Shown: in pieces, positions 1 to 56,560 of the stretch | Layout: each line of letters starts with the position of its first letter | Numbering within the stretch: the stretch's first letter is position 1 | NCBI GenBank assembly: GCA_018831055.1 | Contig: JAHJRE010000017.1 | Span: 1-56,560 of the forward strand | Origin: Bacteroidota bacterium | Lineage (GTDB): Bacteria; Bacteroidota; Bacteroidia; Bacteroidales; B18-G4 | Direction: 5' to 3' | DNA length: 56,560 nucleotides | Translations under genes and position numbers: made by a program | The notes under the pieces: generated by a model | Database searches by the model: none | Told to the model about the DNA's origin: nothing | Seen by the model: the letters and a program-made list of their open reading frames with translations, nothing else

Positions 1-26
1 AAAAAAAAGCTTCCGTTTCCGGAAGC
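1..26 (-). terminator. Intrinsic terminator of the PKD lipoprotein gene
   Basis: Read on the minus strand, a 7-bp GCTTCCG/CGGAAGC stem with a 4-base loop is followed directly by eight T residues. It lies about 35 bases past the stop codon of the minus-strand PKD lipoprotein. Confidence 0.85.
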
Positions 27-60
27 CTTTTCAACAGAATACTGATAAGAAAATAGTATT

Positions 61-708
61 TTACTGACTGATCACAACCGTGATCCTGGCAATGTTTGTA
101 AGGTTTTCATCGTCAATAACTTCGAGGGAGGCCTGGTAAGTCCCGGGAACGACATAACGATGGTAAGCCTGCGGGTCGGCACGGTATCCTGTATCCCAGA
201 TACCATCGCCTTCCCAGTCCCAGCGGATCTGAACATCACCATTGGTTTTGTTCATGCTGATGGTGTTAGAGGCATCGAATTTGAATATTGTGTTGATATC
301 TCCAATATGGGAGGGTAACACTTCAAACATGGCCAGAGGGGGAGTTGTATCGGGCAGGACGGTAATGGTTTTACGGAAGGAATCTGTCCATCCGTCGCTG
401 TCAACGACTTCCATTCTAACATCAAAATTGCCGTCTGTGGGAAATTTATGGGTTGCGGTACTTGCATTGGAGTAGGGTGTATCCCATTTGCCGTCACCGT
501 CCCAGTCCCATCTGAATTCGAGTTCCGAAATTGGTGTCTCCTGGTCAGAGGAACCAGATCCGTCGAAAATAAAGTTGGTGGTAACATAACCCTCCGGAGG
601 GTTTACTGAGAAATCGGCAACGGGGCCGACTTTTTCTTCTTCCTTCTGGCAGGAAGAAAATAGTGCCACAATGCAAAACAGGCACAATATTAAGAATTGG
701 GTTTTCAT
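61..708 (-). CDS. PKD-domain lipoprotein
   Basis: This 215-residue protein starts with a short hydrophobic signal ending in a lipobox (LFSSC, Cys20), so it should be a lipid-anchored envelope protein. The rest consists of two PKD-type beta-sandwich domains (about residues 30-118 and 119-215). Both carry the same core: an FDxS strand, then RWDWxGDGxWDT, then a late (D)GxF/GTYxxxLEV strand. PKD domains usually mediate protein or glycan contacts at the cell surface; no catalytic domain is present. It ends just before a strong terminator and is the last gene of a minus-strand lipoprotein pair. The specific ligand is unknown. Confidence 0.85.
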   Translation of the reverse strand: MKTQFLILCLFCIVALFSSCQKEEEKVGPVADFSVNPPEGYVTTNFIFDGSGSSDQETPISELEFRWDWDGDGKWDTPYSNASTATHKFPTDGNFDVRMEVVDSDGWTDSFRKTITVLPDTTPPLAMFEVLPSHIGDINTIFKFDASNTISMNKTNGDVQIRWDWEGDGIWDTGYRADPQAYHRYVVPGTYQASLEVIDDENLTNIARITVVISQ

Positions 709-982
709 AACTACAAGGTTTGGGTCAGAGATTGTTTCGTAATTTTTGGTCTATAATAAAGAACGTTCTTAATTGGATCGTAAAAGCGTTACATCGTTGT
801 TGTAATCAAGGTCAAATATAGTATGTTGTGGATTACATTGCAAGTATCCCTTATTAAAGTAAGTAAAAATACGGATCATACAAATGCCTGAATATTAGGA
901 TGGAAGCTTGATAAAAGTGGCCTAATTTTTTTATTAACAATGAGTTAATAATTATCAACATCCGGGAAGGTGAGTCATAAAT
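709..982. other. Gene-free gap upstream of the PKD lipoprotein
   Basis: AT-rich DNA between the PKD lipoprotein start and the terminator of the next minus-strand gene. It presumably holds the lipoprotein promoter, but I find no clear TAnnTTTG element. The one ORF that reaches into it (854-1036) runs through the terminator hairpin and has no recognisable domain. Confidence 0.4.
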
Positions 983-1015
983 AAAAAAAAGCCGGCTAAG
1001 CATATCAGCCGGCTT
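983..1015 (-). terminator. Intrinsic terminator of the 448-codon FISUMP lipoprotein gene
   Basis: On the minus strand AAGCCGGCT pairs with AGCCGGCTT around a short loop, and a run of eight T residues follows. It lies 25 bases after the stop of the gene at 1040-2356. Confidence 0.85.
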
Positions 1016-1039
1016 ACTGGGTAATATCCCCCACATATT

Positions 1040-2356
1040 TTAATCGGCGATGCATCTCACACCGAGTCCAAAGGCTTTCTCAGTGTTGCCGTCACGGTAT
1101 ATCTGATCATTGTTGTTGAAAAGGTACCTGACATAAGCCAGGTTAATGGAGTTCTGTGTTGATGTGGCGAAAGTTGAATAAATGCCAGTATTCAGGAAAT
1201 TGCCTCCATTATTCCTGTACCCGTTGAACAAGGCATTAAATCCTGTGGAACCGCCGGGTTTAAGATGCAGGGCTTCATCCGTACCTCTCATACCGGTTTT
1301 GGTGATTTCACTGAATGGCATTCCTATGGCTTCTTCAAGATATTGCCAGTCGAGATCGGATGCAACATGCCATCCTGCAGGGCAAATACCCTGGGCACCT
1401 TCGGTGGTGACATATTGCATCATTTCGTTCCACTGGTATAATGCACCGTAAGTATCGCAATTTGTTTCATTATCGTCGTAACAGTACTTTTCGATGGCTC
1501 CGTTGTCTGCCATTGCCTGGCTTCCGTTGATACGGGTTCCAATGTTCATGTTGGATGCCATCCAGCACTGGTCAACTGTTGGGCCATTAATAAATATGGT
1601 ATTGTATACTTTTCCATCCCTGGGGTCGGTAAAGGGATCACCACATTGGAATGTACTCCCTGCCTTTGTGCTGAATTGCCAGACCGGGCCGGCGGTTTCC
1701 AGACCTTCGTCATCCCGGGCAACAATTTTCCAGAAGTAATTCGTGGATTCCTGCAATGATCCTGGGTCAAAACTTGTTGCAGCAACATCTTGCTGAGCCA
1801 AAGCAGGCGGATTAACCGTGCCGAAATATACATCGTACGTCAGGGGATCCTGATCAGGATCGGAGCAAGTCCAGGAAAGAGTAATGATAAGTTCCTGGTC
1901 GATGGCTCCGTCAGCGGGAACCGGGTTAGAAGGTGGATCCGGGGGCAGGTTCGTTCCTACCGGGATAACTGTGATGTTTTTAGTGGCTGTCCCGCTTAAC
2001 CCTTTAGAATCAGTTACTTCAAGCTTTGCAGTGTAATCCCCGGCCGTCGTGTATTGATGAGAGGCTAGCGGAGAACCGGAAACAGGGGTATCCCAGGTTC
2101 CGTCGTTATCAAAATCCCACCTCAGCGTTAGTGATGAAAGTGCGTCTTCCTGGTCGGTGCTGGCAGATGCATCAAAGACAAATAGCGTCGTCGTATTCCC
2201 GGTAGTTGGATTTACCGTAAAAGAGGCTACCGGGGCATGATTGACAGGCGTCTGATTGTCGTCGCCGGTATTGTCATCGTCTTTTTTATCGCAGGAAACC
2301 AACAAAAGCGATATTCCTGCAGCGAGGAGTATTAAATGGTGAAATTTCTTAAGCAT
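1040..2356 (-). CDS. Lipoprotein with PKD, FN3-like and FISUMP domains
   Basis: I place the start at the ATG at 2356, ten codons inside the longest frame, because the signal peptide and lipobox (LLVSC, Cys22) then begin properly; the product is 438 residues. After an Asp-rich linker come a PKD domain (about 40-130), an FN3-like domain (about 138-232) with WTCSDPDQD and TYDVYFG, and a C-terminal FISUMP domain (about 237-438). FISUMP is the Fibrobacter succinogenes major paralogous family; hallmarks here are DPRDGKVY, QCWMASNMN, YGALYQWNE and CPAGWHVAS. The FN3-like and FISUMP halves closely match the lipoprotein at 5925-6941, so the two are paralogues and this one has an extra PKD domain. Surface location is likely; function is unknown. 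Confidence 0.85.
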   Translation of the reverse strand: MLKKFHHLILLAAGISLLLVSCDKKDDDNTGDDNQTPVNHAPVASFTVNPTTGNTTTLFVFDASASTDQEDALSSLTLRWDFDNDGTWDTPVSGSPLASHQYTTAGDYTAKLEVTDSKGLSGTATKNITVIPVGTNLPPDPPSNPVPADGAIDQELIITLSWTCSDPDQDPLTYDVYFGTVNPPALAQQDVAATSFDPGSLQESTNYFWKIVARDDEGLETAGPVWQFSTKAGSTFQCGDPFTDPRDGKVYNTIFINGPTVDQCWMASNMNIGTRINGSQAMADNGAIEKYCYDDNETNCDTYGALYQWNEMMQYVTTEGAQGICPAGWHVASDLDWQYLEEAIGMPFSEITKTGMRGTDEALHLKPGGSTGFNALFNGYRNNGGNFLNTGIYSTFATSTQNSINLAYVRYLFNNNDQIYRDGNTEKAFGLGVRCIAD

Positions 2357-2535
2357 GATGGTAAGTTTATTAAATGAGGCGTGCAAGTTACAATATTTTT
2401 TTTGAGGAGATAATTTAGATTGATTTTAGAAGATCATGGTTAACATTATTTTCATATTTTCATAATTTTACAATCTTTTAACAATTAATTAACTATTAAC
2501 ATCTGTTCAACCAGGTGCGACGAATTTTCACTACA

Positions 2536-5500
2536 ATGAACATAAGCCTTTCCCGCTTTTTGCTGGTATGCCTACTGGCGGTATTAACCGGAATTGCGTC
2601 GGTATCGCATTCCCAGGTACCTACTGTGGGAGATTGCCTGGGCGCTATTCCTGTTTGCGAAGATTATTATTTCCAACCCAATACTTCTTCAGGAACAGGG
2701 AGTTACCCCAACGAAGTTCCGGGTTCCATGACATGCCCCTATGAATGTCTAGATGGTGAAGCCAATAGTACATGGTACCGGTTCACCGTCCAGGAAGCCG
2801 GTATACTTGGTTTTATCATCAGTCCTATTGATATTAATGATGATTACGACTGGGCGGTATATAATCTTACAGATCATCGATGTTCCGATATTCTGTATAT
2901 GTCGGATGAAATATGCGTAAGCTGCAATTCTGCCGGGGGTGCCGGCCTTCATGGTGAAACAGGTGCATATAGCGGCCCGGACGGCTGCGCAGGGCCGGGT
3001 AACCAGAATGGTAATACCAAGTGGAACATAGAAATCCCAGTGGAGCAGGGTGAAACCTATGTATTGTATATCAGTGACTGGACGCAATCCCCTACAGGTT
3101 ATTCCCTTGATTTCAGCTCTTCTACTGCAGTAATATTCGATGATGTCCCTCCGGCCCTTGATTCCGTCTTTTATGAAGATATCACGGGTTGCCAGGAAGA
3201 TCAGTTAACCTTTAAGTTTACTGAAAACGTGAGCTGCGACCGTGTGATTGCCTCTATGTTCGATGTTACCGGTCCGGGCGGACCTTATGATGTTATAGAT
3301 GTCTATGGTGCAGCCTGCGATGTGGGCGGGGAATGGGAAATTGAGTTTACCCTGACTCTCGATAAACCTTTTGCAACGAATGGTCATTATAAGCTATTAC
3401 TGAATTCAGGAATTAATGGTGTTGTGGATGCCTGTAATAATATTGCGCCTTCCGATACCCTTCCTTTTACCCTTGCCCTGGGTGCCCCGGTTATCATTCA
3501 AATCGGTTTAACGATCACAAACTCAACCTGTGGAGTTTCCAACGGAGCTGTCACCGGCCTCGCCGTCACAGGTCAGGGTGCTTTAACATTCATCTGGACC
3601 AATCAGGCAGGGGATACGGTAGGGACTTCATTGGATCTTTATAACGTACCTGCAGGAAATTATTCGCTGGAAGTAAGCGATAACTATAATTGTGTTACTC
3701 ATGCCGGCCCCTACCAGGTACAGGATGAGGGTGCACCGGAGATCGATGAGAGCCAGATCGCGATTGCTGCTTCCTATTGCGAAGATCCTAATGGTACGAT
3801 CAGCGGTTTGCTGGTCACGGGTACAGCCCCGTTCACATACGAATGGTTGGATATGGGCGGGACGACAGTGGGCAGTGACCTTGACCTGTGGGGAGTGCCG
3901 GAGGGTTTATATACCTTGACGGTAACGGATGTAAATGGTTGCGAGGTGGTCAGTGGCCCGCATGCGGTTCCGGGATTTCCGGGTCCGACGCTGGTGGAGG
4001 ATTATATGGAGATACTTCCCAGCACCTGCAATGAAGCCAATGGATCGATCACCGGGATCTTTTCGAGCGGGAGCACGGCATTAGATTATACATGGTATGA
4101 TGGAGGGGGCAATCCGGTAGGCACTAATATTGATCTTCTCAACGCCCCGGCCGGACAATACACGATTTTGATCCAGGATGCAAACGGATGCGATACCATA
4201 GGCGGCCCCTATCTGATCGGTGATAATCCTCCGGCTACAGTTGATGAGGCCGCTATGACGGTCACCCCGTCGACCTGTGGTAACCCCGACGGGGCGATAT
4301 CGGGTTTGAGCGTAAGCGGCAGCTCTCCATTTACCTACGAATGGCTGGATGAGAACAATGTGACGGTAGGCACGTCACTGGATCTTTCAGGCGTTCCCGG
4401 AGGCCAGTACACCTTGCTGGTCTTTGATGTCAACACCTGCGAAACGGAGTCGGGCCCACATATGGTACCGGATGAAGGCGGACCGGAAGTAGAGACCTCA
4501 GCGATGGTGATCACCCCGGTGAACTGCCATGGGAGCGATGGGTTAATAGAAGGTATCACGGTGACGGGCAATGCACCGTTCACCTATTCCTGGAAAGACG
4601 ACGAGGGCAACGAAGTAGGCACATTATTGGATCTGAGCGGTGTTCCGGAAGGGAACTACACGCTGGAGGCAGAAGATGTAAATGGTTGTAAGTCATACAG
4701 CGGTCCGTATTTCATAGGCAACATCGGGGGGGCGGATATCACAAGCGTACAGAGCCTGAATCCCATGTGTGAAGAGCCCAACGGAGAGATCACGGTAGAG
4801 GCCACAGGCGGCCTGGGTAACCTGGAATACAGCATTGACGGGGGACAGAGTTGGCAAGGGGGAGGAGAATTTACAGGATTGCTTCCCGGCGACTTTACAG
4901 TACAGGTAAGGGATGAGCATGGCTGCATGACAGAGTATGGTACATTGACCTTGCAGAACGAAGGCCAGCAGGTGGTTGCCACCGCCGGTGGGAACAGTCC
5001 GGTATGCGAGGGCGACCGGCTGGAGCTGAGCTGCGATATATCCGGAGCCCAGTACGAATGGCAGGGCCCGAACGGATTTACAAGCACGGAACAAAACCCG
5101 GTGATTGCGGCCGCTACGCTTCAGTCGGCAGGAACCTATACGGTGACAGTGACAACCCAGCCCTATAATTGCCAGGGCATAGCCACCACCGAAATAGAAG
5201 TCACCGAGAGTTTTGAGATGCAATTAACGGTAACGGCAAGCGCCAACCCGATATACCAGGGAGAAGATGTTGAGTTTACGGTAACACCGGATCCGCAGGG
5301 GTTTCCCGGCATATACACCTGGTACCTTGATGGGGTGGAGGTGCAAAGCGGCACGAGTTCAGCATGGGCCAACTCCAACCTGATGGACGGACAAAAAGTA
5401 TATTGTGCGCTGGCCACCAACAGCGGATGTATCCTGAACAATCCGGCCTACTCGAACGAGGTGGTAATGGATGTGAAGGAGTTACCGATGTATTTCCCGA

Positions 5501-5778
5501 ATTCGATACGGCCAAACAGCATATTGACGGAGAACCGGGAGTTCCGGCCCCGGACCAGCCTAGGGAATATTTCGGAATACAAACTAAGGATATATAACAA
5601 GTGGGGCCAGGAAGTATTTAAGAGCGAAGATGTGAACAAAGGCTGGGATGGGACGATCAACGGCAAAACAGCTCCGGTAGGGACTTACGTATACCTTGTT
5701 ACCTACCAGCTCGAAGGCAACGCCTCAAAAGAAGGAGAAAAATTTGAAAAGAAGGGATCGTTCGTCCTGGTTGATTAA
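2536..5778 (+). CDS. Giant secreted repeat protein with T9SS type B C-terminal domain
   Basis: The open frame begins at a GTG (2515), but the ATG at 2536 gives a clean signal peptide (hydrophobic core, cut near SVSHSQ). The 1,080-residue product has an N-terminal Cys-rich beta-sandwich domain (about 2620-3130), an Ig-like domain (3140-3480), five repeats of about 83 residues (3490-4735; consensus S.C...G.I.G, FTYEW, VGTSLDLSGVP.G.YTL, NGC), a diverged sixth repeat, two more Ig/PKD-like domains, and a C-terminal domain with YKLRIYNKWGQEVF and GWDGTING. That last domain is the gliding-motility-associated (CHU_C, type B) sorting signal, so export by the type IX system and surface attachment or release are expected. 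The repeats resemble SprB-type adhesin repeats. Ligand unknown. Confidence 0.85.
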   Translation: MNISLSRFLLVCLLAVLTGIASVSHSQVPTVGDCLGAIPVCEDYYFQPNTSSGTGSYPNEVPGSMTCPYECLDGEANSTWYRFTVQEAGILGFIISPIDINDDYDWAVYNLTDHRCSDILYMSDEICVSCNSAGGAGLHGETGAYSGPDGCAGPGNQNGNTKWNIEIPVEQGETYVLYISDWTQSPTGYSLDFSSSTAVIFDDVPPALDSVFYEDITGCQEDQLTFKFTENVSCDRVIASMFDVTGPGGPYDVIDVYGAACDVGGEWEIEFTLTLDKPFATNGHYKLLLNSGINGVVDACNNIAPSDTLPFTLALGAPVIIQIGLTITNSTCGVSNGAVTGLAVTGQGALTFIWTNQAGDTVGTSLDLYNVPAGNYSLEVSDNYNCVTHAGPYQVQDEGAPEIDESQIAIAASYCEDPNGTISGLLVTGTAPFTYEWLDMGGTTVGSDLDLWGVPEGLYTLTVTDVNGCEVVSGPHAVPGFPGPTLVEDYMEILPSTCNEANGSITGIFSSGSTALDYTWYDGGGNPVGTNIDLLNAPAGQYTILIQDANGCDTIGGPYLIGDNPPATVDEAAMTVTPSTCGNPDGAISGLSVSGSSPFTYEWLDENNVTVGTSLDLSGVPGGQYTLLVFDVNTCETESGPHMVPDEGGPEVETSAMVITPVNCHGSDGLIEGITVTGNAPFTYSWKDDEGNEVGTLLDLSGVPEGNYTLEAEDVNGCKSYSGPYFIGNIGGADITSVQSLNPMCEEPNGEITVEATGGLGNLEYSIDGGQSWQGGGEFTGLLPGDFTVQVRDEHGCMTEYGTLTLQNEGQQVVATAGGNSPVCEGDRLELSCDISGAQYEWQGPNGFTSTEQNPVIAAATLQSAGTYTVTVTTQPYNCQGIATTEIEVTESFEMQLTVTASANPIYQGEDVEFTVTPDPQGFPGIYTWYLDGVEVQSGTSSAWANSNLMDGQKVYCALATNSGCILNNPAYSNEVVMDVKELPMYFPNSIRPNSILTENREFRPRTSLGNISEYKLRIYNKWGQEVFKSEDVNKGWDGTINGKTAPVGTYVYLVTYQLEGNASKEGEKFEKKGSFVLVD

Positions 5779-5924
5779 TGCACACACCCACACTCACACC
5801 CAAACCCATACTCCTGCAACCTGTAACCTGCAACCTGCAACACGTTTCAGGCTTCAGGTTGCAACCTCAGATCTAAGATCTGAGATCTAAGATCTGACAT
5901 CTGAGATCTGAGATCTGAGATCTA
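5779..5924. repeat. Compound short-period repeats between convergent genes
   Basis: The whole gap between two convergent genes is low-complexity. An ACACCC-like run (5781-5810) is followed by four 7-bp CCTGCAA units (5813-5840, one with T for C), a GGTTGCAACC palindrome near 5858, and about seven 8-bp GATCTGAG/GATCTAAG-type units (5865-5924). The last unit abuts the stop codon of the minus-strand lipoprotein. Because GATCTGAG and its relatives are partly palindromic, the DNA or RNA could fold on itself. Related units recur near 40800, 41580, 49740 and 56190. Confidence 0.8.
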
Positions 5925-6941
5925 TCACGGGTTTTCAACACACCTCACATAATATCCATAATCCTTATTCCATTTATCATGACGGATACGGTTATCGGTG
6001 CTTTGTAGCTCACGTGAAAATGCGTTAAATGAATTTTCTTCGGTGCCTGTCCAGAACCTTACAGATGCGCCCATTCCTGTTGAAGAACCGGCATTGCTGA
6101 TATAACCTCCCAGGAGGGCTTTGAATCCGGCCGCATTTTGCAGCGTAAGTCCCTGGTCGGTACCAACCCATCCTGATTGTAATCCTGCATCCTGAGCGCT
6201 GATACCCAGAGATATTTCAAGGTCTTTCCAGTCATCGAAGGTGGCGGTATGCCAGCCGTCCGGACATAATTCAGTTCCTTTGGAGAAGTCCTGCATTAAT
6301 TCTTTCCATTGGTATAAAGCACCGTAGGTCGTACAATTTGCCGGATCATCACCATAGCAGTATTTTTCGTCTATTCCGTTATTGGCCTGAGCTTGCGACG
6401 TTGAGATCATAGTTCCGTAATCCAGGTTGCGGGTCATCCAGCAGAGGTTGCCAAACTGCGCAGTGGGATAGATTTTTCCGTCCCTGGCATCCGTCACATC
6501 ATCTCCGCATTGGAAAGTAGGAAGGAGGGTTGTGAAGTTCCAAACCGGTCCGTTGGTGGTCAATCCTTCTTCATCGGTGGCCGTGATTTTCCAGTAATAG
6601 GTTTTGTTCTCTTCAAGCTGGCCGGTGTTGTATGTGGTGATGGTAACATCGTCCAGGACTTTAGTGGCAGGTGGGTTGTCTGATCCGAAAAACACATCAT
6701 AGGTGAGAGCATCCTGATCGGGATCGCTGCATGTCCAGGTGAGTGAAAGCTGCAGCGCTTGTCCGGTGGCGCCGTCAGCCGGGACAGGAGAAGAGGGTGC
6801 ATTGGGTGCCTGGTTTTCCGGTGGGGGAGGGGGGGGATTGTTACCGGAATTATCATCGTCGTTGTCGTCTTTAGTGCAGGAAGCTAAAAGGAAAAGCATG
6901 GATATGCCCATTATTCCTGTAAAATATAACAGTCTTTTCAT
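5925..6941 (-). CDS. FISUMP-domain lipoprotein
   Basis: This 338-residue protein has a signal peptide and lipobox (FLLASC, Cys22), then a flexible Asp/Asn and Pro-rich linker encoded partly by a poly-G run near 6830. An FN3-like domain follows (about 45-140; WTCSDPDQD, TYDVFFG), then a FISUMP domain (about 143-338; DARDGKIYPT, LCWMTRNLDYG, TYGALYQWKE, CPDGWHTA, YYVRCVE). It is a shorter paralogue of the lipoprotein at 1040-2356 and lacks its PKD domain. The gene sits alone between two T9SS cargo genes. Location is probably the outer membrane, facing outward; the function of FISUMP domains is not established. Confidence 0.85.
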   Translation of the reverse strand: MKRLLYFTGIMGISMLFLLASCTKDDNDDDNSGNNPPPPPPENQAPNAPSSPVPADGATGQALQLSLTWTCSDPDQDALTYDVFFGSDNPPATKVLDDVTITTYNTGQLEENKTYYWKITATDEEGLTTNGPVWNFTTLLPTFQCGDDVTDARDGKIYPTAQFGNLCWMTRNLDYGTMISTSQAQANNGIDEKYCYGDDPANCTTYGALYQWKELMQDFSKGTELCPDGWHTATFDDWKDLEISLGISAQDAGLQSGWVGTDQGLTLQNAAGFKALLGGYISNAGSSTGMGASVRFWTGTEENSFNAFSRELQSTDNRIRHDKWNKDYGYYVRCVENP

Positions 6942-7143
6942 ATAGTATGAATTATTAATTTGGGGTGCAAGTTATAAAAAATGTCACATTGTTTTCATTC
7001 AGACCTTATGGGATCAATAAGGGTTGTACAGAGGGGGAGAATATTGAACAAAAGCCCGTGTTGATTGAAAATTTGAAAGGATGGATTAAAAAAATGTTAT
7101 TTTTACGTGGCTTTTATGTTAAGTGAAATATTCAGATATTTTA

Positions 7144-10100
7144 ATGATGAAAATTATACATTGGACAGGAAGGATTATTATTTCTCTATCGATCTTTTTG
7201 TGGTCTTTGCAGGCTCATTCGCAATTAATCGTTCAAAATAACCTTACTCCTCAGCAATTGGTGCAGCAAATTCTGGTTGGATCAGGTGTAACTGTCTTGA
7301 ATGTGACCTACACCGGGGCTGTTAATGCACGGGGATCATTTTTTAATGGCAGTTCCACAAATCTTGGTATAGATGAAGGAGTTATTCTTTCTTCAGGAAG
7401 TGTCTTTTCTGCTCCGGGACTACATTCGGTTTTTGCCAGTACCAATTTTAGCCAGCCAGGCGACCCGCAATTAACAGCAATTGCCGGAAGTGGAACGCAC
7501 GATGCGGCTGTCCTGGAGTTTGACTTTATACCTCAAAGCGACACACTTACTTTCAAATATGTTTTTGGCTCTGAAGAGTATCCTGAATATGTTTGCAGCG
7601 GGTTCAACGATGTATTTGGTTTTTTTGTCTCAGGACCTAATCCTGCCAGTCCTTTCAACCCCTATAACAATATGAACATAGCCCTGATCCCGGAATCATT
7701 TCCGCCCTTGCCGGTGGCTATTAATACCGTGAACCGCGGATCACCCGGAGGAGGCTATCCTGCCAGCGGTTGTGTTTCCTTGGCCTATTCCCATCTTTAT
7801 ATAGATAATCAGGCTATGGGCGGTACAACCATAGTTTATGACGGGTTTACCAGGACTTTAATTGCCACACTGGTAGTGGTGCCCTGTGAGCAATACCATA
7901 TCAAACTTGCTGTGGGTGATGCCGGTGATTGGATTTACGATTCTTCTGTCTTTCTGGAAGCCAACAGCTTCTCCAGTCCGGGTATGAGCAGTTCCATCTC
8001 CTTTTCCAATTCCTCCAGTTTTTTCGGAAACTCTGTGGAGGCTTGTAATGATGCAAAGATCACCTTTGAACTCACAGAACCTAAATCTTCTCCCACATAT
8101 ATCGAAATTGATGAGATTCTGGGAACCGCAACCCTTGGAGACGACTATTCCCTATATCCGAGTAATGATACACTGGTCATACCTGCCGGGGAGCTATCGA
8201 CGGAAATAATAATTTCACCTTACTCTGATAATCTCATTGAAGGCATTGAAACCGTTAAGTTTATTTTTGCTTATGATGAAGCATGCGCGGCCTCCTTAGA
8301 TACCACTACGATACAGATCCTTGACAATACCCTGGGGGTTGCCGGTATAGTTGCCGATTCCATTTATTGTATTTATGATGCCCCGGATACGCTGGTTGGA
8401 CTCCCGGGAGGAGGCGTATTTGCCGGGCCTGGTATTGATAGTATAGTTTTCGATCCGGCTGTTGCGGGTATTGGGGTTCATAGCATAAAGTATAGTGTAT
8501 ATTTCGTTGACCAGACGATCTTTGGTACCGATACTATTTGCCAGAATGAGGTGTTCGTGGATATTGAAGTGATAGACGGACCTTCGGCCGCTGCCGGTCC
8601 TGATGATGTTATTGCGGAAGGGATGGATTACACACTGAACGGAAATGCCTCTTATTACAATGTTATTTTATGGACTTCCTCGGGTGACGGTACTTTCGAC
8701 GATCCTTCCATCCTGAATGCTACCTATACTCCTTCCTTCCAGGACATAAGCAATGGCTCTGTGATGCTTTCCCTCACTGCATCAGCCCAGGCACCATGCC
8801 CGGGTGACTCAACCGATTCTATGCTGCTAACCATTGCCTCAGGAACGACAGCCATCGCCGGAGAGGATGCCACTATTTGCGAAGGCGAATCCTATCAGCT
8901 CACAGGAAATGGATTGTTTTATCAGACTCTTGAATGGTCCAGCGCCGGAGATGGTGTGTTTGATGATCCTTATGCACAGGAACCTTTATATACACCCGGT
9001 AGCGCTGATGTTGCAGCAGGAAATGTCATACTTACGCTCACGGTTTATGGTAGTTCAACCGATAGCGATGAAATGCTGCTGACCATCACCCCTGCCCCGG
9101 TCGCCGATGCCGGCGGCAATGCTGTTATCAATGAAGGTCAGGTCTTCCATGCCTCGGCACAAGCTTTTAATTTCAGTTCGCTTACCTGGGAGACATCAGG
9201 CGATGGCAGCTTTGATAATCCGGGCATCCTGAATGCTACTTATACCCCCGGCCCTGATGATAACCTCCAGGAAGGTGTTTCACTCATGCTTATAGCCGAT
9301 GGCCTCACCCCATGCGGAAGCGATACAAGTGTAATGTACCTGACCATTGAAAGCGGAACAGCCTCCATTGCCGGCCCCGATCAGACCATCTGCGCGAACG
9401 ATGAATTGTTGCTCGATGGCTCGGGTTCGTATTATCTGCATTCACTATGGAATACATCAGGCGATGGGCTTTTTAACGATCCTGCCCTTATGGATGCAAT
9501 TTATTACCCGGGAATACTCGATATTCAGGATAGTACGGTAACCTTGACCCTCACAGTGTTCGGAAGTGATACCGTTTCATCATCGCTCACATTATATATC
9601 CATCCATTGCCGGAAGCGCCGGTCAGCCTTTTCACCAGCGAAGACCAGTTCTGTTCCGGATCCGTGACAACCCTGGAGTTATCATCCTCCGGAGGTTCAG
9701 GAACCGAATTGCAGTGGTTTGAGGATATCTGCGGTATGAGCCCTATTGGTACAGGAACACAATTAAATATCGATGCTCCCCTTCAAACCCATACTTATCA
9801 CGTCTGGTGGCAGAATATGTGCGGTGTATCTGATTGCCGGGAAATAACGGTTAATGTAATCGAAAACCTGGATGTGCAGGTTGGAATAACTGCCAGTAAA
9901 AATCCCATCGAAACAGGAGAAACGGTTATGTTTACCGCCTCACCTCAAAACGGAGGGACTAACCCAACCTATACCTTCATGGTGGATGGAAATGTAGTTA
10001 AATCGGGCGCGGATAATACTTATACAACATCATCTCTTGCCGATGGGCAGACAGTCAGTGTGGAATTGCATTCATCCGAAAACTGTGTTATCAGCAGTAC

Positions 10101-10434
10101 TGCCTATGCCGAGATCTTGGTTGGGGTAAATTTCCGCCCCAAACTGGTTGCGCCCAATGCATTCTCACCCAATGGAGACCAGTTGAATGATGTATTCATG
10201 CTCAAAGGGCCGGTGGATGAGATCGCACGTTATACCCTGAAGATCTTCGACCGCTGGGGAGCCAGGGTATTTGAGACCTCCAACATTGAAGAAGGATGGG
10301 ATGGACAGATCAACGGCAGTCCTGCACCTGCCGGTGCTTACATATGGATGGCAGACTACACCATACGGGGTTCCGCCGTCACCGATGAAGGAGAAACTCA
10401 CAAAGAAAATGGTACTTTTGTCCTGGTAAGATAA
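7144..10434 (+). CDS. Choice-of-anchor L protein with T9SS type B C-terminal domain
   Basis: The frame opens at a GTG (7123); the paired ATGs at 7144/7147 are better because the signal peptide (hydrophobic core, cut near QAHSQ) starts there. The order of domains is: choice-of-anchor L (about 7230-8000; SSGSV, FVFGSEEYPEYV, FNDVFGFFVSGP, LAVGDAGD), a Calx-beta-like domain (8030-8330), four repeats of about 83 residues (8590-9600; AGPD, LWTSSGDGTFDDP, YTPG), two Ig/PKD-like domains, and the CHU_C sorting domain (10130-10434; PNAFSPNGDQLNDVF, IFDRWGARVFE, WDGQINGSPAPAGAYIW). This is a type IX secretion cargo, probably a cell-surface adhesin-like or structural protein. A TTTG (7072-7075) and a TATTTTTA (7098-7105) upstream form a weak promoter candidate. 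Confidence 0.87.
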   Translation: MMKIIHWTGRIIISLSIFLWSLQAHSQLIVQNNLTPQQLVQQILVGSGVTVLNVTYTGAVNARGSFFNGSSTNLGIDEGVILSSGSVFSAPGLHSVFASTNFSQPGDPQLTAIAGSGTHDAAVLEFDFIPQSDTLTFKYVFGSEEYPEYVCSGFNDVFGFFVSGPNPASPFNPYNNMNIALIPESFPPLPVAINTVNRGSPGGGYPASGCVSLAYSHLYIDNQAMGGTTIVYDGFTRTLIATLVVVPCEQYHIKLAVGDAGDWIYDSSVFLEANSFSSPGMSSSISFSNSSSFFGNSVEACNDAKITFELTEPKSSPTYIEIDEILGTATLGDDYSLYPSNDTLVIPAGELSTEIIISPYSDNLIEGIETVKFIFAYDEACAASLDTTTIQILDNTLGVAGIVADSIYCIYDAPDTLVGLPGGGVFAGPGIDSIVFDPAVAGIGVHSIKYSVYFVDQTIFGTDTICQNEVFVDIEVIDGPSAAAGPDDVIAEGMDYTLNGNASYYNVILWTSSGDGTFDDPSILNATYTPSFQDISNGSVMLSLTASAQAPCPGDSTDSMLLTIASGTTAIAGEDATICEGESYQLTGNGLFYQTLEWSSAGDGVFDDPYAQEPLYTPGSADVAAGNVILTLTVYGSSTDSDEMLLTITPAPVADAGGNAVINEGQVFHASAQAFNFSSLTWETSGDGSFDNPGILNATYTPGPDDNLQEGVSLMLIADGLTPCGSDTSVMYLTIESGTASIAGPDQTICANDELLLDGSGSYYLHSLWNTSGDGLFNDPALMDAIYYPGILDIQDSTVTLTLTVFGSDTVSSSLTLYIHPLPEAPVSLFTSEDQFCSGSVTTLELSSSGGSGTELQWFEDICGMSPIGTGTQLNIDAPLQTHTYHVWWQNMCGVSDCREITVNVIENLDVQVGITASKNPIETGETVMFTASPQNGGTNPTYTFMVDGNVVKSGADNTYTTSSLADGQTVSVELHSSENCVISSTAYAEILVGVNFRPKLVAPNAFSPNGDQLNDVFMLKGPVDEIARYTLKIFDRWGARVFETSNIEEGWDGQINGSPAPAGAYIWMADYTIRGSAVTDEGETHKENGTFVLVR

Positions 10435-10508
10435 AATGAGCTACAAATAACTCTGACGCTTGATTCTGAAATCGTTCCGGGGTTATTTATCAGATTGATC
10501 ATCAGAAT

Positions 10509-12653
10509 ATGCTTGAAAAATTTATTGTTCAGATCGCCGGTGAACTGAATGTCCGCACGGATCAGGTTAAAAACACCGTCGTTTTACTCGCTGAAGGAGC
10601 AACGATCCCCTTCATATCGCGTTATCGCAAAGAACAAACCGACAGCCTTGACGAAGAGCAGATCACCCGCATCCGTGACAGGATGGACCAGTTGAAAGCA
10701 CTCGACAAGCGCCGGGAGACCATCCTGGAATCTATTGAGGAACAAGGAAAACTCACAGATGAACTACGGCAGAAAATAATGGATGTCACCACCATGACGG
10801 AACTGGAAGATATCTACCTGCCTTACCGTCCGAAACGCAAGACACGGGCTACGATAGCAAAAACCCGTGGTTTGGAGCCTTTGGCAAAGATGATCATGGC
10901 GCAGTCGGATTTCGATGTGGAAGCCAGGGCTGAACAGTTTGTGGATCCGGAAAAGGAAGTTCCTGGAGTGGAGGAAGCTATTGCCGGAGCAAGGGATATT
11001 ATTGCAGAATGGGTGAACGAACACCAGTATGCCAGGAAAAGGATACGCGATCTCTTCTTCAGGAATGCCAAGGTTTCTTCTCATGTGATCAAAGGTAAGG
11101 AGCAGGAGGGATTGAATTATAAATCGTGGTTTGAATGGGAGGAATTGTTGCGCAATGCACCTTCGCACAGGATATTGGCCATGCTGAGGGGAGAAAGAGA
11201 GGGTTTTTTAAAGATCAACCTGGGCCCGGAAAAGGATGATGCCCTGGATATCCTGGAGAAGATCTTCGTTAAAGGCCGCAATGATGCCTCTGAGCAGGTT
11301 CAAAAGGCTGTTGAAGATTCATATAAGCGCCTGATGCAGCCATCTATGGAAACAGAGATGAAGGCAGTTTTTAAAGAGAAAGCCGATGTAAAAGCCATTG
11401 AAGTCTTTGTGGATAATGTCAGGCAGTTACTTATGGCACCGCCATTAGGACAAAAAAATACTTTGGCCATAGATCCAGGATTCCGTACAGGATGTAAAGT
11501 GGTTTGTCTCGACAGGCAGGGGCGGCTTTTGCATAATGAAACCATTTATCCACATCCCCCACAGAACGAGGTCAGGGAGGCTGCCCGGAAAGTGCTGAGC
11601 CTGGTTGATGCGTATAAGATTGAAGCCATAGCCATAGGTAACGGTACAGCGGGAAGACAGACGGAGAAATTCATCAGGAGCCTGAAATTCAAGAGTGACC
11701 TGATTGCTGTGATGGTAAATGAAAGCGGTGCTTCCGTTTACTCAGCCTCCAAAGTGGCCAGGGAAGAATTCCCGGATTACGATGTTACCGTCAGAGGGGC
11801 TGTTTCCATAGGCCGGCGCCTTATGGATCCTCTTGCCGAACTGGTGAAAATAGATCCCAAAGCCATTGGGGTGGGGCAGTATCAGCATGATGTTGACCAG
11901 GGCATGTTATCCAGGAGCCTGGAAGATACAGTGATAAGTTGTGTCAATGCCGTAGGGGTGGAAGTGAACACTTCCTCAAAGGAATTGCTTTCTTTTGTTT
12001 CAGGAATGGGTCCCGGCCTGGCAGAGAGCGTTGTTAAGTACAGAAATGGGAATGGCCCTTTCAGATCCAGAGAAGAACTGAAGAAAGTGCCACGGTTTGG
12101 TCCCAAAGCCTTTGAGCAGGCAGCAGGGTTCCTGAGGATACACGATGCAGATAATCTTTTGGATAACAGCGCCGTACATCCTGAGAGTTATGGGATTGTT
12201 CAGCACATGGCTCAAAGCCTCGGTGTTGGGATAGAAGATCTCATGAAAGATGAGAGTCTGAGAAAGAAAATTAAACTTCAGGAATTTGTAACCGAAACAG
12301 CCGGTTTGCCAACGCTGAAGGATATCATGCAGGAGCTGGCCAAACCCGGTCGCGATCCCAGGAAGAAATTCGATCTTTTCGAGTTTTCGCAGGATGTTCA
12401 TGAAATAGAGGATCTGAAGCCGGGGATGATCCTGCCGGGAATAGTTACAAATATAACTGCTTTTGGCGCTTTTGTCGATATTGGAGTACATCAGGATGGA
12501 CTTGTGCATATCAGTGAGATGGCCGACAAGTTTGTGAAAGATCCGGGCAGCATAGTCAGCCTGAACCAGAAGTTGCAGGTCCGCGTACTCGATGTGGATA
12601 TACCCCGGAAAAGAATACAATTATCGATGAAGGGGCTGACGGGGGAAAATTAG
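10509..12653 (+). CDS. tex: Tex-family RNA-binding transcription accessory protein
   Basis: A 714-residue Tex/YhgF protein, slightly shorter than the roughly 770-residue enterobacterial form. The N-terminal helical Tex region is recognisable (IPFISRYRKEQT, near residues 30-45). A YqgF/RNase H-like domain begins near residue 316 (LAIDPGFRTGCK), a helix-hairpin-helix region lies near 490-560 (SGMGPGLAESVVKYR and VPRFGPKAFEQAAGF), and a C-terminal S1 domain spans about 635-708 (GIVTNITAFGAFVDIG, DGLVHISEM, RIQLSMKG). Tex proteins bind nucleic acid and affect transcription and stress tolerance. It stands 74 bases after the T9SS gene and may be transcribed separately. Confidence 0.95.
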   Translation: MLEKFIVQIAGELNVRTDQVKNTVVLLAEGATIPFISRYRKEQTDSLDEEQITRIRDRMDQLKALDKRRETILESIEEQGKLTDELRQKIMDVTTMTELEDIYLPYRPKRKTRATIAKTRGLEPLAKMIMAQSDFDVEARAEQFVDPEKEVPGVEEAIAGARDIIAEWVNEHQYARKRIRDLFFRNAKVSSHVIKGKEQEGLNYKSWFEWEELLRNAPSHRILAMLRGEREGFLKINLGPEKDDALDILEKIFVKGRNDASEQVQKAVEDSYKRLMQPSMETEMKAVFKEKADVKAIEVFVDNVRQLLMAPPLGQKNTLAIDPGFRTGCKVVCLDRQGRLLHNETIYPHPPQNEVREAARKVLSLVDAYKIEAIAIGNGTAGRQTEKFIRSLKFKSDLIAVMVNESGASVYSASKVAREEFPDYDVTVRGAVSIGRRLMDPLAELVKIDPKAIGVGQYQHDVDQGMLSRSLEDTVISCVNAVGVEVNTSSKELLSFVSGMGPGLAESVVKYRNGNGPFRSREELKKVPRFGPKAFEQAAGFLRIHDADNLLDNSAVHPESYGIVQHMAQSLGVGIEDLMKDESLRKKIKLQEFVTETAGLPTLKDIMQELAKPGRDPRKKFDLFEFSQDVHEIEDLKPGMILPGIVTNITAFGAFVDIGVHQDGLVHISEMADKFVKDPGSIVSLNQKLQVRVLDVDIPRKRIQLSMKGLTGEN

Positions 12654-12708
12654 CAGCGGAAAAATATCGTACATTTATGGTCGTTAACTATTCACTGAAT
12701 CGAATGAT

Positions 12709-13407
12709 ATGCGGATACTGAGACTCAAATTCATTGTCTTTTTTATTGCAGTTGTTGCTTTTTTTATCAATGATGTTAACGGACAAAGGTTTCTCGGGGC
12801 AGTGGCTTTGGGAGGTAACCTGTCGAGGCTAAACGGTGATGAAGCCGATGCAGGGCTTACATACAACAAGTTGGGAATGAATGTTGCCGCTGCGGTTATC
12901 CTGCCTTTTGGGAAAAACTGGGATCTCACCCTTGAAACTTCATTCTCACAGAAAGGCTCCCGTCAGGGTGAAAACCCGGGCAACGATTATCCCTGGAAAT
13001 ACAACTTGCGTTTGAACTATGTAGAGGTCCCCCTCCTGGTGCATTATATTGATAAAAATATAATACGTGCCGGATTAGGTATGTCGTGGGGAAGGCTTGT
13101 TTCATACAAGGAAGTTGAAGATGATGGGAACCTGACTCCTTATACCGATGTGAAGAAGTTTGCCGATAATGATTTCAGCGCGGTGGCTGACGTAATGATA
13201 CGACTTTTCCATAAGTTTCATTTAAACCTTCGCTATAGCCGTTCCGTTGTACCTATCCGGACCCGGCAATTTACCTATATTCCAACCAGTCCTCCCGATC
13301 CCAATGCCCCGGGTGTTACCAGGGTCTGGGAGCGTGATCAGTTTAACAGCGTTATTACATTAAGGCTGGTCTATATTATCAATGAAAACCTGAGTGAGCG
13401 GGAGTAA
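12709..13407 (+). CDS. PorT-like outer-membrane beta-barrel protein
   Basis: A 232-residue protein with an N-terminal signal peptide (residues 1-26, cut near VNGQ) and alternating amphipathic strands typical of the small PorT/OmpW-like outer-membrane barrels common in Bacteroidota. Features include NLSRLNGDEADAG, a ...FSQKGSRQ turn and ...LRLNYVEVPLLVHY. The stop is separated from the ATG of the next gene by only two bases, so the two are probably co-transcribed and translationally coupled. A role in envelope structure or secretion is possible, but no specific function can be read. Confidence 0.7.
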   Translation: MRILRLKFIVFFIAVVAFFINDVNGQRFLGAVALGGNLSRLNGDEADAGLTYNKLGMNVAAAVILPFGKNWDLTLETSFSQKGSRQGENPGNDYPWKYNLRLNYVEVPLLVHYIDKNIIRAGLGMSWGRLVSYKEVEDDGNLTPYTDVKKFADNDFSAVADVMIRLFHKFHLNLRYSRSVVPIRTRQFTYIPTSPPDPNAPGVTRVWERDQFNSVITLRLVYIINENLSERE

Positions 13408-13409
13408 AT

Positions 13410-13925
13410 ATGAAACAGGCAGAAGATCTGATCCGCCTGCTGAACCTGCAGCCACACCCCGAAGGAGGTTTCTATCGTGAGATTCACAGATCGGATGATG
13501 ATCTTCCGGAAGAATCTCTTCCTGAAAGATATACAGGAAAAAGATCGCTGATAACATCCATTTATTATCTTCTGAAGGGTAACGATTTCTCCGCATTCCA
13601 CCGTCTCAGGTCAGACGAACTCTGGCATTTCCATGCCGGCGAGGTCCTTGAGGTGTTTATACTGGGGAATGACGGAACCCTGAACATACGAATGCTCGGC
13701 CCTGATCCTGGCAGTGGTCATCAATTTCAGGTAATGATTCCCAGAGGTCACTGGTTTGCTGCAAGACTAAAAGATTCAGGATCGTTTTGCCTTACCGGAT
13801 GTACGGTAGCTCCGGGATTTGATTTTTCGGATTTCGAACTTGCTGAGCGGTCTCAATTGCTACAGATTTTTCCTGAACATAAAGAATATATTATTCAATT
13901 AACACGGGATCAGGTTGTTCCGTAG
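13410..13925 (+). CDS. Cupin_5 (DUF985) family protein
   Basis: A 171-residue single-domain cupin of the DUF985/Cupin_5 family. Family signatures are HPEGGFYREIHRS near the start, TSIYYLLKGNDFSAFHRLRSDE, WHFHAGEVLEV and the late GCTVAPGFDFSDFEL. The His and Glu residues in these strands are the expected metal or ligand contacts. The reaction is unknown; relatives have been proposed to bind sugar-like or nucleotide-sugar-like ligands. It follows the barrel gene by two bases and overlaps the convergent DUF418 gene by 16 bases at its 3' end. Confidence 0.88.
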   Translation: MKQAEDLIRLLNLQPHPEGGFYREIHRSDDDLPEESLPERYTGKRSLITSIYYLLKGNDFSAFHRLRSDELWHFHAGEVLEVFILGNDGTLNIRMLGPDPGSGHQFQVMIPRGHWFAARLKDSGSFCLTGCTVAPGFDFSDFELAERSQLLQIFPEHKEYIIQLTRDQVVP

Positions 13926-15091
13926 GTAAGTTTTCTCCATAGCCATTCAAGAGGCCCAAAGCGGAACCTGCGAAGGATCAGCCAGCTTAGCACAACCTGG
14001 AAGATAAATATCCCCAGCGCAATAAGTAGAAGCTGGTCGAGCCTGACCATCCCAAACATACCAAGACCATAGCCATAAAAAATAAGACTCCCGATCAGTG
14101 ATTGCATGATATAATTGCTCAGAGCCATCCTTCCTGCAAATGAAAAAGGTTTGAGAAGGAAGCTTCCGGCGCGGAAAGAGGTAAGCAGGACAATCAGCAG
14201 AAAATATCCGAAACCAAAGAACAGGTTCATGAATTCATAGCTTCCCATATACGTTGCTGCCATGAGGTTTTCATTACCGGATGCCAGGGTTGCAGCAATA
14301 TATTCAAAGGTGAAAAACAGTAAAACAGCGATAAGGCTTATTATTAGCAGGAAAGAGAAAGCAATAGCACGATGCGAATTAATGATCTTCAGGATGGAGT
14401 GTTTACTGATCAGCATACCCGCTATGAAAAGCGACATTATCTTGGGCCAGTAATAAAGAGTGTTGATATAGCGGAATGCCCAGAATTCATGTATTCTCAG
14501 TTTCATGATTTCAAAATAGTTGCCATGGGAATATACAGGCAGGACATCTTCCATCGTGTATCCTGTAAGAGACGATAGGGAATCCGGTATGGATGGAAAA
14601 AAGGAGTGAAGAAGAATATAGAACGCCGGGAAAAAATAAAGGAATGCGGATAAAATGATTAACCAGGATGATTTCCACTTTCTCAACCCCAGAAGGATGA
14701 ATCCAAGAATAGCATAACCCAGCAGGATGTCACCTGCCCAGAAAAGTAAAATATGGAGTATCCCGAAAAGCATCAGGAAGAAAAGCCTGCGTGAATAGAT
14801 GATCCTGAAGCTTTTTTCATCGGCCCAGGGTTTTTGGTAGATCATATAAAAGCCCATTCCAAACAGCAGTGAGAAAAGGAAGATGAATTTGTCGGAAGCA
14901 AGTCCAATGATCAATTGATAGATATTTTTCATTCCGGGATCTTCAATGGACCCGTAAAAACCTCCAAAGTCAAATAGCGATGCATTATAGCCCAGGATGT
15001 TGACAACGAGGATGCCGGCAAGGGCAAATCCCCGCAAAATGTCAATCTGTAAAATGCGATGAGTAGGGCAGACGGGATGTGCTTGCCTCAT
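13910..15091 (-). CDS. DUF418 (YeiB-like) multi-pass membrane protein
   Basis: A 393-residue integral membrane protein with about ten hydrophobic segments. The N-terminal RILQIDILRGFALAGIL matches the YeiB/DUF418 opening. The C-terminal DUF418 region has NLFFGFGYFLLIVLL, PFSFAGRMALSNYIMQS and RFGPLEWLWRKLTYG. These proteins are related to acyltransferase-3-like membrane proteins and are often suspected transporters or acyl transfer proteins; the substrate is not established. The gene is transcribed toward the cupin gene and overlaps its last 16 bases. It lies 40 bases downstream of the sensor kinase gene on the same strand. Confidence 0.85.
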   Translation of the reverse strand: MRQAHPVCPTHRILQIDILRGFALAGILVVNILGYNASLFDFGGFYGSIEDPGMKNIYQLIIGLASDKFIFLFSLLFGMGFYMIYQKPWADEKSFRIIYSRRLFFLMLFGILHILLFWAGDILLGYAILGFILLGLRKWKSSWLIILSAFLYFFPAFYILLHSFFPSIPDSLSSLTGYTMEDVLPVYSHGNYFEIMKLRIHEFWAFRYINTLYYWPKIMSLFIAGMLISKHSILKIINSHRAIAFSFLLIISLIAVLLFFTFEYIAATLASGNENLMAATYMGSYEFMNLFFGFGYFLLIVLLTSFRAGSFLLKPFSFAGRMALSNYIMQSLIGSLIFYGYGLGMFGMVRLDQLLLIALGIFIFQVVLSWLILRRFRFGPLEWLWRKLTYGTT

Positions 15092-15131
15092 AATGGAATT
15101 ATTTCCGGTAAAGATAGAAAAATGACCGGCA

Positions 15132-18100
15132 TTACAAAGGCAGTGAAAAGATTACGGTTGTTCCCTTACCGGGTTCGCTTTGAATCTTAATATCTCCATT
15201 ATGCCTTTTAATGAAATCACGGCAGAGCACAAGGCCCAGTCCGGTTCCCGAATTCTCCGGCATTTTTAAAGGGCGGTCATGTTTATCAAGACTAAAGATT
15301 TTATCCTGAATTTCTATAGGAATACCCGTACCGTTGTCATTAATGCTTACAAAAAACATATTGTTTTCAATACGGGAAGTAAGGATAATACGTCCATTAT
15401 CACCGGTAAATTTGATGGCATTGGAGATAATATTGCGGAAGACAGTATCGATCATGGGTTTATCGGCGAATACCGTGCTATCTTTAGCAATTCCGTTAAT
15501 TATATTAATATGTTTTCTGTCAGCGGTACTTTTCAGCATCATTATGTTTTCTTCGGCTGTATTTTGAAGATTAATCGGCAAGGGGTCGAACTTAAGGTTT
15601 CCTTCCTGCGAAAGCGCCCAGACCAGCAGATTCTGAAGCAGTTCAAATGATTTCCCGGATGAATTGCGAATTTGCCGGATAAACTTGATCCTTTCCTCGT
15701 CGGTCAGGGTGTAGTATTCACTAATCAAGAGATCGGCATACCCCAGGATTGTGTTGAACGGGCTTTTAAGGTCGTGGCCTATGATGCTGAACAGCCTGTC
15801 TTTGGTTGAATTTATATCCTGAAGTCTCTGTTCCGAGGCCTGCAATTCCCTGGTTCGTTCTTCGACCTCCTTTTTTAGTTTTGCAGCATAGCGTCGGCTG
15901 TTAAGGATGCTCCAGACAAAAATGGCCAGAATAATTACAAACACAAAATAAAGGGCAATAAACCAGCTTCTGGCCCAGAGTGGTTTTTGAATGGTAATAA
16001 TTGAGGATGTTACCTCGGGGCTCCAGATATTCAGTACATTCCTGGCCCTGATCTTGAAAGTGTACTCGCCGGGTTTGAGGTATTGGAACCGGTATGAGTT
16101 GTCAAGTGCCCTGAATTCAGGTGACCACTCCTTATCGTGTCCCTCCAGGAAACATTGATAGTATAGTTGGTTCTCATCAATGAAAGAAATGCCCTGAAAA
16201 TGAAAAGTTAGATTGTTTCTGTTATAGGGTAGTTTTACAGGTTGAGAAAAATCAAAGGTATCTTGTCCGGCAACAAGATAATCAAGACTTAGCAAGGGAG
16301 GGGAGATTTCTGAAATATCTTTGTCAAATTCTTCCCGGAAAAGAGATAATCCGTTGTTTGTACCCAGCCAAATCCTTCCCTTATAATCGCATAGCCCACC
16401 GTCACGGTTTATTTCCTGCCCGGCTAAACCATCGTTAGTCGTGAAATGCTTTAAATTCCTTCCATCCCAGCGGAAAACCCCGTTATCGGTTCCAAACCAT
16501 ATCCTGTCGGAATTATCGCTGAAAATAAGGTACACCGGGCGGTCGATACGAAACGGTTTACTCCTTAACCTTACTACGGAGTCATTTTTTATTTCATACA
16601 GTCCGGCAAGCGTTCCTATATATAATGTTCCGTCCTTGTCTTCAAATATAGAATAGGCACTTTTAGCAGCAGGATCCTCAGTATCCCAATGCAATTTCGT
16701 CCATTTCCCTTTCTTTTCCCGGGCAACCCCGTTGTAGCCGCAGATATACATCGAATCGTCGGAACTGAAGAACAATCGCCGGATGGAAACATTGTCCTTG
16801 TAAAAATAATCTGTTGGTTCAAAACGACCATCCTTCAGTACATAGATTTCATAATCGGTAGCTGCAAAAATGTCACCCTTTCTGTTTGTAACCACACAGC
16901 TGACATTTTTACCCTTTGCAAAATCCCTGTATTCTACTATCCTGTTATCGGGAGTTATTTTAACCAAACCATAAAAAGAAGTGGCAGCCCAAATGTTCTT
17001 CTTGTCGTCCACAAACATATCAAGGATTCTTTGATCCATATTGTCAAACCCGGGTCGGCTGGGAAACAACAGTTTACTGAAGTTCTTGCCATCGTAAAAA
17101 GTCACCCCGCCATGATGCCCTATAACAATTATACCGGGCTCGGTTTCAACAATGGCAGTAACTTCATTGTCGAGAAGACCATGATCCGTGGTGAAGCTGA
17201 CAAAACAGCGGGACGGAATTTTGTTTACTCCTCTTAAACTGCTGATCCAGAGGTTGTTTTCATGATCAAAGATCATCCCTGTAGCTCCCTCTGTGATCAA
17301 CCCGCTCCTGATCCCTATATGTTCCTGGTAGCTGGATCCCGGATCAAGGTAATAAATGGTCAGAGGATTGGCGACGTAAAGCCCTTTGTGTTTGTCAGGT
17401 AATATTCTGACGTAAAATGAGCGGATATCTGTTCTGAAGCTTACATTCCTGTTAATGAGTTTAAATTTTCCATCCTGGAAATATCCTGTCCAGGAAGTAC
17501 CGGCTACCCAAATCCTGCATTTGCCATTTCCCGGATTATCGATATTTATCCCCAGCAGGTCAACAGCGGGAAGATGCCGGTTCATTTGATCCGCTTTGGA
17601 TAAGGTGTCTTCCGAATACGTGTAAAGACCCTCGTTAGTTGCTATATATAATACCGAATCACAAAATGCCATGCCACTGATAATTTCCTGTTGCAAACCA
17701 TGGCTTTGGTCTAAAGTTATAAGGCTCTTATCCTGGTAAATGCATATTCTATGAGAGCCACCCACATAGAATGTGGGTTTGTCCTTTTCATATTTTACAA
17801 TAAAGGATGAATACGGATAAATAAGGTTATCCGTACTGTCAGGCTGCATTATCTTCCATTTTTCACCATTATAACAGGCAAAATGGAACCTCCCGTTTCC
17901 CGGCAATGCCCATATCAGACCTTTCTCATCCAGGAAAAGTTTTTCATAGGAACTGATGCGAAGGCCATCCATCACACCATGCGTTTTCCAGCGCAAACCA
18001 TCAAAAGATGAAATGCCTGCCCTGGTGGCAAACCACATAACCCCTGACGAATCCTGAATCAAATCGTAGACTTTTGAATTCGCAAGCCCTTCGTTTTCAG

Positions 18101-18227
18101 TGTAATGATGAACAATATATTGCTGGCTGTAAATCCTGTGATTAGGCAACAACAGGAGGAGGATTAACACCCCCGACAAGCTGAAAGCTACTTTCAACTT
18201 GTTAAAAATTTGAACGCATTTGGTCAT
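15132..18227 (-). CDS. Two-component sensor kinase with beta-propeller and Y_Y_Y sensor
   Basis: The longest frame starts at a TTG (18236); the ATG at 18227 is preferred and gives 1,031 residues. After a signal peptide come two seven-bladed-type propeller halves made of Reg_prop repeats (for example GVMWFATRAGISSFDG, RIWFGTDNGVFRWDG, RIWLGTNNGLSLF), a Y_Y_Y domain (about 675-745), one membrane helix (near 747-770), a coiled-coil linker, HisKA (phosphoacceptor His818 in GHDLKSPF) and HATPase (N box NIISNAIKF, NGTGIP, GTGLGL). It resembles the sensor half of hybrid two-component systems for glycan use, but it ends at the ATPase: no receiver or AraC domain follows, so a separate response regulator is needed. 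None lies next to it. Confidence 0.93.
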   Translation of the reverse strand: MTKCVQIFNKLKVAFSLSGVLILLLLLPNHRIYSQQYIVHHYTENEGLANSKVYDLIQDSSGVMWFATRAGISSFDGLRWKTHGVMDGLRISSYEKLFLDEKGLIWALPGNGRFHFACYNGEKWKIMQPDSTDNLIYPYSSFIVKYEKDKPTFYVGGSHRICIYQDKSLITLDQSHGLQQEIISGMAFCDSVLYIATNEGLYTYSEDTLSKADQMNRHLPAVDLLGINIDNPGNGKCRIWVAGTSWTGYFQDGKFKLINRNVSFRTDIRSFYVRILPDKHKGLYVANPLTIYYLDPGSSYQEHIGIRSGLITEGATGMIFDHENNLWISSLRGVNKIPSRCFVSFTTDHGLLDNEVTAIVETEPGIIVIGHHGGVTFYDGKNFSKLLFPSRPGFDNMDQRILDMFVDDKKNIWAATSFYGLVKITPDNRIVEYRDFAKGKNVSCVVTNRKGDIFAATDYEIYVLKDGRFEPTDYFYKDNVSIRRLFFSSDDSMYICGYNGVAREKKGKWTKLHWDTEDPAAKSAYSIFEDKDGTLYIGTLAGLYEIKNDSVVRLRSKPFRIDRPVYLIFSDNSDRIWFGTDNGVFRWDGRNLKHFTTNDGLAGQEINRDGGLCDYKGRIWLGTNNGLSLFREEFDKDISEISPPLLSLDYLVAGQDTFDFSQPVKLPYNRNNLTFHFQGISFIDENQLYYQCFLEGHDKEWSPEFRALDNSYRFQYLKPGEYTFKIRARNVLNIWSPEVTSSIITIQKPLWARSWFIALYFVFVIILAIFVWSILNSRRYAAKLKKEVEERTRELQASEQRLQDINSTKDRLFSIIGHDLKSPFNTILGYADLLISEYYTLTDEERIKFIRQIRNSSGKSFELLQNLLVWALSQEGNLKFDPLPINLQNTAEENIMMLKSTADRKHINIINGIAKDSTVFADKPMIDTVFRNIISNAIKFTGDNGRIILTSRIENNMFFVSINDNGTGIPIEIQDKIFSLDKHDRPLKMPENSGTGLGLVLCRDFIKRHNGDIKIQSEPGKGTTVIFSLPL

Positions 18228-18290
18228 ATGGTTCAAAGTATCTGGTCAATAATAAGAGTCTGCAAGAGTTGGGTCTGGTCTTTAGAAATT

Positions 18291-18298
18291 CAAATATA
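18291..18298 (-). promoter_or_regulatory. Candidate -7 element for the sensor kinase gene
   Basis: The minus strand reads TATATTTG, a perfect TAnnTTTG Bacteroidota -7 box, about 64 bases before the ATG at 18227. I see no matching TTTG/TTG -33 box at the usual distance, so this is a partial match. Confidence 0.4.
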
Positions 18299-18368
18299 GT
18301 ATAAACATTAATACCATCGGATAAAATTATGTTGATTTATTACTTTACCTTAATTCCGCGAAAAAAAA

Positions 18369-18492
18369 TGCCACGAATGCACGAATGAAAAATAGTGCCA
18401 CGAATGCACGAATTTCTTTTATTCGTGCATTCGTGGCATTTTAATTTATTCGTGCATTCGTGGCATTTTAATTTATTCGTGTATTCGTGGCA
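18369..18492. repeat. 27-bp-period repeats in head-to-head arrays
   Basis: Five copies of an 18-base unit (ATTCGTGCATTCGTGGCA) occur with an exact 27-base period. Two lie in one orientation (18369-18386, 18396-18413) and three in the other (18421-18438, 18448-18465, 18475-18492; the last has one C-to-T change). Only seven bases separate the two arrays, so the region is a near-perfect long palindrome. The unit itself contains two ATTCGTG steps. It lies between the thioesterase gene end and the kinase promoter. Confidence 0.92.
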
Positions 18493-18602
18493 TTTTTTTA
18501 AATACGCTTGCAGATTTGAGGCTTTACTAAAAACTTCAGTCAATCAAACTGATAGTGATTGTTTATCAATAACATATATTTAACACGCTTATTTCAATAT
18601 CC

Positions 18603-19346
18603 TTATTGGATTATCTTCCACCTGATCTTTACCTGGAAATTGGTTACATCGTCTGATTCCCGTCTTCCTTCAAAATGGCTGTAATCAACAGGATTAGAAA
18701 ATATCATTATTTTTTCACCCAGAAAACATTCGTGAAGGAATTTAATTTCAATGACATCGGGGACATGCGTACGGATAAAATCATTTGGGAGGGCATCGAT
18801 AACCCATTGCAGGTATTTGCTATTATTGGCATGTCCGTAATGATCAATATCGGAGTAAAGAATTTTATGTTCCCCTGCCGGGATTAGTTGTGTGCCTTTT
18901 TCGAATGCAAATGTTTTGAAATCCCCGGCCAGCTCTTCGTGGCATAAGTATTCTAATTTTTGCAGTAATTCAGTGTTTTTAGGCCTTTTTGTTTTCAGAT
19001 CGATGATCAGATAGGTTGCTCTGACCGTTCCGATAGTGTCACCCGATTTATCCTTTATTCTGAATTCACGGAAGGCCAGGTATTTTTCACGGTTTGCCGG
19101 CCAAGTATCGAGGGAAATATGTTCAAGCCAGCCGGGGTAGGATTCAATTTTGATTTGCAAAACCAGGAGTACCCACCCCATATCTTTTTCAAAAGTTTCT
19201 TCCATGCCAAAACCCAGGTGGTCGGCATGGTGCCACGCTGTTTCCTGCAGGAAGTTGCAAAGTGCAGGAATACTTAGTTTTCCATCAATGTTACAGTCGT
19301 ACCAGCGGATTTCGTACTCGTCAGTCCAAACAGGTTTAAGTTCCAT
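18603..19346 (-). CDS. Acyl-ACP thioesterase
   Basis: A 247-residue double-hotdog acyl-ACP thioesterase (FatA/FatB-like family). The N-terminal hotdog shows YEIRWYDCNIDGKLSIPALCN and ETAWHHADHLGFG. The second hotdog carries YSDIDHYGHANNSKYLQW, where the D-x(4)-H-x-N-N arrangement matches the family active-site strand. It should release free fatty acids from acyl carrier protein in the cytoplasm. It is the last gene of a same-strand run that begins with rimM; the gap to the upstream C26 hydrolase gene is 28 bases. Confidence 0.9.
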   Translation of the reverse strand: MELKPVWTDEYEIRWYDCNIDGKLSIPALCNFLQETAWHHADHLGFGMEETFEKDMGWVLLVLQIKIESYPGWLEHISLDTWPANREKYLAFREFRIKDKSGDTIGTVRATYLIIDLKTKRPKNTELLQKLEYLCHEELAGDFKTFAFEKGTQLIPAGEHKILYSDIDHYGHANNSKYLQWVIDALPNDFIRTHVPDVIEIKFLHECFLGEKIMIFSNPVDYSHFEGRRESDDVTNFQVKIRWKIIQ

Positions 19347-19374
19347 TATAAGAATATGATTTTTAGCCGTGAAG

Positions 19375-20181
19375 TTATTCTTTATCCTTAACGCTATAGT
19401 ATTTTGCCTCTCTTAAAAAGTACATAGCTATGGGAAGAGAAAGCGGGCTGCTAATATCCATTCTTTCCGGGTGCCACTGGACAGCCAGCAGGAAGGGTTT
19501 TTGTTCTGGGTTTTTCCATTGGATAGCCTCGGTCAGGCTGTCGTTTGCCCGGGCAATTGCCTGCAAGCCTGGTGCAAGTTCCCTGATGCCCTGATGATGG
19601 TTGCTGTTGACTATTCCTGTTGCAACAGAACTTGTCTTGTGTAGCAGGCTCTCTTCCTGGATAATTACCTCATGCCGGCAATTCAGATAATCATCACAAC
19701 GGTGTTTGACCATTGTGTCGGTTTCAGTGGGCAGGTCGGCGTACAGGGTGCCTCCCTGGGATACATTGATTATTTGTAGTCCGCGGCAAATGCCCAGAAC
19801 AGGCAAGCCCAACTGTAATGCCCTGCGAATCAGTTCTAATTCCAGTGCGTCCCTTTTGAGACTTATGTCTTCGAAAATGCTTGTATCGGAAGTGCTGCCA
19901 TAACGCGACGGATGTACATCCCCTCCTCCGGTGAGAAGCAGTCCGGAGCATGTTTCCAGCACCTTCATGGCGGAATCGGCAGGAATGTAATATACATCGA
20001 TCAGAACTACTGTGCTGTCGGCTTTTTTGATCCATTTCCCGTAATTACCAAAATCTCCGGGTTCGGATGCCTTTGAAACGGCAATGTAAACCGGTGGCGT
20101 TTCAGTCTCATGCCGTGTACAGGAACCCCAAACGATAAGAAGCAGTGATAATGTGAAAATCAGGGTAATACGTGTTTTCAT
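19375..20181 (-). CDS. Lipoprotein class I glutamine amidotransferase-like C26 hydrolase
   Basis: This 268-residue protein is a peptidase C26 (gamma-glutamyl-gamma-aminobutyrate hydrolase-like) enzyme. GGGDVHPSRYG, the nucleophile elbow LGICRGLQ (Cys132), NSNHHQG and AVQWHPER (His237, Glu239) give the Cys-His-Glu triad. Unlike PuuD, it carries an N-terminal signal with a lipobox (VWGSC, Cys21), so it should be anchored in the periplasm or outer membrane. The substrate is likely a gamma-glutamyl compound. It lies 32 bases behind a membrane spermidine-synthase-like gene, which makes a gamma-glutamylated amine plausible, but this is inference. Confidence 0.87.
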   Translation of the reverse strand: MKTRITLIFTLSLLLIVWGSCTRHETETPPVYIAVSKASEPGDFGNYGKWIKKADSTVVLIDVYYIPADSAMKVLETCSGLLLTGGGDVHPSRYGSTSDTSIFEDISLKRDALELELIRRALQLGLPVLGICRGLQIINVSQGGTLYADLPTETDTMVKHRCDDYLNCRHEVIIQEESLLHKTSSVATGIVNSNHHQGIRELAPGLQAIARANDSLTEAIQWKNPEQKPFLLAVQWHPERMDISSPLSLPIAMYFLREAKYYSVKDKE

Positions 20182-20213
20182 CTTTCAGAATGTTTAATGA
20201 TTAAAAGTAACGA

Positions 20214-21698
20214 TTATTCCAATGATTGCAAGGCAAAGTAATCCACCGGCGCGTATTCGTCCGTGAGAACCGGTATGCCATCTTCTATTTGCAGGCTGAC
20301 AAGTGTTTTAAGATATGCGTCAAGTTCCGCATTATCGCTGCGGAAAGTTGGTTGAAGCTTACTTTTTAGTGCTATCAGGATGATGCTCTGCATCTGATCT
20401 TCCTGATATCCTTCAATGGCCTTGAAAAGATATACCTGCGGAAACACTTGTTGGTACGTTTTTAATTCTGCTTGCAGAAAAAGGCTTCCTGGGCCTCTGA
20501 GGGAAGAAATGACATTCAGGATAATTGCTCCATCATCGTTCAACAGGTCGTATTGTCTTTGCACAGATTGCAGCGTGGTTAATTGCCAGGGAATGGAATA
20601 CATTGATTTATATGCATCCCCCAGGATAGCATCATATTTTTGCTTTGAGCGGTTCAGAAATGTGCGGCCATCTTCATGAAAAATATTTAACCGGGAATTA
20701 TCTTTTAAACGAAAATATTCATAAGCCAGCCTGGTGACTCCAGGGTCAATTTCAACGACGTCGATGCTTGCATCTGTATAATGGTCAATATAATACTTTG
20801 GAAATGAATATCCGGCGCCTCCAAGCATCAGGCTGTGCCGGAAATCCGGCACAAAATGTTCAGCCAGCTTATAATATCGGGTGTAAGGAAAAACAAGTGA
20901 ATCAGAATCCATGAACATAGCGCTGCTGAGTTCATCGTTGATCATCATAATGCGGGAAGGCTTACCACTGAATGGATCCGGTATATCCAGGATGCGGACC
21001 CTGTTGTATTTTGTGTCAACATCAGCGAGAACATCTTTACCGCTTCTTCCTGATAAACAGATCAGAAACGGAAAAGAAGCCGGAATAAGCAACCAGAATA
21101 AAACTTTTTTCCTGGTTAAGCCGGTGAAGAGAATCATTCCTGATATTAATACCAGCAGAATTGAAAGTGCAAAAAGGATTTTTGTTGTTCCAAAAGCCGG
21201 TATAAGAAAGAATCCTGCCAAAAAAGTCCCGGCAATGGATCCCACAGTGGAAATAGCATAGAGGTTTCCTACTGTACGTCCACTCGACTGCAGATTGCGG
21301 ATTTTCAACCTGACAGCATAAGGGGTAACCATTCCCAGGAAAATACTTGCCGGTGAAAATAGTACTATCGAGGCAATGACGGCAGGAAGCCTGATTCCCG
21401 GCAAAATACCGGAGAGCGAAGAGAGAAAGCCTTCCCCGATCCAGGAAGTCAAAGAAATTGCAATGGCTGCACCCAGAATGACAAGACCCAATGCCCCAAA
21501 ATACGGCTTACGGTCGGAAAGCATGCCTCCCAACCAGTACCCGAGGCTCAGACTACCTAGTATGATACCGATTAGGCTGGTCCACACAAACATCGATGTG
21601 CCCAAATAGGGTCCCAGCACCCTTGAGCCCAGGATCTCAAAGATCATGACTACGGCTCCGCAAAGAAATACTGTCAGTTCAAGTAATATTTTACGCAT
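20214..21698 (-). CDS. Membrane-fused spermidine synthase-like protein
   Basis: A 494-residue protein with an N-terminal half of about seven or eight membrane helices (EILGSRVLGPYLGTSMFVW opening) fused to a C-terminal aminopropyltransferase-like Rossmann domain. The cofactor site reads MLGGAGYSFPKYYIDHY, then VVEIDPGVTRLAYEYF, EDGRTFL and YDAILGDAYKS. The standard GGGDG motif is replaced by GGAGY and the usual catalytic Asp loop is altered, so true spermidine synthesis is uncertain. The family is annotated as fused MFS/spermidine synthase. The start overlaps the end of the upstream tRNA methyltransferase gene by 8 bases, indicating coupled translation. Confidence 0.85.
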   Translation of the reverse strand: MRKILLELTVFLCGAVVMIFEILGSRVLGPYLGTSMFVWTSLIGIILGSLSLGYWLGGMLSDRKPYFGALGLVILGAAIAISLTSWIGEGFLSSLSGILPGIRLPAVIASIVLFSPASIFLGMVTPYAVRLKIRNLQSSGRTVGNLYAISTVGSIAGTFLAGFFLIPAFGTTKILFALSILLVLISGMILFTGLTRKKVLFWLLIPASFPFLICLSGRSGKDVLADVDTKYNRVRILDIPDPFSGKPSRIMMINDELSSAMFMDSDSLVFPYTRYYKLAEHFVPDFRHSLMLGGAGYSFPKYYIDHYTDASIDVVEIDPGVTRLAYEYFRLKDNSRLNIFHEDGRTFLNRSKQKYDAILGDAYKSMYSIPWQLTTLQSVQRQYDLLNDDGAIILNVISSLRGPGSLFLQAELKTYQQVFPQVYLFKAIEGYQEDQMQSIILIALKSKLQPTFRSDNAELDAYLKTLVSLQIEDGIPVLTDEYAPVDYFALQSLE

Positions 21699-22443
21699 TT
21701 TGATTTGTGTTTAGTCTCTCCCGTATCATTTCCGGATCAAACAGATAGTAATCTTTGGTAAACTCCACGAACTCATCCGTATGAGTCCCATCGGCATTTC
21801 TCATGGTTAGGATTTCATTTTTGATACTGTCTGAATGTGAACGCGAAAACGACAACAATATCCGGTTGGGTCTTTTTCCCTGAATTGGAATGAAGGTCAA
21901 TTTGTTTTCAAGCCAAAGATTGTGAATCCGGGCAAGTGAAAGGAATGAGGCTTCTGCCGTTGATGGTAGAACCACATTGAAACGACCTGCAGGTAACAAT
22001 AAGCGATCAACGGAAATAATCAGTTCTTCCGGAGTCAGCATATCATCGTGTCTGGCCAGTTTTCTTTGCTGATTGCCGGGTTTAAGCGATTTACTGAAAT
22101 AGGGAGGGTTGCTGACAATAAGTCCGAAGCATGATCTGTCATGCAAAGCCAGTTCCTGGATGGAGATCTGTCTGGCCTCTAATCGCTCTTTCCATGGAGA
22201 AATCCGGAAGTTTCGGGATGACTGTTCCACGGAAGCACTGTCAATATCTATGGCAAGTATTTGGGATTGAGATCGCTGAGCAAGCATCAAAGCAATGATC
22301 CCACATCCTGTACCTGCATCAAGGATGCGGGATACTCCTCCGGTTTCTGTCCATGCCCCCAGCAAAACCGCATCCGTGCCAATTTTCATGGTACTTTGGT
22401 CGTCGTATAAATAGAAATATTTGAAATGGAAAGGTTTGCTCAT
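21691..22443 (-). CDS. trmN6: tRNA1(Val) adenine-N6 methyltransferase-like protein
   Basis: A 250-residue class I methyltransferase of the TrmN6/YfiC family. It has a FHFKYFYLYDDQSTMKIGTDAVLLGAW opening split across residues 5-31, SAM-binding DAGTGCGIIALMLAQ (42-56), an acidic AIDID strand, and the NPPY catalytic motif (112-115) of N6-adenine methyltransferases. The expected reaction is methylation of A37 in tRNA-Val. Its ATG overlaps the rimM stop (ATGA arrangement), linking it to ribosome maturation genes. Confidence 0.9.
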   Translation of the reverse strand: MSKPFHFKYFYLYDDQSTMKIGTDAVLLGAWTETGGVSRILDAGTGCGIIALMLAQRSQSQILAIDIDSASVEQSSRNFRISPWKERLEARQISIQELALHDRSCFGLIVSNPPYFSKSLKPGNQQRKLARHDDMLTPEELIISVDRLLLPAGRFNVVLPSTAEASFLSLARIHNLWLENKLTFIPIQGKRPNRILLSFSRSHSDSIKNEILTMRNADGTHTDEFVEFTKDYYLFDPEMIRERLNTNQNA

Positions 22444-22964
22444 GGTTTATTAAGGTCGATCAATCCTTCCGGAGCATTGATGGTTATAGTCTTTTTATTA
22501 TTGTCCATACCCAGGATGATATCCTCCGCAACCGGTATCATGATCTCATGAGTTTTCCCGGAGATCAGAATGATATCCTGGACAGTACCGGCGATCACCT
22601 CCTTTACTACGCCGATTTCACCGTATGTAATGTCACTTACCTTGTAACCCTCTATTATTCCTGGGTTAATACTTTTCCGGAATTGTTTTGGGATTTTATC
22701 GATGGATAGATAAACGTCCCTTTTGATAAGAGGTTTAGCCGTTTCAGGATTGCAGATGTCTTCCAGGCTTACCCAGACATTTTTACCTTCCCCTGATATT
22801 TCCACAACATAAAACGGAATAAGCCTGTTATTGAGATCAATCCAAAGGAAGTCGGCCTTTTCTGCCAATGATTCCCAGGGCAGATTGAGCGCAATCATCA
22901 GTTCCCCCTTGATCCCGGGTGATTTGACTATTTTCCCTGCCAGAAAAGCTTCTTCCTTGTTCAT
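22440..22964 (-). CDS. rimM: Ribosome maturation factor RimM
   Basis: A 174-residue RimM with the N-terminal beta-barrel (AGKIVKSPGIKGELMI) and the C-terminal PRC-barrel-like domain (GYKVSDITYGEIGVVKEVI, MIPVAEDIILGMD, INAPEGLIDL). RimM binds ribosomal protein S19 and helps mature the 30S head. It lies downstream of rpsP, the usual order, but an intrinsic terminator separates them. Its stop codon overlaps the start of trmN6. Confidence 0.95.
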   Translation of the reverse strand: MNKEEAFLAGKIVKSPGIKGELMIALNLPWESLAEKADFLWIDLNNRLIPFYVVEISGEGKNVWVSLEDICNPETAKPLIKRDVYLSIDKIPKQFRKSINPGIIEGYKVSDITYGEIGVVKEVIAGTVQDIILISGKTHEIMIPVAEDIILGMDNNKKTITINAPEGLIDLNKP

Positions 22965-23047
22965 GATGGTGAATTTAATTCAAACCTACAGGAAAAAACC
23001 ATTTAAAGCAAGTTTTTTAAGATTATGTTCTATTCTTTGCCAGTTGC

Positions 23048-23076
23048 AAAAAAAAAGCCGGGATGATTCCCGGCTT
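23048..23076 (-). terminator. Intrinsic terminator between rpsP and rimM
   Basis: On the minus strand AAAGCCGGGA pairs with TCCCGGCTTT around a 4-base loop and is followed by a T tract. It lies just past the rpsP stop and 84 bases before rimM, so it should end or attenuate rpsP transcription before the downstream genes. Confidence 0.85.
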
Positions 23077-23095
23077 TACTATAGAGTGAAGTTTT

Positions 23096-23878
23096 CTATT
23101 CTTCCTTTTTTTCTTCTTCTGTGTTTTCAGGAGCAGGTTCTTCAGCAACAGGAGGTTCGGCTGTGGATTCTGCTTCCGGTGCAGTTTCGGGTTCGGCTAC
23201 TGCTTCCGGTTCAGGTGCAGCTTCCGGTGCAGTTTCGGGTTCGGCTACTGCTTCCGGTTCAGGGGCAGCTTCCGGTGCAGTTTCGGGTTCGGCTACTGCT
23301 TCCGGTTCAGGGGCAGCTTCCGGTGCAGCCTCCGGTTCGGCTATTGCTTCCGGTTCAGGGGTAGCTTCGGTTTCCGGGCTTGCTTCTGATGCCTCAGCTT
23401 CAGCAACTTTACCAAGTTCGGCAGCGCGTTTCTTGGCAAGTTCTTTTTCTCTGGCTTCCTTAACCTTGCGTTCGGCTTCGAGTTGCTTTTTCTTGTCTTC
23501 CTTTCCGGTCAAAAGGATTTCCTTGGCTTTGTTCCTGTATTTATCCTCTTTTTCGTTTAACCACGACTGGAATCTGGCTTCTGCCTGTTCCTCGGTTAAA
23601 GCACCTTTTTTAACTCCGTTAAGCAGGTGGTTTTTGTACAATACACCTTTAAAGGAAAAGATGGATCGTACCGTGTCGGTTGGCTGTGCTCCGCTTTGTA
23701 ACCAGTAGATTGCCCTTTCGAAATTGAGGTCAACCTCTGCAGGATTGGCAACCGGGTTATAAACCCCGATCTTCTCAACGAACCTTCCGTCACGTGGTGC
23801 ACGACCATCCGCAATAACGATGTGGTAATAGGGGCGACCCTTTTTACCTCTTCTTTGCAGTCTGATTTTCGTTGCCAT
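23096..23878 (-). CDS. rpsP: 30S ribosomal protein S16 with long acidic repeat tail
   Basis: The correct start is the ATG at 23878 ([20 protein letters not shown]); the longer frame adds 13 unlikely residues. The first ~80 residues are a standard S16 core ([15 protein letters not shown]-like [25 protein letters not shown]-type strand, [16 protein letters not shown]). A Lys/Glu-rich helical extension follows (to about residue 155), then about 100 residues made almost only of Ala, Glu, Pro, Thr and Val. The tail contains four 48-bp in-frame repeats. The total of 260 residues is about three times the usual S16 length; extended S16 proteins occur in Bacteroidota, but this acidic tail is long. Confidence 0.95.
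23172..23363 (-). repeat. Four 48-bp in-frame tandem repeats in rpsP
   Basis: Units begin at 23172, 23220, 23268 and 23316 with an exact 48-base period. Each encodes 16 residues of the type [16 protein letters not shown]. The second and third are almost identical; the fourth has several changes. Such repeats can change copy number by slippage without breaking the frame. Confidence 0.93.
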
Positions 23879-24093
23879 AATTGATAATAAATTGATTGTT
23901 TTTATTTTGGGGTGCAAATATCCGAATTTTTTTTTGATTTATGAAACGGGCATGTTAAAAAAACACAAACAGGAATGAAACATTCCTGCAAACACTTCTT
24001 CAGTTTTTAAAACTTTTCAACAGCGGGAACTTTCCATAATGCAAAATGTTACTTTTACAAACAGCGATAACCCAGGAAATCACTTATTTCAAA

Positions 24094-27000
24094 ATGCCTG
24101 ATTTTACTCATTTACATGTACATACTCAGTTTTCTATTCTCGATGGTGCGGCAAAAATTCCGGACCTGCTCGATACGGCTGTTTCATTGGGGATGGATTC
24201 ACTTGCAATTACGGATCACGGGAATTTATATGGTGTGCTGAATTTTTTTCAGGAAGCACGGGCAAGGGGGGTAAAACCTGTTATCGGTTGTGAAGTATAT
24301 GTGTCAGCGCGTACCCGTCTCGATAAATTTGATAAGGTTGACCGCGACAGCTTTCATCTGATCCTTCTTGCCAAGGACCTGGAAGGTTACCGCAATCTCA
24401 GCCGGCTTAGTTCCCTTGGTTATACAGAAGGCTTCTATTATCATCCCCGGGTTGATAAGGAGCTTCTTCGTAAGTATCACCATGGACTCATTGCTTCCTC
24501 AGCTTGCCTGGGCGGTGAGATCCCTAAAGCTATAATAAATAGGGGAGAAGATCAGGCTGCCCTGATTCTGGAAGAGTACCTTGATATTTTTGGTGAGGAT
24601 TTTTATCTTGAACTCATGAACCATGGGCTGCCGGAACAAATGGCTGTAAACAAAGTGTTGCGGGATTTTTCGGTCAAATATGGTGTGAAGTTGATTGCCA
24701 CGAACGATGTGCATTTTATAAGGAAAGATGATTTTGAAGCACATCATATTCTTATTTGTCTGAATACCGGCAAAGATATTGATGCTGAATCGAGTCTTTC
24801 CTATACAGGACAGGAATACCTTAAATCGAAAGAGGAGATGGAGACGCTATTTCCGGATATTCCTGAAGCTTTGGCAAATACACGGGAGATAGTCGGAAAG
24901 GTTGAAAATTATGATATAACTTCCAAAAAGATTATTCTGCCGCATTTTCCGCTTCCCGGGACATTCACGAGCGAGAATGAATATCTCCGGCACCTTACGT
25001 ATGAAGGAGCAAGTAAGCTTTATCCTGATTTAACCGATGAAATCAGGGAAAGAATCGATTTCGAATTGTCTGTGATCCGGCAAATGGGTTTCCCGGGTTA
25101 TTTTCTGATTGTTCAGGACTTTATCAGAGCTGCGAAACAAATGGGAGTGATCGTGGGGCCGGGAAGGGGAAGCGCTGCAGGTTCAGCGGTCGCATACTGC
25201 ACCGGCATTACCAATATTGACCCCATCAGGTATAATCTGATTTTTGAGCGCTTCCTGAATCCCGAAAGGGTCACCATGCCTGACATCGATATCGACTTTG
25301 ATGACGAAGGCAGGGATAAGGTCTTAAAATATGTGGTGGAGAAATATGGGCGGGAGAAAGTGGCTCAAATTGTAACATTCGGGACTATGGCGGCTAAGCT
25401 GGCCATTCGCGATGTTGCCAGAGTGCTGAAACTCCCGTTGCCGGATGCCGACCGCCTGGCAAAACTGGTTCCTGAAAAACCCGGGATATCACTTTCTCAG
25501 GCCTATAATGAAGTTAAAGAACTCAATGATATCAAGAATGATGGGGAAGAGCTTCAGAAAAAAACATTGCTTTTTGCCGAAACCCTTGAAGGATCCGCAC
25601 GCCACACGGGTACACATGCTTGCGGCGTGATCATCGGACCCGATGATCTTATGGATCATATCCCTCTCAGTACTGCCAAGGATTCCGATCTTCCGGTTAC
25701 GCAATATGACGGTAAGCTTGTTGAATCGGTGGGTATGCTGAAGATGGATTTCCTGGGATTAAAAACCCTGTCGATCATTAAAGATGCAATAGAGAATATA
25801 CGTCGCAGGCATAATTTCGAAATTGATGTTGATAAAATACCCCTGGATGATAAAAAGACATTTGAGCTGTACCAACGGGGTGACACGATCGGCACTTTTC
25901 AGTTTGAATCGGATGGCATGCGTAACTATCTCAAGGAGCTGAAACCAAATAACATAGAAGACCTTATTGCCATGAATGCCCTGTATCGTCCGGGGCCGAT
26001 GAACTTTATACCCATTTATATCAACCGCAAGCATGGGCGGGAAAAGGTTGAATATCCACACCCGCTCCTGGAAGAAATCCTTAAACCGACCTATGGCATT
26101 ATGGTTTATCAGGAGCAGATCATGCAGACAGCTCAGCTCATGGCCGGTTTCTCCCTGGGAAAAGCAGACCTGTTGCGAAGGGCCATGGGCAAGAAAAAAA
26201 TGGATGCCATGGTGGAACAAAGGGCGGAATTTGTAAAAGGTGCAGAATCAAAAGGCATACCCGGTGATATTGCCGATGAAGTATTCAGTATTATGGAGCG
26301 CTTTGCCGAATACGGTTTTAACCGTTCCCATTCGGCTGCTTATTCGGTGATCGCTTACCATACGGCATATCTTAAGGCAAACTATACTGCTGAATATATG
26401 GCAGCAGTGCTTACTCACAACCTTAGCGATATCAAGAAGATCAAATTCTTTATCGATGAGTGCAAGCGTCAGAATATCGATGTCCTTGGGCCGGATATCA
26501 ACGAAAGCAGCCTGCACTTCACGGTAAATGAAGAAGGACAGATCCGGTTCGGTCTGGGCGCCGTTAAAGGTGTTGGAGAAGGTGCCGTTATAAGCATCCT
26601 GGAGGAAAAAGATCAAAACGGACCGTTTAAAAGTATCTTTGATTTTGCCAAAAGGGTCAACCTGCGCAATGTAAACCGGCGTTGTATAGAAGCACTGGTG
26701 ATGGCGGGCTCATTCGACGGCTTTGAGGGAACACACAGGGCTCAGTATTTCTATCGGTCAGATACTGAAGATAGTATTTTTCTTGACAAAATCATACGCT
26801 TCGCATCAGGATACCAGGAAAGGATCAATTCAGCTCAGCAATCTCTTTTCGGTGACGAAGTTGAGGTGGAAATTGAAGATCCGGCTCTTCCCGATTGTAA
26901 GCCCTGGTCGAAACTCCAACAGCTTAAAAATGAAAAAGATGTTACAGGGTTTTATATGTCGGGACACCCCCTGGATAATTATCGTATCGAAATCGAAAAC

Positions 27001-27555
27001 TTCAGTAGCTGCTCACTGACCGATCTGAATCAGAACCTGAGGCAATATGAAAACAAGCAGATCTCATTTGCCGGGATGATCATCTCAAGCCAAAGTAAAA
27101 TTGCCAAAAATGGTAAACCCTTTGGATTATTCGTAATGGAGGATTATACCGATACCCGGTCTTTTATGATATTTTCGGAGGAGTACCTGAAAATGAAACA
27201 TTTCCTGGATGATGGTGCCCATGTGCTGGCCCGTGCACGTGTTGAAAAAAGATTTAACAGTGATGACCAGCTCGAGGTCAAAATCTCGGCCATGATCTTG
27301 CTTCCCGACGTGTTGGAAAAATTCACCAAAAGCATCCGGCTTTCCGTGAATATTTCCGATCTTGACAGCAATCTTATTCGAAAAATTCAACAAATCATCC
27401 AGTCACATCCTGGAACTTGTCCCGTAAGAATCAATGTGCGTGATCCTTTGGAGAAGATAGGAGTGGAATTGAAGACAAAAAACAATAGGGTCAATCCCGC
27501 TGAATTTACCAGGGAAGTACAGAAAGTCAAGGAAATTGAATGTAAACTATTCTGA
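24094..27555 (+). CDS. dnaE: DNA polymerase III alpha subunit
   Basis: The frame opens at 24046, but the ATG at 24094 starts the family directly (MPDFTHLHVHTQFS) and a TACTTTTA box at 24050-24057 fits a promoter between the two, so I use 24094 (1,153 residues). The PHP domain shows HLHVHTQFS, ITDHGNL and GCEVYV. The polymerase core carries PGRGSAAGSAVAYC (near 356) and the catalytic acidic motif PDIDIDFDDEGR (near 396), followed by GTHACGVIIG, FQFESDGMR, RPGPM and FNRSHSAAYS. A helix-hairpin-helix and an OB-fold (ISFAGMIISSQ, near 1005) finish the protein. This is the replicative polymerase. It is followed by trxA. Confidence 0.97.
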   Translation: MPDFTHLHVHTQFSILDGAAKIPDLLDTAVSLGMDSLAITDHGNLYGVLNFFQEARARGVKPVIGCEVYVSARTRLDKFDKVDRDSFHLILLAKDLEGYRNLSRLSSLGYTEGFYYHPRVDKELLRKYHHGLIASSACLGGEIPKAIINRGEDQAALILEEYLDIFGEDFYLELMNHGLPEQMAVNKVLRDFSVKYGVKLIATNDVHFIRKDDFEAHHILICLNTGKDIDAESSLSYTGQEYLKSKEEMETLFPDIPEALANTREIVGKVENYDITSKKIILPHFPLPGTFTSENEYLRHLTYEGASKLYPDLTDEIRERIDFELSVIRQMGFPGYFLIVQDFIRAAKQMGVIVGPGRGSAAGSAVAYCTGITNIDPIRYNLIFERFLNPERVTMPDIDIDFDDEGRDKVLKYVVEKYGREKVAQIVTFGTMAAKLAIRDVARVLKLPLPDADRLAKLVPEKPGISLSQAYNEVKELNDIKNDGEELQKKTLLFAETLEGSARHTGTHACGVIIGPDDLMDHIPLSTAKDSDLPVTQYDGKLVESVGMLKMDFLGLKTLSIIKDAIENIRRRHNFEIDVDKIPLDDKKTFELYQRGDTIGTFQFESDGMRNYLKELKPNNIEDLIAMNALYRPGPMNFIPIYINRKHGREKVEYPHPLLEEILKPTYGIMVYQEQIMQTAQLMAGFSLGKADLLRRAMGKKKMDAMVEQRAEFVKGAESKGIPGDIADEVFSIMERFAEYGFNRSHSAAYSVIAYHTAYLKANYTAEYMAAVLTHNLSDIKKIKFFIDECKRQNIDVLGPDINESSLHFTVNEEGQIRFGLGAVKGVGEGAVISILEEKDQNGPFKSIFDFAKRVNLRNVNRRCIEALVMAGSFDGFEGTHRAQYFYRSDTEDSIFLDKIIRFASGYQERINSAQQSLFGDEVEVEIEDPALPDCKPWSKLQQLKNEKDVTGFYMSGHPLDNYRIEIENFSSCSLTDLNQNLRQYENKQISFAGMIISSQSKIAKNGKPFGLFVMEDYTDTRSFMIFSEEYLKMKHFLDDGAHVLARARVEKRFNSDDQLEVKISAMILLPDVLEKFTKSIRLSVNISDLDSNLIRKIQQIIQSHPGTCPVRINVRDPLEKIGVELKTKNNRVNPAEFTREVQKVKEIECKLF

Positions 27556-27594
27556 TGTAGAATTGTTATGTCTATCTACATCGCAATAAATTAA

Positions 27595-27602
27595 TATTTT
27601 TG
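27595..27602 (+). promoter_or_regulatory. Candidate -7 element for trxA
   Basis: TATTTTTG fits TAnnTTTG and lies 33 bases before the trxA ATG. A good -33 box at 19-21 bases upstream is not visible, so the call is tentative. Confidence 0.4.
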
Positions 27603-27634
27603 GTGTTTCATTGTTAAATTTTAAACAGTAAAAA

Positions 27635-27952
27635 ATGGCTCTTGAATTTACCGACGGAAATTTTGAAGAATTGGTATTAAAGGCAGATAAGCCTGTAATT
27701 GTTGACTTCTGGGCAGAATGGTGCGGTCCATGCAGGATGGTAGGCCCCATTGTTCAGGAAATTGGTAACGAATACAGTGGACAAGCTGTTGTAGGAAAAG
27801 TGAACGTGGACGATAACCCAAAGGTTACTGCCCAGTTTGGTATCCGGAATATACCAACCATATTGTTCATTAAGAACGGACAGGTGGTTGATAAACAGGT
27901 TGGTGCAGTGCCGAAACAGGTGCTTACCAACAAGCTGGAAGCTATCCTGTAA
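27635..27952 (+). CDS. trxA: Thioredoxin
   Basis: A 105-residue cytoplasmic thioredoxin with no signal peptide. The active site WAEWCGPCR places the redox cysteines at 30 and 33, and the cis-proline is Pro74 in RNIPTILF. The late strand FIKNGQVVDKQVGAVPK is standard. It reduces protein disulfides using thioredoxin reductase. It lies 79 bases after dnaE and ends at its own terminator. Confidence 0.97.
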   Translation: MALEFTDGNFEELVLKADKPVIVDFWAEWCGPCRMVGPIVQEIGNEYSGQAVVGKVNVDDNPKVTAQFGIRNIPTILFIKNGQVVDKQVGAVPKQVLTNKLEAIL

Positions 27953-27976
27953 AAGGTAGTTTTCTAATAATAATGG

Positions 27977-28008
27977 GAGTGGCAGTTATGCAACTACCAC
28001 TCTTTTTT
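27977..28008 (+). terminator. Intrinsic terminator of trxA
   Basis: GAGTGG/CCACTC with an inner AGTT/AACT extension forms a stem about 25 bases after the trxA stop, followed by a TTTTTT tract. It separates trxA from the DUF58 gene. Confidence 0.8.
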
Positions 28009-28024
28009 ATATTTAAATAAGATT

Positions 28025-28960
28025 ATGGGTGCAACGATTGACCTGAAGCGGCTGCAGCAGTTCGGATCTCTTGAATTGATCGCCAGGCAGGTGGTCGAAG
28101 GGTTTATCACGGGATTGCATAAGAGTCCTTTCCATGGTTTTTCCGTTGAATTTGCAGAACACCGTGCTTACAATACAGGAGAATCGGTGCGTTACGTCGA
28201 CTGGAAACTCTTCGGCCGAACCGATAAAATGTTTGTCAAGCGCTTTGAGGAGGAAACAAACCTGCGCTGCCAGATCGTGATCGACAATTCCTCTTCTATG
28301 TATTTCCCTGTCATGGATGAACTGAAAGTGGATAAACCCAATAAAATCACCTTTTCTGTTTATGCGGCAGCGGCCATGATCGAATTGCTCAGAAAACAAA
28401 GGGATGCATTCGGATTGAGTATCTTCTCATCAGAAATTGAGCTTGCAACCGGTGCACGCTCTACCACTGTTCATGCCCGCTACCTTTTTTCAGAGATGGA
28501 GAAAATGCTGGTTGCAGGTCGTCCGAAAGTGCGAAAGAGTACCTCTGTTGCTGAATCTCTGCACCGTATTGCGGAGATGATACACAAACGTTCACTGGTG
28601 GTAATTTTTAGTGATATGTTCGACCAGGAAGATGATCCCGGTGCTTTGTTTTCTGCACTGCAGCACCTCCGGCATAACAAGCATGAAGTGGTGCTCTTCC
28701 ATGTTACGGATAAAAGCCATGAACTTGAGTTTCGCTATGATAATCGTCCCTACCGTTTTGTGGACCTTGAAAATGGAGAGGAGATAAAACTCAATCCGCA
28801 TGATGTCAGAAAGGACTACACCCGTGCCGTAGATAGTTACAGGAAGGAGCTTATGCTACGTTGTGGCAGTTACCGGATAGATTTTGTTGAGGCTGATATA
28901 AGTCGTGGGTTTGAACAAATCCTCCTTCCATATCTTGTTAAACGGTCGAAAATGTTCTAA
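28025..28960 (+). CDS. DUF58 / vWA-like domain protein
   Basis: A 311-residue protein with the DUF58 signature GFSVEFAEHRAY, TGESVRYVDWKLFGR and VKRFEEETN, followed by a vWA-like fold whose metal-site loop reads VIDNSSSM (Asp87-Ser91, a DxSxS variant). A second strand, LVVIFSDMF, carries the matching acidic loop. DUF58 proteins usually sit beside a MoxR ATPase and vWA/BatA-type proteins; none of these flank it here, where trxA (with terminator) is upstream and a convergent gene is downstream. The 3' end overlaps the convergent gene by 4 bases. The role, perhaps assembly or stress-related, is unproven. Confidence 0.88.
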   Translation: MGATIDLKRLQQFGSLELIARQVVEGFITGLHKSPFHGFSVEFAEHRAYNTGESVRYVDWKLFGRTDKMFVKRFEEETNLRCQIVIDNSSSMYFPVMDELKVDKPNKITFSVYAAAAMIELLRKQRDAFGLSIFSSEIELATGARSTTVHARYLFSEMEKMLVAGRPKVRKSTSVAESLHRIAEMIHKRSLVVIFSDMFDQEDDPGALFSALQHLRHNKHEVVLFHVTDKSHELEFRYDNRPYRFVDLENGEEIKLNPHDVRKDYTRAVDSYRKELMLRCGSYRIDFVEADISRGFEQILLPYLVKRSKMF

Positions 28961-31041
28961 AGCCTTATTCTTAGCTGTATCCGGGCTTCCATGGAGGTTT
29001 CACGGTTTGTTTGATTGCTTCCCCCGCCTCCGGGTTTGCGCAGATTTCGTGTTAATGACGTTTTAAACCAGAGCTCAGTGCCCCGCGTTATACCCGTTTT
29101 TATTAGCAGGTAACACCTTAACCCGCTGCCATAACTGGCAGGTATGGAAAAAGCATATAATACATCATGTTCGTACTGATATATTCTGGAGTTGTAGTCA
29201 TCCGTGTCAAAAAGCATCCAACGGAAGGTTATGGCAAGTGATTTGTCGGGAGGACGATATAGAAGATCCTGCGATATACTCACACCTGTACTGGTTACCC
29301 TGGCTTGTCCTTCCGGAATACTCACCATGTTGCTTCCGAGCTTCGTGCGGACACTAAAGGAAGAACTGGCTGCATAAGCAAAACCCAGGTTGATTTTCCA
29401 GGATTCCTGGCTATGTAGCGTGTGAAGGTATTCCTGGGTGGTACTTCTGTTTTTTTCACTATAGCCGTAGTTTGCAGATAAGCTAAGATCTGCATTTCGG
29501 TTGATTTCATGAACAATGCTGATTTTATATTTCCGGGATTGGGATGGAGCATCGGTTCCAAATTTTAGCCAGGGATACCACGCCAGGTCTATATATGCGT
29601 TTAATGTCCATTTGGCAATCACATTCAGCAATACACCGGCATATACTCCTTGTTCACAGCCTCCCGATGCGGTCCGGTATGGATTGTTCAGGAGATTATC
29701 GTAGCGAAGGGAGAAATTTCGATAGAGTATCGATAGCTCTCCACGGTTGAGAAATACGGTAAGACTATGCAACATAGCCCAGTAACGGAATGACATCAGG
29801 GAAAACTCGCCGATGAGCACAACCTTGTTCAATGGTTTAATTAACCAGTTGATTCCTGCATTGTTTATGGCTTTTCCACTGAACCTGAATTGTTTGTATG
29901 GCTGATTTGACTTCTCCAGGCCGGCAGAAAGTTCCGTTCGGGTTACTGTAATTCCGGCCTTGTACCAGTGCCCTGCGTGTTTTAGGTTTATCCCCATCGT
30001 GGTCATAGTAATAGCATCTCTGTTCATGATCTCTCCCGGAGTACGATGGTAGCCGCCTTCCTGCAAAGAGGATATCATGAGACCGGTCCCGGCTGTTTCC
30101 CAATCGTCCGACAGATTCGCATCTCTGGTCATCCTCGACCAGAATGCCGTGGTTTCCCAGTTATGCCATTGGATTGAAGTGGCAATACCACGCATCAGGC
30201 GGTTTTCTTCCGATGATGCCGATGATTTAATACCCTGGCCTCTTTTGATGATCTGGGAAGGCATGGAAGGCGCCGACCAGTGGTTGGATGTCCACAACGT
30301 AAGCCCTTGTCCTGCCTGTACATGAAAATCCCCTACAACAATTTTCTTAATAAATTTCCAATTCTGAAAGGCAATAAACCCCGTATAGAAGTCGAAGCCG
30401 GGTTTGCGGAACTCCTTCAATGTGTCGGGGATCTCTCCGGCAAAGAATGGTTCTCCGGCATCCTTTTCTGCCAGGAATCCTGCAGATAAGTGATTTCGGT
30501 ATTCTACCGTGGTTTTTAGATAATATTTATCAGGAGAACCCAGATAATCCGGTTCTTCTTTCTGGGATTTGCCATTCCCTGAAGATAAAAGGTAATTTCT
30601 GGAATATCTGCCTATTAGATAGGCTTTGGTTTTTCTGGTTTTGGCAAGGACAGGCAATTTCATGTCCTTTTCTCCATTGAGCGAAACAAAAGGTTGTATT
30701 TGTTCCAGGATGGCGGTGTTGAATCCGGGAACAGCCAGGATCTCATTGAAGCTGAGTAGTTCACCGTATTCTTCTCTGTATTCCAGGAAATGGCTGATCT
30801 GGTAGTCATTGAGCAGTGTTAGTGTTTCCAGTTCCTTGGCTGTGGCTTTATTCAGGATAATAGGTCTCTCAATCATTGCCGACAGGTCTTCTAAAATCTC
30901 ATAGGGGATCTGAGCTTCCAATCCGTCAGAGGCCATCTCTTCCAGGTTGTTCTCCAATTCCTGCAGGCCTTGCTCCTGCTGTCCTTTAGCAGATATGAAA
31001 AGCAGGATCAGATTTAGCGATATGAAATAGATACTTTTCAT
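28957..31041 (-). CDS. Helix-hairpin-helix domain outer-membrane barrel protein
   Basis: A 694-residue protein with a signal peptide (cut near SAKGQ). It has a ComEA-like helix-hairpin-helix pair at about residues 60-120 (LNKATAKELETL, YGELLSFNEILAVPGF), then about 550 residues of alternating strands that look like a large outer-membrane beta-barrel (aromatic girdle, final residues ARIQLRIRL). It is coupled to the upstream PorV-like gene by an ATGA overlap. HhH domains bind DNA in ComEA, so a role near DNA uptake is possible, but HhH folds also occur in secretion proteins. No established name fits. Confidence 0.72.
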   Translation of the reverse strand: MKSIYFISLNLILLFISAKGQQEQGLQELENNLEEMASDGLEAQIPYEILEDLSAMIERPIILNKATAKELETLTLLNDYQISHFLEYREEYGELLSFNEILAVPGFNTAILEQIQPFVSLNGEKDMKLPVLAKTRKTKAYLIGRYSRNYLLSSGNGKSQKEEPDYLGSPDKYYLKTTVEYRNHLSAGFLAEKDAGEPFFAGEIPDTLKEFRKPGFDFYTGFIAFQNWKFIKKIVVGDFHVQAGQGLTLWTSNHWSAPSMPSQIIKRGQGIKSSASSEENRLMRGIATSIQWHNWETTAFWSRMTRDANLSDDWETAGTGLMISSLQEGGYHRTPGEIMNRDAITMTTMGINLKHAGHWYKAGITVTRTELSAGLEKSNQPYKQFRFSGKAINNAGINWLIKPLNKVVLIGEFSLMSFRYWAMLHSLTVFLNRGELSILYRNFSLRYDNLLNNPYRTASGGCEQGVYAGVLLNVIAKWTLNAYIDLAWYPWLKFGTDAPSQSRKYKISIVHEINRNADLSLSANYGYSEKNRSTTQEYLHTLHSQESWKINLGFAYAASSSFSVRTKLGSNMVSIPEGQARVTSTGVSISQDLLYRPPDKSLAITFRWMLFDTDDYNSRIYQYEHDVLYAFSIPASYGSGLRCYLLIKTGITRGTELWFKTSLTRNLRKPGGGGSNQTNRETSMEARIQLRIRL

Positions 31042-31865
31042 TTATTGAAACTGTAAATGATGGATAATTGAGGCGAAAAGCCTAGCACATAGTGATAAGC
31101 TGAGGCAAGGTCGATGGTGAAATGACCGTTGATGTATCCGGCCCCGAACGACAGCGAAAGGGGAGGTACACTGATCCCGGTACGCAAGAACACTTGTTGC
31201 AGGAGTGATATTTCCATGCCGGCTTTCCAGGAAATGGGACGGTAAAGTGTTTTATCAACCTCAAAAAGGATGAGCCATTCCTGAGATGGCAGGAATTTTG
31301 CACCCAAACGGATGCATGGCAACTCCGTTGGATCATCCTGGAAGAAGGATACAGGATTCCCGGTATGCAAACCCAGGAACAATGTTTCATTGGCTTTAAA
31401 TATCATACCCAGGTTGCAATTTACGCGGTGCTCCTGTTCCTTTGATTCACCAACCACTATCCAGGTATAATGCAATTCTGCCCCGATGCACAGTTTTTCC
31501 AGGATTTGGCCGGAATAAATTATTCCTGCACGGTTTTCCGAATAGAGCCCAAACCCATACCGGGACAGGCTGAATCCGGTGTGAGCTCTGTTAACAGGAA
31601 CAGCCAGGGCGAAGGTTCCCTGCCGAAGTTCGCTGACTAAAAAGCGGTCGGCAATGGATAGTCCTCCCTGAATCCCCTGTATGCCATTAAGCCCTGCCGG
31701 ATTGCCCATAATTGCCCAAAAGCCATTATCGGCAACTGTTGCATTTGCAAGAGAGGCAGCCCTGGCTCCGGTCTGTCCTTGTACTTTTCCCTGGAAAAGG
31801 AAAAGGGTGACCAGGATAAAAAAAATGTAAGGACAGACAAACAGTTTTACGATCTTTGTGTTCAT
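31038..31865 (-). CDS. PorV/PorQ-like outer-membrane barrel protein
   Basis: A 275-residue protein with a signal peptide (cut near KVQGQ) followed by GARAASLANATVADNGFWAIMGNPAGL (residues 33-59), the characteristic N-terminus of PorV/PorQ-type FadL-like barrels of Bacteroidota. The rest is regular beta-strands ending in SPQLSIIYSFNK. The relatives function in type IX secretion or as small barrel partners, but this copy is shorter than PorV and is best called PorV-like. It is the first gene of a two-gene unit with the HhH-barrel gene (ATGA overlap). Confidence 0.72.
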   Translation of the reverse strand: MNTKIVKLFVCPYIFFILVTLFLFQGKVQGQTGARAASLANATVADNGFWAIMGNPAGLNGIQGIQGGLSIADRFLVSELRQGTFALAVPVNRAHTGFSLSRYGFGLYSENRAGIIYSGQILEKLCIGAELHYTWIVVGESKEQEHRVNCNLGMIFKANETLFLGLHTGNPVSFFQDDPTELPCIRLGAKFLPSQEWLILFEVDKTLYRPISWKAGMEISLLQQVFLRTGISVPPLSLSFGAGYINGHFTIDLASAYHYVLGFSPQLSIIYSFNK

Positions 31866-31901
31866 AGTTAAAAGAATTTGTCATCTCTTAACCATTAGTC
31901 C

Positions 31902-32561
31902 ATGAAATTGCAAAATGTCCTCACCTTCCTGAAAGATTTAAAGGAAAATAATCATAAAGAATGGTTTGACGCCAACCGCAGCAGCTATGAAGATGCAAGG
32001 CGCAGTTTCCTGGAATTCACGGCAAAGCTTATAGAAGGACTATCCGGCATGGATCCTGCACTGGCGGGATTAAAACCCAAGGATTGTGTCTTCAGGATCT
32101 TTCGCGATGTTCGGTTTTCCAATGATAAATCACCCTATAAAACAAATTTTGGTGCGTTTTTTAGCAAGGGTGGAAGGAAAAAGCCTTTTGCCGGGTATTA
32201 TGTTCATCTGGAACCGGGTGGGTCATTTGCCGGAGGTGGTATTTACATGCCCCCGGGCGATGTACTGAACCTGGTCAGAAAGGAGATCTATTACAATCCG
32301 GAGAAATTTAAGTCTATCCTATACTCAGATGACTTTCGTCAGGAGTTTGGTGAGATGTTCGACCATAAGCTACAACGTCCGCCACAGGGCTTTGATAAGA
32401 GTTTTGCCGATATGGAACTGCTGAAATACAAGAGTTATGTTGTAGGAAGGAATGTGGATGACAATACTGCCGGTGGGGAGGATTACGCTGCTCATGTGCT
32501 GAATTCTTACCGGGTGATGAAACCCCTGGTAGATTTTCTTAACCAGGCTCTGGATCAATAG
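31902..32561 (+). CDS. DUF2461 family protein
   Basis: A 219-residue cytoplasmic protein with no signal peptide. DUF2461 signatures: FLKDLKENNHKEWFDANR at the start, FRIFRDVRFSNDKSPYKTNF, GYYVHLEPGGSFAGGGIY, and RPPQGFDKS followed by LLKYKSYVV. The length matches the family. The function is not known. The gene stands alone, divergent from the PorV-like gene (36 bases between their starts). Confidence 0.92.
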   Translation: MKLQNVLTFLKDLKENNHKEWFDANRSSYEDARRSFLEFTAKLIEGLSGMDPALAGLKPKDCVFRIFRDVRFSNDKSPYKTNFGAFFSKGGRKKPFAGYYVHLEPGGSFAGGGIYMPPGDVLNLVRKEIYYNPEKFKSILYSDDFRQEFGEMFDHKLQRPPQGFDKSFADMELLKYKSYVVGRNVDDNTAGGEDYAAHVLNSYRVMKPLVDFLNQALDQ

Positions 32562-32856
32562 AAACCGTTAACTTTTTTGTTACTGCCGTATCCTGATTTC
32601 TGCTTTTTTTCAGCAGGAAGTGATATTATTTTTGTTAGTGTCGATTGGTTAATTAATTTGTTAATCCAGTTCTTTGAAAGCCCCTGAAGATTGCTTTTTT
32701 CATAATTCTAGGTTTTTTTCATAATAATTGTGCTATTGCTTTTTTTTCATGACTAATTCACACCATCAATTCTTCAGGGGCTGCCTTTTGGTTACGAAAA
32801 AAAAGAGGTCGCTTTTCAGGTAAAGCGGCCTCTTTTATTTTTAAGGATGAACCAAA
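32562..32856. other. Gene-free gap with structured sequence
   Basis: The 295-base gap between convergent DUF2461 and gyrB is AT-rich. It contains a TATTTTTG box (32627-32634), an 11-base inverted repeat GCCCCTGAAGA/TCTTCAGGGGC (32680-32690, 32771-32781), three T-rich direct repeats ending in TTTTTTCAT between those arms, and the gyrB terminator (32797-32839). It may hold a small RNA (see findings). Confidence 0.5.
32797..32839 (-). terminator. Bidirectional-looking terminator after gyrB
   Basis: AGAGGTCGCTTT pairs with AAAGCGGCCTCT (one wobble) around a 6-base loop. On the minus strand it is followed by eight T residues, and on the plus strand by TTTTATTTTT. It ends gyrB and could also end a plus-strand transcript. 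Confidence 0.85.
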
Positions 32857-34869
<2,013 letters not shown>

Positions 34870-35000
34870 TTAGGATATAGAATCTATTTAAAGTAAAGAA
34901 AATCAGGGATTTTATTAACAATATTCTGTTAAATCCCAGGTTTTTGATTTTATTTGAAAATCTGGTGAATTTAAGCCGGTTTCGGAATCAATTTTAAGGA

Positions 35001-36698
35001 CTAAAAAGTATAACCCAAACCAGCCAGGAGATTAAACTTCTGAACCGGATAATTATACCATTTCATGTATCCGTTATTCAGGACGTTGTTAAGGTTTACA
35101 AAGGCTGAAAAAGAATCGGTGATCCGGTATTCGAAAGAAAGGCTGAGGTCGGCCCAGTCATTGATCTGTTCTTTTTCGACCTCATTTTTATTGTTAATGG
35201 TTTTGGCGTACATAGGACCGGTAAAAACAACTCCGGCTCCGGTAAGGAATTTCTTGCGGATAGTGTAGTAAACCTGCGCACCTGCCTGAAGTCCGGGGCG
35301 ATGCCATGCTTTTTCCTCGTTTTTCATTGTATAGCCCCTGAAATCAGCATAAAGGTTAAGGCGAAGGGCTTCCGTGGTGTTCATATTGATCTCACCCCGT
35401 AATCTGAAGATATTCGCGTTATCGTAGATGACAGTAAAGGTGTTCCCAAGTTTGTTGGCGGTGTCGTTGACAAAAAGCGGCAGATCGTTAACGGTTGTAT
35501 TATCCGCCATAATATTGAAATTGAGCTTTTCCGAGATGTTTCCTCTGATCCCGCCTGAAATCCTGAATTTTTCATTCATATATCCGAGAGGGATAATCGG
35601 CAGCACATAAGGGTTTTCCTGGCTTAAATCCTTATAGGATACCCTTTGTATGCTTCCGTCGATGCCGGCATAAAGGGTAAGAGCATCCTCAATAAGATCG
35701 GCTTCCACTTTTATTATGGGGTGAAAATAAAAATCTGCTGCGGAATCCGTCCTGAATGTCAGGTCGGCACCTACATAAAACCGGTATTGCCTGAAATCAG
35801 TACTCAGGTAGGGCCTGACCTTGATAAGTCCTCCTGTGTATGAGGAAACGCTGTCGTCGTTCAGGTAATAATCCACTTTAAGATCCAGTCCGGCGGTTTG
35901 GTACTCGGTTACATCGAACCATTCGAAACGTTTGCTTATGCCGGCAGTGAACAGGATATTTTGCTCTGAGGTATTCCAGTTATCAGTGAGATAGTTGTAT
36001 TTGATCGTAGTAAAGTGATTGAAAGCGTCCTCATCGGTTTTTGTGCTGCGGAAATAAGCATTAAAGCCGATATTCTGAAAACGGTGTTTGATATCGTCTT
36101 TGGAAAGATCTATGCTGTCAAATTCGGCAGGTTTATATCCGTACCAGTGATATACATCCCTGTCGTAACTGAATTCACCGCCCAAAACATGGTTGTCAAA
36201 ATATTTCCTGCCAAAAACAACGGCTTTATTTCTGCTGTATGCGCTATTGGCGTAGTCTTTTATTGTTCCGGATGATGAGATGTGTTTCAGGTGAACCCCA
36301 AGGGCATGTTCTTCCGATTGCCTGCTGTTGGCGAAAAACTCAAAATACGGAGTGGTGTAGTTGCCAAAACCTGCTCTCAGAAAATTTCTTTTCAGGTTTT
36401 TATATCTTTCCAGCGGTTTATGGGTTGCATCCACCGGCTCGGGTGTGATAAATGTTTCTGCCCTGACCGGCAGGATAGAGTATTGCATTTCAGGCATCCT
36501 GGATTCTTCCGTTTGTATCTCCGGATTAACGTTGATCTTGGAAGCATCCGAAATAGTTGGCTTATATGGTGCAATGATAGTCACCTCTTCGTTTCTTCCC
36601 TGTGAATAAACTGTTTCGGCCAGGATGAAAGGAACGGCCATAATCAGAATAACTAAGATTATGGTCTTTTGGCTTGCCGCTGATATATGCATATACAT
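35001..36698 (-). CDS. TonB-receptor-like outer-membrane beta-barrel protein
   Basis: A 565-residue protein with a signal sequence (residues 1-33, cut near VYSQG), followed by EEVTIIAPYKPTISDASKINVNP, a conserved N-terminal box in Bacteroidota barrels, and then about 450 residues of paired amphipathic strands ending in YTF. It looks like the barrel of a TonB-dependent receptor without the plug domain. It lies 5 bases after the large TPR gene and is probably co-transcribed and functionally linked with it. The substrate is unknown. Confidence 0.78.
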   Translation of the reverse strand: MYMHISAASQKTIILVILIMAVPFILAETVYSQGRNEEVTIIAPYKPTISDASKINVNPEIQTEESRMPEMQYSILPVRAETFITPEPVDATHKPLERYKNLKRNFLRAGFGNYTTPYFEFFANSRQSEEHALGVHLKHISSSGTIKDYANSAYSRNKAVVFGRKYFDNHVLGGEFSYDRDVYHWYGYKPAEFDSIDLSKDDIKHRFQNIGFNAYFRSTKTDEDAFNHFTTIKYNYLTDNWNTSEQNILFTAGISKRFEWFDVTEYQTAGLDLKVDYYLNDDSVSSYTGGLIKVRPYLSTDFRQYRFYVGADLTFRTDSAADFYFHPIIKVEADLIEDALTLYAGIDGSIQRVSYKDLSQENPYVLPIIPLGYMNEKFRISGGIRGNISEKLNFNIMADNTTVNDLPLFVNDTANKLGNTFTVIYDNANIFRLRGEINMNTTEALRLNLYADFRGYTMKNEEKAWHRPGLQAGAQVYYTIRKKFLTGAGVVFTGPMYAKTINNKNEVEKEQINDWADLSLSFEYRITDSFSAFVNLNNVLNNGYMKWYNYPVQKFNLLAGLGYTF

Positions 36699-36703
36699 AC
36701 TGT

Positions 36704-39700
36704 TTATCTGTTTTGGGATGGTTCTTCCTGTAAAATCCTGAGTTTTTCCTGTGCAATTTCCCCGAGCTCAGGACCCTGGTAATTGTCGATGATACTCTGC
36801 AATGTTTGCCTGGCCTGAAAGACATTATCAAGTTTCACGTAAACATCGGCCAGAAGGATAAATCCTTTGGCAACCCAATAATCATAGGCTCCGTATTTTT
36901 CGGCAAGCTGGAATATCAGTTCTTCCGCTTCCATGTACTTTCCGGTGGTGAAGGCAATAAGAGCGAGATGATACTTTGCTTCTGCCCCCAGCTCTGAACC
37001 TGTTAGCTTTTCAGTGATGGAATATTCATTTTGCGCCATGTTCAGGTCGTTCAGCTTGAAATAGCTTCTGGCCAGGGTGATGTGTGCTTCCTGTATCAGT
37101 TCATTGGAGACCGTTTCTGTTTTTAACAGGTTCATGGCTGCCTCAACAGCTTCGTTATATCTCTCAAGTGTGTAATACAGTCGCATTTGCCCTGCGTAGG
37201 CTTCCAGGATATTGTTTTTGTTTTCGGCAACATCTTTGAGAGCTATATACTGCTCCAAGGCACGTTCATGATTGTTTTTGCTGTAATTAAACCTGGCGGC
37301 ATACGCAAGTGCATTTTCCGTGAACCGGCTTCGGGGCAATTGCGTAACCTGTTCAAAGGCTGCAAAGGCTTCATCTTCATTTCCTGCCTTTTTCAGACAT
37401 TCTCCCATGTAATAATTGGCATTGGGTGCAAAATAGCCATCGGGAAATCGCTGAAGATAGCTTGCGAAAGCTTTAATGGCATCGTCGCAGCGATTATCCA
37501 TGTAAATATTTTCCGCAGCGATATAGGTGATGGAATCCTGCTCGGTTACAGTCACAGAAGCGAACGACAAGCTGTTGGCAAATGCATAGTATTCATCCAC
37601 TCTGTTCATATCGATGTACACGTTACGCAAGCTGTTCAATGCTTCCCTGGCTTCCGCCGTACCGGGGTAATCATGAATTACCTGCTTGAAAACCCGGATG
37701 GCATCCTGGTTGCGGTCCTGATTGTAATAAATGAGCCCTGTTTTAAGCAAACCCGCTGTGGCAAGACTGCTTCTGGGATGATCCTTCACCAGTTTGTCGT
37801 AATACTGCAATGCCTTTTGGTTATTGTTGGTAATGAGATAAGTATTTGCGATTTCAAAAGTAGCATCGTCAGCCAGAGTTGAATTAGGATGCAGATTTAT
37901 GATGATTGCCAGTGTGTTTATCTTGTCGTTGAATTTTCCAAGGGCTCCCAGCGCTGTTGCTTTTTGGTTTAACGCATAATCGGAGTCAACCTTATTTATT
38001 CGCAGAGCCTTGTCGTAATATGTGATGGCACGGGAATAGTCTTTGCTGATAAAATAGCAATCACCCAGGCGGACCAGTGCATCGTTCACCATCTTTGATC
38101 CGACAGATTCGCCTGTTTCACGTATAAAGTTCCCGAACCATTCAACAGCGCCGGCATAATCATCGCGTTTAAAATACACATATCCAAGGTTATACATGGC
38201 GGTGGCTTTATATTCCGATTGTCTGGAAGCGCTCGTGTTCAGGAATTGCTTGTAATATTTCATCGCACCCCAATAGTTTTCCATTCTGTAAAATGACTCA
38301 CCGATCCAGAAATCGGCTTCGGCCACCATTACCGGATCCTTTGAGTTTTCTGCGGATTTCTTGAACAGATTGATGGCTTCCTGGAAGTCGTTCTGGTTGA
38401 ATAATTCTATGCCTCTGTAATATAATATCTTGCGGTACGCGATATTGAGGTTTTCATCACGATACGGGATCTTCTCGATCGATTCGAGGGCATTTTTATA
38501 ATTACGCGTTGACAAGTAAAGGTTGGCGAGATATTTATAAGCTTCCGCACGCCGTGGTGACTCCGGGTAATCGTTAAGATAGGCTTCAAGGTTTTTTATG
38601 GCCGTGTTGTATGGATCTTTACTTATTTCCATGCTTAGTTTGATGAAGTTGAACAGCGCATCTTCCTGGATATTTTTGTCGAAATCCATTTTGCTGGCCG
38701 ATGCAAAGGCGCTGGAAGCAAATTGCTTCTGGTTGTCTTGCAGGTAACAATAACCCAGGAGGTAATAAGCGTTCTGGGAAAGCGCATCTTCTTCTGTGGC
38801 AACAAGTTGCAGGAAGTTTGAGGCTTCACGGTACATTTTTAGTTCGAAATAAGTGAAGGCCATCTCGTAATTATCTTCCCGGCTCATGCTCCTTCGGGCT
38901 GTCCGGCTGTATAATTCGAGATACGGGAGGGCTTCGGCGTAGTTTCGTTGCTGGTAATAGGCATCTCCAATTAGGTGGGACAGTTCGGCTTTGTCGCGGC
39001 TGGAGGCGGATTCGTACATAGGAACCCCTTCCTCAATAACCTTGTTGTAATTTCCTTGTTGATGGTAAATATGGACCAGGTATAAGGGTATTGTCTTTTT
39101 GAAAATCCTGTCGTTCTTAATCTTTTCGAAATATATCAGGGCTGTGTTGTAATCGCCTTCCAGATAGGCAATATGGGCATAATAGTAAATTGCAGAGTTT
39201 TGGTAAGGATTGTCGCGGTCGAGCAGCTTGCGGAATTCAATTTTGGCCCTTTCATAGTTCTTTTGCCTGTAATAGCAGAAGCCTGTTTTGAAAAAGTATT
39301 CCAGCTTTTCATCCATGCTCAGGCTGAACTGGTCGGTTTCCTTGAAAGCATTAAGGGCTCCGCCGTAATCCCCGGTCTTGAACAGATATCTGCCAAGCTG
39401 AAAGTACGCCAGTTGCGTATTGCTGTTTTCAGGATGATTTTTTATAAAATTAAGGATTTTATATTCCGCATCGTTGTTTTCCAGTTCCATGGCGCAGGCT
39501 GCGTCATAATAACTGGCATTGACCCTGAGCAGGTCGTTCGGGTCAGAAACAGATTGGATCACATTACGGAACTGCTCCTGTGCAGCACCGTATTTTTCCT
39601 GAATGTAGAGTTCCATCCCAAGTTCATAGCTGGCCTGGGGTTCGTCATAAACTGCCGTTTGCTGGGCTATGAGGTTGTTCGACAGAGAAAAACCAATAAA

Positions 39701-39736
39701 TATCACAGCCACAATAATATAAAAGCCTTTATACAT
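36704..39736 (-). CDS. Large periplasmic TPR protein
   Basis: A 1,010-residue protein with a signal peptide (cut near LIAQQ) and more than twenty TPR-like helix pairs through its whole length (patterns such as YFQLGRYLFKTGDYGGAL, AMYNLGYVYFKRDDYAGAV, LLKTGLIYYNQDRNQDAI). Stretches resemble the YbgF/CpoB and BamD-type repeats. It has no catalytic motif and should be a scaffold, perhaps for assembly of the barrel protein encoded 5 bases downstream. A well-formed promoter lies just upstream. Confidence 0.88.
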   Translation of the reverse strand: MYKGFYIIVAVIFIGFSLSNNLIAQQTAVYDEPQASYELGMELYIQEKYGAAQEQFRNVIQSVSDPNDLLRVNASYYDAACAMELENNDAEYKILNFIKNHPENSNTQLAYFQLGRYLFKTGDYGGALNAFKETDQFSLSMDEKLEYFFKTGFCYYRQKNYERAKIEFRKLLDRDNPYQNSAIYYYAHIAYLEGDYNTALIYFEKIKNDRIFKKTIPLYLVHIYHQQGNYNKVIEEGVPMYESASSRDKAELSHLIGDAYYQQRNYAEALPYLELYSRTARRSMSREDNYEMAFTYFELKMYREASNFLQLVATEEDALSQNAYYLLGYCYLQDNQKQFASSAFASASKMDFDKNIQEDALFNFIKLSMEISKDPYNTAIKNLEAYLNDYPESPRRAEAYKYLANLYLSTRNYKNALESIEKIPYRDENLNIAYRKILYYRGIELFNQNDFQEAINLFKKSAENSKDPVMVAEADFWIGESFYRMENYWGAMKYYKQFLNTSASRQSEYKATAMYNLGYVYFKRDDYAGAVEWFGNFIRETGESVGSKMVNDALVRLGDCYFISKDYSRAITYYDKALRINKVDSDYALNQKATALGALGKFNDKINTLAIIINLHPNSTLADDATFEIANTYLITNNNQKALQYYDKLVKDHPRSSLATAGLLKTGLIYYNQDRNQDAIRVFKQVIHDYPGTAEAREALNSLRNVYIDMNRVDEYYAFANSLSFASVTVTEQDSITYIAAENIYMDNRCDDAIKAFASYLQRFPDGYFAPNANYYMGECLKKAGNEDEAFAAFEQVTQLPRSRFTENALAYAARFNYSKNNHERALEQYIALKDVAENKNNILEAYAGQMRLYYTLERYNEAVEAAMNLLKTETVSNELIQEAHITLARSYFKLNDLNMAQNEYSITEKLTGSELGAEAKYHLALIAFTTGKYMEAEELIFQLAEKYGAYDYWVAKGFILLADVYVKLDNVFQARQTLQSIIDNYQGPELGEIAQEKLRILQEEPSQNR

Positions 39737-39758
39737 GCCTGATAATTTGGATGAGGAA

Positions 39759-39790
39759 CAAAATTAAAAATTTGTGTAAGCTTTCTTCAA
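39759..39790 (-). promoter_or_regulatory. Promoter of the TPR-barrel operon
   Basis: The minus strand has TTG at 39788-39790, a 21-base spacer, then TAATTTTG at 39759-39766. This matches the Bacteroidota TTG-N19-21-TAnnTTTG pattern and lies 22 bases before the TPR start codon. Confidence 0.6.
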
Positions 39791-39860
39791 CAGCTTCGAT
39801 TTACTTATCAACAGGAATTTGTTTAGAGAACGAAAAGAGGGGAGGAATATTTTGAAAGAG

Positions 39861-39886
39861 GTGCCCCGACTTACGTCGGGGTGACG
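39861..39886. repeat. REP-like hairpin element, copy 1
   Basis: GTG-CCCCGAC-TTAC-GTCGGGG-TGACG: a perfect 7-bp stem with a 4-base loop, flanked by GTG and TGACG. A second copy with the same flanks and a compensatory stem change lies at 41470-41495. Confidence 0.8.
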
Positions 39887-39977
39887 AGGGCTAAACCAGA
39901 TGGAATCCTTATGCAGTTAATTATTAATTTTATTGTTTGTATATCCAATACTTGTAGGTTTCACAATATAATAATGT

Positions 39978-40805
39978 ATGAACAATCACCAGGAATTATC
40001 ATACGAGCTGTATGTTTTTAAGGTTTTAACAGTATTCCGGGAACCATTATTCAGGAAGATCATCGGTAAAATAGCGATCCCTCCCGGGAGCAAAGGTCTT
40101 GATGCCGGTTGCGGTCCGGGTTTCATTACCCGGATCCTGGCAGAACAGACCGGTAAAGAAGGTCATGTTACCGGATTGGATATATCCAGGGATTTCCTGG
40201 ATTATGCAAATAAAATGCATAAACAGGAAAATCTCGATTTTGTATACGGTGATGTAAACAACCTTCCATTTGATGACGGTGTTTTTGACTGGGTATGGAG
40301 TGTGGATACCGTCTGGCCTGGTCCTAAGGAAATGGGCTGCCCGGCTGAAAATCCGTCGGGGATTATCCATGAGTACCATAGAGTATTAAAGCCGGGTGGA
40401 AAGATCTTTATTTTGTACTGGACTTCGCAAAAACTTCTTCCCGGTTATCCCATCCTGGAAGCCCGGCTGAATACCACCAGTTCCGCAACCGCTCCCTTTG
40501 CTGAGCATCTGGCACCGGAAAATCATGTGATGAATGCAAGGAAATGGTTGCAGGATGCAGGTTTCAAAGATACATGCAGCAGGACATTTCTGCACGATAT
40601 CAATGCTCCCTTAAGTGAAAACGACAGGGAGTCGCTTTTCATCCTGTTTGACATGCTCTGGAGCTCGGCTGAGAAAGAATTGGATATAAAGGATTATCAA
40701 AAATATAAAAGTCTCTGCGACCCTCTTTCTCCGGATAATGTACTAAACAACACGGAGTACAGCGGATTTTATACCTATACAATGTTTAAAGGGCTAAATC
40801 GATGA
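39978..40805 (+). CDS. Class I SAM-dependent methyltransferase
   Basis: A 275-residue Methyltransf_11-type protein. SAM motif I is GLDAGCGPGFITRIL (residues 39-53), motif II is VTGLDISRDFLDYA, and YGDVNNLPFDDGVFDWVWSVD and HRVLKPGGKIFILYW follow. The substrate cannot be read; small molecules or quinone precursors are typical. Its TGA stop (40803-40805) lies inside the start of a GATCGATG repeat array, so the last codons are made of repeat sequence. It stands alone. Confidence 0.88.
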   Translation: MNNHQELSYELYVFKVLTVFREPLFRKIIGKIAIPPGSKGLDAGCGPGFITRILAEQTGKEGHVTGLDISRDFLDYANKMHKQENLDFVYGDVNNLPFDDGVFDWVWSVDTVWPGPKEMGCPAENPSGIIHEYHRVLKPGGKIFILYWTSQKLLPGYPILEARLNTTSSATAPFAEHLAPENHVMNARKWLQDAGFKDTCSRTFLHDINAPLSENDRESLFILFDMLWSSAEKELDIKDYQKYKSLCDPLSPDNVLNNTEYSGFYTYTMFKGLNR

Positions 40806-40893
40806 TCGATGATCGATGATCGACGATCGACGATCGGAGATCGGAGATCTGAGATATCCGATCTGATATCTGATATCTGAGATCTTCGATTTT
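40796..40893. repeat. GATC-rich short-period repeat array
   Basis: Seven-base units GATCGAT/GATCGAC/GATCGGA grade into 8-base GATCTGAG and GATATCTG units. The array begins inside the last codons of the methyltransferase gene and ends just before the rnpB terminator. Confidence 0.85.
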
Positions 40894-40899
40894 ATGAAA

Positions 40900-40927
40900 G
40901 AGGCTGCTCTCTTTCAAGTGCAGCCTC
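40900..40927 (-). terminator. Intrinsic terminator of rnpB
   Basis: On the minus strand GAGGCTGC pairs with GCAGCCTC around a 12-base loop, followed by TTTCATAAAA. It lies about 10 bases after the last paired base of RNase P helix P1. Confidence 0.7.
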
Positions 40928-40936
40928 CATATTCCG

Positions 40937-41310
40937 TTGCCGTTCTGTAAGCGGGATTCTGTAACCACCGAAGTGGATTTCCATCATTTATCTAGGATGC
41001 CGGTCACCCGGCACCTCCAGCGACCTACCCGTTCCGGCATCAGCAAGCTGAACTTGGACGGGCCGCCCTCGTTCCGGAACATATTTGGTCTTGCAACCCA
41101 TGAGGTTTACCTCCACCGCCTGTCACCAGGACGGTGCGTGAGCTCTTACCTCACGATTTCACCCTTTCCCCGCCAAAGGCGGGGTGGTATCGTTTCTGTG
41201 GCACTGTCTGTCCTCCCGCAAGGGGAGTCCTTCCCGTTAGGAAGCATGGCGCCCTGTGTTGTCCCGACTTTCCTCTCCCACAAAAGTGGCAGCGATGGAA
41301 CGAACGGCAA
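40937..41310 (-). ncRNA. rnpB: RNase P RNA, bacterial type A
   Basis: On the minus strand the conserved cores appear in order: GAGGAAAGTC (41266-41275), CAGTGCCACAGAAA (41193-41206), a GGTAAACCTC segment, AGATAAATGATGGA (near 40976-40997) and the 3' box ACAGAATCCCGCTTACAG (near 40947-40964). The ends pair as helix P1, TTGCCGTTC (5') with GAACGGC AA (3'), which fixes the gene at 374 bases. This RNA is the catalytic part of RNase P that trims the 5' ends of pre-tRNAs. A variable helix (CCCCGCC/GGCGGGG near 41170) resembles the REP-like hairpin nearby. Both flanks are repeat arrays. Confidence 0.95.
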
Positions 41311-41316
41311 ACGGGG

Positions 41317-41347
41317 CAAAGGTAGTGAAAAGGGGGATGATTTGCAA
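41317..41347 (-). promoter_or_regulatory. Promoter of rnpB
   Basis: The minus strand has TTG at 41345-41347, 20 bases, then TACCTTTG at 41317-41324, an excellent Bacteroidota promoter. Transcription starting about 7 bases after the -7 box begins at the first base of RNase P helix P1, which supports both calls. Confidence 0.85.
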
Positions 41348-41360
41348 GGGGGAATCAGGG

Positions 41361-41440
41361 TGCTGGGTTGCTGGGTTGCTGGGGTGCTGGGGTGCTGGGT
41401 TGCTGGGTTGCTGGGGTGCTGGGTTGCTGGGGTGCTGGGT
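41361..41440. repeat. Ten 8-bp TGCTGGGT units upstream of rnpB
   Basis: Exactly ten consecutive 8-base units (TGCTGGGT or TGCTGGGG) fill 80 bases. The array begins 14 bases upstream of the rnpB -33 box. G-run spacing could favour a quadruplex on the plus strand. Confidence 0.93.
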
Positions 41441-41452
41441 AAAGGGCACAGG

Positions 41453-41495
41453 TTGCGGCTTTCGCCGGGGTGCCCCGGCTTTCGCCGGGGTGACG
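41453..41495. repeat. REP-like hairpin element, copy 2, with a partial duplicate
   Basis: At 41470-41495 the 7-bp stem CCCCGGC/GCCGGGG with loop TTTC is flanked by GTG and TGACG, as at 39861-39886. Just before it, CGGCTTTCGCCGGGGTG (41457-41473) is a partial second copy. Confidence 0.75.
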
Positions 41496-41528
41496 GTATA
41501 TTTAAAATAATCTTAGACTCCTAATATC

Positions 41529-41599
41529 TCTGCGCCTCTGCGCGAAAAAAAATCATCAATCATCAATCATAAATCTCCGATCTCCGATCATCGATCTTC
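41529..41599. repeat. Short-period repeats at the 3' end of the oxidoreductase gene
   Basis: A CTCTGCGCCTCTGCG motif (41528-41543) is followed by AATCATC units and then by GATCTCC/GATCATC/GATCTTC units that run into the coding sequence; the last residues (KIEDR) and stop codon of the minus-strand oxidoreductase are encoded by repeat units. Confidence 0.75.
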
Positions 41600-42949
41600 G
41601 ATCTTCATCACCTCCAACTCCCTTTCCTTCATCCACATTCCCCTTGTGAAATCAGGGAACGCCTGTGGCATGCCTTTTTCTGCAATAGACCTTTGGCTGA
41701 GCTCCGTCACGGCGCTGAGGGCGGCGGCATCATAAACATCCATATCCGGCGGACGGCCGTTGAGCATGGCATTGATAAGGCGGTAATCTTCCAGGAAATC
41801 CATGCCGCCATGGCCGGCACCTTTGCTTTTTCCCTCTAGTTGCTGCCACAGGGGATGGTAGAATTCTTCCTTGTAGTTTTCAAGATTTTCCCAACTATGG
41901 GCCGGACTGCGTCCTTCAATATGGATCAGTTCTTCGGGGTATTTCCTGACAAGACCATGGGTGCCCTGTACCAGGATGTCGCGGCTGTATGGTCTGGGAA
42001 GGCTGGTGTCATGGGTTACGAGGATGGTTTCCCCGTTCACGGTGCGGATAAGCGTGCTGACAACATCACCGAGAACGAAAACTTCTCTGGCTTCCGGGCT
42101 GTCTTCTCCGAAACGCTCCACGGCATATTCATGCAATCCTCTTGACTTGGAGGCAAATGAGACCAGGTAATCGAACTGGTTACCGCGGTTGATGTCGAAG
42201 CATTGTGCCACCGGACCGAGCCCATGGGTGGGGTAAAGGTCCCCGTTGTATTCTGTGGAATATGCCCGGCGCCATAGTCCTTCGCCGTTCATGTCGTACT
42301 TTACTGCACGCAGGTCGTGGAGGTAGCCGCAGCGGGCATGGACGGGTTCACCCAGCAATCCTTTTTTAACCATGTTAAGGATCATCATTTCAGCCCTGTC
42401 GTAATTGCAGTTTTCCATTTGTATGCAATGCAGCCCGGTTGTTTCAGACGTTTCAACCAGGTCCCAGCACTCTTCAAGAGTAAGTGCTGCAGGAACCTCC
42501 GTTGCAGCATGCTTCCCGGTTTTCATGGCTTCCAGGCAAACGGGTACATGCCAGCGCCAGGGGGTGGCGGTGAAGACAAGGTCTATATCCTCCCGCTGGC
42601 AAAGGCGCTTGAAATCCTCCTCACCCCGTGTGTAAAGCTCGGGTTTGCCAAGACCGGCGTCTTCACAGATTTTTTGTGAGCGGATAGCATGATCCTCCCG
42701 TATATCACAAATGGCAACCACCTCAACTCCAGGGATCCTGACAAAATTGTTCACATGGGCAGTGCCCATGCCACCTACACCAACGAAGGCTATCCGGACT
42801 TTATCATATTTTCTGAAAGGAGCAGGAATAGAAGCTATCTCTGTCAGGCGCTGAGGGTTGGAATAGCGGCTGAACGCTGCACCGGCAAAGGTTAGGCCCA
42901 GTCCGGCCATGGCGGAGTTGCGGAGGAAGTCGCGGCGGTTGAAATCCAT
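41588..42949 (-). CDS. Gfo/Idh/MocA oxidoreductase, GH109-like
   Basis: A 453-residue protein starting with a twin-arginine signal (RRDFLRNSAMAGLGL), so it should be exported folded with its cofactor. The Rossmann site is VRIAFVGVGGMGTAHVNNF, followed by FTATPWRWHVPVCLEAMKTGKHAATEVPAA split over residues 130-160 and the YPTHGLGPVAQ motif that contains the catalytic His of GH109. These features match NAD-dependent alpha-N-acetylgalactosaminidases of family GH109, although activity cannot be proven from sequence. Its stop lies within a GATC repeat. No other glycan genes adjoin it. Confidence 0.85.
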   Translation of the reverse strand: MDFNRRDFLRNSAMAGLGLTFAGAAFSRYSNPQRLTEIASIPAPFRKYDKVRIAFVGVGGMGTAHVNNFVRIPGVEVVAICDIREDHAIRSQKICEDAGLGKPELYTRGEEDFKRLCQREDIDLVFTATPWRWHVPVCLEAMKTGKHAATEVPAALTLEECWDLVETSETTGLHCIQMENCNYDRAEMMILNMVKKGLLGEPVHARCGYLHDLRAVKYDMNGEGLWRRAYSTEYNGDLYPTHGLGPVAQCFDINRGNQFDYLVSFASKSRGLHEYAVERFGEDSPEAREVFVLGDVVSTLIRTVNGETILVTHDTSLPRPYSRDILVQGTHGLVRKYPEELIHIEGRSPAHSWENLENYKEEFYHPLWQQLEGKSKGAGHGGMDFLEDYRLINAMLNGRPPDMDVYDAAALSAVTELSQRSIAEKGMPQAFPDFTRGMWMKERELEVMKIEDR

Positions 42950-43018
42950 AAATCTGATATTGAAATTAAAGAATAAAATTAGGAATAATTATGGATTGGC
43001 AGGGCGATGTTATAATAA

Positions 43019-43050
43019 TTTGAGATTTTATTGCTTTTTGACTATATTTG
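43019..43050 (+). promoter_or_regulatory. Promoter of the XRE-nucleotidyltransferase gene
   Basis: TTTG (43019-43022), a 20-base spacer and TATATTTG (43043-43050) form a full consensus Bacteroidota promoter. It lies 21 bases before the ATG at 43071, which decides that start over the upstream frame beginning at 42909. Confidence 0.8.
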
Positions 43051-43070
43051 TCAAAATTAAATTATTCAAG

Positions 43071-43679
43071 ATGCAATCCATCGGGCAAAAAATACGAAAA
43101 TTAAGGATTGATAAGGGTGATCCACTCAGAAAAGTGGCTGCCTACCTTGACATTGACCAGGCCATACTTAGTAAAATTGAGAGAGGGTATAGAAAGGCTA
43201 AGCGTGAGCAGATAATAAGATTAGCGGAATATTTTGAAGTGGATGAAAAACTGTTAATAGCTGCGTGGCTGGGAGATAAGATACTTGAAATAATACAAAA
43301 TGAAATAGCAGCAGAGGAAGCACTTAATCTTGCTGAAAATCAGATTTATTGTCTAAAGCAAAAAGAAAAGAGCTATTCTGATAATATTGAAATGCTTCGG
43401 AGATGTCTGGAAGATGATGGCAGGATCAAAACGGCCTGGCTCTTTGGTTCTTTTGCCAGAGAAGATGTCCACCAGGATAGTGATATTGATCTTTTAGTAG
43501 AGGAAATGCCTGACATTAAATTCAATTATTTTGACCTGGCTGATTTAAGGTTTAAACTGGAAGAGAAGTTAAGCCGGAAGGTTGATCTGGGCTTTGCTTC
43601 TTCCGTTAAAAAGAAGGTTTCGGAAAATATTCTCAATGACATAAAATTGGTATATGAAAGAGTTGAACCAACGAAATAG
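43071..43679 (+). CDS. XRE-type HTH protein fused to MNT-like nucleotidyltransferase
   Basis: With the start at 43071 the product has 202 residues. Residues 1-68 form an XRE/Cro-type helix-turn-helix (IGQKIRKLRIDKG, LRKVAAYLDIDQAILSKIERG). A coiled linker (70-110) leads to a minimal nucleotidyltransferase domain with LFGSFARE (Gly126-Ser127), SDIDLLVE (Asp138, Asp140) and KVDLGF (Asp172), so all three catalytic acids are present. MNT proteins usually act as antitoxins that AMPylate HEPN toxins; no HEPN gene adjoins. Fusing the DNA-binding and transferase parts suggests a self-regulating or stand-alone modifier. A full promoter lies upstream. Confidence 0.88.
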   Translation: MQSIGQKIRKLRIDKGDPLRKVAAYLDIDQAILSKIERGYRKAKREQIIRLAEYFEVDEKLLIAAWLGDKILEIIQNEIAAEEALNLAENQIYCLKQKEKSYSDNIEMLRRCLEDDGRIKTAWLFGSFAREDVHQDSDIDLLVEEMPDIKFNYFDLADLRFKLEEKLSRKVDLGFASSVKKKVSENILNDIKLVYERVEPTK

Positions 43680-43926
43680 GGAAAGGTACGCTTATTTCGG
43701 AGGTTTTTATAAGGAAGATCACCCATAAATGAAAATAATGGGCTTAAAACATAAGGATTGAATCAATATATGATTCTGAATGTAATGGATCGGTTGTAAA
43801 GTATATAAAATTTTGACATGGCAATTTATCATGGGTGATTTAAAAATATTGATTAATTTTCGCATCAAATAGTCGGTTTGAGACTCTTTCTCTTTCAGTA
43901 TTTTTAACCTTATAACCCTTGAAACA
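43680..43926. other. Gene-free AT-rich gap
   Basis: About 250 bases with no credible gene. ATCACCCAT (43718-43726) and ATGGGTGAT (43831-43839) are a 9-base inverted repeat 104 bases apart; no T tract follows. It probably holds the promoter of the DUF3795 gene. Confidence 0.4.
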
Positions 43927-44274
43927 ATGAACAACCTTATTTCCTGTTGCGGACTTAATTGTGAAACCTGTGATGCCAGGATTGCCACCATCCGGGATGA
44001 TGATAAACTTAGAAAAGCCACTGCCGAGGCCTGGAAGAAAATGTTCGGTGCAGCCGACCTTCCGGTTGAAGCAATCAACTGCCTGGGATGTCGCCAGGAA
44101 GGCATCAAGTTTGCCCACTGCTATAATTGTGAAATAAGGAAATGCGCTTTTGGAAAAGGGTTTCAAACATGCGGGGAATGTAGTGAGATGGGTTCCTGTG
44201 AGCTTGTCGGGTTTGTCCATAAACATGCACCGGAAGCAATAGCTAATCTGAGAGGTTTGTATAGCACTAACTGA
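43927..44274 (+). CDS. DUF3795 cysteine-rich protein
   Basis: A 115-residue protein with 12 cysteines in the DUF3795 spacing: CCxxxCxxC (7, 8, 12, 15), CLGC (52-55), CYNCxxxxC (65, 68, 73) and CGEC (82-85) plus Cys91. These should bind zinc or an iron-sulfur cluster. It has no signal peptide. The biochemical role is unknown. The M28 peptidase gene starts 54 bases downstream on the same strand. Confidence 0.88.
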   Translation: MNNLISCCGLNCETCDARIATIRDDDKLRKATAEAWKKMFGAADLPVEAINCLGCRQEGIKFAHCYNCEIRKCAFGKGFQTCGECSEMGSCELVGFVHKHAPEAIANLRGLYSTN

Positions 44275-44327
44275 ATTTGAATATTATTGTCTTTACACAC
44301 AGGTTATTAGCTGGAATTCCATTGCTT

Positions 44328-45689
44328 ATGAAAATAATTTTACTATTGACAGCCATCTTGCTTTCTGTTATATCTTTCTCCCAGGAATCCGATAGCCTCA
44401 TTCTGCGACAGATTTTTGAGAACGCCATCACTAATCAAGATGCCTATAAAAACCTGGAATATCTCTGCACCGAGGCCCCTGGCCGTCTGGTCGGCAGTCC
44501 GGAATCCCTAAAGGCGTTGGAATACATGAAACAATATGCGGAAAGCATTGGTTGCGATACGGTTTACATGCAGGAGTATGTCAGCAAAGCATGGCGCTGT
44601 GATTCCACGGTTGTTTATCTGATGTTAACCGGCGGACTGGCCGTAAAACTGGATGCAGATGCGATCGGGCCATCTCCGGCAACTCCTGAACACGGTGTAA
44701 GTGCTTCTGTGGTTGAGGTTATGGGGCTTGATGAACTGCAGGCCATGGGTGAGGATCGTATCAGAGGAAAGATAGTCTTCTTCAACCGCCCCATGAAACA
44801 AACCTTTGTAAATACTTTTCAGGCTTATGGGAATGCGGCGGATCAGCGTTACCGTGGCCCCGGTGTTGCTGCCTCCATGGGAGCCGTGGCGGTGATCGTC
44901 CGTTCCCTTACTGCCGGCATTGATAATTTTCCGCATACAGGTTCAACCCGTTTTGATAGCCTGAGGATCCCCGCCGTGGCCGTCAGCACCATGGCGGCAG
45001 AAACACTGAGCGCTATGCTTAAGAACGGAATGGGGGAGGAGGTGCTGATCCGGGTCGATGTCCAAGACCTGGAGCCTATTTCAACCTATAACCTGATCGC
45101 GGAAATACGGGGAACAGAAAAACCGGAAGAGATCATTGTGGTTGGAGGCCATATTGATGCATGGTTTAATTCTCCCGGAGCCCATGATGACGGTGGCGGC
45201 TGCGTCCAGTCGATGGATGTCTTAAGGGTATTTAAAGAGCTGGGAATAAGAAATAAACACACCATCCGTGCCGTGATGTTCATGGATGAAGAGCTTTACC
45301 AGGGTGGGGGCAAAGCATACGCAGACTATACACATGCCAGGGGAGAACGGACCTTTTTCGCTCTGGAAGCCGATGCCGGTGCCTTTACTCCCGAAGGATT
45401 TATGGTTGATGCGCCGGATAGCGTTTACAGACAAGTGGCGGCTTTCAGGAAATTATTGGCCCCGTATGGGATACACTATATCCGTAAAGGCGGTACCGGC
45501 GTGGATATTGCTCCACTTAAGGCGTTTCATGTTCCGTTATCAGGTTTCAGGACCGACTCCCAGCGCTATTTCGATTTGCATCATTCAGCCAATGATACTT
45601 TTGATAAGATCAATTTCAGGGAATTGGAGCTGGGGATTACATGTATGGCAGGATTGATATTCCTGATAGATCAGAAAGAAGAATGGTAA
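44328..45689 (+). CDS. Exported M28 family aminopeptidase
   Basis: The frame opens at a TTG (44277); the ATG at 44328 begins a proper signal peptide (MKIILLLTAILLSVISFSQ) and gives 453 residues. After a PA-like insert, the M28 zinc site is complete: VVGGHIDAW, GAHDDGGG, MFMDEEL, LEADAGA and LHHSANDTFDKI supply His, Asp, Glu, Asp and His. The protein should be a secreted or periplasmic di-zinc aminopeptidase or carboxypeptidase. No T9SS sorting domain is present. Confidence 0.93.
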   Translation: MKIILLLTAILLSVISFSQESDSLILRQIFENAITNQDAYKNLEYLCTEAPGRLVGSPESLKALEYMKQYAESIGCDTVYMQEYVSKAWRCDSTVVYLMLTGGLAVKLDADAIGPSPATPEHGVSASVVEVMGLDELQAMGEDRIRGKIVFFNRPMKQTFVNTFQAYGNAADQRYRGPGVAASMGAVAVIVRSLTAGIDNFPHTGSTRFDSLRIPAVAVSTMAAETLSAMLKNGMGEEVLIRVDVQDLEPISTYNLIAEIRGTEKPEEIIVVGGHIDAWFNSPGAHDDGGGCVQSMDVLRVFKELGIRNKHTIRAVMFMDEELYQGGGKAYADYTHARGERTFFALEADAGAFTPEGFMVDAPDSVYRQVAAFRKLLAPYGIHYIRKGGTGVDIAPLKAFHVPLSGFRTDSQRYFDLHHSANDTFDKINFRELELGITCMAGLIFLIDQKEEW

Positions 45690-45777
45690 GTTAAAAATTT
45701 CTTTTACCCGGGTGGGTATATTTTTCAATTTTCAGGACTAATGGTTAAAAGAGTATTAACTTTAAATCTCCTTAACC

Positions 45778-46473
45778 ATGAAACGAAAATCATTACCTCC
45801 CATCCAGAACTTTTGCGATCGCTGGTGTGAAAGGTGCATTGTAGCATCGCATTGTCCGGTTTATACCGGAAAGAGCGGCGATGCATTCTTGCAGAAAAGA
45901 AAAGACCTTGAAAACCGGGCGTTCTGGGGTTATATTACTTATATGTTATATACCTCCCACGATTGCCTGGTCAAAATGTCTGGAGAAATCACGGGAGAAA
46001 TCCCTGAAATGATAGAGGATCCGTTGGAAATCAATGATTTCAGTATGACAGACTTGTCATTATTGGCTGGGGAATACGCAAGTAAAGTATGGGAATGGCT
46101 TAAAGTCAGTAAAGATAAAATCCATGAACGGGAAGAACTGATGAAAGAAACCAATCCGGTTGTCTTAAAGTTGTTCACCGACGTTATTGAGGTGATTCGA
46201 TGGTATGGACAGTTGATATCGGTGAAGGTAGAGAAGTCGATACTGAATAGTAAGCGCGATAGAAAACCCGATGAACTGGATATCTATGCTCCGGCCAGGA
46301 TAGCTTTACTTGCTGCGGACAGATCGATGGGTGCGTTTTGTGCATTGCTTCAGTGGTGGGAAGAGGATGATGAGCTTTTAAGTTTCCTGGATATGCTGAC
46401 CGATCTCAGCAATGCCATACTTGGGTTATTCCCCAACGTGTTGATGGTTCCCGAGCCTTCACAGTGGAATTGA
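45778..46473 (+). CDS. Conserved-looking protein with N-terminal Cys cluster
   Basis: I do not recognise this 231-residue protein. Near the N-terminus it has FCDRWCERC followed by IVASHC, that is CxxxCxxCx5C (Cys13, 17, 20, 26), which could hold a metal or Fe-S cluster. The rest is mostly helical and acidic, with no signal peptide or membrane helix. It is convergent with the next gene, 19 bases between their stops. Confidence 0.7.
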   Translation: MKRKSLPPIQNFCDRWCERCIVASHCPVYTGKSGDAFLQKRKDLENRAFWGYITYMLYTSHDCLVKMSGEITGEIPEMIEDPLEINDFSMTDLSLLAGEYASKVWEWLKVSKDKIHEREELMKETNPVVLKLFTDVIEVIRWYGQLISVKVEKSILNSKRDRKPDELDIYAPARIALLAADRSMGAFCALLQWWEEDDELLSFLDMLTDLSNAILGLFPNVLMVPEPSQWN

Positions 46474-46492
46474 TTTCATAAGCGTTGGCAGA

Positions 46493-47059
46493 TCAATCGC
46501 CTGAGACCATCGTATAGGTTACGGTTATATTAATGGGATCCGATGAAGTTGAGGGAGGGGGGATTTCCCAGACGTATTCAAGCGGATGGCCGCATCCCTG
46601 TCCTTTTCCTGTGTGACAACTGCCGATGTTGACAATAATGGGTTGAGGTTGTGCCGATAGGTTTATTACACCGGGGATGCTACCCAGCCGGCCTTGACCC
46701 TTGCCTGAATCTTCTCCCGCTATGACTTTAAGGACAGATCCCTCCGGAATATTTCCTGAGCTTAGGTGTGCCGTAATAATATTGTATGATTCTTTAGCAG
46801 TAATAGCTGAATAGTGCAGCCAGATTTTCTTGTTGTTGTTATCAGTGACAGGTTGAAGGACTGTTTGTCCGGATGGAGAAGCATTATCTCCCGGGTAACC
46901 CGATGCATCGTATGTGTATCCGACAAGGGAGACTTCCGGTATAGATATTCTAAAAAGAGAGCCTGCGGTATTGCTTTCCTGGGCAAGGGAAAGCATGCTT
47001 CCTGACAGGAAGAAAAAAAGCGTGCAAAGGATTAAAGCCGGTATTTCGCGAACAGACAT
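46493..47059 (-). CDS. Secreted protein of unknown function
   Basis: A 188-residue protein with a signal peptide (about residues 1-27, cut near LSLAQE) and a predicted beta-rich mature part. Two late cysteines (NIGSCHTGKGQGCGHP) could form a disulfide. The overall pattern resembles small pilin- or coat-like beta-sandwich proteins, but I see no family match. The gene is alone and convergent with the Cys-cluster gene. Confidence 0.65.
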   Translation of the reverse strand: MSVREIPALILCTLFFFLSGSMLSLAQESNTAGSLFRISIPEVSLVGYTYDASGYPGDNASPSGQTVLQPVTDNNNKKIWLHYSAITAKESYNIITAHLSSGNIPEGSVLKVIAGEDSGKGQGRLGSIPGVINLSAQPQPIIVNIGSCHTGKGQGCGHPLEYVWEIPPPSTSSDPINITVTYTMVSGD

Positions 47060-47350
47060 CTTCTAAAAGTTTAGTACGATGAGGGCTAAGACCAAACAAG
47101 GAAAACCGCAGAACGATTTTCCTTGTTAGTTACCAAATTACTAAGGCTTTAAGTCGACACTAAAGTTGTTGTAAAAGTAAACCATCTGGAGGGCTGAGGG
47201 AATAAGCAGAATGCTGATTTTAAAGGTAATAATAGCCTAATTTAATTTCCTAAAAACTTAGAGTCAAAATCAGAAAATCGGAAGTGGTATTTAAGAATTT
47301 TGGGAAGTCCTCCGGATTTACACGGAGGTGTGTTGCGTGATTATATTCAT
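47060..47350. other. Gene-free gap with hairpins
   Basis: Between a minus-strand start and a minus-strand stop there is no credible gene. A perfect 11-bp stem AACAAGGAAAA/TTTTCCTTGTT (47095-47105, 47117-47127) and a 6-bp CCTCCG/CGGAGG hairpin (47309-47328) stand out. The second may help end the response regulator transcript; neither has a clear T tract. Confidence 0.45.
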
Positions 47351-47998
47351 TTATTCGAGAGGTATCATACCGCTTTTTAACGCGTATTTAACCATATCAG
47401 GAATGGTTTTCAGCCCTAGTTTATTAAGAATATTCTGTTTATGGGTACCGATGGTTTTCACACTCACAAACAGGAGATCGGCAATTTCGCGGCTGCTTTT
47501 TCCTTCGGCATATAGCTTCAGAATTTCTGATTCCCTTTCTGACAGAACGGTATCAGAGGGAGTAACATCAGATTCATGATGCAGGTAATCGTTAATAACG
47601 ACTTCTGTAATATCGTCGCTCAGGTATTTTTTTCCTGAATAAACGGATTTAATGGCTTCAATCAGCTGGTGGTATGAGCAGTTTTTAAACAGGTATCCGG
47701 AAGCGCCGGCTTCGAGCATACTTTTAATATAATCTCTATCCGAGTGCATAGAAAGGGCGATGACCTTTATTTCAGGATGGTCTTTTTGCAGGGCTGTCGT
47801 TGCCTGAAGTCCATTCATAATGGGCATGCCGATGTCCATGATCACTATATCGGGTTTAAATTTTTTTGCCAGTGTTATGGTCTCTTTCCCATCCTGGGCT
47901 TCGGCAATGACTTCAATGCCGGTTGAATCAGCCAGTAGGTTGACCAAACCTTCACGGAATAACTGATGGTCGTCGGCAATTAGAATTTTTATTGACAT
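47351..47998 (-). CDS. NarL/LuxR-type response regulator
   Basis: The frame opens at TTG (48013); the ATG at 47998 is better and gives 215 residues. The receiver domain has KILIADDHQ, the phosphoacceptor Asp55 in VIMDIGMP and the KNCSYHQL lysine region. The C-terminal LuxR HTH reads LSERESEILKLYAEGKSSREIA then VSVKTIGTHKQNI. It is the obvious partner of the kinase encoded directly upstream and should control transcription. Target genes are not visible. Confidence 0.95.
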   Translation of the reverse strand: MSIKILIADDHQLFREGLVNLLADSTGIEVIAEAQDGKETITLAKKFKPDIVIMDIGMPIMNGLQATTALQKDHPEIKVIALSMHSDRDYIKSMLEAGASGYLFKNCSYHQLIEAIKSVYSGKKYLSDDITEVVINDYLHHESDVTPSDTVLSERESEILKLYAEGKSSREIADLLFVSVKTIGTHKQNILNKLGLKTIPDMVKYALKSGMIPLE

Positions 47999-48009
47999 AT
48001 AGCCGTATT

Positions 48010-49443
48010 TCAATTTGGAATATTGATACTTATTCTGGTCCCCATACCGGGAGAGGAATCTATGATCAATTTCCCTTGTATGGAATCCAATCTTTCTTTG
48101 ATGCTGAACAAACCAAATCCTTTGTGATGTGTGATCCTGGATGTGGCATGATATTCAAATCCTTTCCCGTTGTCGCTGACAGTAAATACCCAATGGTTCT
48201 TGTTTAGTCTTGCCACCAGGGAAATTTGATCGGCCTGGGCATGTTTGATGATATTGGTAAGCAATTCATTAATACTACGATAAACAAGGATGTTTATTTC
48301 GGGCCCGAAATCCGGGGCATCTCCATGCAAAGTAAAGGAAGTCACAATTTCCATATTTTCCTTGATTTGGTCCAGTCTCCAGCGCAAGGCCTGGATGAGT
48401 CCAAGCTCATATAATATGGGTGGGCTTAAGTTGTAGATCAGGGATTTTGACTCGGAAATGGCTGTTTGTAAAAGTTCAGTGGATTCATGAAGAATCTTTT
48501 TGGTTTTCTGCGGAATATCATGACCAGAGAGAGAGGATAGCTTTATGTGTGCTATGGAAAGGGTCTGCCCGATGGTGTCATGAAGGTTGATGGCAATTTT
48601 TCTCCTTTCTTTTTCTTCAGCACTGGTAAGTTGTGAATTAAGAGTTTTAAGTTTGTTTTGGTATGTCAGAATTTCATTTTCAGCTTTTTTTCTACTGGTA
48701 ATATCTTTGATCGTCATGATTACTTCAACGGGTTCACCCTTATCGTTTCTAATCAGGGAAGCACTCAGTTCCCCTGTAAAACGGCTGCCATCCTTACGAT
48801 TAAACCTGAAGATCATGTCTTTGAGGGTTCTGCCTTTCATTACAAGCTCAAGAGCTTTGGTTGCTCTTGATCTATGACCGGGAATAAGCGCCCGTACTGC
48901 CTGGTTGCCTATGACCTCTTCTCCACTCCCGTATCCGAAAACTTCCAGGGCCCTTGGTGAGACATAGGTTATTTTACCCTCAGTGTTAATGGTAGTGACG
49001 GCATCGGGAAGTTTTTCAGTCATCAGACGGTATTTTTCACTTTCCTTTTTCAGGTTATCCTCGGCCTCTTTGATCCTGAGCATTACTTTTACCTGGGTTG
49101 ACAGTTCGGCGGGATTTATCGGTTTGGTGATGAAAGCATCGGCACCCATATCCAACCCTTTTACTATGCTGTCGGAATCGTTGATCACCGCAGAAATAAA
49201 TATAACAGGTATATGCTTTGTTATTTCATCAGCTTTCAGGATTCGGCAAACCTCAAAACCATCCATATCAGGCATAAATATATCCAGCAGTATAGTATCA
49301 GGCAGTTTTTCCCTGGCCAGCCTTATACCTTGTTCACCTGAAACGGCCGCTATAACTTCGCAACCGGGAATATGATACTTCAAGGTTGCCCTGATCAGTT
49401 CCAGATTCGGTTCTATGTCGTCGATCGCAAGTACGTATTTCAT
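48010..49443 (-). CDS. Hybrid REC-PAS sensor kinase, HisKA_3 type
   Basis: A 477-residue cytoplasmic protein with an N-terminal receiver domain (VLAIDDIEPN, phosphoacceptor Asp54 in LLDIFMPDMDG), a PAS domain (about 150-260; YVSPRALEVFGY, VIMTIKDIT), a HisKA_3 dimerisation domain (His288 in INLHDTIGQT) and a HATPase domain (NELLTNIIKHA, VSDNGKGF, GFGLFSIKER). It has no membrane helix, so it senses an internal or PAS-bound signal or is fed by a phosphorelay through its receiver. The response regulator gene follows with only 11 bases between the HK stop and the RR ATG. Confidence 0.95.
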   Translation of the reverse strand: MKYVLAIDDIEPNLELIRATLKYHIPGCEVIAAVSGEQGIRLAREKLPDTILLDIFMPDMDGFEVCRILKADEITKHIPVIFISAVINDSDSIVKGLDMGADAFITKPINPAELSTQVKVMLRIKEAEDNLKKESEKYRLMTEKLPDAVTTINTEGKITYVSPRALEVFGYGSGEEVIGNQAVRALIPGHRSRATKALELVMKGRTLKDMIFRFNRKDGSRFTGELSASLIRNDKGEPVEVIMTIKDITSRKKAENEILTYQNKLKTLNSQLTSAEEKERRKIAINLHDTIGQTLSIAHIKLSSLSGHDIPQKTKKILHESTELLQTAISESKSLIYNLSPPILYELGLIQALRWRLDQIKENMEIVTSFTLHGDAPDFGPEINILVYRSINELLTNIIKHAQADQISLVARLNKNHWVFTVSDNGKGFEYHATSRITHHKGFGLFSIKERLDSIQGKLIIDSSPGMGTRISINIPN

Positions 49444-49558
49444 GTTTTTTAACCTGTACCCTATGATTGGCTGGAATTAAACAAATATAGTAATTATGTT
49501 TAATAGCAGGACCTGGCAGCGGTTAAAAACATTTCAAAGCGCCCGGCGTTATATTGAC

Positions 49559-49637
49559 GGACAGTCCCGGAATAACCTCACTGCTTGCACTAGCGGGGAG
49601 TAAGGAGCCCCCGCCCTCCGGGTACTGTCCTTTTTTT
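49559..49637 (+). other. Stem-loop element ending in a T tract
   Basis: GGACAGT (49559-49565) pairs with ACTGTCC (49624-49630), with CCCGG/CCGGG extending inward and a GCGGGG/CCCCGC inner hairpin. TTTTTTT follows at once. It could be a small RNA, a terminator, or the end of a degenerate mobile element; I cannot tell which. Confidence 0.5.
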
Positions 49638-49680
49638 CTGACAGAATTGCTGGTGTTGAAATTTTGTCAGGAAAAAAAAA

Positions 49681-49875
49681 GGCTGGGCGCTGGGGTCTGG
49701 GTGCTGGGTACTGGGGGCTGGGGGCTGGGTGCAGGAAGTAGGTTACAGGTTGCAGGATTTTCCGCAAATTGAAACAACCAGCCCCCAGCCCCCGGTTCCC
49801 AGTCTCCAGCCCCCAGAAACCTTTAGCTTCTAGCCTGTAACTTGTCTCCCTAGCTCCCAGTCCCCAGCCCCCTCT
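49681..49875. repeat. Facing G-rich and C-rich low-complexity runs
   Basis: GCTGGG-type units (49681-49730) are followed by CAGGTTGCAGG-like sequence (49746) and then by CCCCAGC-type units (49779-49872). The two halves are roughly inverted and could pair. The GGGGGCTGGGGGCTGGG section could also form a quadruplex. Confidence 0.8.
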
Positions 49876-49931
49876 TCCCTCCCTCTCCTCCATTTGGCAC
49901 ATTACTTGATAAAACCCTGAAAAAATTTATT

Positions 49932-50519
49932 ATGGCAATAAAACATATTACATCCCACAGCGAAATGCTTGAGGGATTGAAAGGGAAGAAAAGGTCATAC
50001 GTACTTCTGTATAAAAAGGGATCGGAACAAAGCGAATGTGCCTTTGATAATGTATCCAATGCCGCAGATACTCATGTGGATATCAATATACTTGCCGCTG
50101 ATGTAAGCCAGGTACGGGATATTCATGAAAAATATAACATCAAAACCGCTCCTGTTATCCTGATATTTGAAGATGATAGCTTCCGTAATGCCATAAAAGG
50201 CTGCCAGAATACAGGATACGTAAACTCATTATTTGAAAATGCCGTTTTTATTGCCAGAAAAGATGAGGATGGAACTCCACAAAAGAACGTAACCGTATAT
50301 TCCACTCCCACCTGTAGCTGGTGCAACACACTAAAAGCACATCTTAGAAAGCATGGAATTTATTATACCGACATCGACGTAAGCGCTGATCCTTCACTCG
50401 CTGAAGAGCTGGTTAGAAAAAGCGGACAACAGGGAGTTCCCCAGACTGAGATTGATGGTGAGATCATAGTGGGGTTTGACAAGACCAGGATTAACCGATT
50501 ATTGGGAATTAACGGCTAA
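49932..50519 (+). CDS. Thioredoxin-fold / glutaredoxin two-domain protein
   Basis: A 195-residue cytoplasmic protein with two redox folds. Residues 1-110 form a thioredoxin-like domain that lacks CxxC but keeps one Cys (Cys36) and a TAPV cis-Pro loop. Residues 118-195 form a glutaredoxin domain with CSWC (Cys128, Cys131) and a GVPQTEI cis-Pro loop, close to NrdH-type glutaredoxins. It should reduce disulfides or bind glutathione or a low-molecular-weight thiol; the first domain may dock the substrate. A GroES gene follows 62 bases downstream. Confidence 0.87.
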   Translation: MAIKHITSHSEMLEGLKGKKRSYVLLYKKGSEQSECAFDNVSNAADTHVDINILAADVSQVRDIHEKYNIKTAPVILIFEDDSFRNAIKGCQNTGYVNSLFENAVFIARKDEDGTPQKNVTVYSTPTCSWCNTLKAHLRKHGIYYTDIDVSADPSLAEELVRKSGQQGVPQTEIDGEIIVGFDKTRINRLLGING

Positions 50520-50581
50520 TCCTTAAAAGTATATTTTTAAAGGAATTGTAGAATAAATAACCAAAATAAACAATAATAATT

Positions 50582-50869
50582 ATGAAAGAACTTCAGCCAT
50601 TAAACCAGAATGTCATCCTGGATATTTCCATTAACAAGAAGGAAGAGAAGACTGCCGGCGGGATCATTATCCCCGACACGGCCAAGGAAAAACCTGTTCA
50701 TGCACCCGTTGTTGCCATCGGAAACATTGAAAATGTTGAAATTGGAGTAGGAGATATAGTGGTTTATAAGAAATTCTCCGGAACAGAAATCGACTTTGAA
50801 GGGAAGAAATATTTAATTATTCCTTATGCCGATCTGCTTGCCAAGATTGTGGAAACAGAAGAAATATAA
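50582..50869 (+). CDS. GroES-family co-chaperonin without adjacent GroEL
   Basis: A 95-residue GroES-like protein with NQNVILDI at the start, the mobile loop region KEEKTAGGIIIPDTAKEKP (residues 20-38), VVAIGN, GDIVVYKKFSGTEIDF and YLIIPYADLLAKI at the end. Canonical GroES caps GroEL, but no groEL lies here: a terminator follows, then a sulfotransferase gene. It may be a second GroES copy or act on a GroEL encoded elsewhere. Its strands are slightly diverged from typical groES, so I leave the symbol blank. Confidence 0.9.
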   Translation: MKELQPLNQNVILDISINKKEEKTAGGIIIPDTAKEKPVHAPVVAIGNIENVEIGVGDIVVYKKFSGTEIDFEGKKYLIIPYADLLAKIVETEEI

Positions 50870-50891
50870 GCCTAAGGAGTATCCATAGATG

Positions 50892-50933
50892 AAAAAAGAG
50901 AGAAATTTGCCCTTGCATTTTCTCTCTTTTTTG
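50892..50933 (+). terminator. Intrinsic terminator of the GroES-like gene
   Basis: AAAAAAGAGAGAAA pairs with TTTCTCTCTTTTTT around a GC-poor loop, about 23 bases after the stop codon. Confidence 0.75.
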
Positions 50934-50959
50934 TATTAAAATCTTTTCTATATTAGCAT

Positions 50960-52117
50960 ATGCTTCTGAAAACATACAAGTCCGTACGCGAAGCTTTCCA
51001 GGTATACCTGCCGCCTGCAGTCGGGTACTCTTTTCTTCATCTGATATACATCGTTTTTCGCTACGGCGTGCAGTTGAGGTTTTTTCCAAGGGCACTGGTT
51101 ATCATTCTTATCAGCATTATCGGTATCCCTTTCCGTTTCTATGAAAACTTAAGATATTGCCGGAAAATTTGGAATTTCCCACTGCCAGAATCTCCCATTT
51201 TCATCATAGGTCATTGGAGAAGCGGTACAACCTATTTGCATAATATCATGACAATGGATCCGTCTATGGGTTATGTGACAACCTATCAGGGAGTGTTCCC
51301 GAACAATGTCTTTAATGGCCTTGGGAGATGGATATTCAGGTCGTTTATGCAGTTGCTCATTCCTGTTAACAGAAAAGGAGACAATGTAAAACTTGGTGTT
51401 GACCTTCCTCAGGAAGAGGAGTTTGCACTTGGTGCCAGGCATAGCGTGAGTTTTTATTATTTCTGGTATTTTCCTGACAGGATACGGGATTTCTATCTGG
51501 ATTCTATTGCTTTCACGAGTCGGTCCGGGCTATACCGGGAGAAATTTAAAAAAGCATACATTAAAACGATTAAAAAAGCCATGATTAGGTCGGGCAAGCC
51601 TCTCTTCCTATCGAAAAACCCGCCCAACACCGGAAGGGTAAAGCTTCTGATGGAGATCTTTCCCGGGGCTAAGTTCATTTTCATTCACAGGAATCCGGTC
51701 AATGTTATTCTTTCAACCCGGAATTTCTTCGACAAGATGATGCCTGCTCTATGGTTCAGAGAAGTAAACGGTGATTGCAGGAAGACTGAGATTTATCATC
51801 TTTACCGTAACATCATGGAAAAATACCAGGAAGAAAAGCAGTTTGTTCCTGCTAATCAGTTGTTTGAAATATGTTTTGAAGATTTTGAAAAAGATCCGCT
51901 TCCCATCCTGAAGGATTTATACCACCATCTTAATATTCCCGGCTTTGATGTCGCATTGCCTTTTTTCAGGGACTATTTTGCAAAAGCAAGGAAATACAAA
52001 AAGAACGAATTTGCCATCGAACGCGGGGAATTGGATGACATCCTGGAAAATACCTCAACGCAAATGGCACTTTGGAACTACAAAATACCGGAAGAGATTA
52101 AAATCCGTCAGGAATAA
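50960..52117 (+). CDS. Membrane-anchored sulfotransferase-family protein
   Basis: A 385-residue protein with one N-terminal hydrophobic helix (about 44-60) and a sulfotransferase domain. The 5'-phosphosulfate loop is PIFIIGHWRSGTTYLHN (residues 79-95) and the 3'-phosphate strand is KFIFIHRNPVNVILSTRNFF (near 237-256). It should transfer sulfate from PAPS to a lipid or glycan acceptor at the inner membrane. The acceptor is unknown. A 2-phosphosulfolactate phosphatase gene lies on the far side of the M49 gene. Confidence 0.87.
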   Translation: MLLKTYKSVREAFQVYLPPAVGYSFLHLIYIVFRYGVQLRFFPRALVIILISIIGIPFRFYENLRYCRKIWNFPLPESPIFIIGHWRSGTTYLHNIMTMDPSMGYVTTYQGVFPNNVFNGLGRWIFRSFMQLLIPVNRKGDNVKLGVDLPQEEEFALGARHSVSFYYFWYFPDRIRDFYLDSIAFTSRSGLYREKFKKAYIKTIKKAMIRSGKPLFLSKNPPNTGRVKLLMEIFPGAKFIFIHRNPVNVILSTRNFFDKMMPALWFREVNGDCRKTEIYHLYRNIMEKYQEEKQFVPANQLFEICFEDFEKDPLPILKDLYHHLNIPGFDVALPFFRDYFAKARKYKKNEFAIERGELDDILENTSTQMALWNYKIPEEIKIRQE

Positions 52118-52122
52118 AAAAA

Positions 52123-52160
52123 CCGCATAAACGGTCGTTATCTCACAACCGCTTATGCGG
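52123..52160. terminator. Convergent terminator between sulfotransferase and M49 genes
   Basis: CCGCATAA pairs with TTATGCGG, with an inner ACGGT/AACCGC-like extension. On the minus strand seven T residues follow, so it ends the M49 gene; on the plus strand ATTTTC follows and it may also serve the sulfotransferase gene. Confidence 0.78.
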
Positions 52161-52182
52161 ATTTTCAGGTATTATCAACCAG

Positions 52183-54231
52183 TTAATTATAGGTTGGCAG
52201 GAATGAATAATCCCTGGAATATTTCAACATTTGACCTGCATAATCATCCGGATACTCAATCTTAATATCCACGATGTTTTCTCCATCATATACCGGCACC
52301 AGTTCAGGATTGATGAATCCTCCATAGGGAGCCAGGTTAAGTCGTGCATATCGATCCTTGATCTCTTTATGCAGGACGGGGTCGACTTTAACGGCGTAGG
52401 TTTCCACCAGGTTTTTCCCGGCATCATAGTCTCCTTCTGATTTAATACGTTGTACCTCTGCAAGAAGCTGTCCCATCAGATCCCGGAGTTTATCATAATC
52501 GTTTATCCTGACGAAAGTTTTTCCTTCTTTCTGATACACTTCGATAACATTGTCGGCCTGGCCCTTTTCATAACACCATTTCGCAATGAGTTGGCGGTTG
52601 CGCATATGGGCCTGTTCAATGTCTTTTCCCGGCTCAATCCTGGTAAGTTGTGTCATCAGGCCATTCCGTATATAACCATCGTAGCCGGCCATGGCAACTT
52701 CTTTGGATGGGACAAGTCCCAGTTCTATCAGTTTGGGATCCATCAGGTAATATAGGGCAAAAAGGTCGGCACGTGATTCTTCCAATGCGGAGGAATAGTT
52801 CTTTAGTGCTTCAGGACTGGTTCCTGGAAGTAATTGGCCGGAACCATGACCCAGGCATTCATGCATATCGGTATGCAGGTTGTCGGCCAGGCTGCCATAT
52901 TTTCTTTCTCTGGCGATTTCTTCCTCATTATCAACAAATTCTTCCAGGAAGCCGCTTTCAAGGGAAACCTGATCGTATGCGTAAGTGATGTTGTCCATGG
53001 TAACGGATTTGGACCCGTGTTCCTTACGGATCCAGTCGGCATTGGGCAGATTGATGCCGATTGGGGTAGAAGGATAACAATCCCCTCCCAACTGGGCCAC
53101 GGTAATCACTTTCGCTGTGACACCCTTTACCTGTTCCTTCTTGAACCTTGGATCAATAGGGCTGTGGTCTTCGAACCATTGTGCATTGGTACTTATAATA
53201 TCCGTTCTTTTGGTAGCTTCGGTATTTTTGAAATCTACGACCGATTCAAAGGTGGCTTTCATTCCGAGCGGGTCACCATAAACTTCAATAAAGCCGTTGA
53301 CGTAATCAACAAAAGCGTTTCCGTCGTTGAGCCACATCACGTTATATTCATCCCATGTTTCAAGATTCCCTGTAGTATAATATTCGATAAGCTTATCCAG
53401 CGCTGCTTTCTGGTTTTCGTTATCGGCAACCTCGCGGGCTTTTTCGAGCCAGTAAACGATTTTTGCAATAGCTTCACCGTATAATCCATCTGCTTTATAA
53501 ACTTCTTCGGTGAGTTTACCGTCTTTGCGAACCACTTTTGAGTTAAGGCCGTAAGAAACCGGTGTTGAATCGTTGGGATCTTTCATTTGATCATAAAAGG
53601 TGATCACTTCCTGTTCTGTTATCCCGTCTTCATAAAAATTGGTAGCCGACTCAGCCACAATATCTTTTCCTGTTTCAGTAACTATCTTTTTAGCGGCTAT
53701 CGTTGGGTCAAACATGCTTTTCGACAGCTTATCTGTCAGGGCTTCAATATTTTCGCCTTCTTCAAAGGGGAATACTGATCCCGGTGAGTTATTCATCAGT
53801 TCCACGAAATACTCCTGTGAGAAACCGGGCATAATTTTGTCGGTGGAGTAGTGATGATGGATTCCATTGGAGAACCATATCCTTTTCAGGTAAACGATGA
53901 ATTCCTGCCATTCAGGCACAGTTCTGTCGCCCTGGTAGTTTTTCAATACTTCCTCAAGAGTTCTGCGAATGGCAAGGTTGTACCTGTAATTCTGGTCAAA
54001 TACGATATCTCTTCCTGATTTGGCTGCTTCACTCAGGTAGTAGATGAATTTTTTCTGGTCGAGTGTGAGTTCATCCCATCCCGGGACCTGGTATCTCATA
54101 ATTTTGAGATCTCCGAACTGTTCCAGGAGATACCTGAAATCATCTTCCTGCACTTGTTTTGTTTCCTGTTGGTTACACGACATGGTCATGATCAGCATAG
54201 TAATTCCCATGAATAATACTGTTTTTTTCAT
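52183..54231 (-). CDS. M49 (dipeptidyl-peptidase III-like) lipoprotein
   Basis: A 682-residue zinc peptidase with an N-terminal lipobox signal (MTMSC, Cys19). The M49 motifs are HECLGHGSGQ (His457, Glu458, His462) and EESRADLFALYYLMD (Glu484 region), the HEXXGH plus EE(C/S)RA(E/D) pair of the family. Unlike cytosolic DPP III it is a lipoprotein and should act in the periplasm or on the surface, trimming peptides. It heads nothing else; the ComB-like gene starts 6 bases upstream on the same strand. Confidence 0.92.
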   Translation of the reverse strand: MKKTVLFMGITMLIMTMSCNQQETKQVQEDDFRYLLEQFGDLKIMRYQVPGWDELTLDQKKFIYYLSEAAKSGRDIVFDQNYRYNLAIRRTLEEVLKNYQGDRTVPEWQEFIVYLKRIWFSNGIHHHYSTDKIMPGFSQEYFVELMNNSPGSVFPFEEGENIEALTDKLSKSMFDPTIAAKKIVTETGKDIVAESATNFYEDGITEQEVITFYDQMKDPNDSTPVSYGLNSKVVRKDGKLTEEVYKADGLYGEAIAKIVYWLEKAREVADNENQKAALDKLIEYYTTGNLETWDEYNVMWLNDGNAFVDYVNGFIEVYGDPLGMKATFESVVDFKNTEATKRTDIISTNAQWFEDHSPIDPRFKKEQVKGVTAKVITVAQLGGDCYPSTPIGINLPNADWIRKEHGSKSVTMDNITYAYDQVSLESGFLEEFVDNEEEIARERKYGSLADNLHTDMHECLGHGSGQLLPGTSPEALKNYSSALEESRADLFALYYLMDPKLIELGLVPSKEVAMAGYDGYIRNGLMTQLTRIEPGKDIEQAHMRNRQLIAKWCYEKGQADNVIEVYQKEGKTFVRINDYDKLRDLMGQLLAEVQRIKSEGDYDAGKNLVETYAVKVDPVLHKEIKDRYARLNLAPYGGFINPELVPVYDGENIVDIKIEYPDDYAGQMLKYSRDYSFLPTYN

Positions 54232-54237
54232 ATTATT

Positions 54238-54975
54238 TTATTGTTTGTTGATATCCACAATTTTCCCATCTACAAGTACGGGCACCACCGTGGTTTGGTC
54301 GAAAGAGTATGCATAATCAAGCATTCCGTCGAGTTTTAGTTCCCTTAGCCGGTTTCGGTGCATGGCCTTATCGAGGTATTTTTGCGGGTCTTGTTTCGCG
54401 GCATTCCATATTTCCATGGCAGCCAGAGCAGAATCGCAGGCTGTTGTGAATGATTCCGATTGGATAAGGTTTTCTGTCAAAGCTCCAGCAAAAGCCGCAT
54501 CTTCAATGGCAAACATATTTTTCCATCCGGCGCACAATATTACTACCTTTCTGTTTTCCTGGATAAGCCAGGAAGTTAAGGCCGTGATATTTACAAATGC
54601 CCCAATAGCCAGAGTCGGCGCATTTTTTGCGACCGAGATGGCATGGGTGCCGTTGGTAGTACTATAAACAATGGTAAGCCCAGCCGCTTTCCCATTAGTA
54701 TAATCCTGAGGTGAATTTCCAAAATCGGCAAAATCGAGTATGGCTCCATCCCTTTCCGCCGCTACATAAAATCCTTCTTTTTTCCAGTGTATGGCTTCCT
54801 CCAGGGTACCAACAGGAAAGATTTCCTTGACACCATGCTGTAAGGCAGCGCACATTGACGTTGTTGCTCTGAGTATATCGACCACCACTACGATAAAATC
54901 TCCCCGGGTAATAATATTGGGGTAAAGTGCCGGGCTGAAGCATACTTCAACCGATTGTTTTGTATGGTCACTCAT
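54238..54975 (-). CDS. comB: 2-phosphosulfolactate phosphatase (ComB-like)
   Basis: A 245-residue ComB-family phosphatase. Motifs are VVDILRATTSM (residues 32-42), AERDGA, YSTTNGTHAI and ILCAGWKNMFAIED. The expected reaction is hydrolysis of 2-phosphosulfolactate to sulfolactate, a step toward coenzyme M in archaea and toward sulfolactate or other sulfonates in bacteria. No comA or comC is present. It is placed 3 bases after gcvT and 6 bases before the M49 gene, so all three may form one operon. The name is used by family; true substrate is unproven. Confidence 0.87.
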   Translation of the reverse strand: MSDHTKQSVEVCFSPALYPNIITRGDFIVVVVDILRATTSMCAALQHGVKEIFPVGTLEEAIHWKKEGFYVAAERDGAILDFADFGNSPQDYTNGKAAGLTIVYSTTNGTHAISVAKNAPTLAIGAFVNITALTSWLIQENRKVVILCAGWKNMFAIEDAAFAGALTENLIQSESFTTACDSALAAMEIWNAAKQDPQKYLDKAMHRNRLRELKLDGMLDYAYSFDQTTVVPVLVDGKIVDINKQ

Positions 54976-54978
54976 GCA

Positions 54979-56067
54979 TTATACCTGGTAAAAAGGGATC
55001 TTTACAATTTTTGCTTTCAGGAGTTTACCGCGGATGGATATGTATATCTCATTTCCAATAGCATCATGACCGGTCTTTACATATCCCATCCCTATTGATT
55101 TTTTGAGGGAGGGTGCCATGGTTCCGGAGGTTACTTCTCCGATGATATTTCCCTCTGCGTCGCAGATTTCGTAATGCTGACGGGGTATTCCCTTGTCAAT
55201 CATTTCAAATCCTCTCAGGCGGCGGTTTACTCCCTCCTGTTTGTGTTTTTCAAGCAAGGGCCTGTCGATAAAATCATTACCATCCACGAATTTGGTGATC
55301 CATCCCAATCCTGCTTCGATAGGTGATGTTGTGTCGTTGATGTCGTTTCCGTACAGGCAGAATCCCATTTCCAGGCGTAGGGTATCACGGGCAGCAAGGC
55401 CGATGGGTTTGATACCGTATTCTTTACCGGCTTCCAGGACGGCCTTATAGATTTTTTCTGCATCCCCGTTAGCCATGTAAATTTCACAACCTCCGGCACC
55501 CGTATATCCAGTGGTGGAAAGGATCACATCCTTTACTCCCGCGAACTCCAGTTTCTTGAATGTATAATATTCCATTCCGGTGATGGGTTCGGATGTAAGT
55601 TTCTGCATGGCTTTTAAGGCCAGCGGTCCCTGAACGGCCAGCTGGGATATTTCACCGGAAGCATTGTAAAGATCAGCTCCCATCGTATTCTGATCGTTGC
55701 ACCATTTCCAGTCTTTATCTATATTGGCAGCGTTGACAACAAGGAGATATGTTTCTGAATTTATCCTGTATACCAGCAAATCATCAACAATTCCGCCTTT
55801 CCCATTAGGGAAGCAGGTGTACTGCACCTTTCCATCGGTCAGCTTTGCAACGTCATTGGTAGTGACTTTCTGAACAAATGAGAATGCTTTTGGGCCTTTT
55901 ACCCAGAATTCTCCCATATGTGAAACATCAAAAACACCAATCGAATTCCTTACGGTTTCGTGTTCCGCGTTTACTCCTTCGAATTGCACCGGCATGTAAA
56001 ATCCTGCAAACTCAACCATTTTACCACCCATGGCTTCATGCATCCCTGATAAAGCTGTTTTTTTCAT
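54979..56067 (-). CDS. gcvT: Glycine cleavage system aminomethyltransferase
   Basis: A 362-residue GcvT of normal length. [46 protein letters not shown] (Asp95-Asp96), [28 protein letters not shown] and [20 protein letters not shown] are the usual GcvT landmarks. It transfers the methylene group from lipoyl-bound glycine on the H protein to tetrahydrofolate. GcvH and GcvP are not in the window. A TACATTTG -7 box lies upstream. Confidence 0.97.
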
Positions 56068-56104
56068 TCCTTAAGTATTATCTATTAAACGTTAATATGA
56101 GCCA

Positions 56105-56112
56105 CAAATGTA
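56105..56112 (-). promoter_or_regulatory. Candidate -7 element for gcvT
   Basis: The minus strand reads TACATTTG, a perfect TAnnTTTG box, 38 bases before the gcvT ATG. No -33 box stands at the right distance. Confidence 0.4.
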
Positions 56113-56187
56113 GTAAATCCCCTTTGAACCCGATGTTAAACAAAGCCAAAAAAACTTTAATGAGTATCGGGAAACATAAACACAGAG

Positions 56188-56276
56188 TTACAGGTGACAG
56201 GTTGCAAGTGACAACTCATCACTCATCACCCACACTCAAACTACCTTGAGCCTGCAACCTGCTGCCTGCAAACATA
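56188..56276. repeat. CAGGTTGCA / TCATCACTCATCACC low-complexity region
   Basis: ACAGGTGACAGGTTGCAAGTGACA is followed by TCATCACTCATCACCC and then GCCTGCAACCTGCTGCCTGCAA. It shares CCTGCAAC-type units with 5813-5840 and CAGGTTGCAGG with 49746. Confidence 0.7.
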
Positions 56277-56323
56277 GAGCAGGTTACTTGATATTAATCA
56301 TTCCCGATACTCAAAAAATCTTT

Positions 56324-56331
56324 TATCTTTG
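56324..56331 (+). promoter_or_regulatory. Candidate -7 element for the CapD-like gene
   Basis: TATCTTTG fits TAnnTTTG and lies 22 bases before the ATG at 56353. Confidence 0.45.
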
Positions 56332-56352
56332 AACACCGATAATTTTGCCAAA

Positions 56353-56560
56353 ATGAATATTCCTTATGGCAACACACCACGGTCAATTATTTTGCTGATT
56401 GATCTTGTTATTGTTGCATCATCAGTCATCCTGGCCTATCTGTTGCGCTTTAATTTTGCCATTCCTGAGGTTGAGAAAGCGCCGCTGCCATGGGTTTTGA
56501 TGTTTATTGTCCTGGTCAGGCTTCTAAGCTTCCTTATATCAAAAACATATACGGGAATTG
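56353..56560 (+). CDS. Probable CapD/FlaA1-type polysaccharide biosynthesis protein, partial
   Basis: Only the first 69 residues are in the window. They open with a short hydrophilic lead (MNIPYGNTPR), a membrane helix (SIILLIDLVIVASSVILAYL) and LRFNF, then a second hydrophobic segment (PWVLMFIVLVRLLSFLI) and SKTYTGI. This matches the start of membrane-bound nucleoside-diphosphate-sugar epimerase/dehydratases of the CapD/FlaA1/PglF type, which begin capsule or O-antigen sugar synthesis. The catalytic Rossmann domain would lie beyond the window, so the call is by N-terminus only. Confidence 0.68.
   Translation, partial: MNIPYGNTPRSIILLIDLVIVASSVILAYLLRFNFAIPEVEKAPLPWVLMFIVLVRLLSFLISKTYTGI

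Follow-up and report, generated by a model that had tools for sequence, protein, structure and literature searches.

The window analysed here, by which we mean the whole stretch of 56,560 nucleotides, comes from an uncultured Bacteroidales bacterium and carries a gap (32562–32856) between a DUF2461 gene and the convergent gyrB, a gene named in the earlier reading and present in 59 of the 60 relatives that were searched. An earlier note, made from the sequence of the window, had read this gap as a stand-alone small RNA built from a promoter-like box, an inverted repeat, T-rich direct repeats and a two-way terminator. These elements are all present (that is, TATTTTTG at 32627–32634, a perfect 11-bp inverted repeat with a span of 102 bases at 32680–32690 and 32771–32781, three T-tract direct repeats inside it that begin at 32695, 32713 and 32740, and the terminator at 32801–32836) and, consistent with its remark that no protein frame fits, the gap is free of open reading frames of at least 40 amino acids. 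To these we add a pair of direct repeats at 32564 and 32585, spaced by 21 bp. The features are as follows.

31902–32561, + strand: DUF2461 gene (PF09365; Pfam E 4.1e-71), 5′ neighbour
32564–32598, + strand: tandem direct repeat ACCGTTAACTTTTT / GCCGTATCCTGATT, two copies offset by 21 bp (starts 32564 and 32585), by spacing and sequence a putative operator of LytTR type
32603–32634, + strand: promoter, CTTT (−33-like), 20 nt, TATTTTTG (−7 box, 32627–32634), by alignment
32638–32840, + strand: small RNA, predicted from promoter, stem and terminator
32643–32671, + strand: possible 5′ hairpin with the invariant UUGGUUAAUU element, by fold and alignment
32680–32690, + strand: 5′ arm of the closing stem
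32695–32703, + strand: anti-start repeat 1, UUUUUUCAU
32713–32722, + strand: anti-start repeat 2, UUUUUUUCAU
32726–32739, + strand: AAUUGUGCUAUUGC, putative second site of pairing, with hardly any variation in five genomes
32740–32750, + strand: anti-start repeat 3, UUUUUUUUCAU, then GACUAA
32771–32781, + strand: 3′ arm of the closing stem, by inverted repeat and covariation
32801–32836, both strands: terminator-like hairpin, two-way, common to the RNA and gyrB
32857–34821, − strand: gyrB, convergent neighbour

The terminator-like hairpin has 15 bp and T-runs on both strands, and terminator-like sites number 2 against 0.3 in shuffles. Transcription of the plus strand would begin at 32637–32642 and end at the terminator (about 32840) or shortly past the closing stem (about 32785), giving an independently transcribed RNA with a predicted length of about 150–200 nt, the gene for which is single-copy in its own genome. 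A reverse-strand peptide starting ATGAAAAAAAGC... was discarded, as its frame is, by eye, not maintained between relatives. Elsewhere in the window, a 694-aa open reading frame (28957–31041, − strand) has a helix–hairpin–helix motif (PF12836) near its N terminus and is adjoined by a 275-aa exported open reading frame without a Pfam match.

A covarying stem closes a large loop

Conservation and covariation of the two arms in relatives had been set beforehand as the test on which the small RNA would stand or fall, and both arms are conserved and covary. In a structural alignment of seven sequences (G054, with a loop too reduced, was left out), the 11-bp stem, or 12 bp if A32679–T32782 is counted, is paired in 77 of 77 cells, and 5 of the 11 pairs show double compensatory changes, including C–G to U–A (columns 48, 49 and 51) and U–A to C–G (column 52). 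The whole 20-pair structure has 94% of its cells paired, and shifting it by one column lowers this to 55–58%. For the full 203-nt strand the predicted fold has −56.4 kcal/mol (z −5.1), a value that 0 of 200 shuffles reached; this is partly due to the terminator, as the fold without it has a z of −2.65 and is equalled by 1 of 200 shuffles. Five of the seven sequences have the whole helix of the 5′ hairpin, which shows zero compensatory changes and is therefore not established. In G001 the stem runs at once into T7, and in G005 into A–T5, both on the plus strand and without a separate terminator, which fixes the strand of the RNA. The covarying stem holds out a loop of about 80 nt that is mostly single-stranded, although in the ensemble modelled for the family sequences its motifs are unpaired to only 57–88%, a point against the reading proposed below.

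In a DNA search that covered 60 genomes, the own genome (G000) among them, the region was returned from G001, G002, G003 and G005, which all belong to the same family. G006 has the same design 3′ of gyrB, and G004 has it at a distance of about 0.8 kb from this gene; six family homologues at or near gyrB are thus known, and in G001, G002 and G005 the RNA has a full-length DUF2461 gene next to it. G007 and G008, 75%-complete genomes of the same family, gave no match in the DNA search. G054, from another family of the order, has next to gyrB a reduced form whose loop measures only about 22 nt; this form ranked first (E 0.023) in a model search of 20 gyrB loci with filters off. An order-wide model scan (393 genomes; 8 candidates scored per genome, strict filters), which is a weak negative, gave only matches from the own family and one chance match. 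A weak model match in G357 (E 0.0019), where such a promoter and stem are missing, was attributed to chance, and the weak DNA matches L007, L008, L009, L010, L011 and L013 were judged to be unrelated, all by eye except L011, which is the opposite strand of the place of L008. Among 32 pattern matches in a collection of 84,980 species, 5 show this RNA's promoter and loop and come from Bacteroidales metagenome-assembled genomes (MAGs) that are apparently the same as G001, G002, G003, G005 and G006; the other 27 were judged by eye to be chance. The exact stem arms had zero matches in viral contigs. The 13 Rfam matches at the locus up to E 5 include none near a family cut-off, in keeping with the earlier statement that no known family was recognized, and the literature, covered in part, yielded no published description of such an RNA. 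On the basis of this comparison, the candidate becomes a well-supported RNA gene, and we consider it very likely to be a real, lineage-restricted small RNA.

Promoter and upstream direct repeats

The lack of a clear −33 box, named beforehand as a weakness, is answered in part: a CTT(T/G) element stands 20 nt 5′ of the −7 box and is kept, together with a TAnnTTTG box, in the window and the six family homologues. The core CTTT-20-TATTTTTG is conserved, with TATATTTG as the −7 box in G002 and a degenerate box in G054, and 5′ of it lie two ACCGTTAACTGATT-type direct repeats; all eight aligned promoters have two ACCGT(T/A)AACTGATT-like repeats in common. In the window, the 9-bp repeat cores (32564–32572 and 32585–32593) are separated by 12 bp and end 9 bp before CTTT. 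A published account (PMC6193735) describes LytTR operators as direct repeats of about 9 bp with 11–13 bp between them, about 10 bp 5′ of the promoter, a spacing to which the repeats at 32564 and 32585 conform, and mentions Bacteroides operons with LytTR repeats such as ACCGTAAATCA before TATCTTTG. We infer from this arrangement that a putative LytTR-type regulator controls the RNA. Within 393 kb of the own genome, this putative operator is without a second of its kind; the genome has one other near-consensus repeat pair. A crude motif search in a sampled part of the genome found no LytTR protein or LytTR-like open reading frame. The TAACTGA heptamer repeats, which are described (PMC4679880) as forming arrays of up to 43 copies, were considered and rejected as a parallel: they are direct repeats just before start codons and not a promoter operator like the one here.

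This other near-consensus pair, the tandem CCGTTAACTGATC-N8-CCGTTAACTTATT, lies at G000:C145:28745–28778 (L112:1501–1534), with a TATCTTTG box and then a long exported open reading frame (MKNKILPFRYLVYVIGLSFF...) after it; the regulator of the RNA probably controls this site too.

Complementarity of the loop to start codons

The word UUUUUUCAU, which occurs three times in the loop (0 of 5,000 dinucleotide shuffles), is found in two or three copies in G002, G003, G005 and G006 and in one exact copy in each of G001 and G004, and is kept in G006 and G004 though most other loop sequence is gone. Its complement, AUGAAAAAA, is the 9-base gene start that occurs most often in our sample (10 of 261 genes); 21 of the 261 begin with ATGAAAAA. 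With genes taken from simple open-reading-frame calls (ATG, at least 100 amino acids) in samples of three genomes, 9-nt complements of the loop lie over the start codons of 28 of 261 genes in G000 (reached by 4 of 500 shuffles), 28 of 211 in G002 (0 of 500) and 16 of 107 in G006 (7 of 500). The excess vanishes if T-runs are kept and the other letters shuffled, the observed counts being reached by 0, 0 and 1 of 300 such shuffles, respectively. For 10-nt matches it holds in G000 and G002 and is not significant in G006 (reached by 77 of 500 dinucleotide shuffles). The excess rests mostly on UUUUUUCAU and, like the retention of this word, the stem, the promoter core, the direct repeats and the RNA gene itself, it emerges from sequence comparison. 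Duplex energies of the whole loop against all genes are weakly better than in shuffles (130 of 261 below −15, versus 96 ± 19 in 20 shuffles). A pairing of the 5′ element UUGGUUAAUUAAU with a common leader motif TTAATTAACCAA was rejected, as 0 of 261 sampled genes carry the motif.

Candidate targets

The second place in the own genome that the DNA search returned (G000:C23:8068–8120; E 7.6e-4) is, on its opposite strand, the start of the following gene.

L113:6563–8086, − strand: gene (C23) for a 507-aa exported protein, which begins with a stretch resembling a signal peptide and is without a Pfam match

Its leader and first codons contain about 54 nt complementary to the loop, including the exact 14-nt GCAATAGCACAATT, and the exact complement of AAUUGUGCUAUUGC is present in the leader. 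The duplex (−39.9 kcal/mol; 0 of 200 shuffles) ranks first among 261 sampled starts, a rank that is not independent since the gene was picked for its match. Among the six relatives, the protein has homologues only in G002 (34% identity) and G005 (28%), with no match in G001, G003, G004 and G006, all of which carry the RNA. More independent than the rank is the leader of the G002 homologue, which keeps TAGCACAATT and AGTCATGAAAAA and pairs at a level equalled by 3 of 200 target shuffles and 6 of 200 loop shuffles; such a leader is absent from the G005 homologue. By eye, the C23 and G002 leaders also share TTGAAATGCATT, which is not complementary to the RNA, and the conservation of the leader may therefore partly have another cause. 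We regard this gene as the best candidate target.

The leader pattern TAGCACAATT-N3-33-ATGAAA has 5 matches outside the RNA locus (G000 1, G001 0, G002 3, G003 1 and G005 0) in the five genomes in which the RNA carries AAUUGUGCUAUUGC, or nearly so in G001, and none in G004, G006 and G054. Three of the five stand at starts of exported-protein open reading frames and two do not. Given a background of 64 matches in the 294 genomes other than G000 (0.22 per genome), about 1.1 would be expected in five genomes, and the support is modest. In G002, an exported-protein gene (MKLLARITLPIVLWFF...; L145, G002:C195:52425) has a leader with TAGCACAATT and ATTATGAAA and forms a duplex of −27.4 kcal/mol with the G002 loop (0 of 200 shuffles), the gene having been picked for its motif.

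Proposed model and alternatives

The reading that we favour by a little over even chances is that of an independent plus-strand small RNA that is switched by a LytTR-type regulator and blocks AUGAAAA(AA) translation starts by antisense pairing of its loop, with the C23 gene as the best candidate target. After the regulator has switched the RNA on, the covarying stem would present a loop carrying UUUUUUCAU (three times here) and AAUUGUGCUAUUGC, which could pair with the AUGAAAA(AA) starts of mRNAs and, in preferred targets, additionally at leader sites; such pairing would keep ribosomes from starting and thereby block translation initiation. As the loop is complementary to the starts of many messages for secreted proteins, the RNA probably lowers their translation. 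A broader form of this idea, which we put forward tentatively and would give perhaps one chance in a few, is a class-level switch in which the tandem anti-start word UUUUUUCAU lets one signal lower translation of all AUG-AAA-AAA mRNAs, many of them for exported proteins.

An alternative that we hold to be rather doubtful is that the loop titrates an RNA-binding protein, perhaps one with an RRM such as RbpB, in the manner of CsrB, the likeness to start codons then reflecting the site preference of the protein. Near-identical motifs are indeed repeated in a stem-closed loop, and Bacteroides RbpB is reported to bind small RNAs (PMC11697453); however, the CAU after the U-run is kept, shuffles that preserve T-runs lose the start-codon excess, and the likewise kept AAUUGUGCUAUUGC has its exact complement in a leader. 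If the RNA were an antisense partner dedicated to a single gene family (that of the 507-aa exported protein) and not a regulator of broad reach, this would account for the 54-nt complementarity with its exact 14-nt match and for the leader partly kept in G002, yet four genomes retain the RNA and have no match to the protein, which makes this account improbable.

The view that the gap serves gyrB or DUF2461 as a composite terminator or 3′ element, and has no product of its own, would suit a convergent gap that ends in a two-way terminator, but sits badly with a conserved promoter and operators, conserved loop motifs and an RNA kept about 0.8 kb from gyrB in G004, and we judge it very unlikely. 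We give hardly any credence to a divergent 6S RNA, to which a length near 200 and an own genome without a Bacteroidales-1, 6S-Flavo or 6S match (one of these searches was silent in control genomes too) would point: no 6S family matches the locus up to E 5, and 6S RNAs form a long, interrupted duplex with an open-promoter bubble, as opposed to the short 11-bp stem and large U-rich loop here.

To our knowledge, small RNAs of Bacteroidota outside Bacteroides have hardly been described, and most Bacteroidota lack Shine–Dalgarno sites. If true, the favoured reading of a loop that blocks translation starts would mean antisense control without a Shine–Dalgarno target, its seed being the complement of the start codon and lysine codons, and it could connect a regulator that binds direct repeats with the exported proteome.

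Comparison with known systems

RNAIII is a regulatory RNA driven by the LytTR regulator AgrA, with loops that act on translation starts. The RNA described here would resemble it as a regulatory RNA under a LytTR-type regulator (here putative) with a loop directed at translation starts, but it is much smaller, unrelated in sequence and has no coding part. LhrC, a multi-seed small RNA, similarly repeats a single short seed several times within unpaired regions; its C-rich seeds aim at Shine–Dalgarno sites, whereas the U6CAU seeds here would be directed at the start codon itself. Bacteroidales-1 (RF01693), 6S-Flavo (RF01685) and 6S (RF00013) are of the same length class, and two of them also belong to the phylum, but none matches the locus or the genome.

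Closest in working are GibS and FopS of Bacteroides thetaiotaomicron, which, according to their descriptions (PMC7366714, PMC11697453), repress by pairing around the start codons of mRNAs. They are likewise intergenic RNAs of Bacteroidales, with start-codon pairing that is predicted here; GibS, at about 145 nt, is of the same length class, and the canonical sigma-ABfr promoters of FopS can be counted as a further likeness. The seeds of GibS and FopS lie at the 5′ end and FopS is multicopy, whereas here the repeats lie in a stem-closed loop and there is one copy; GibS (RF04182) scores 23 bits at the locus against a cut-off of 115, and there is no sequence or structure homology. Given its own promoter and terminator in an intergenic position (as judged from sequence and conservation), its conserved secondary structure and its complementarity to mRNAs made elsewhere (in three genome samples and the C23 leader), all of them marks of a trans-acting small RNA, we read this RNA as a new one of that kind, which may work as GibS and FopS do without being a member of their family.
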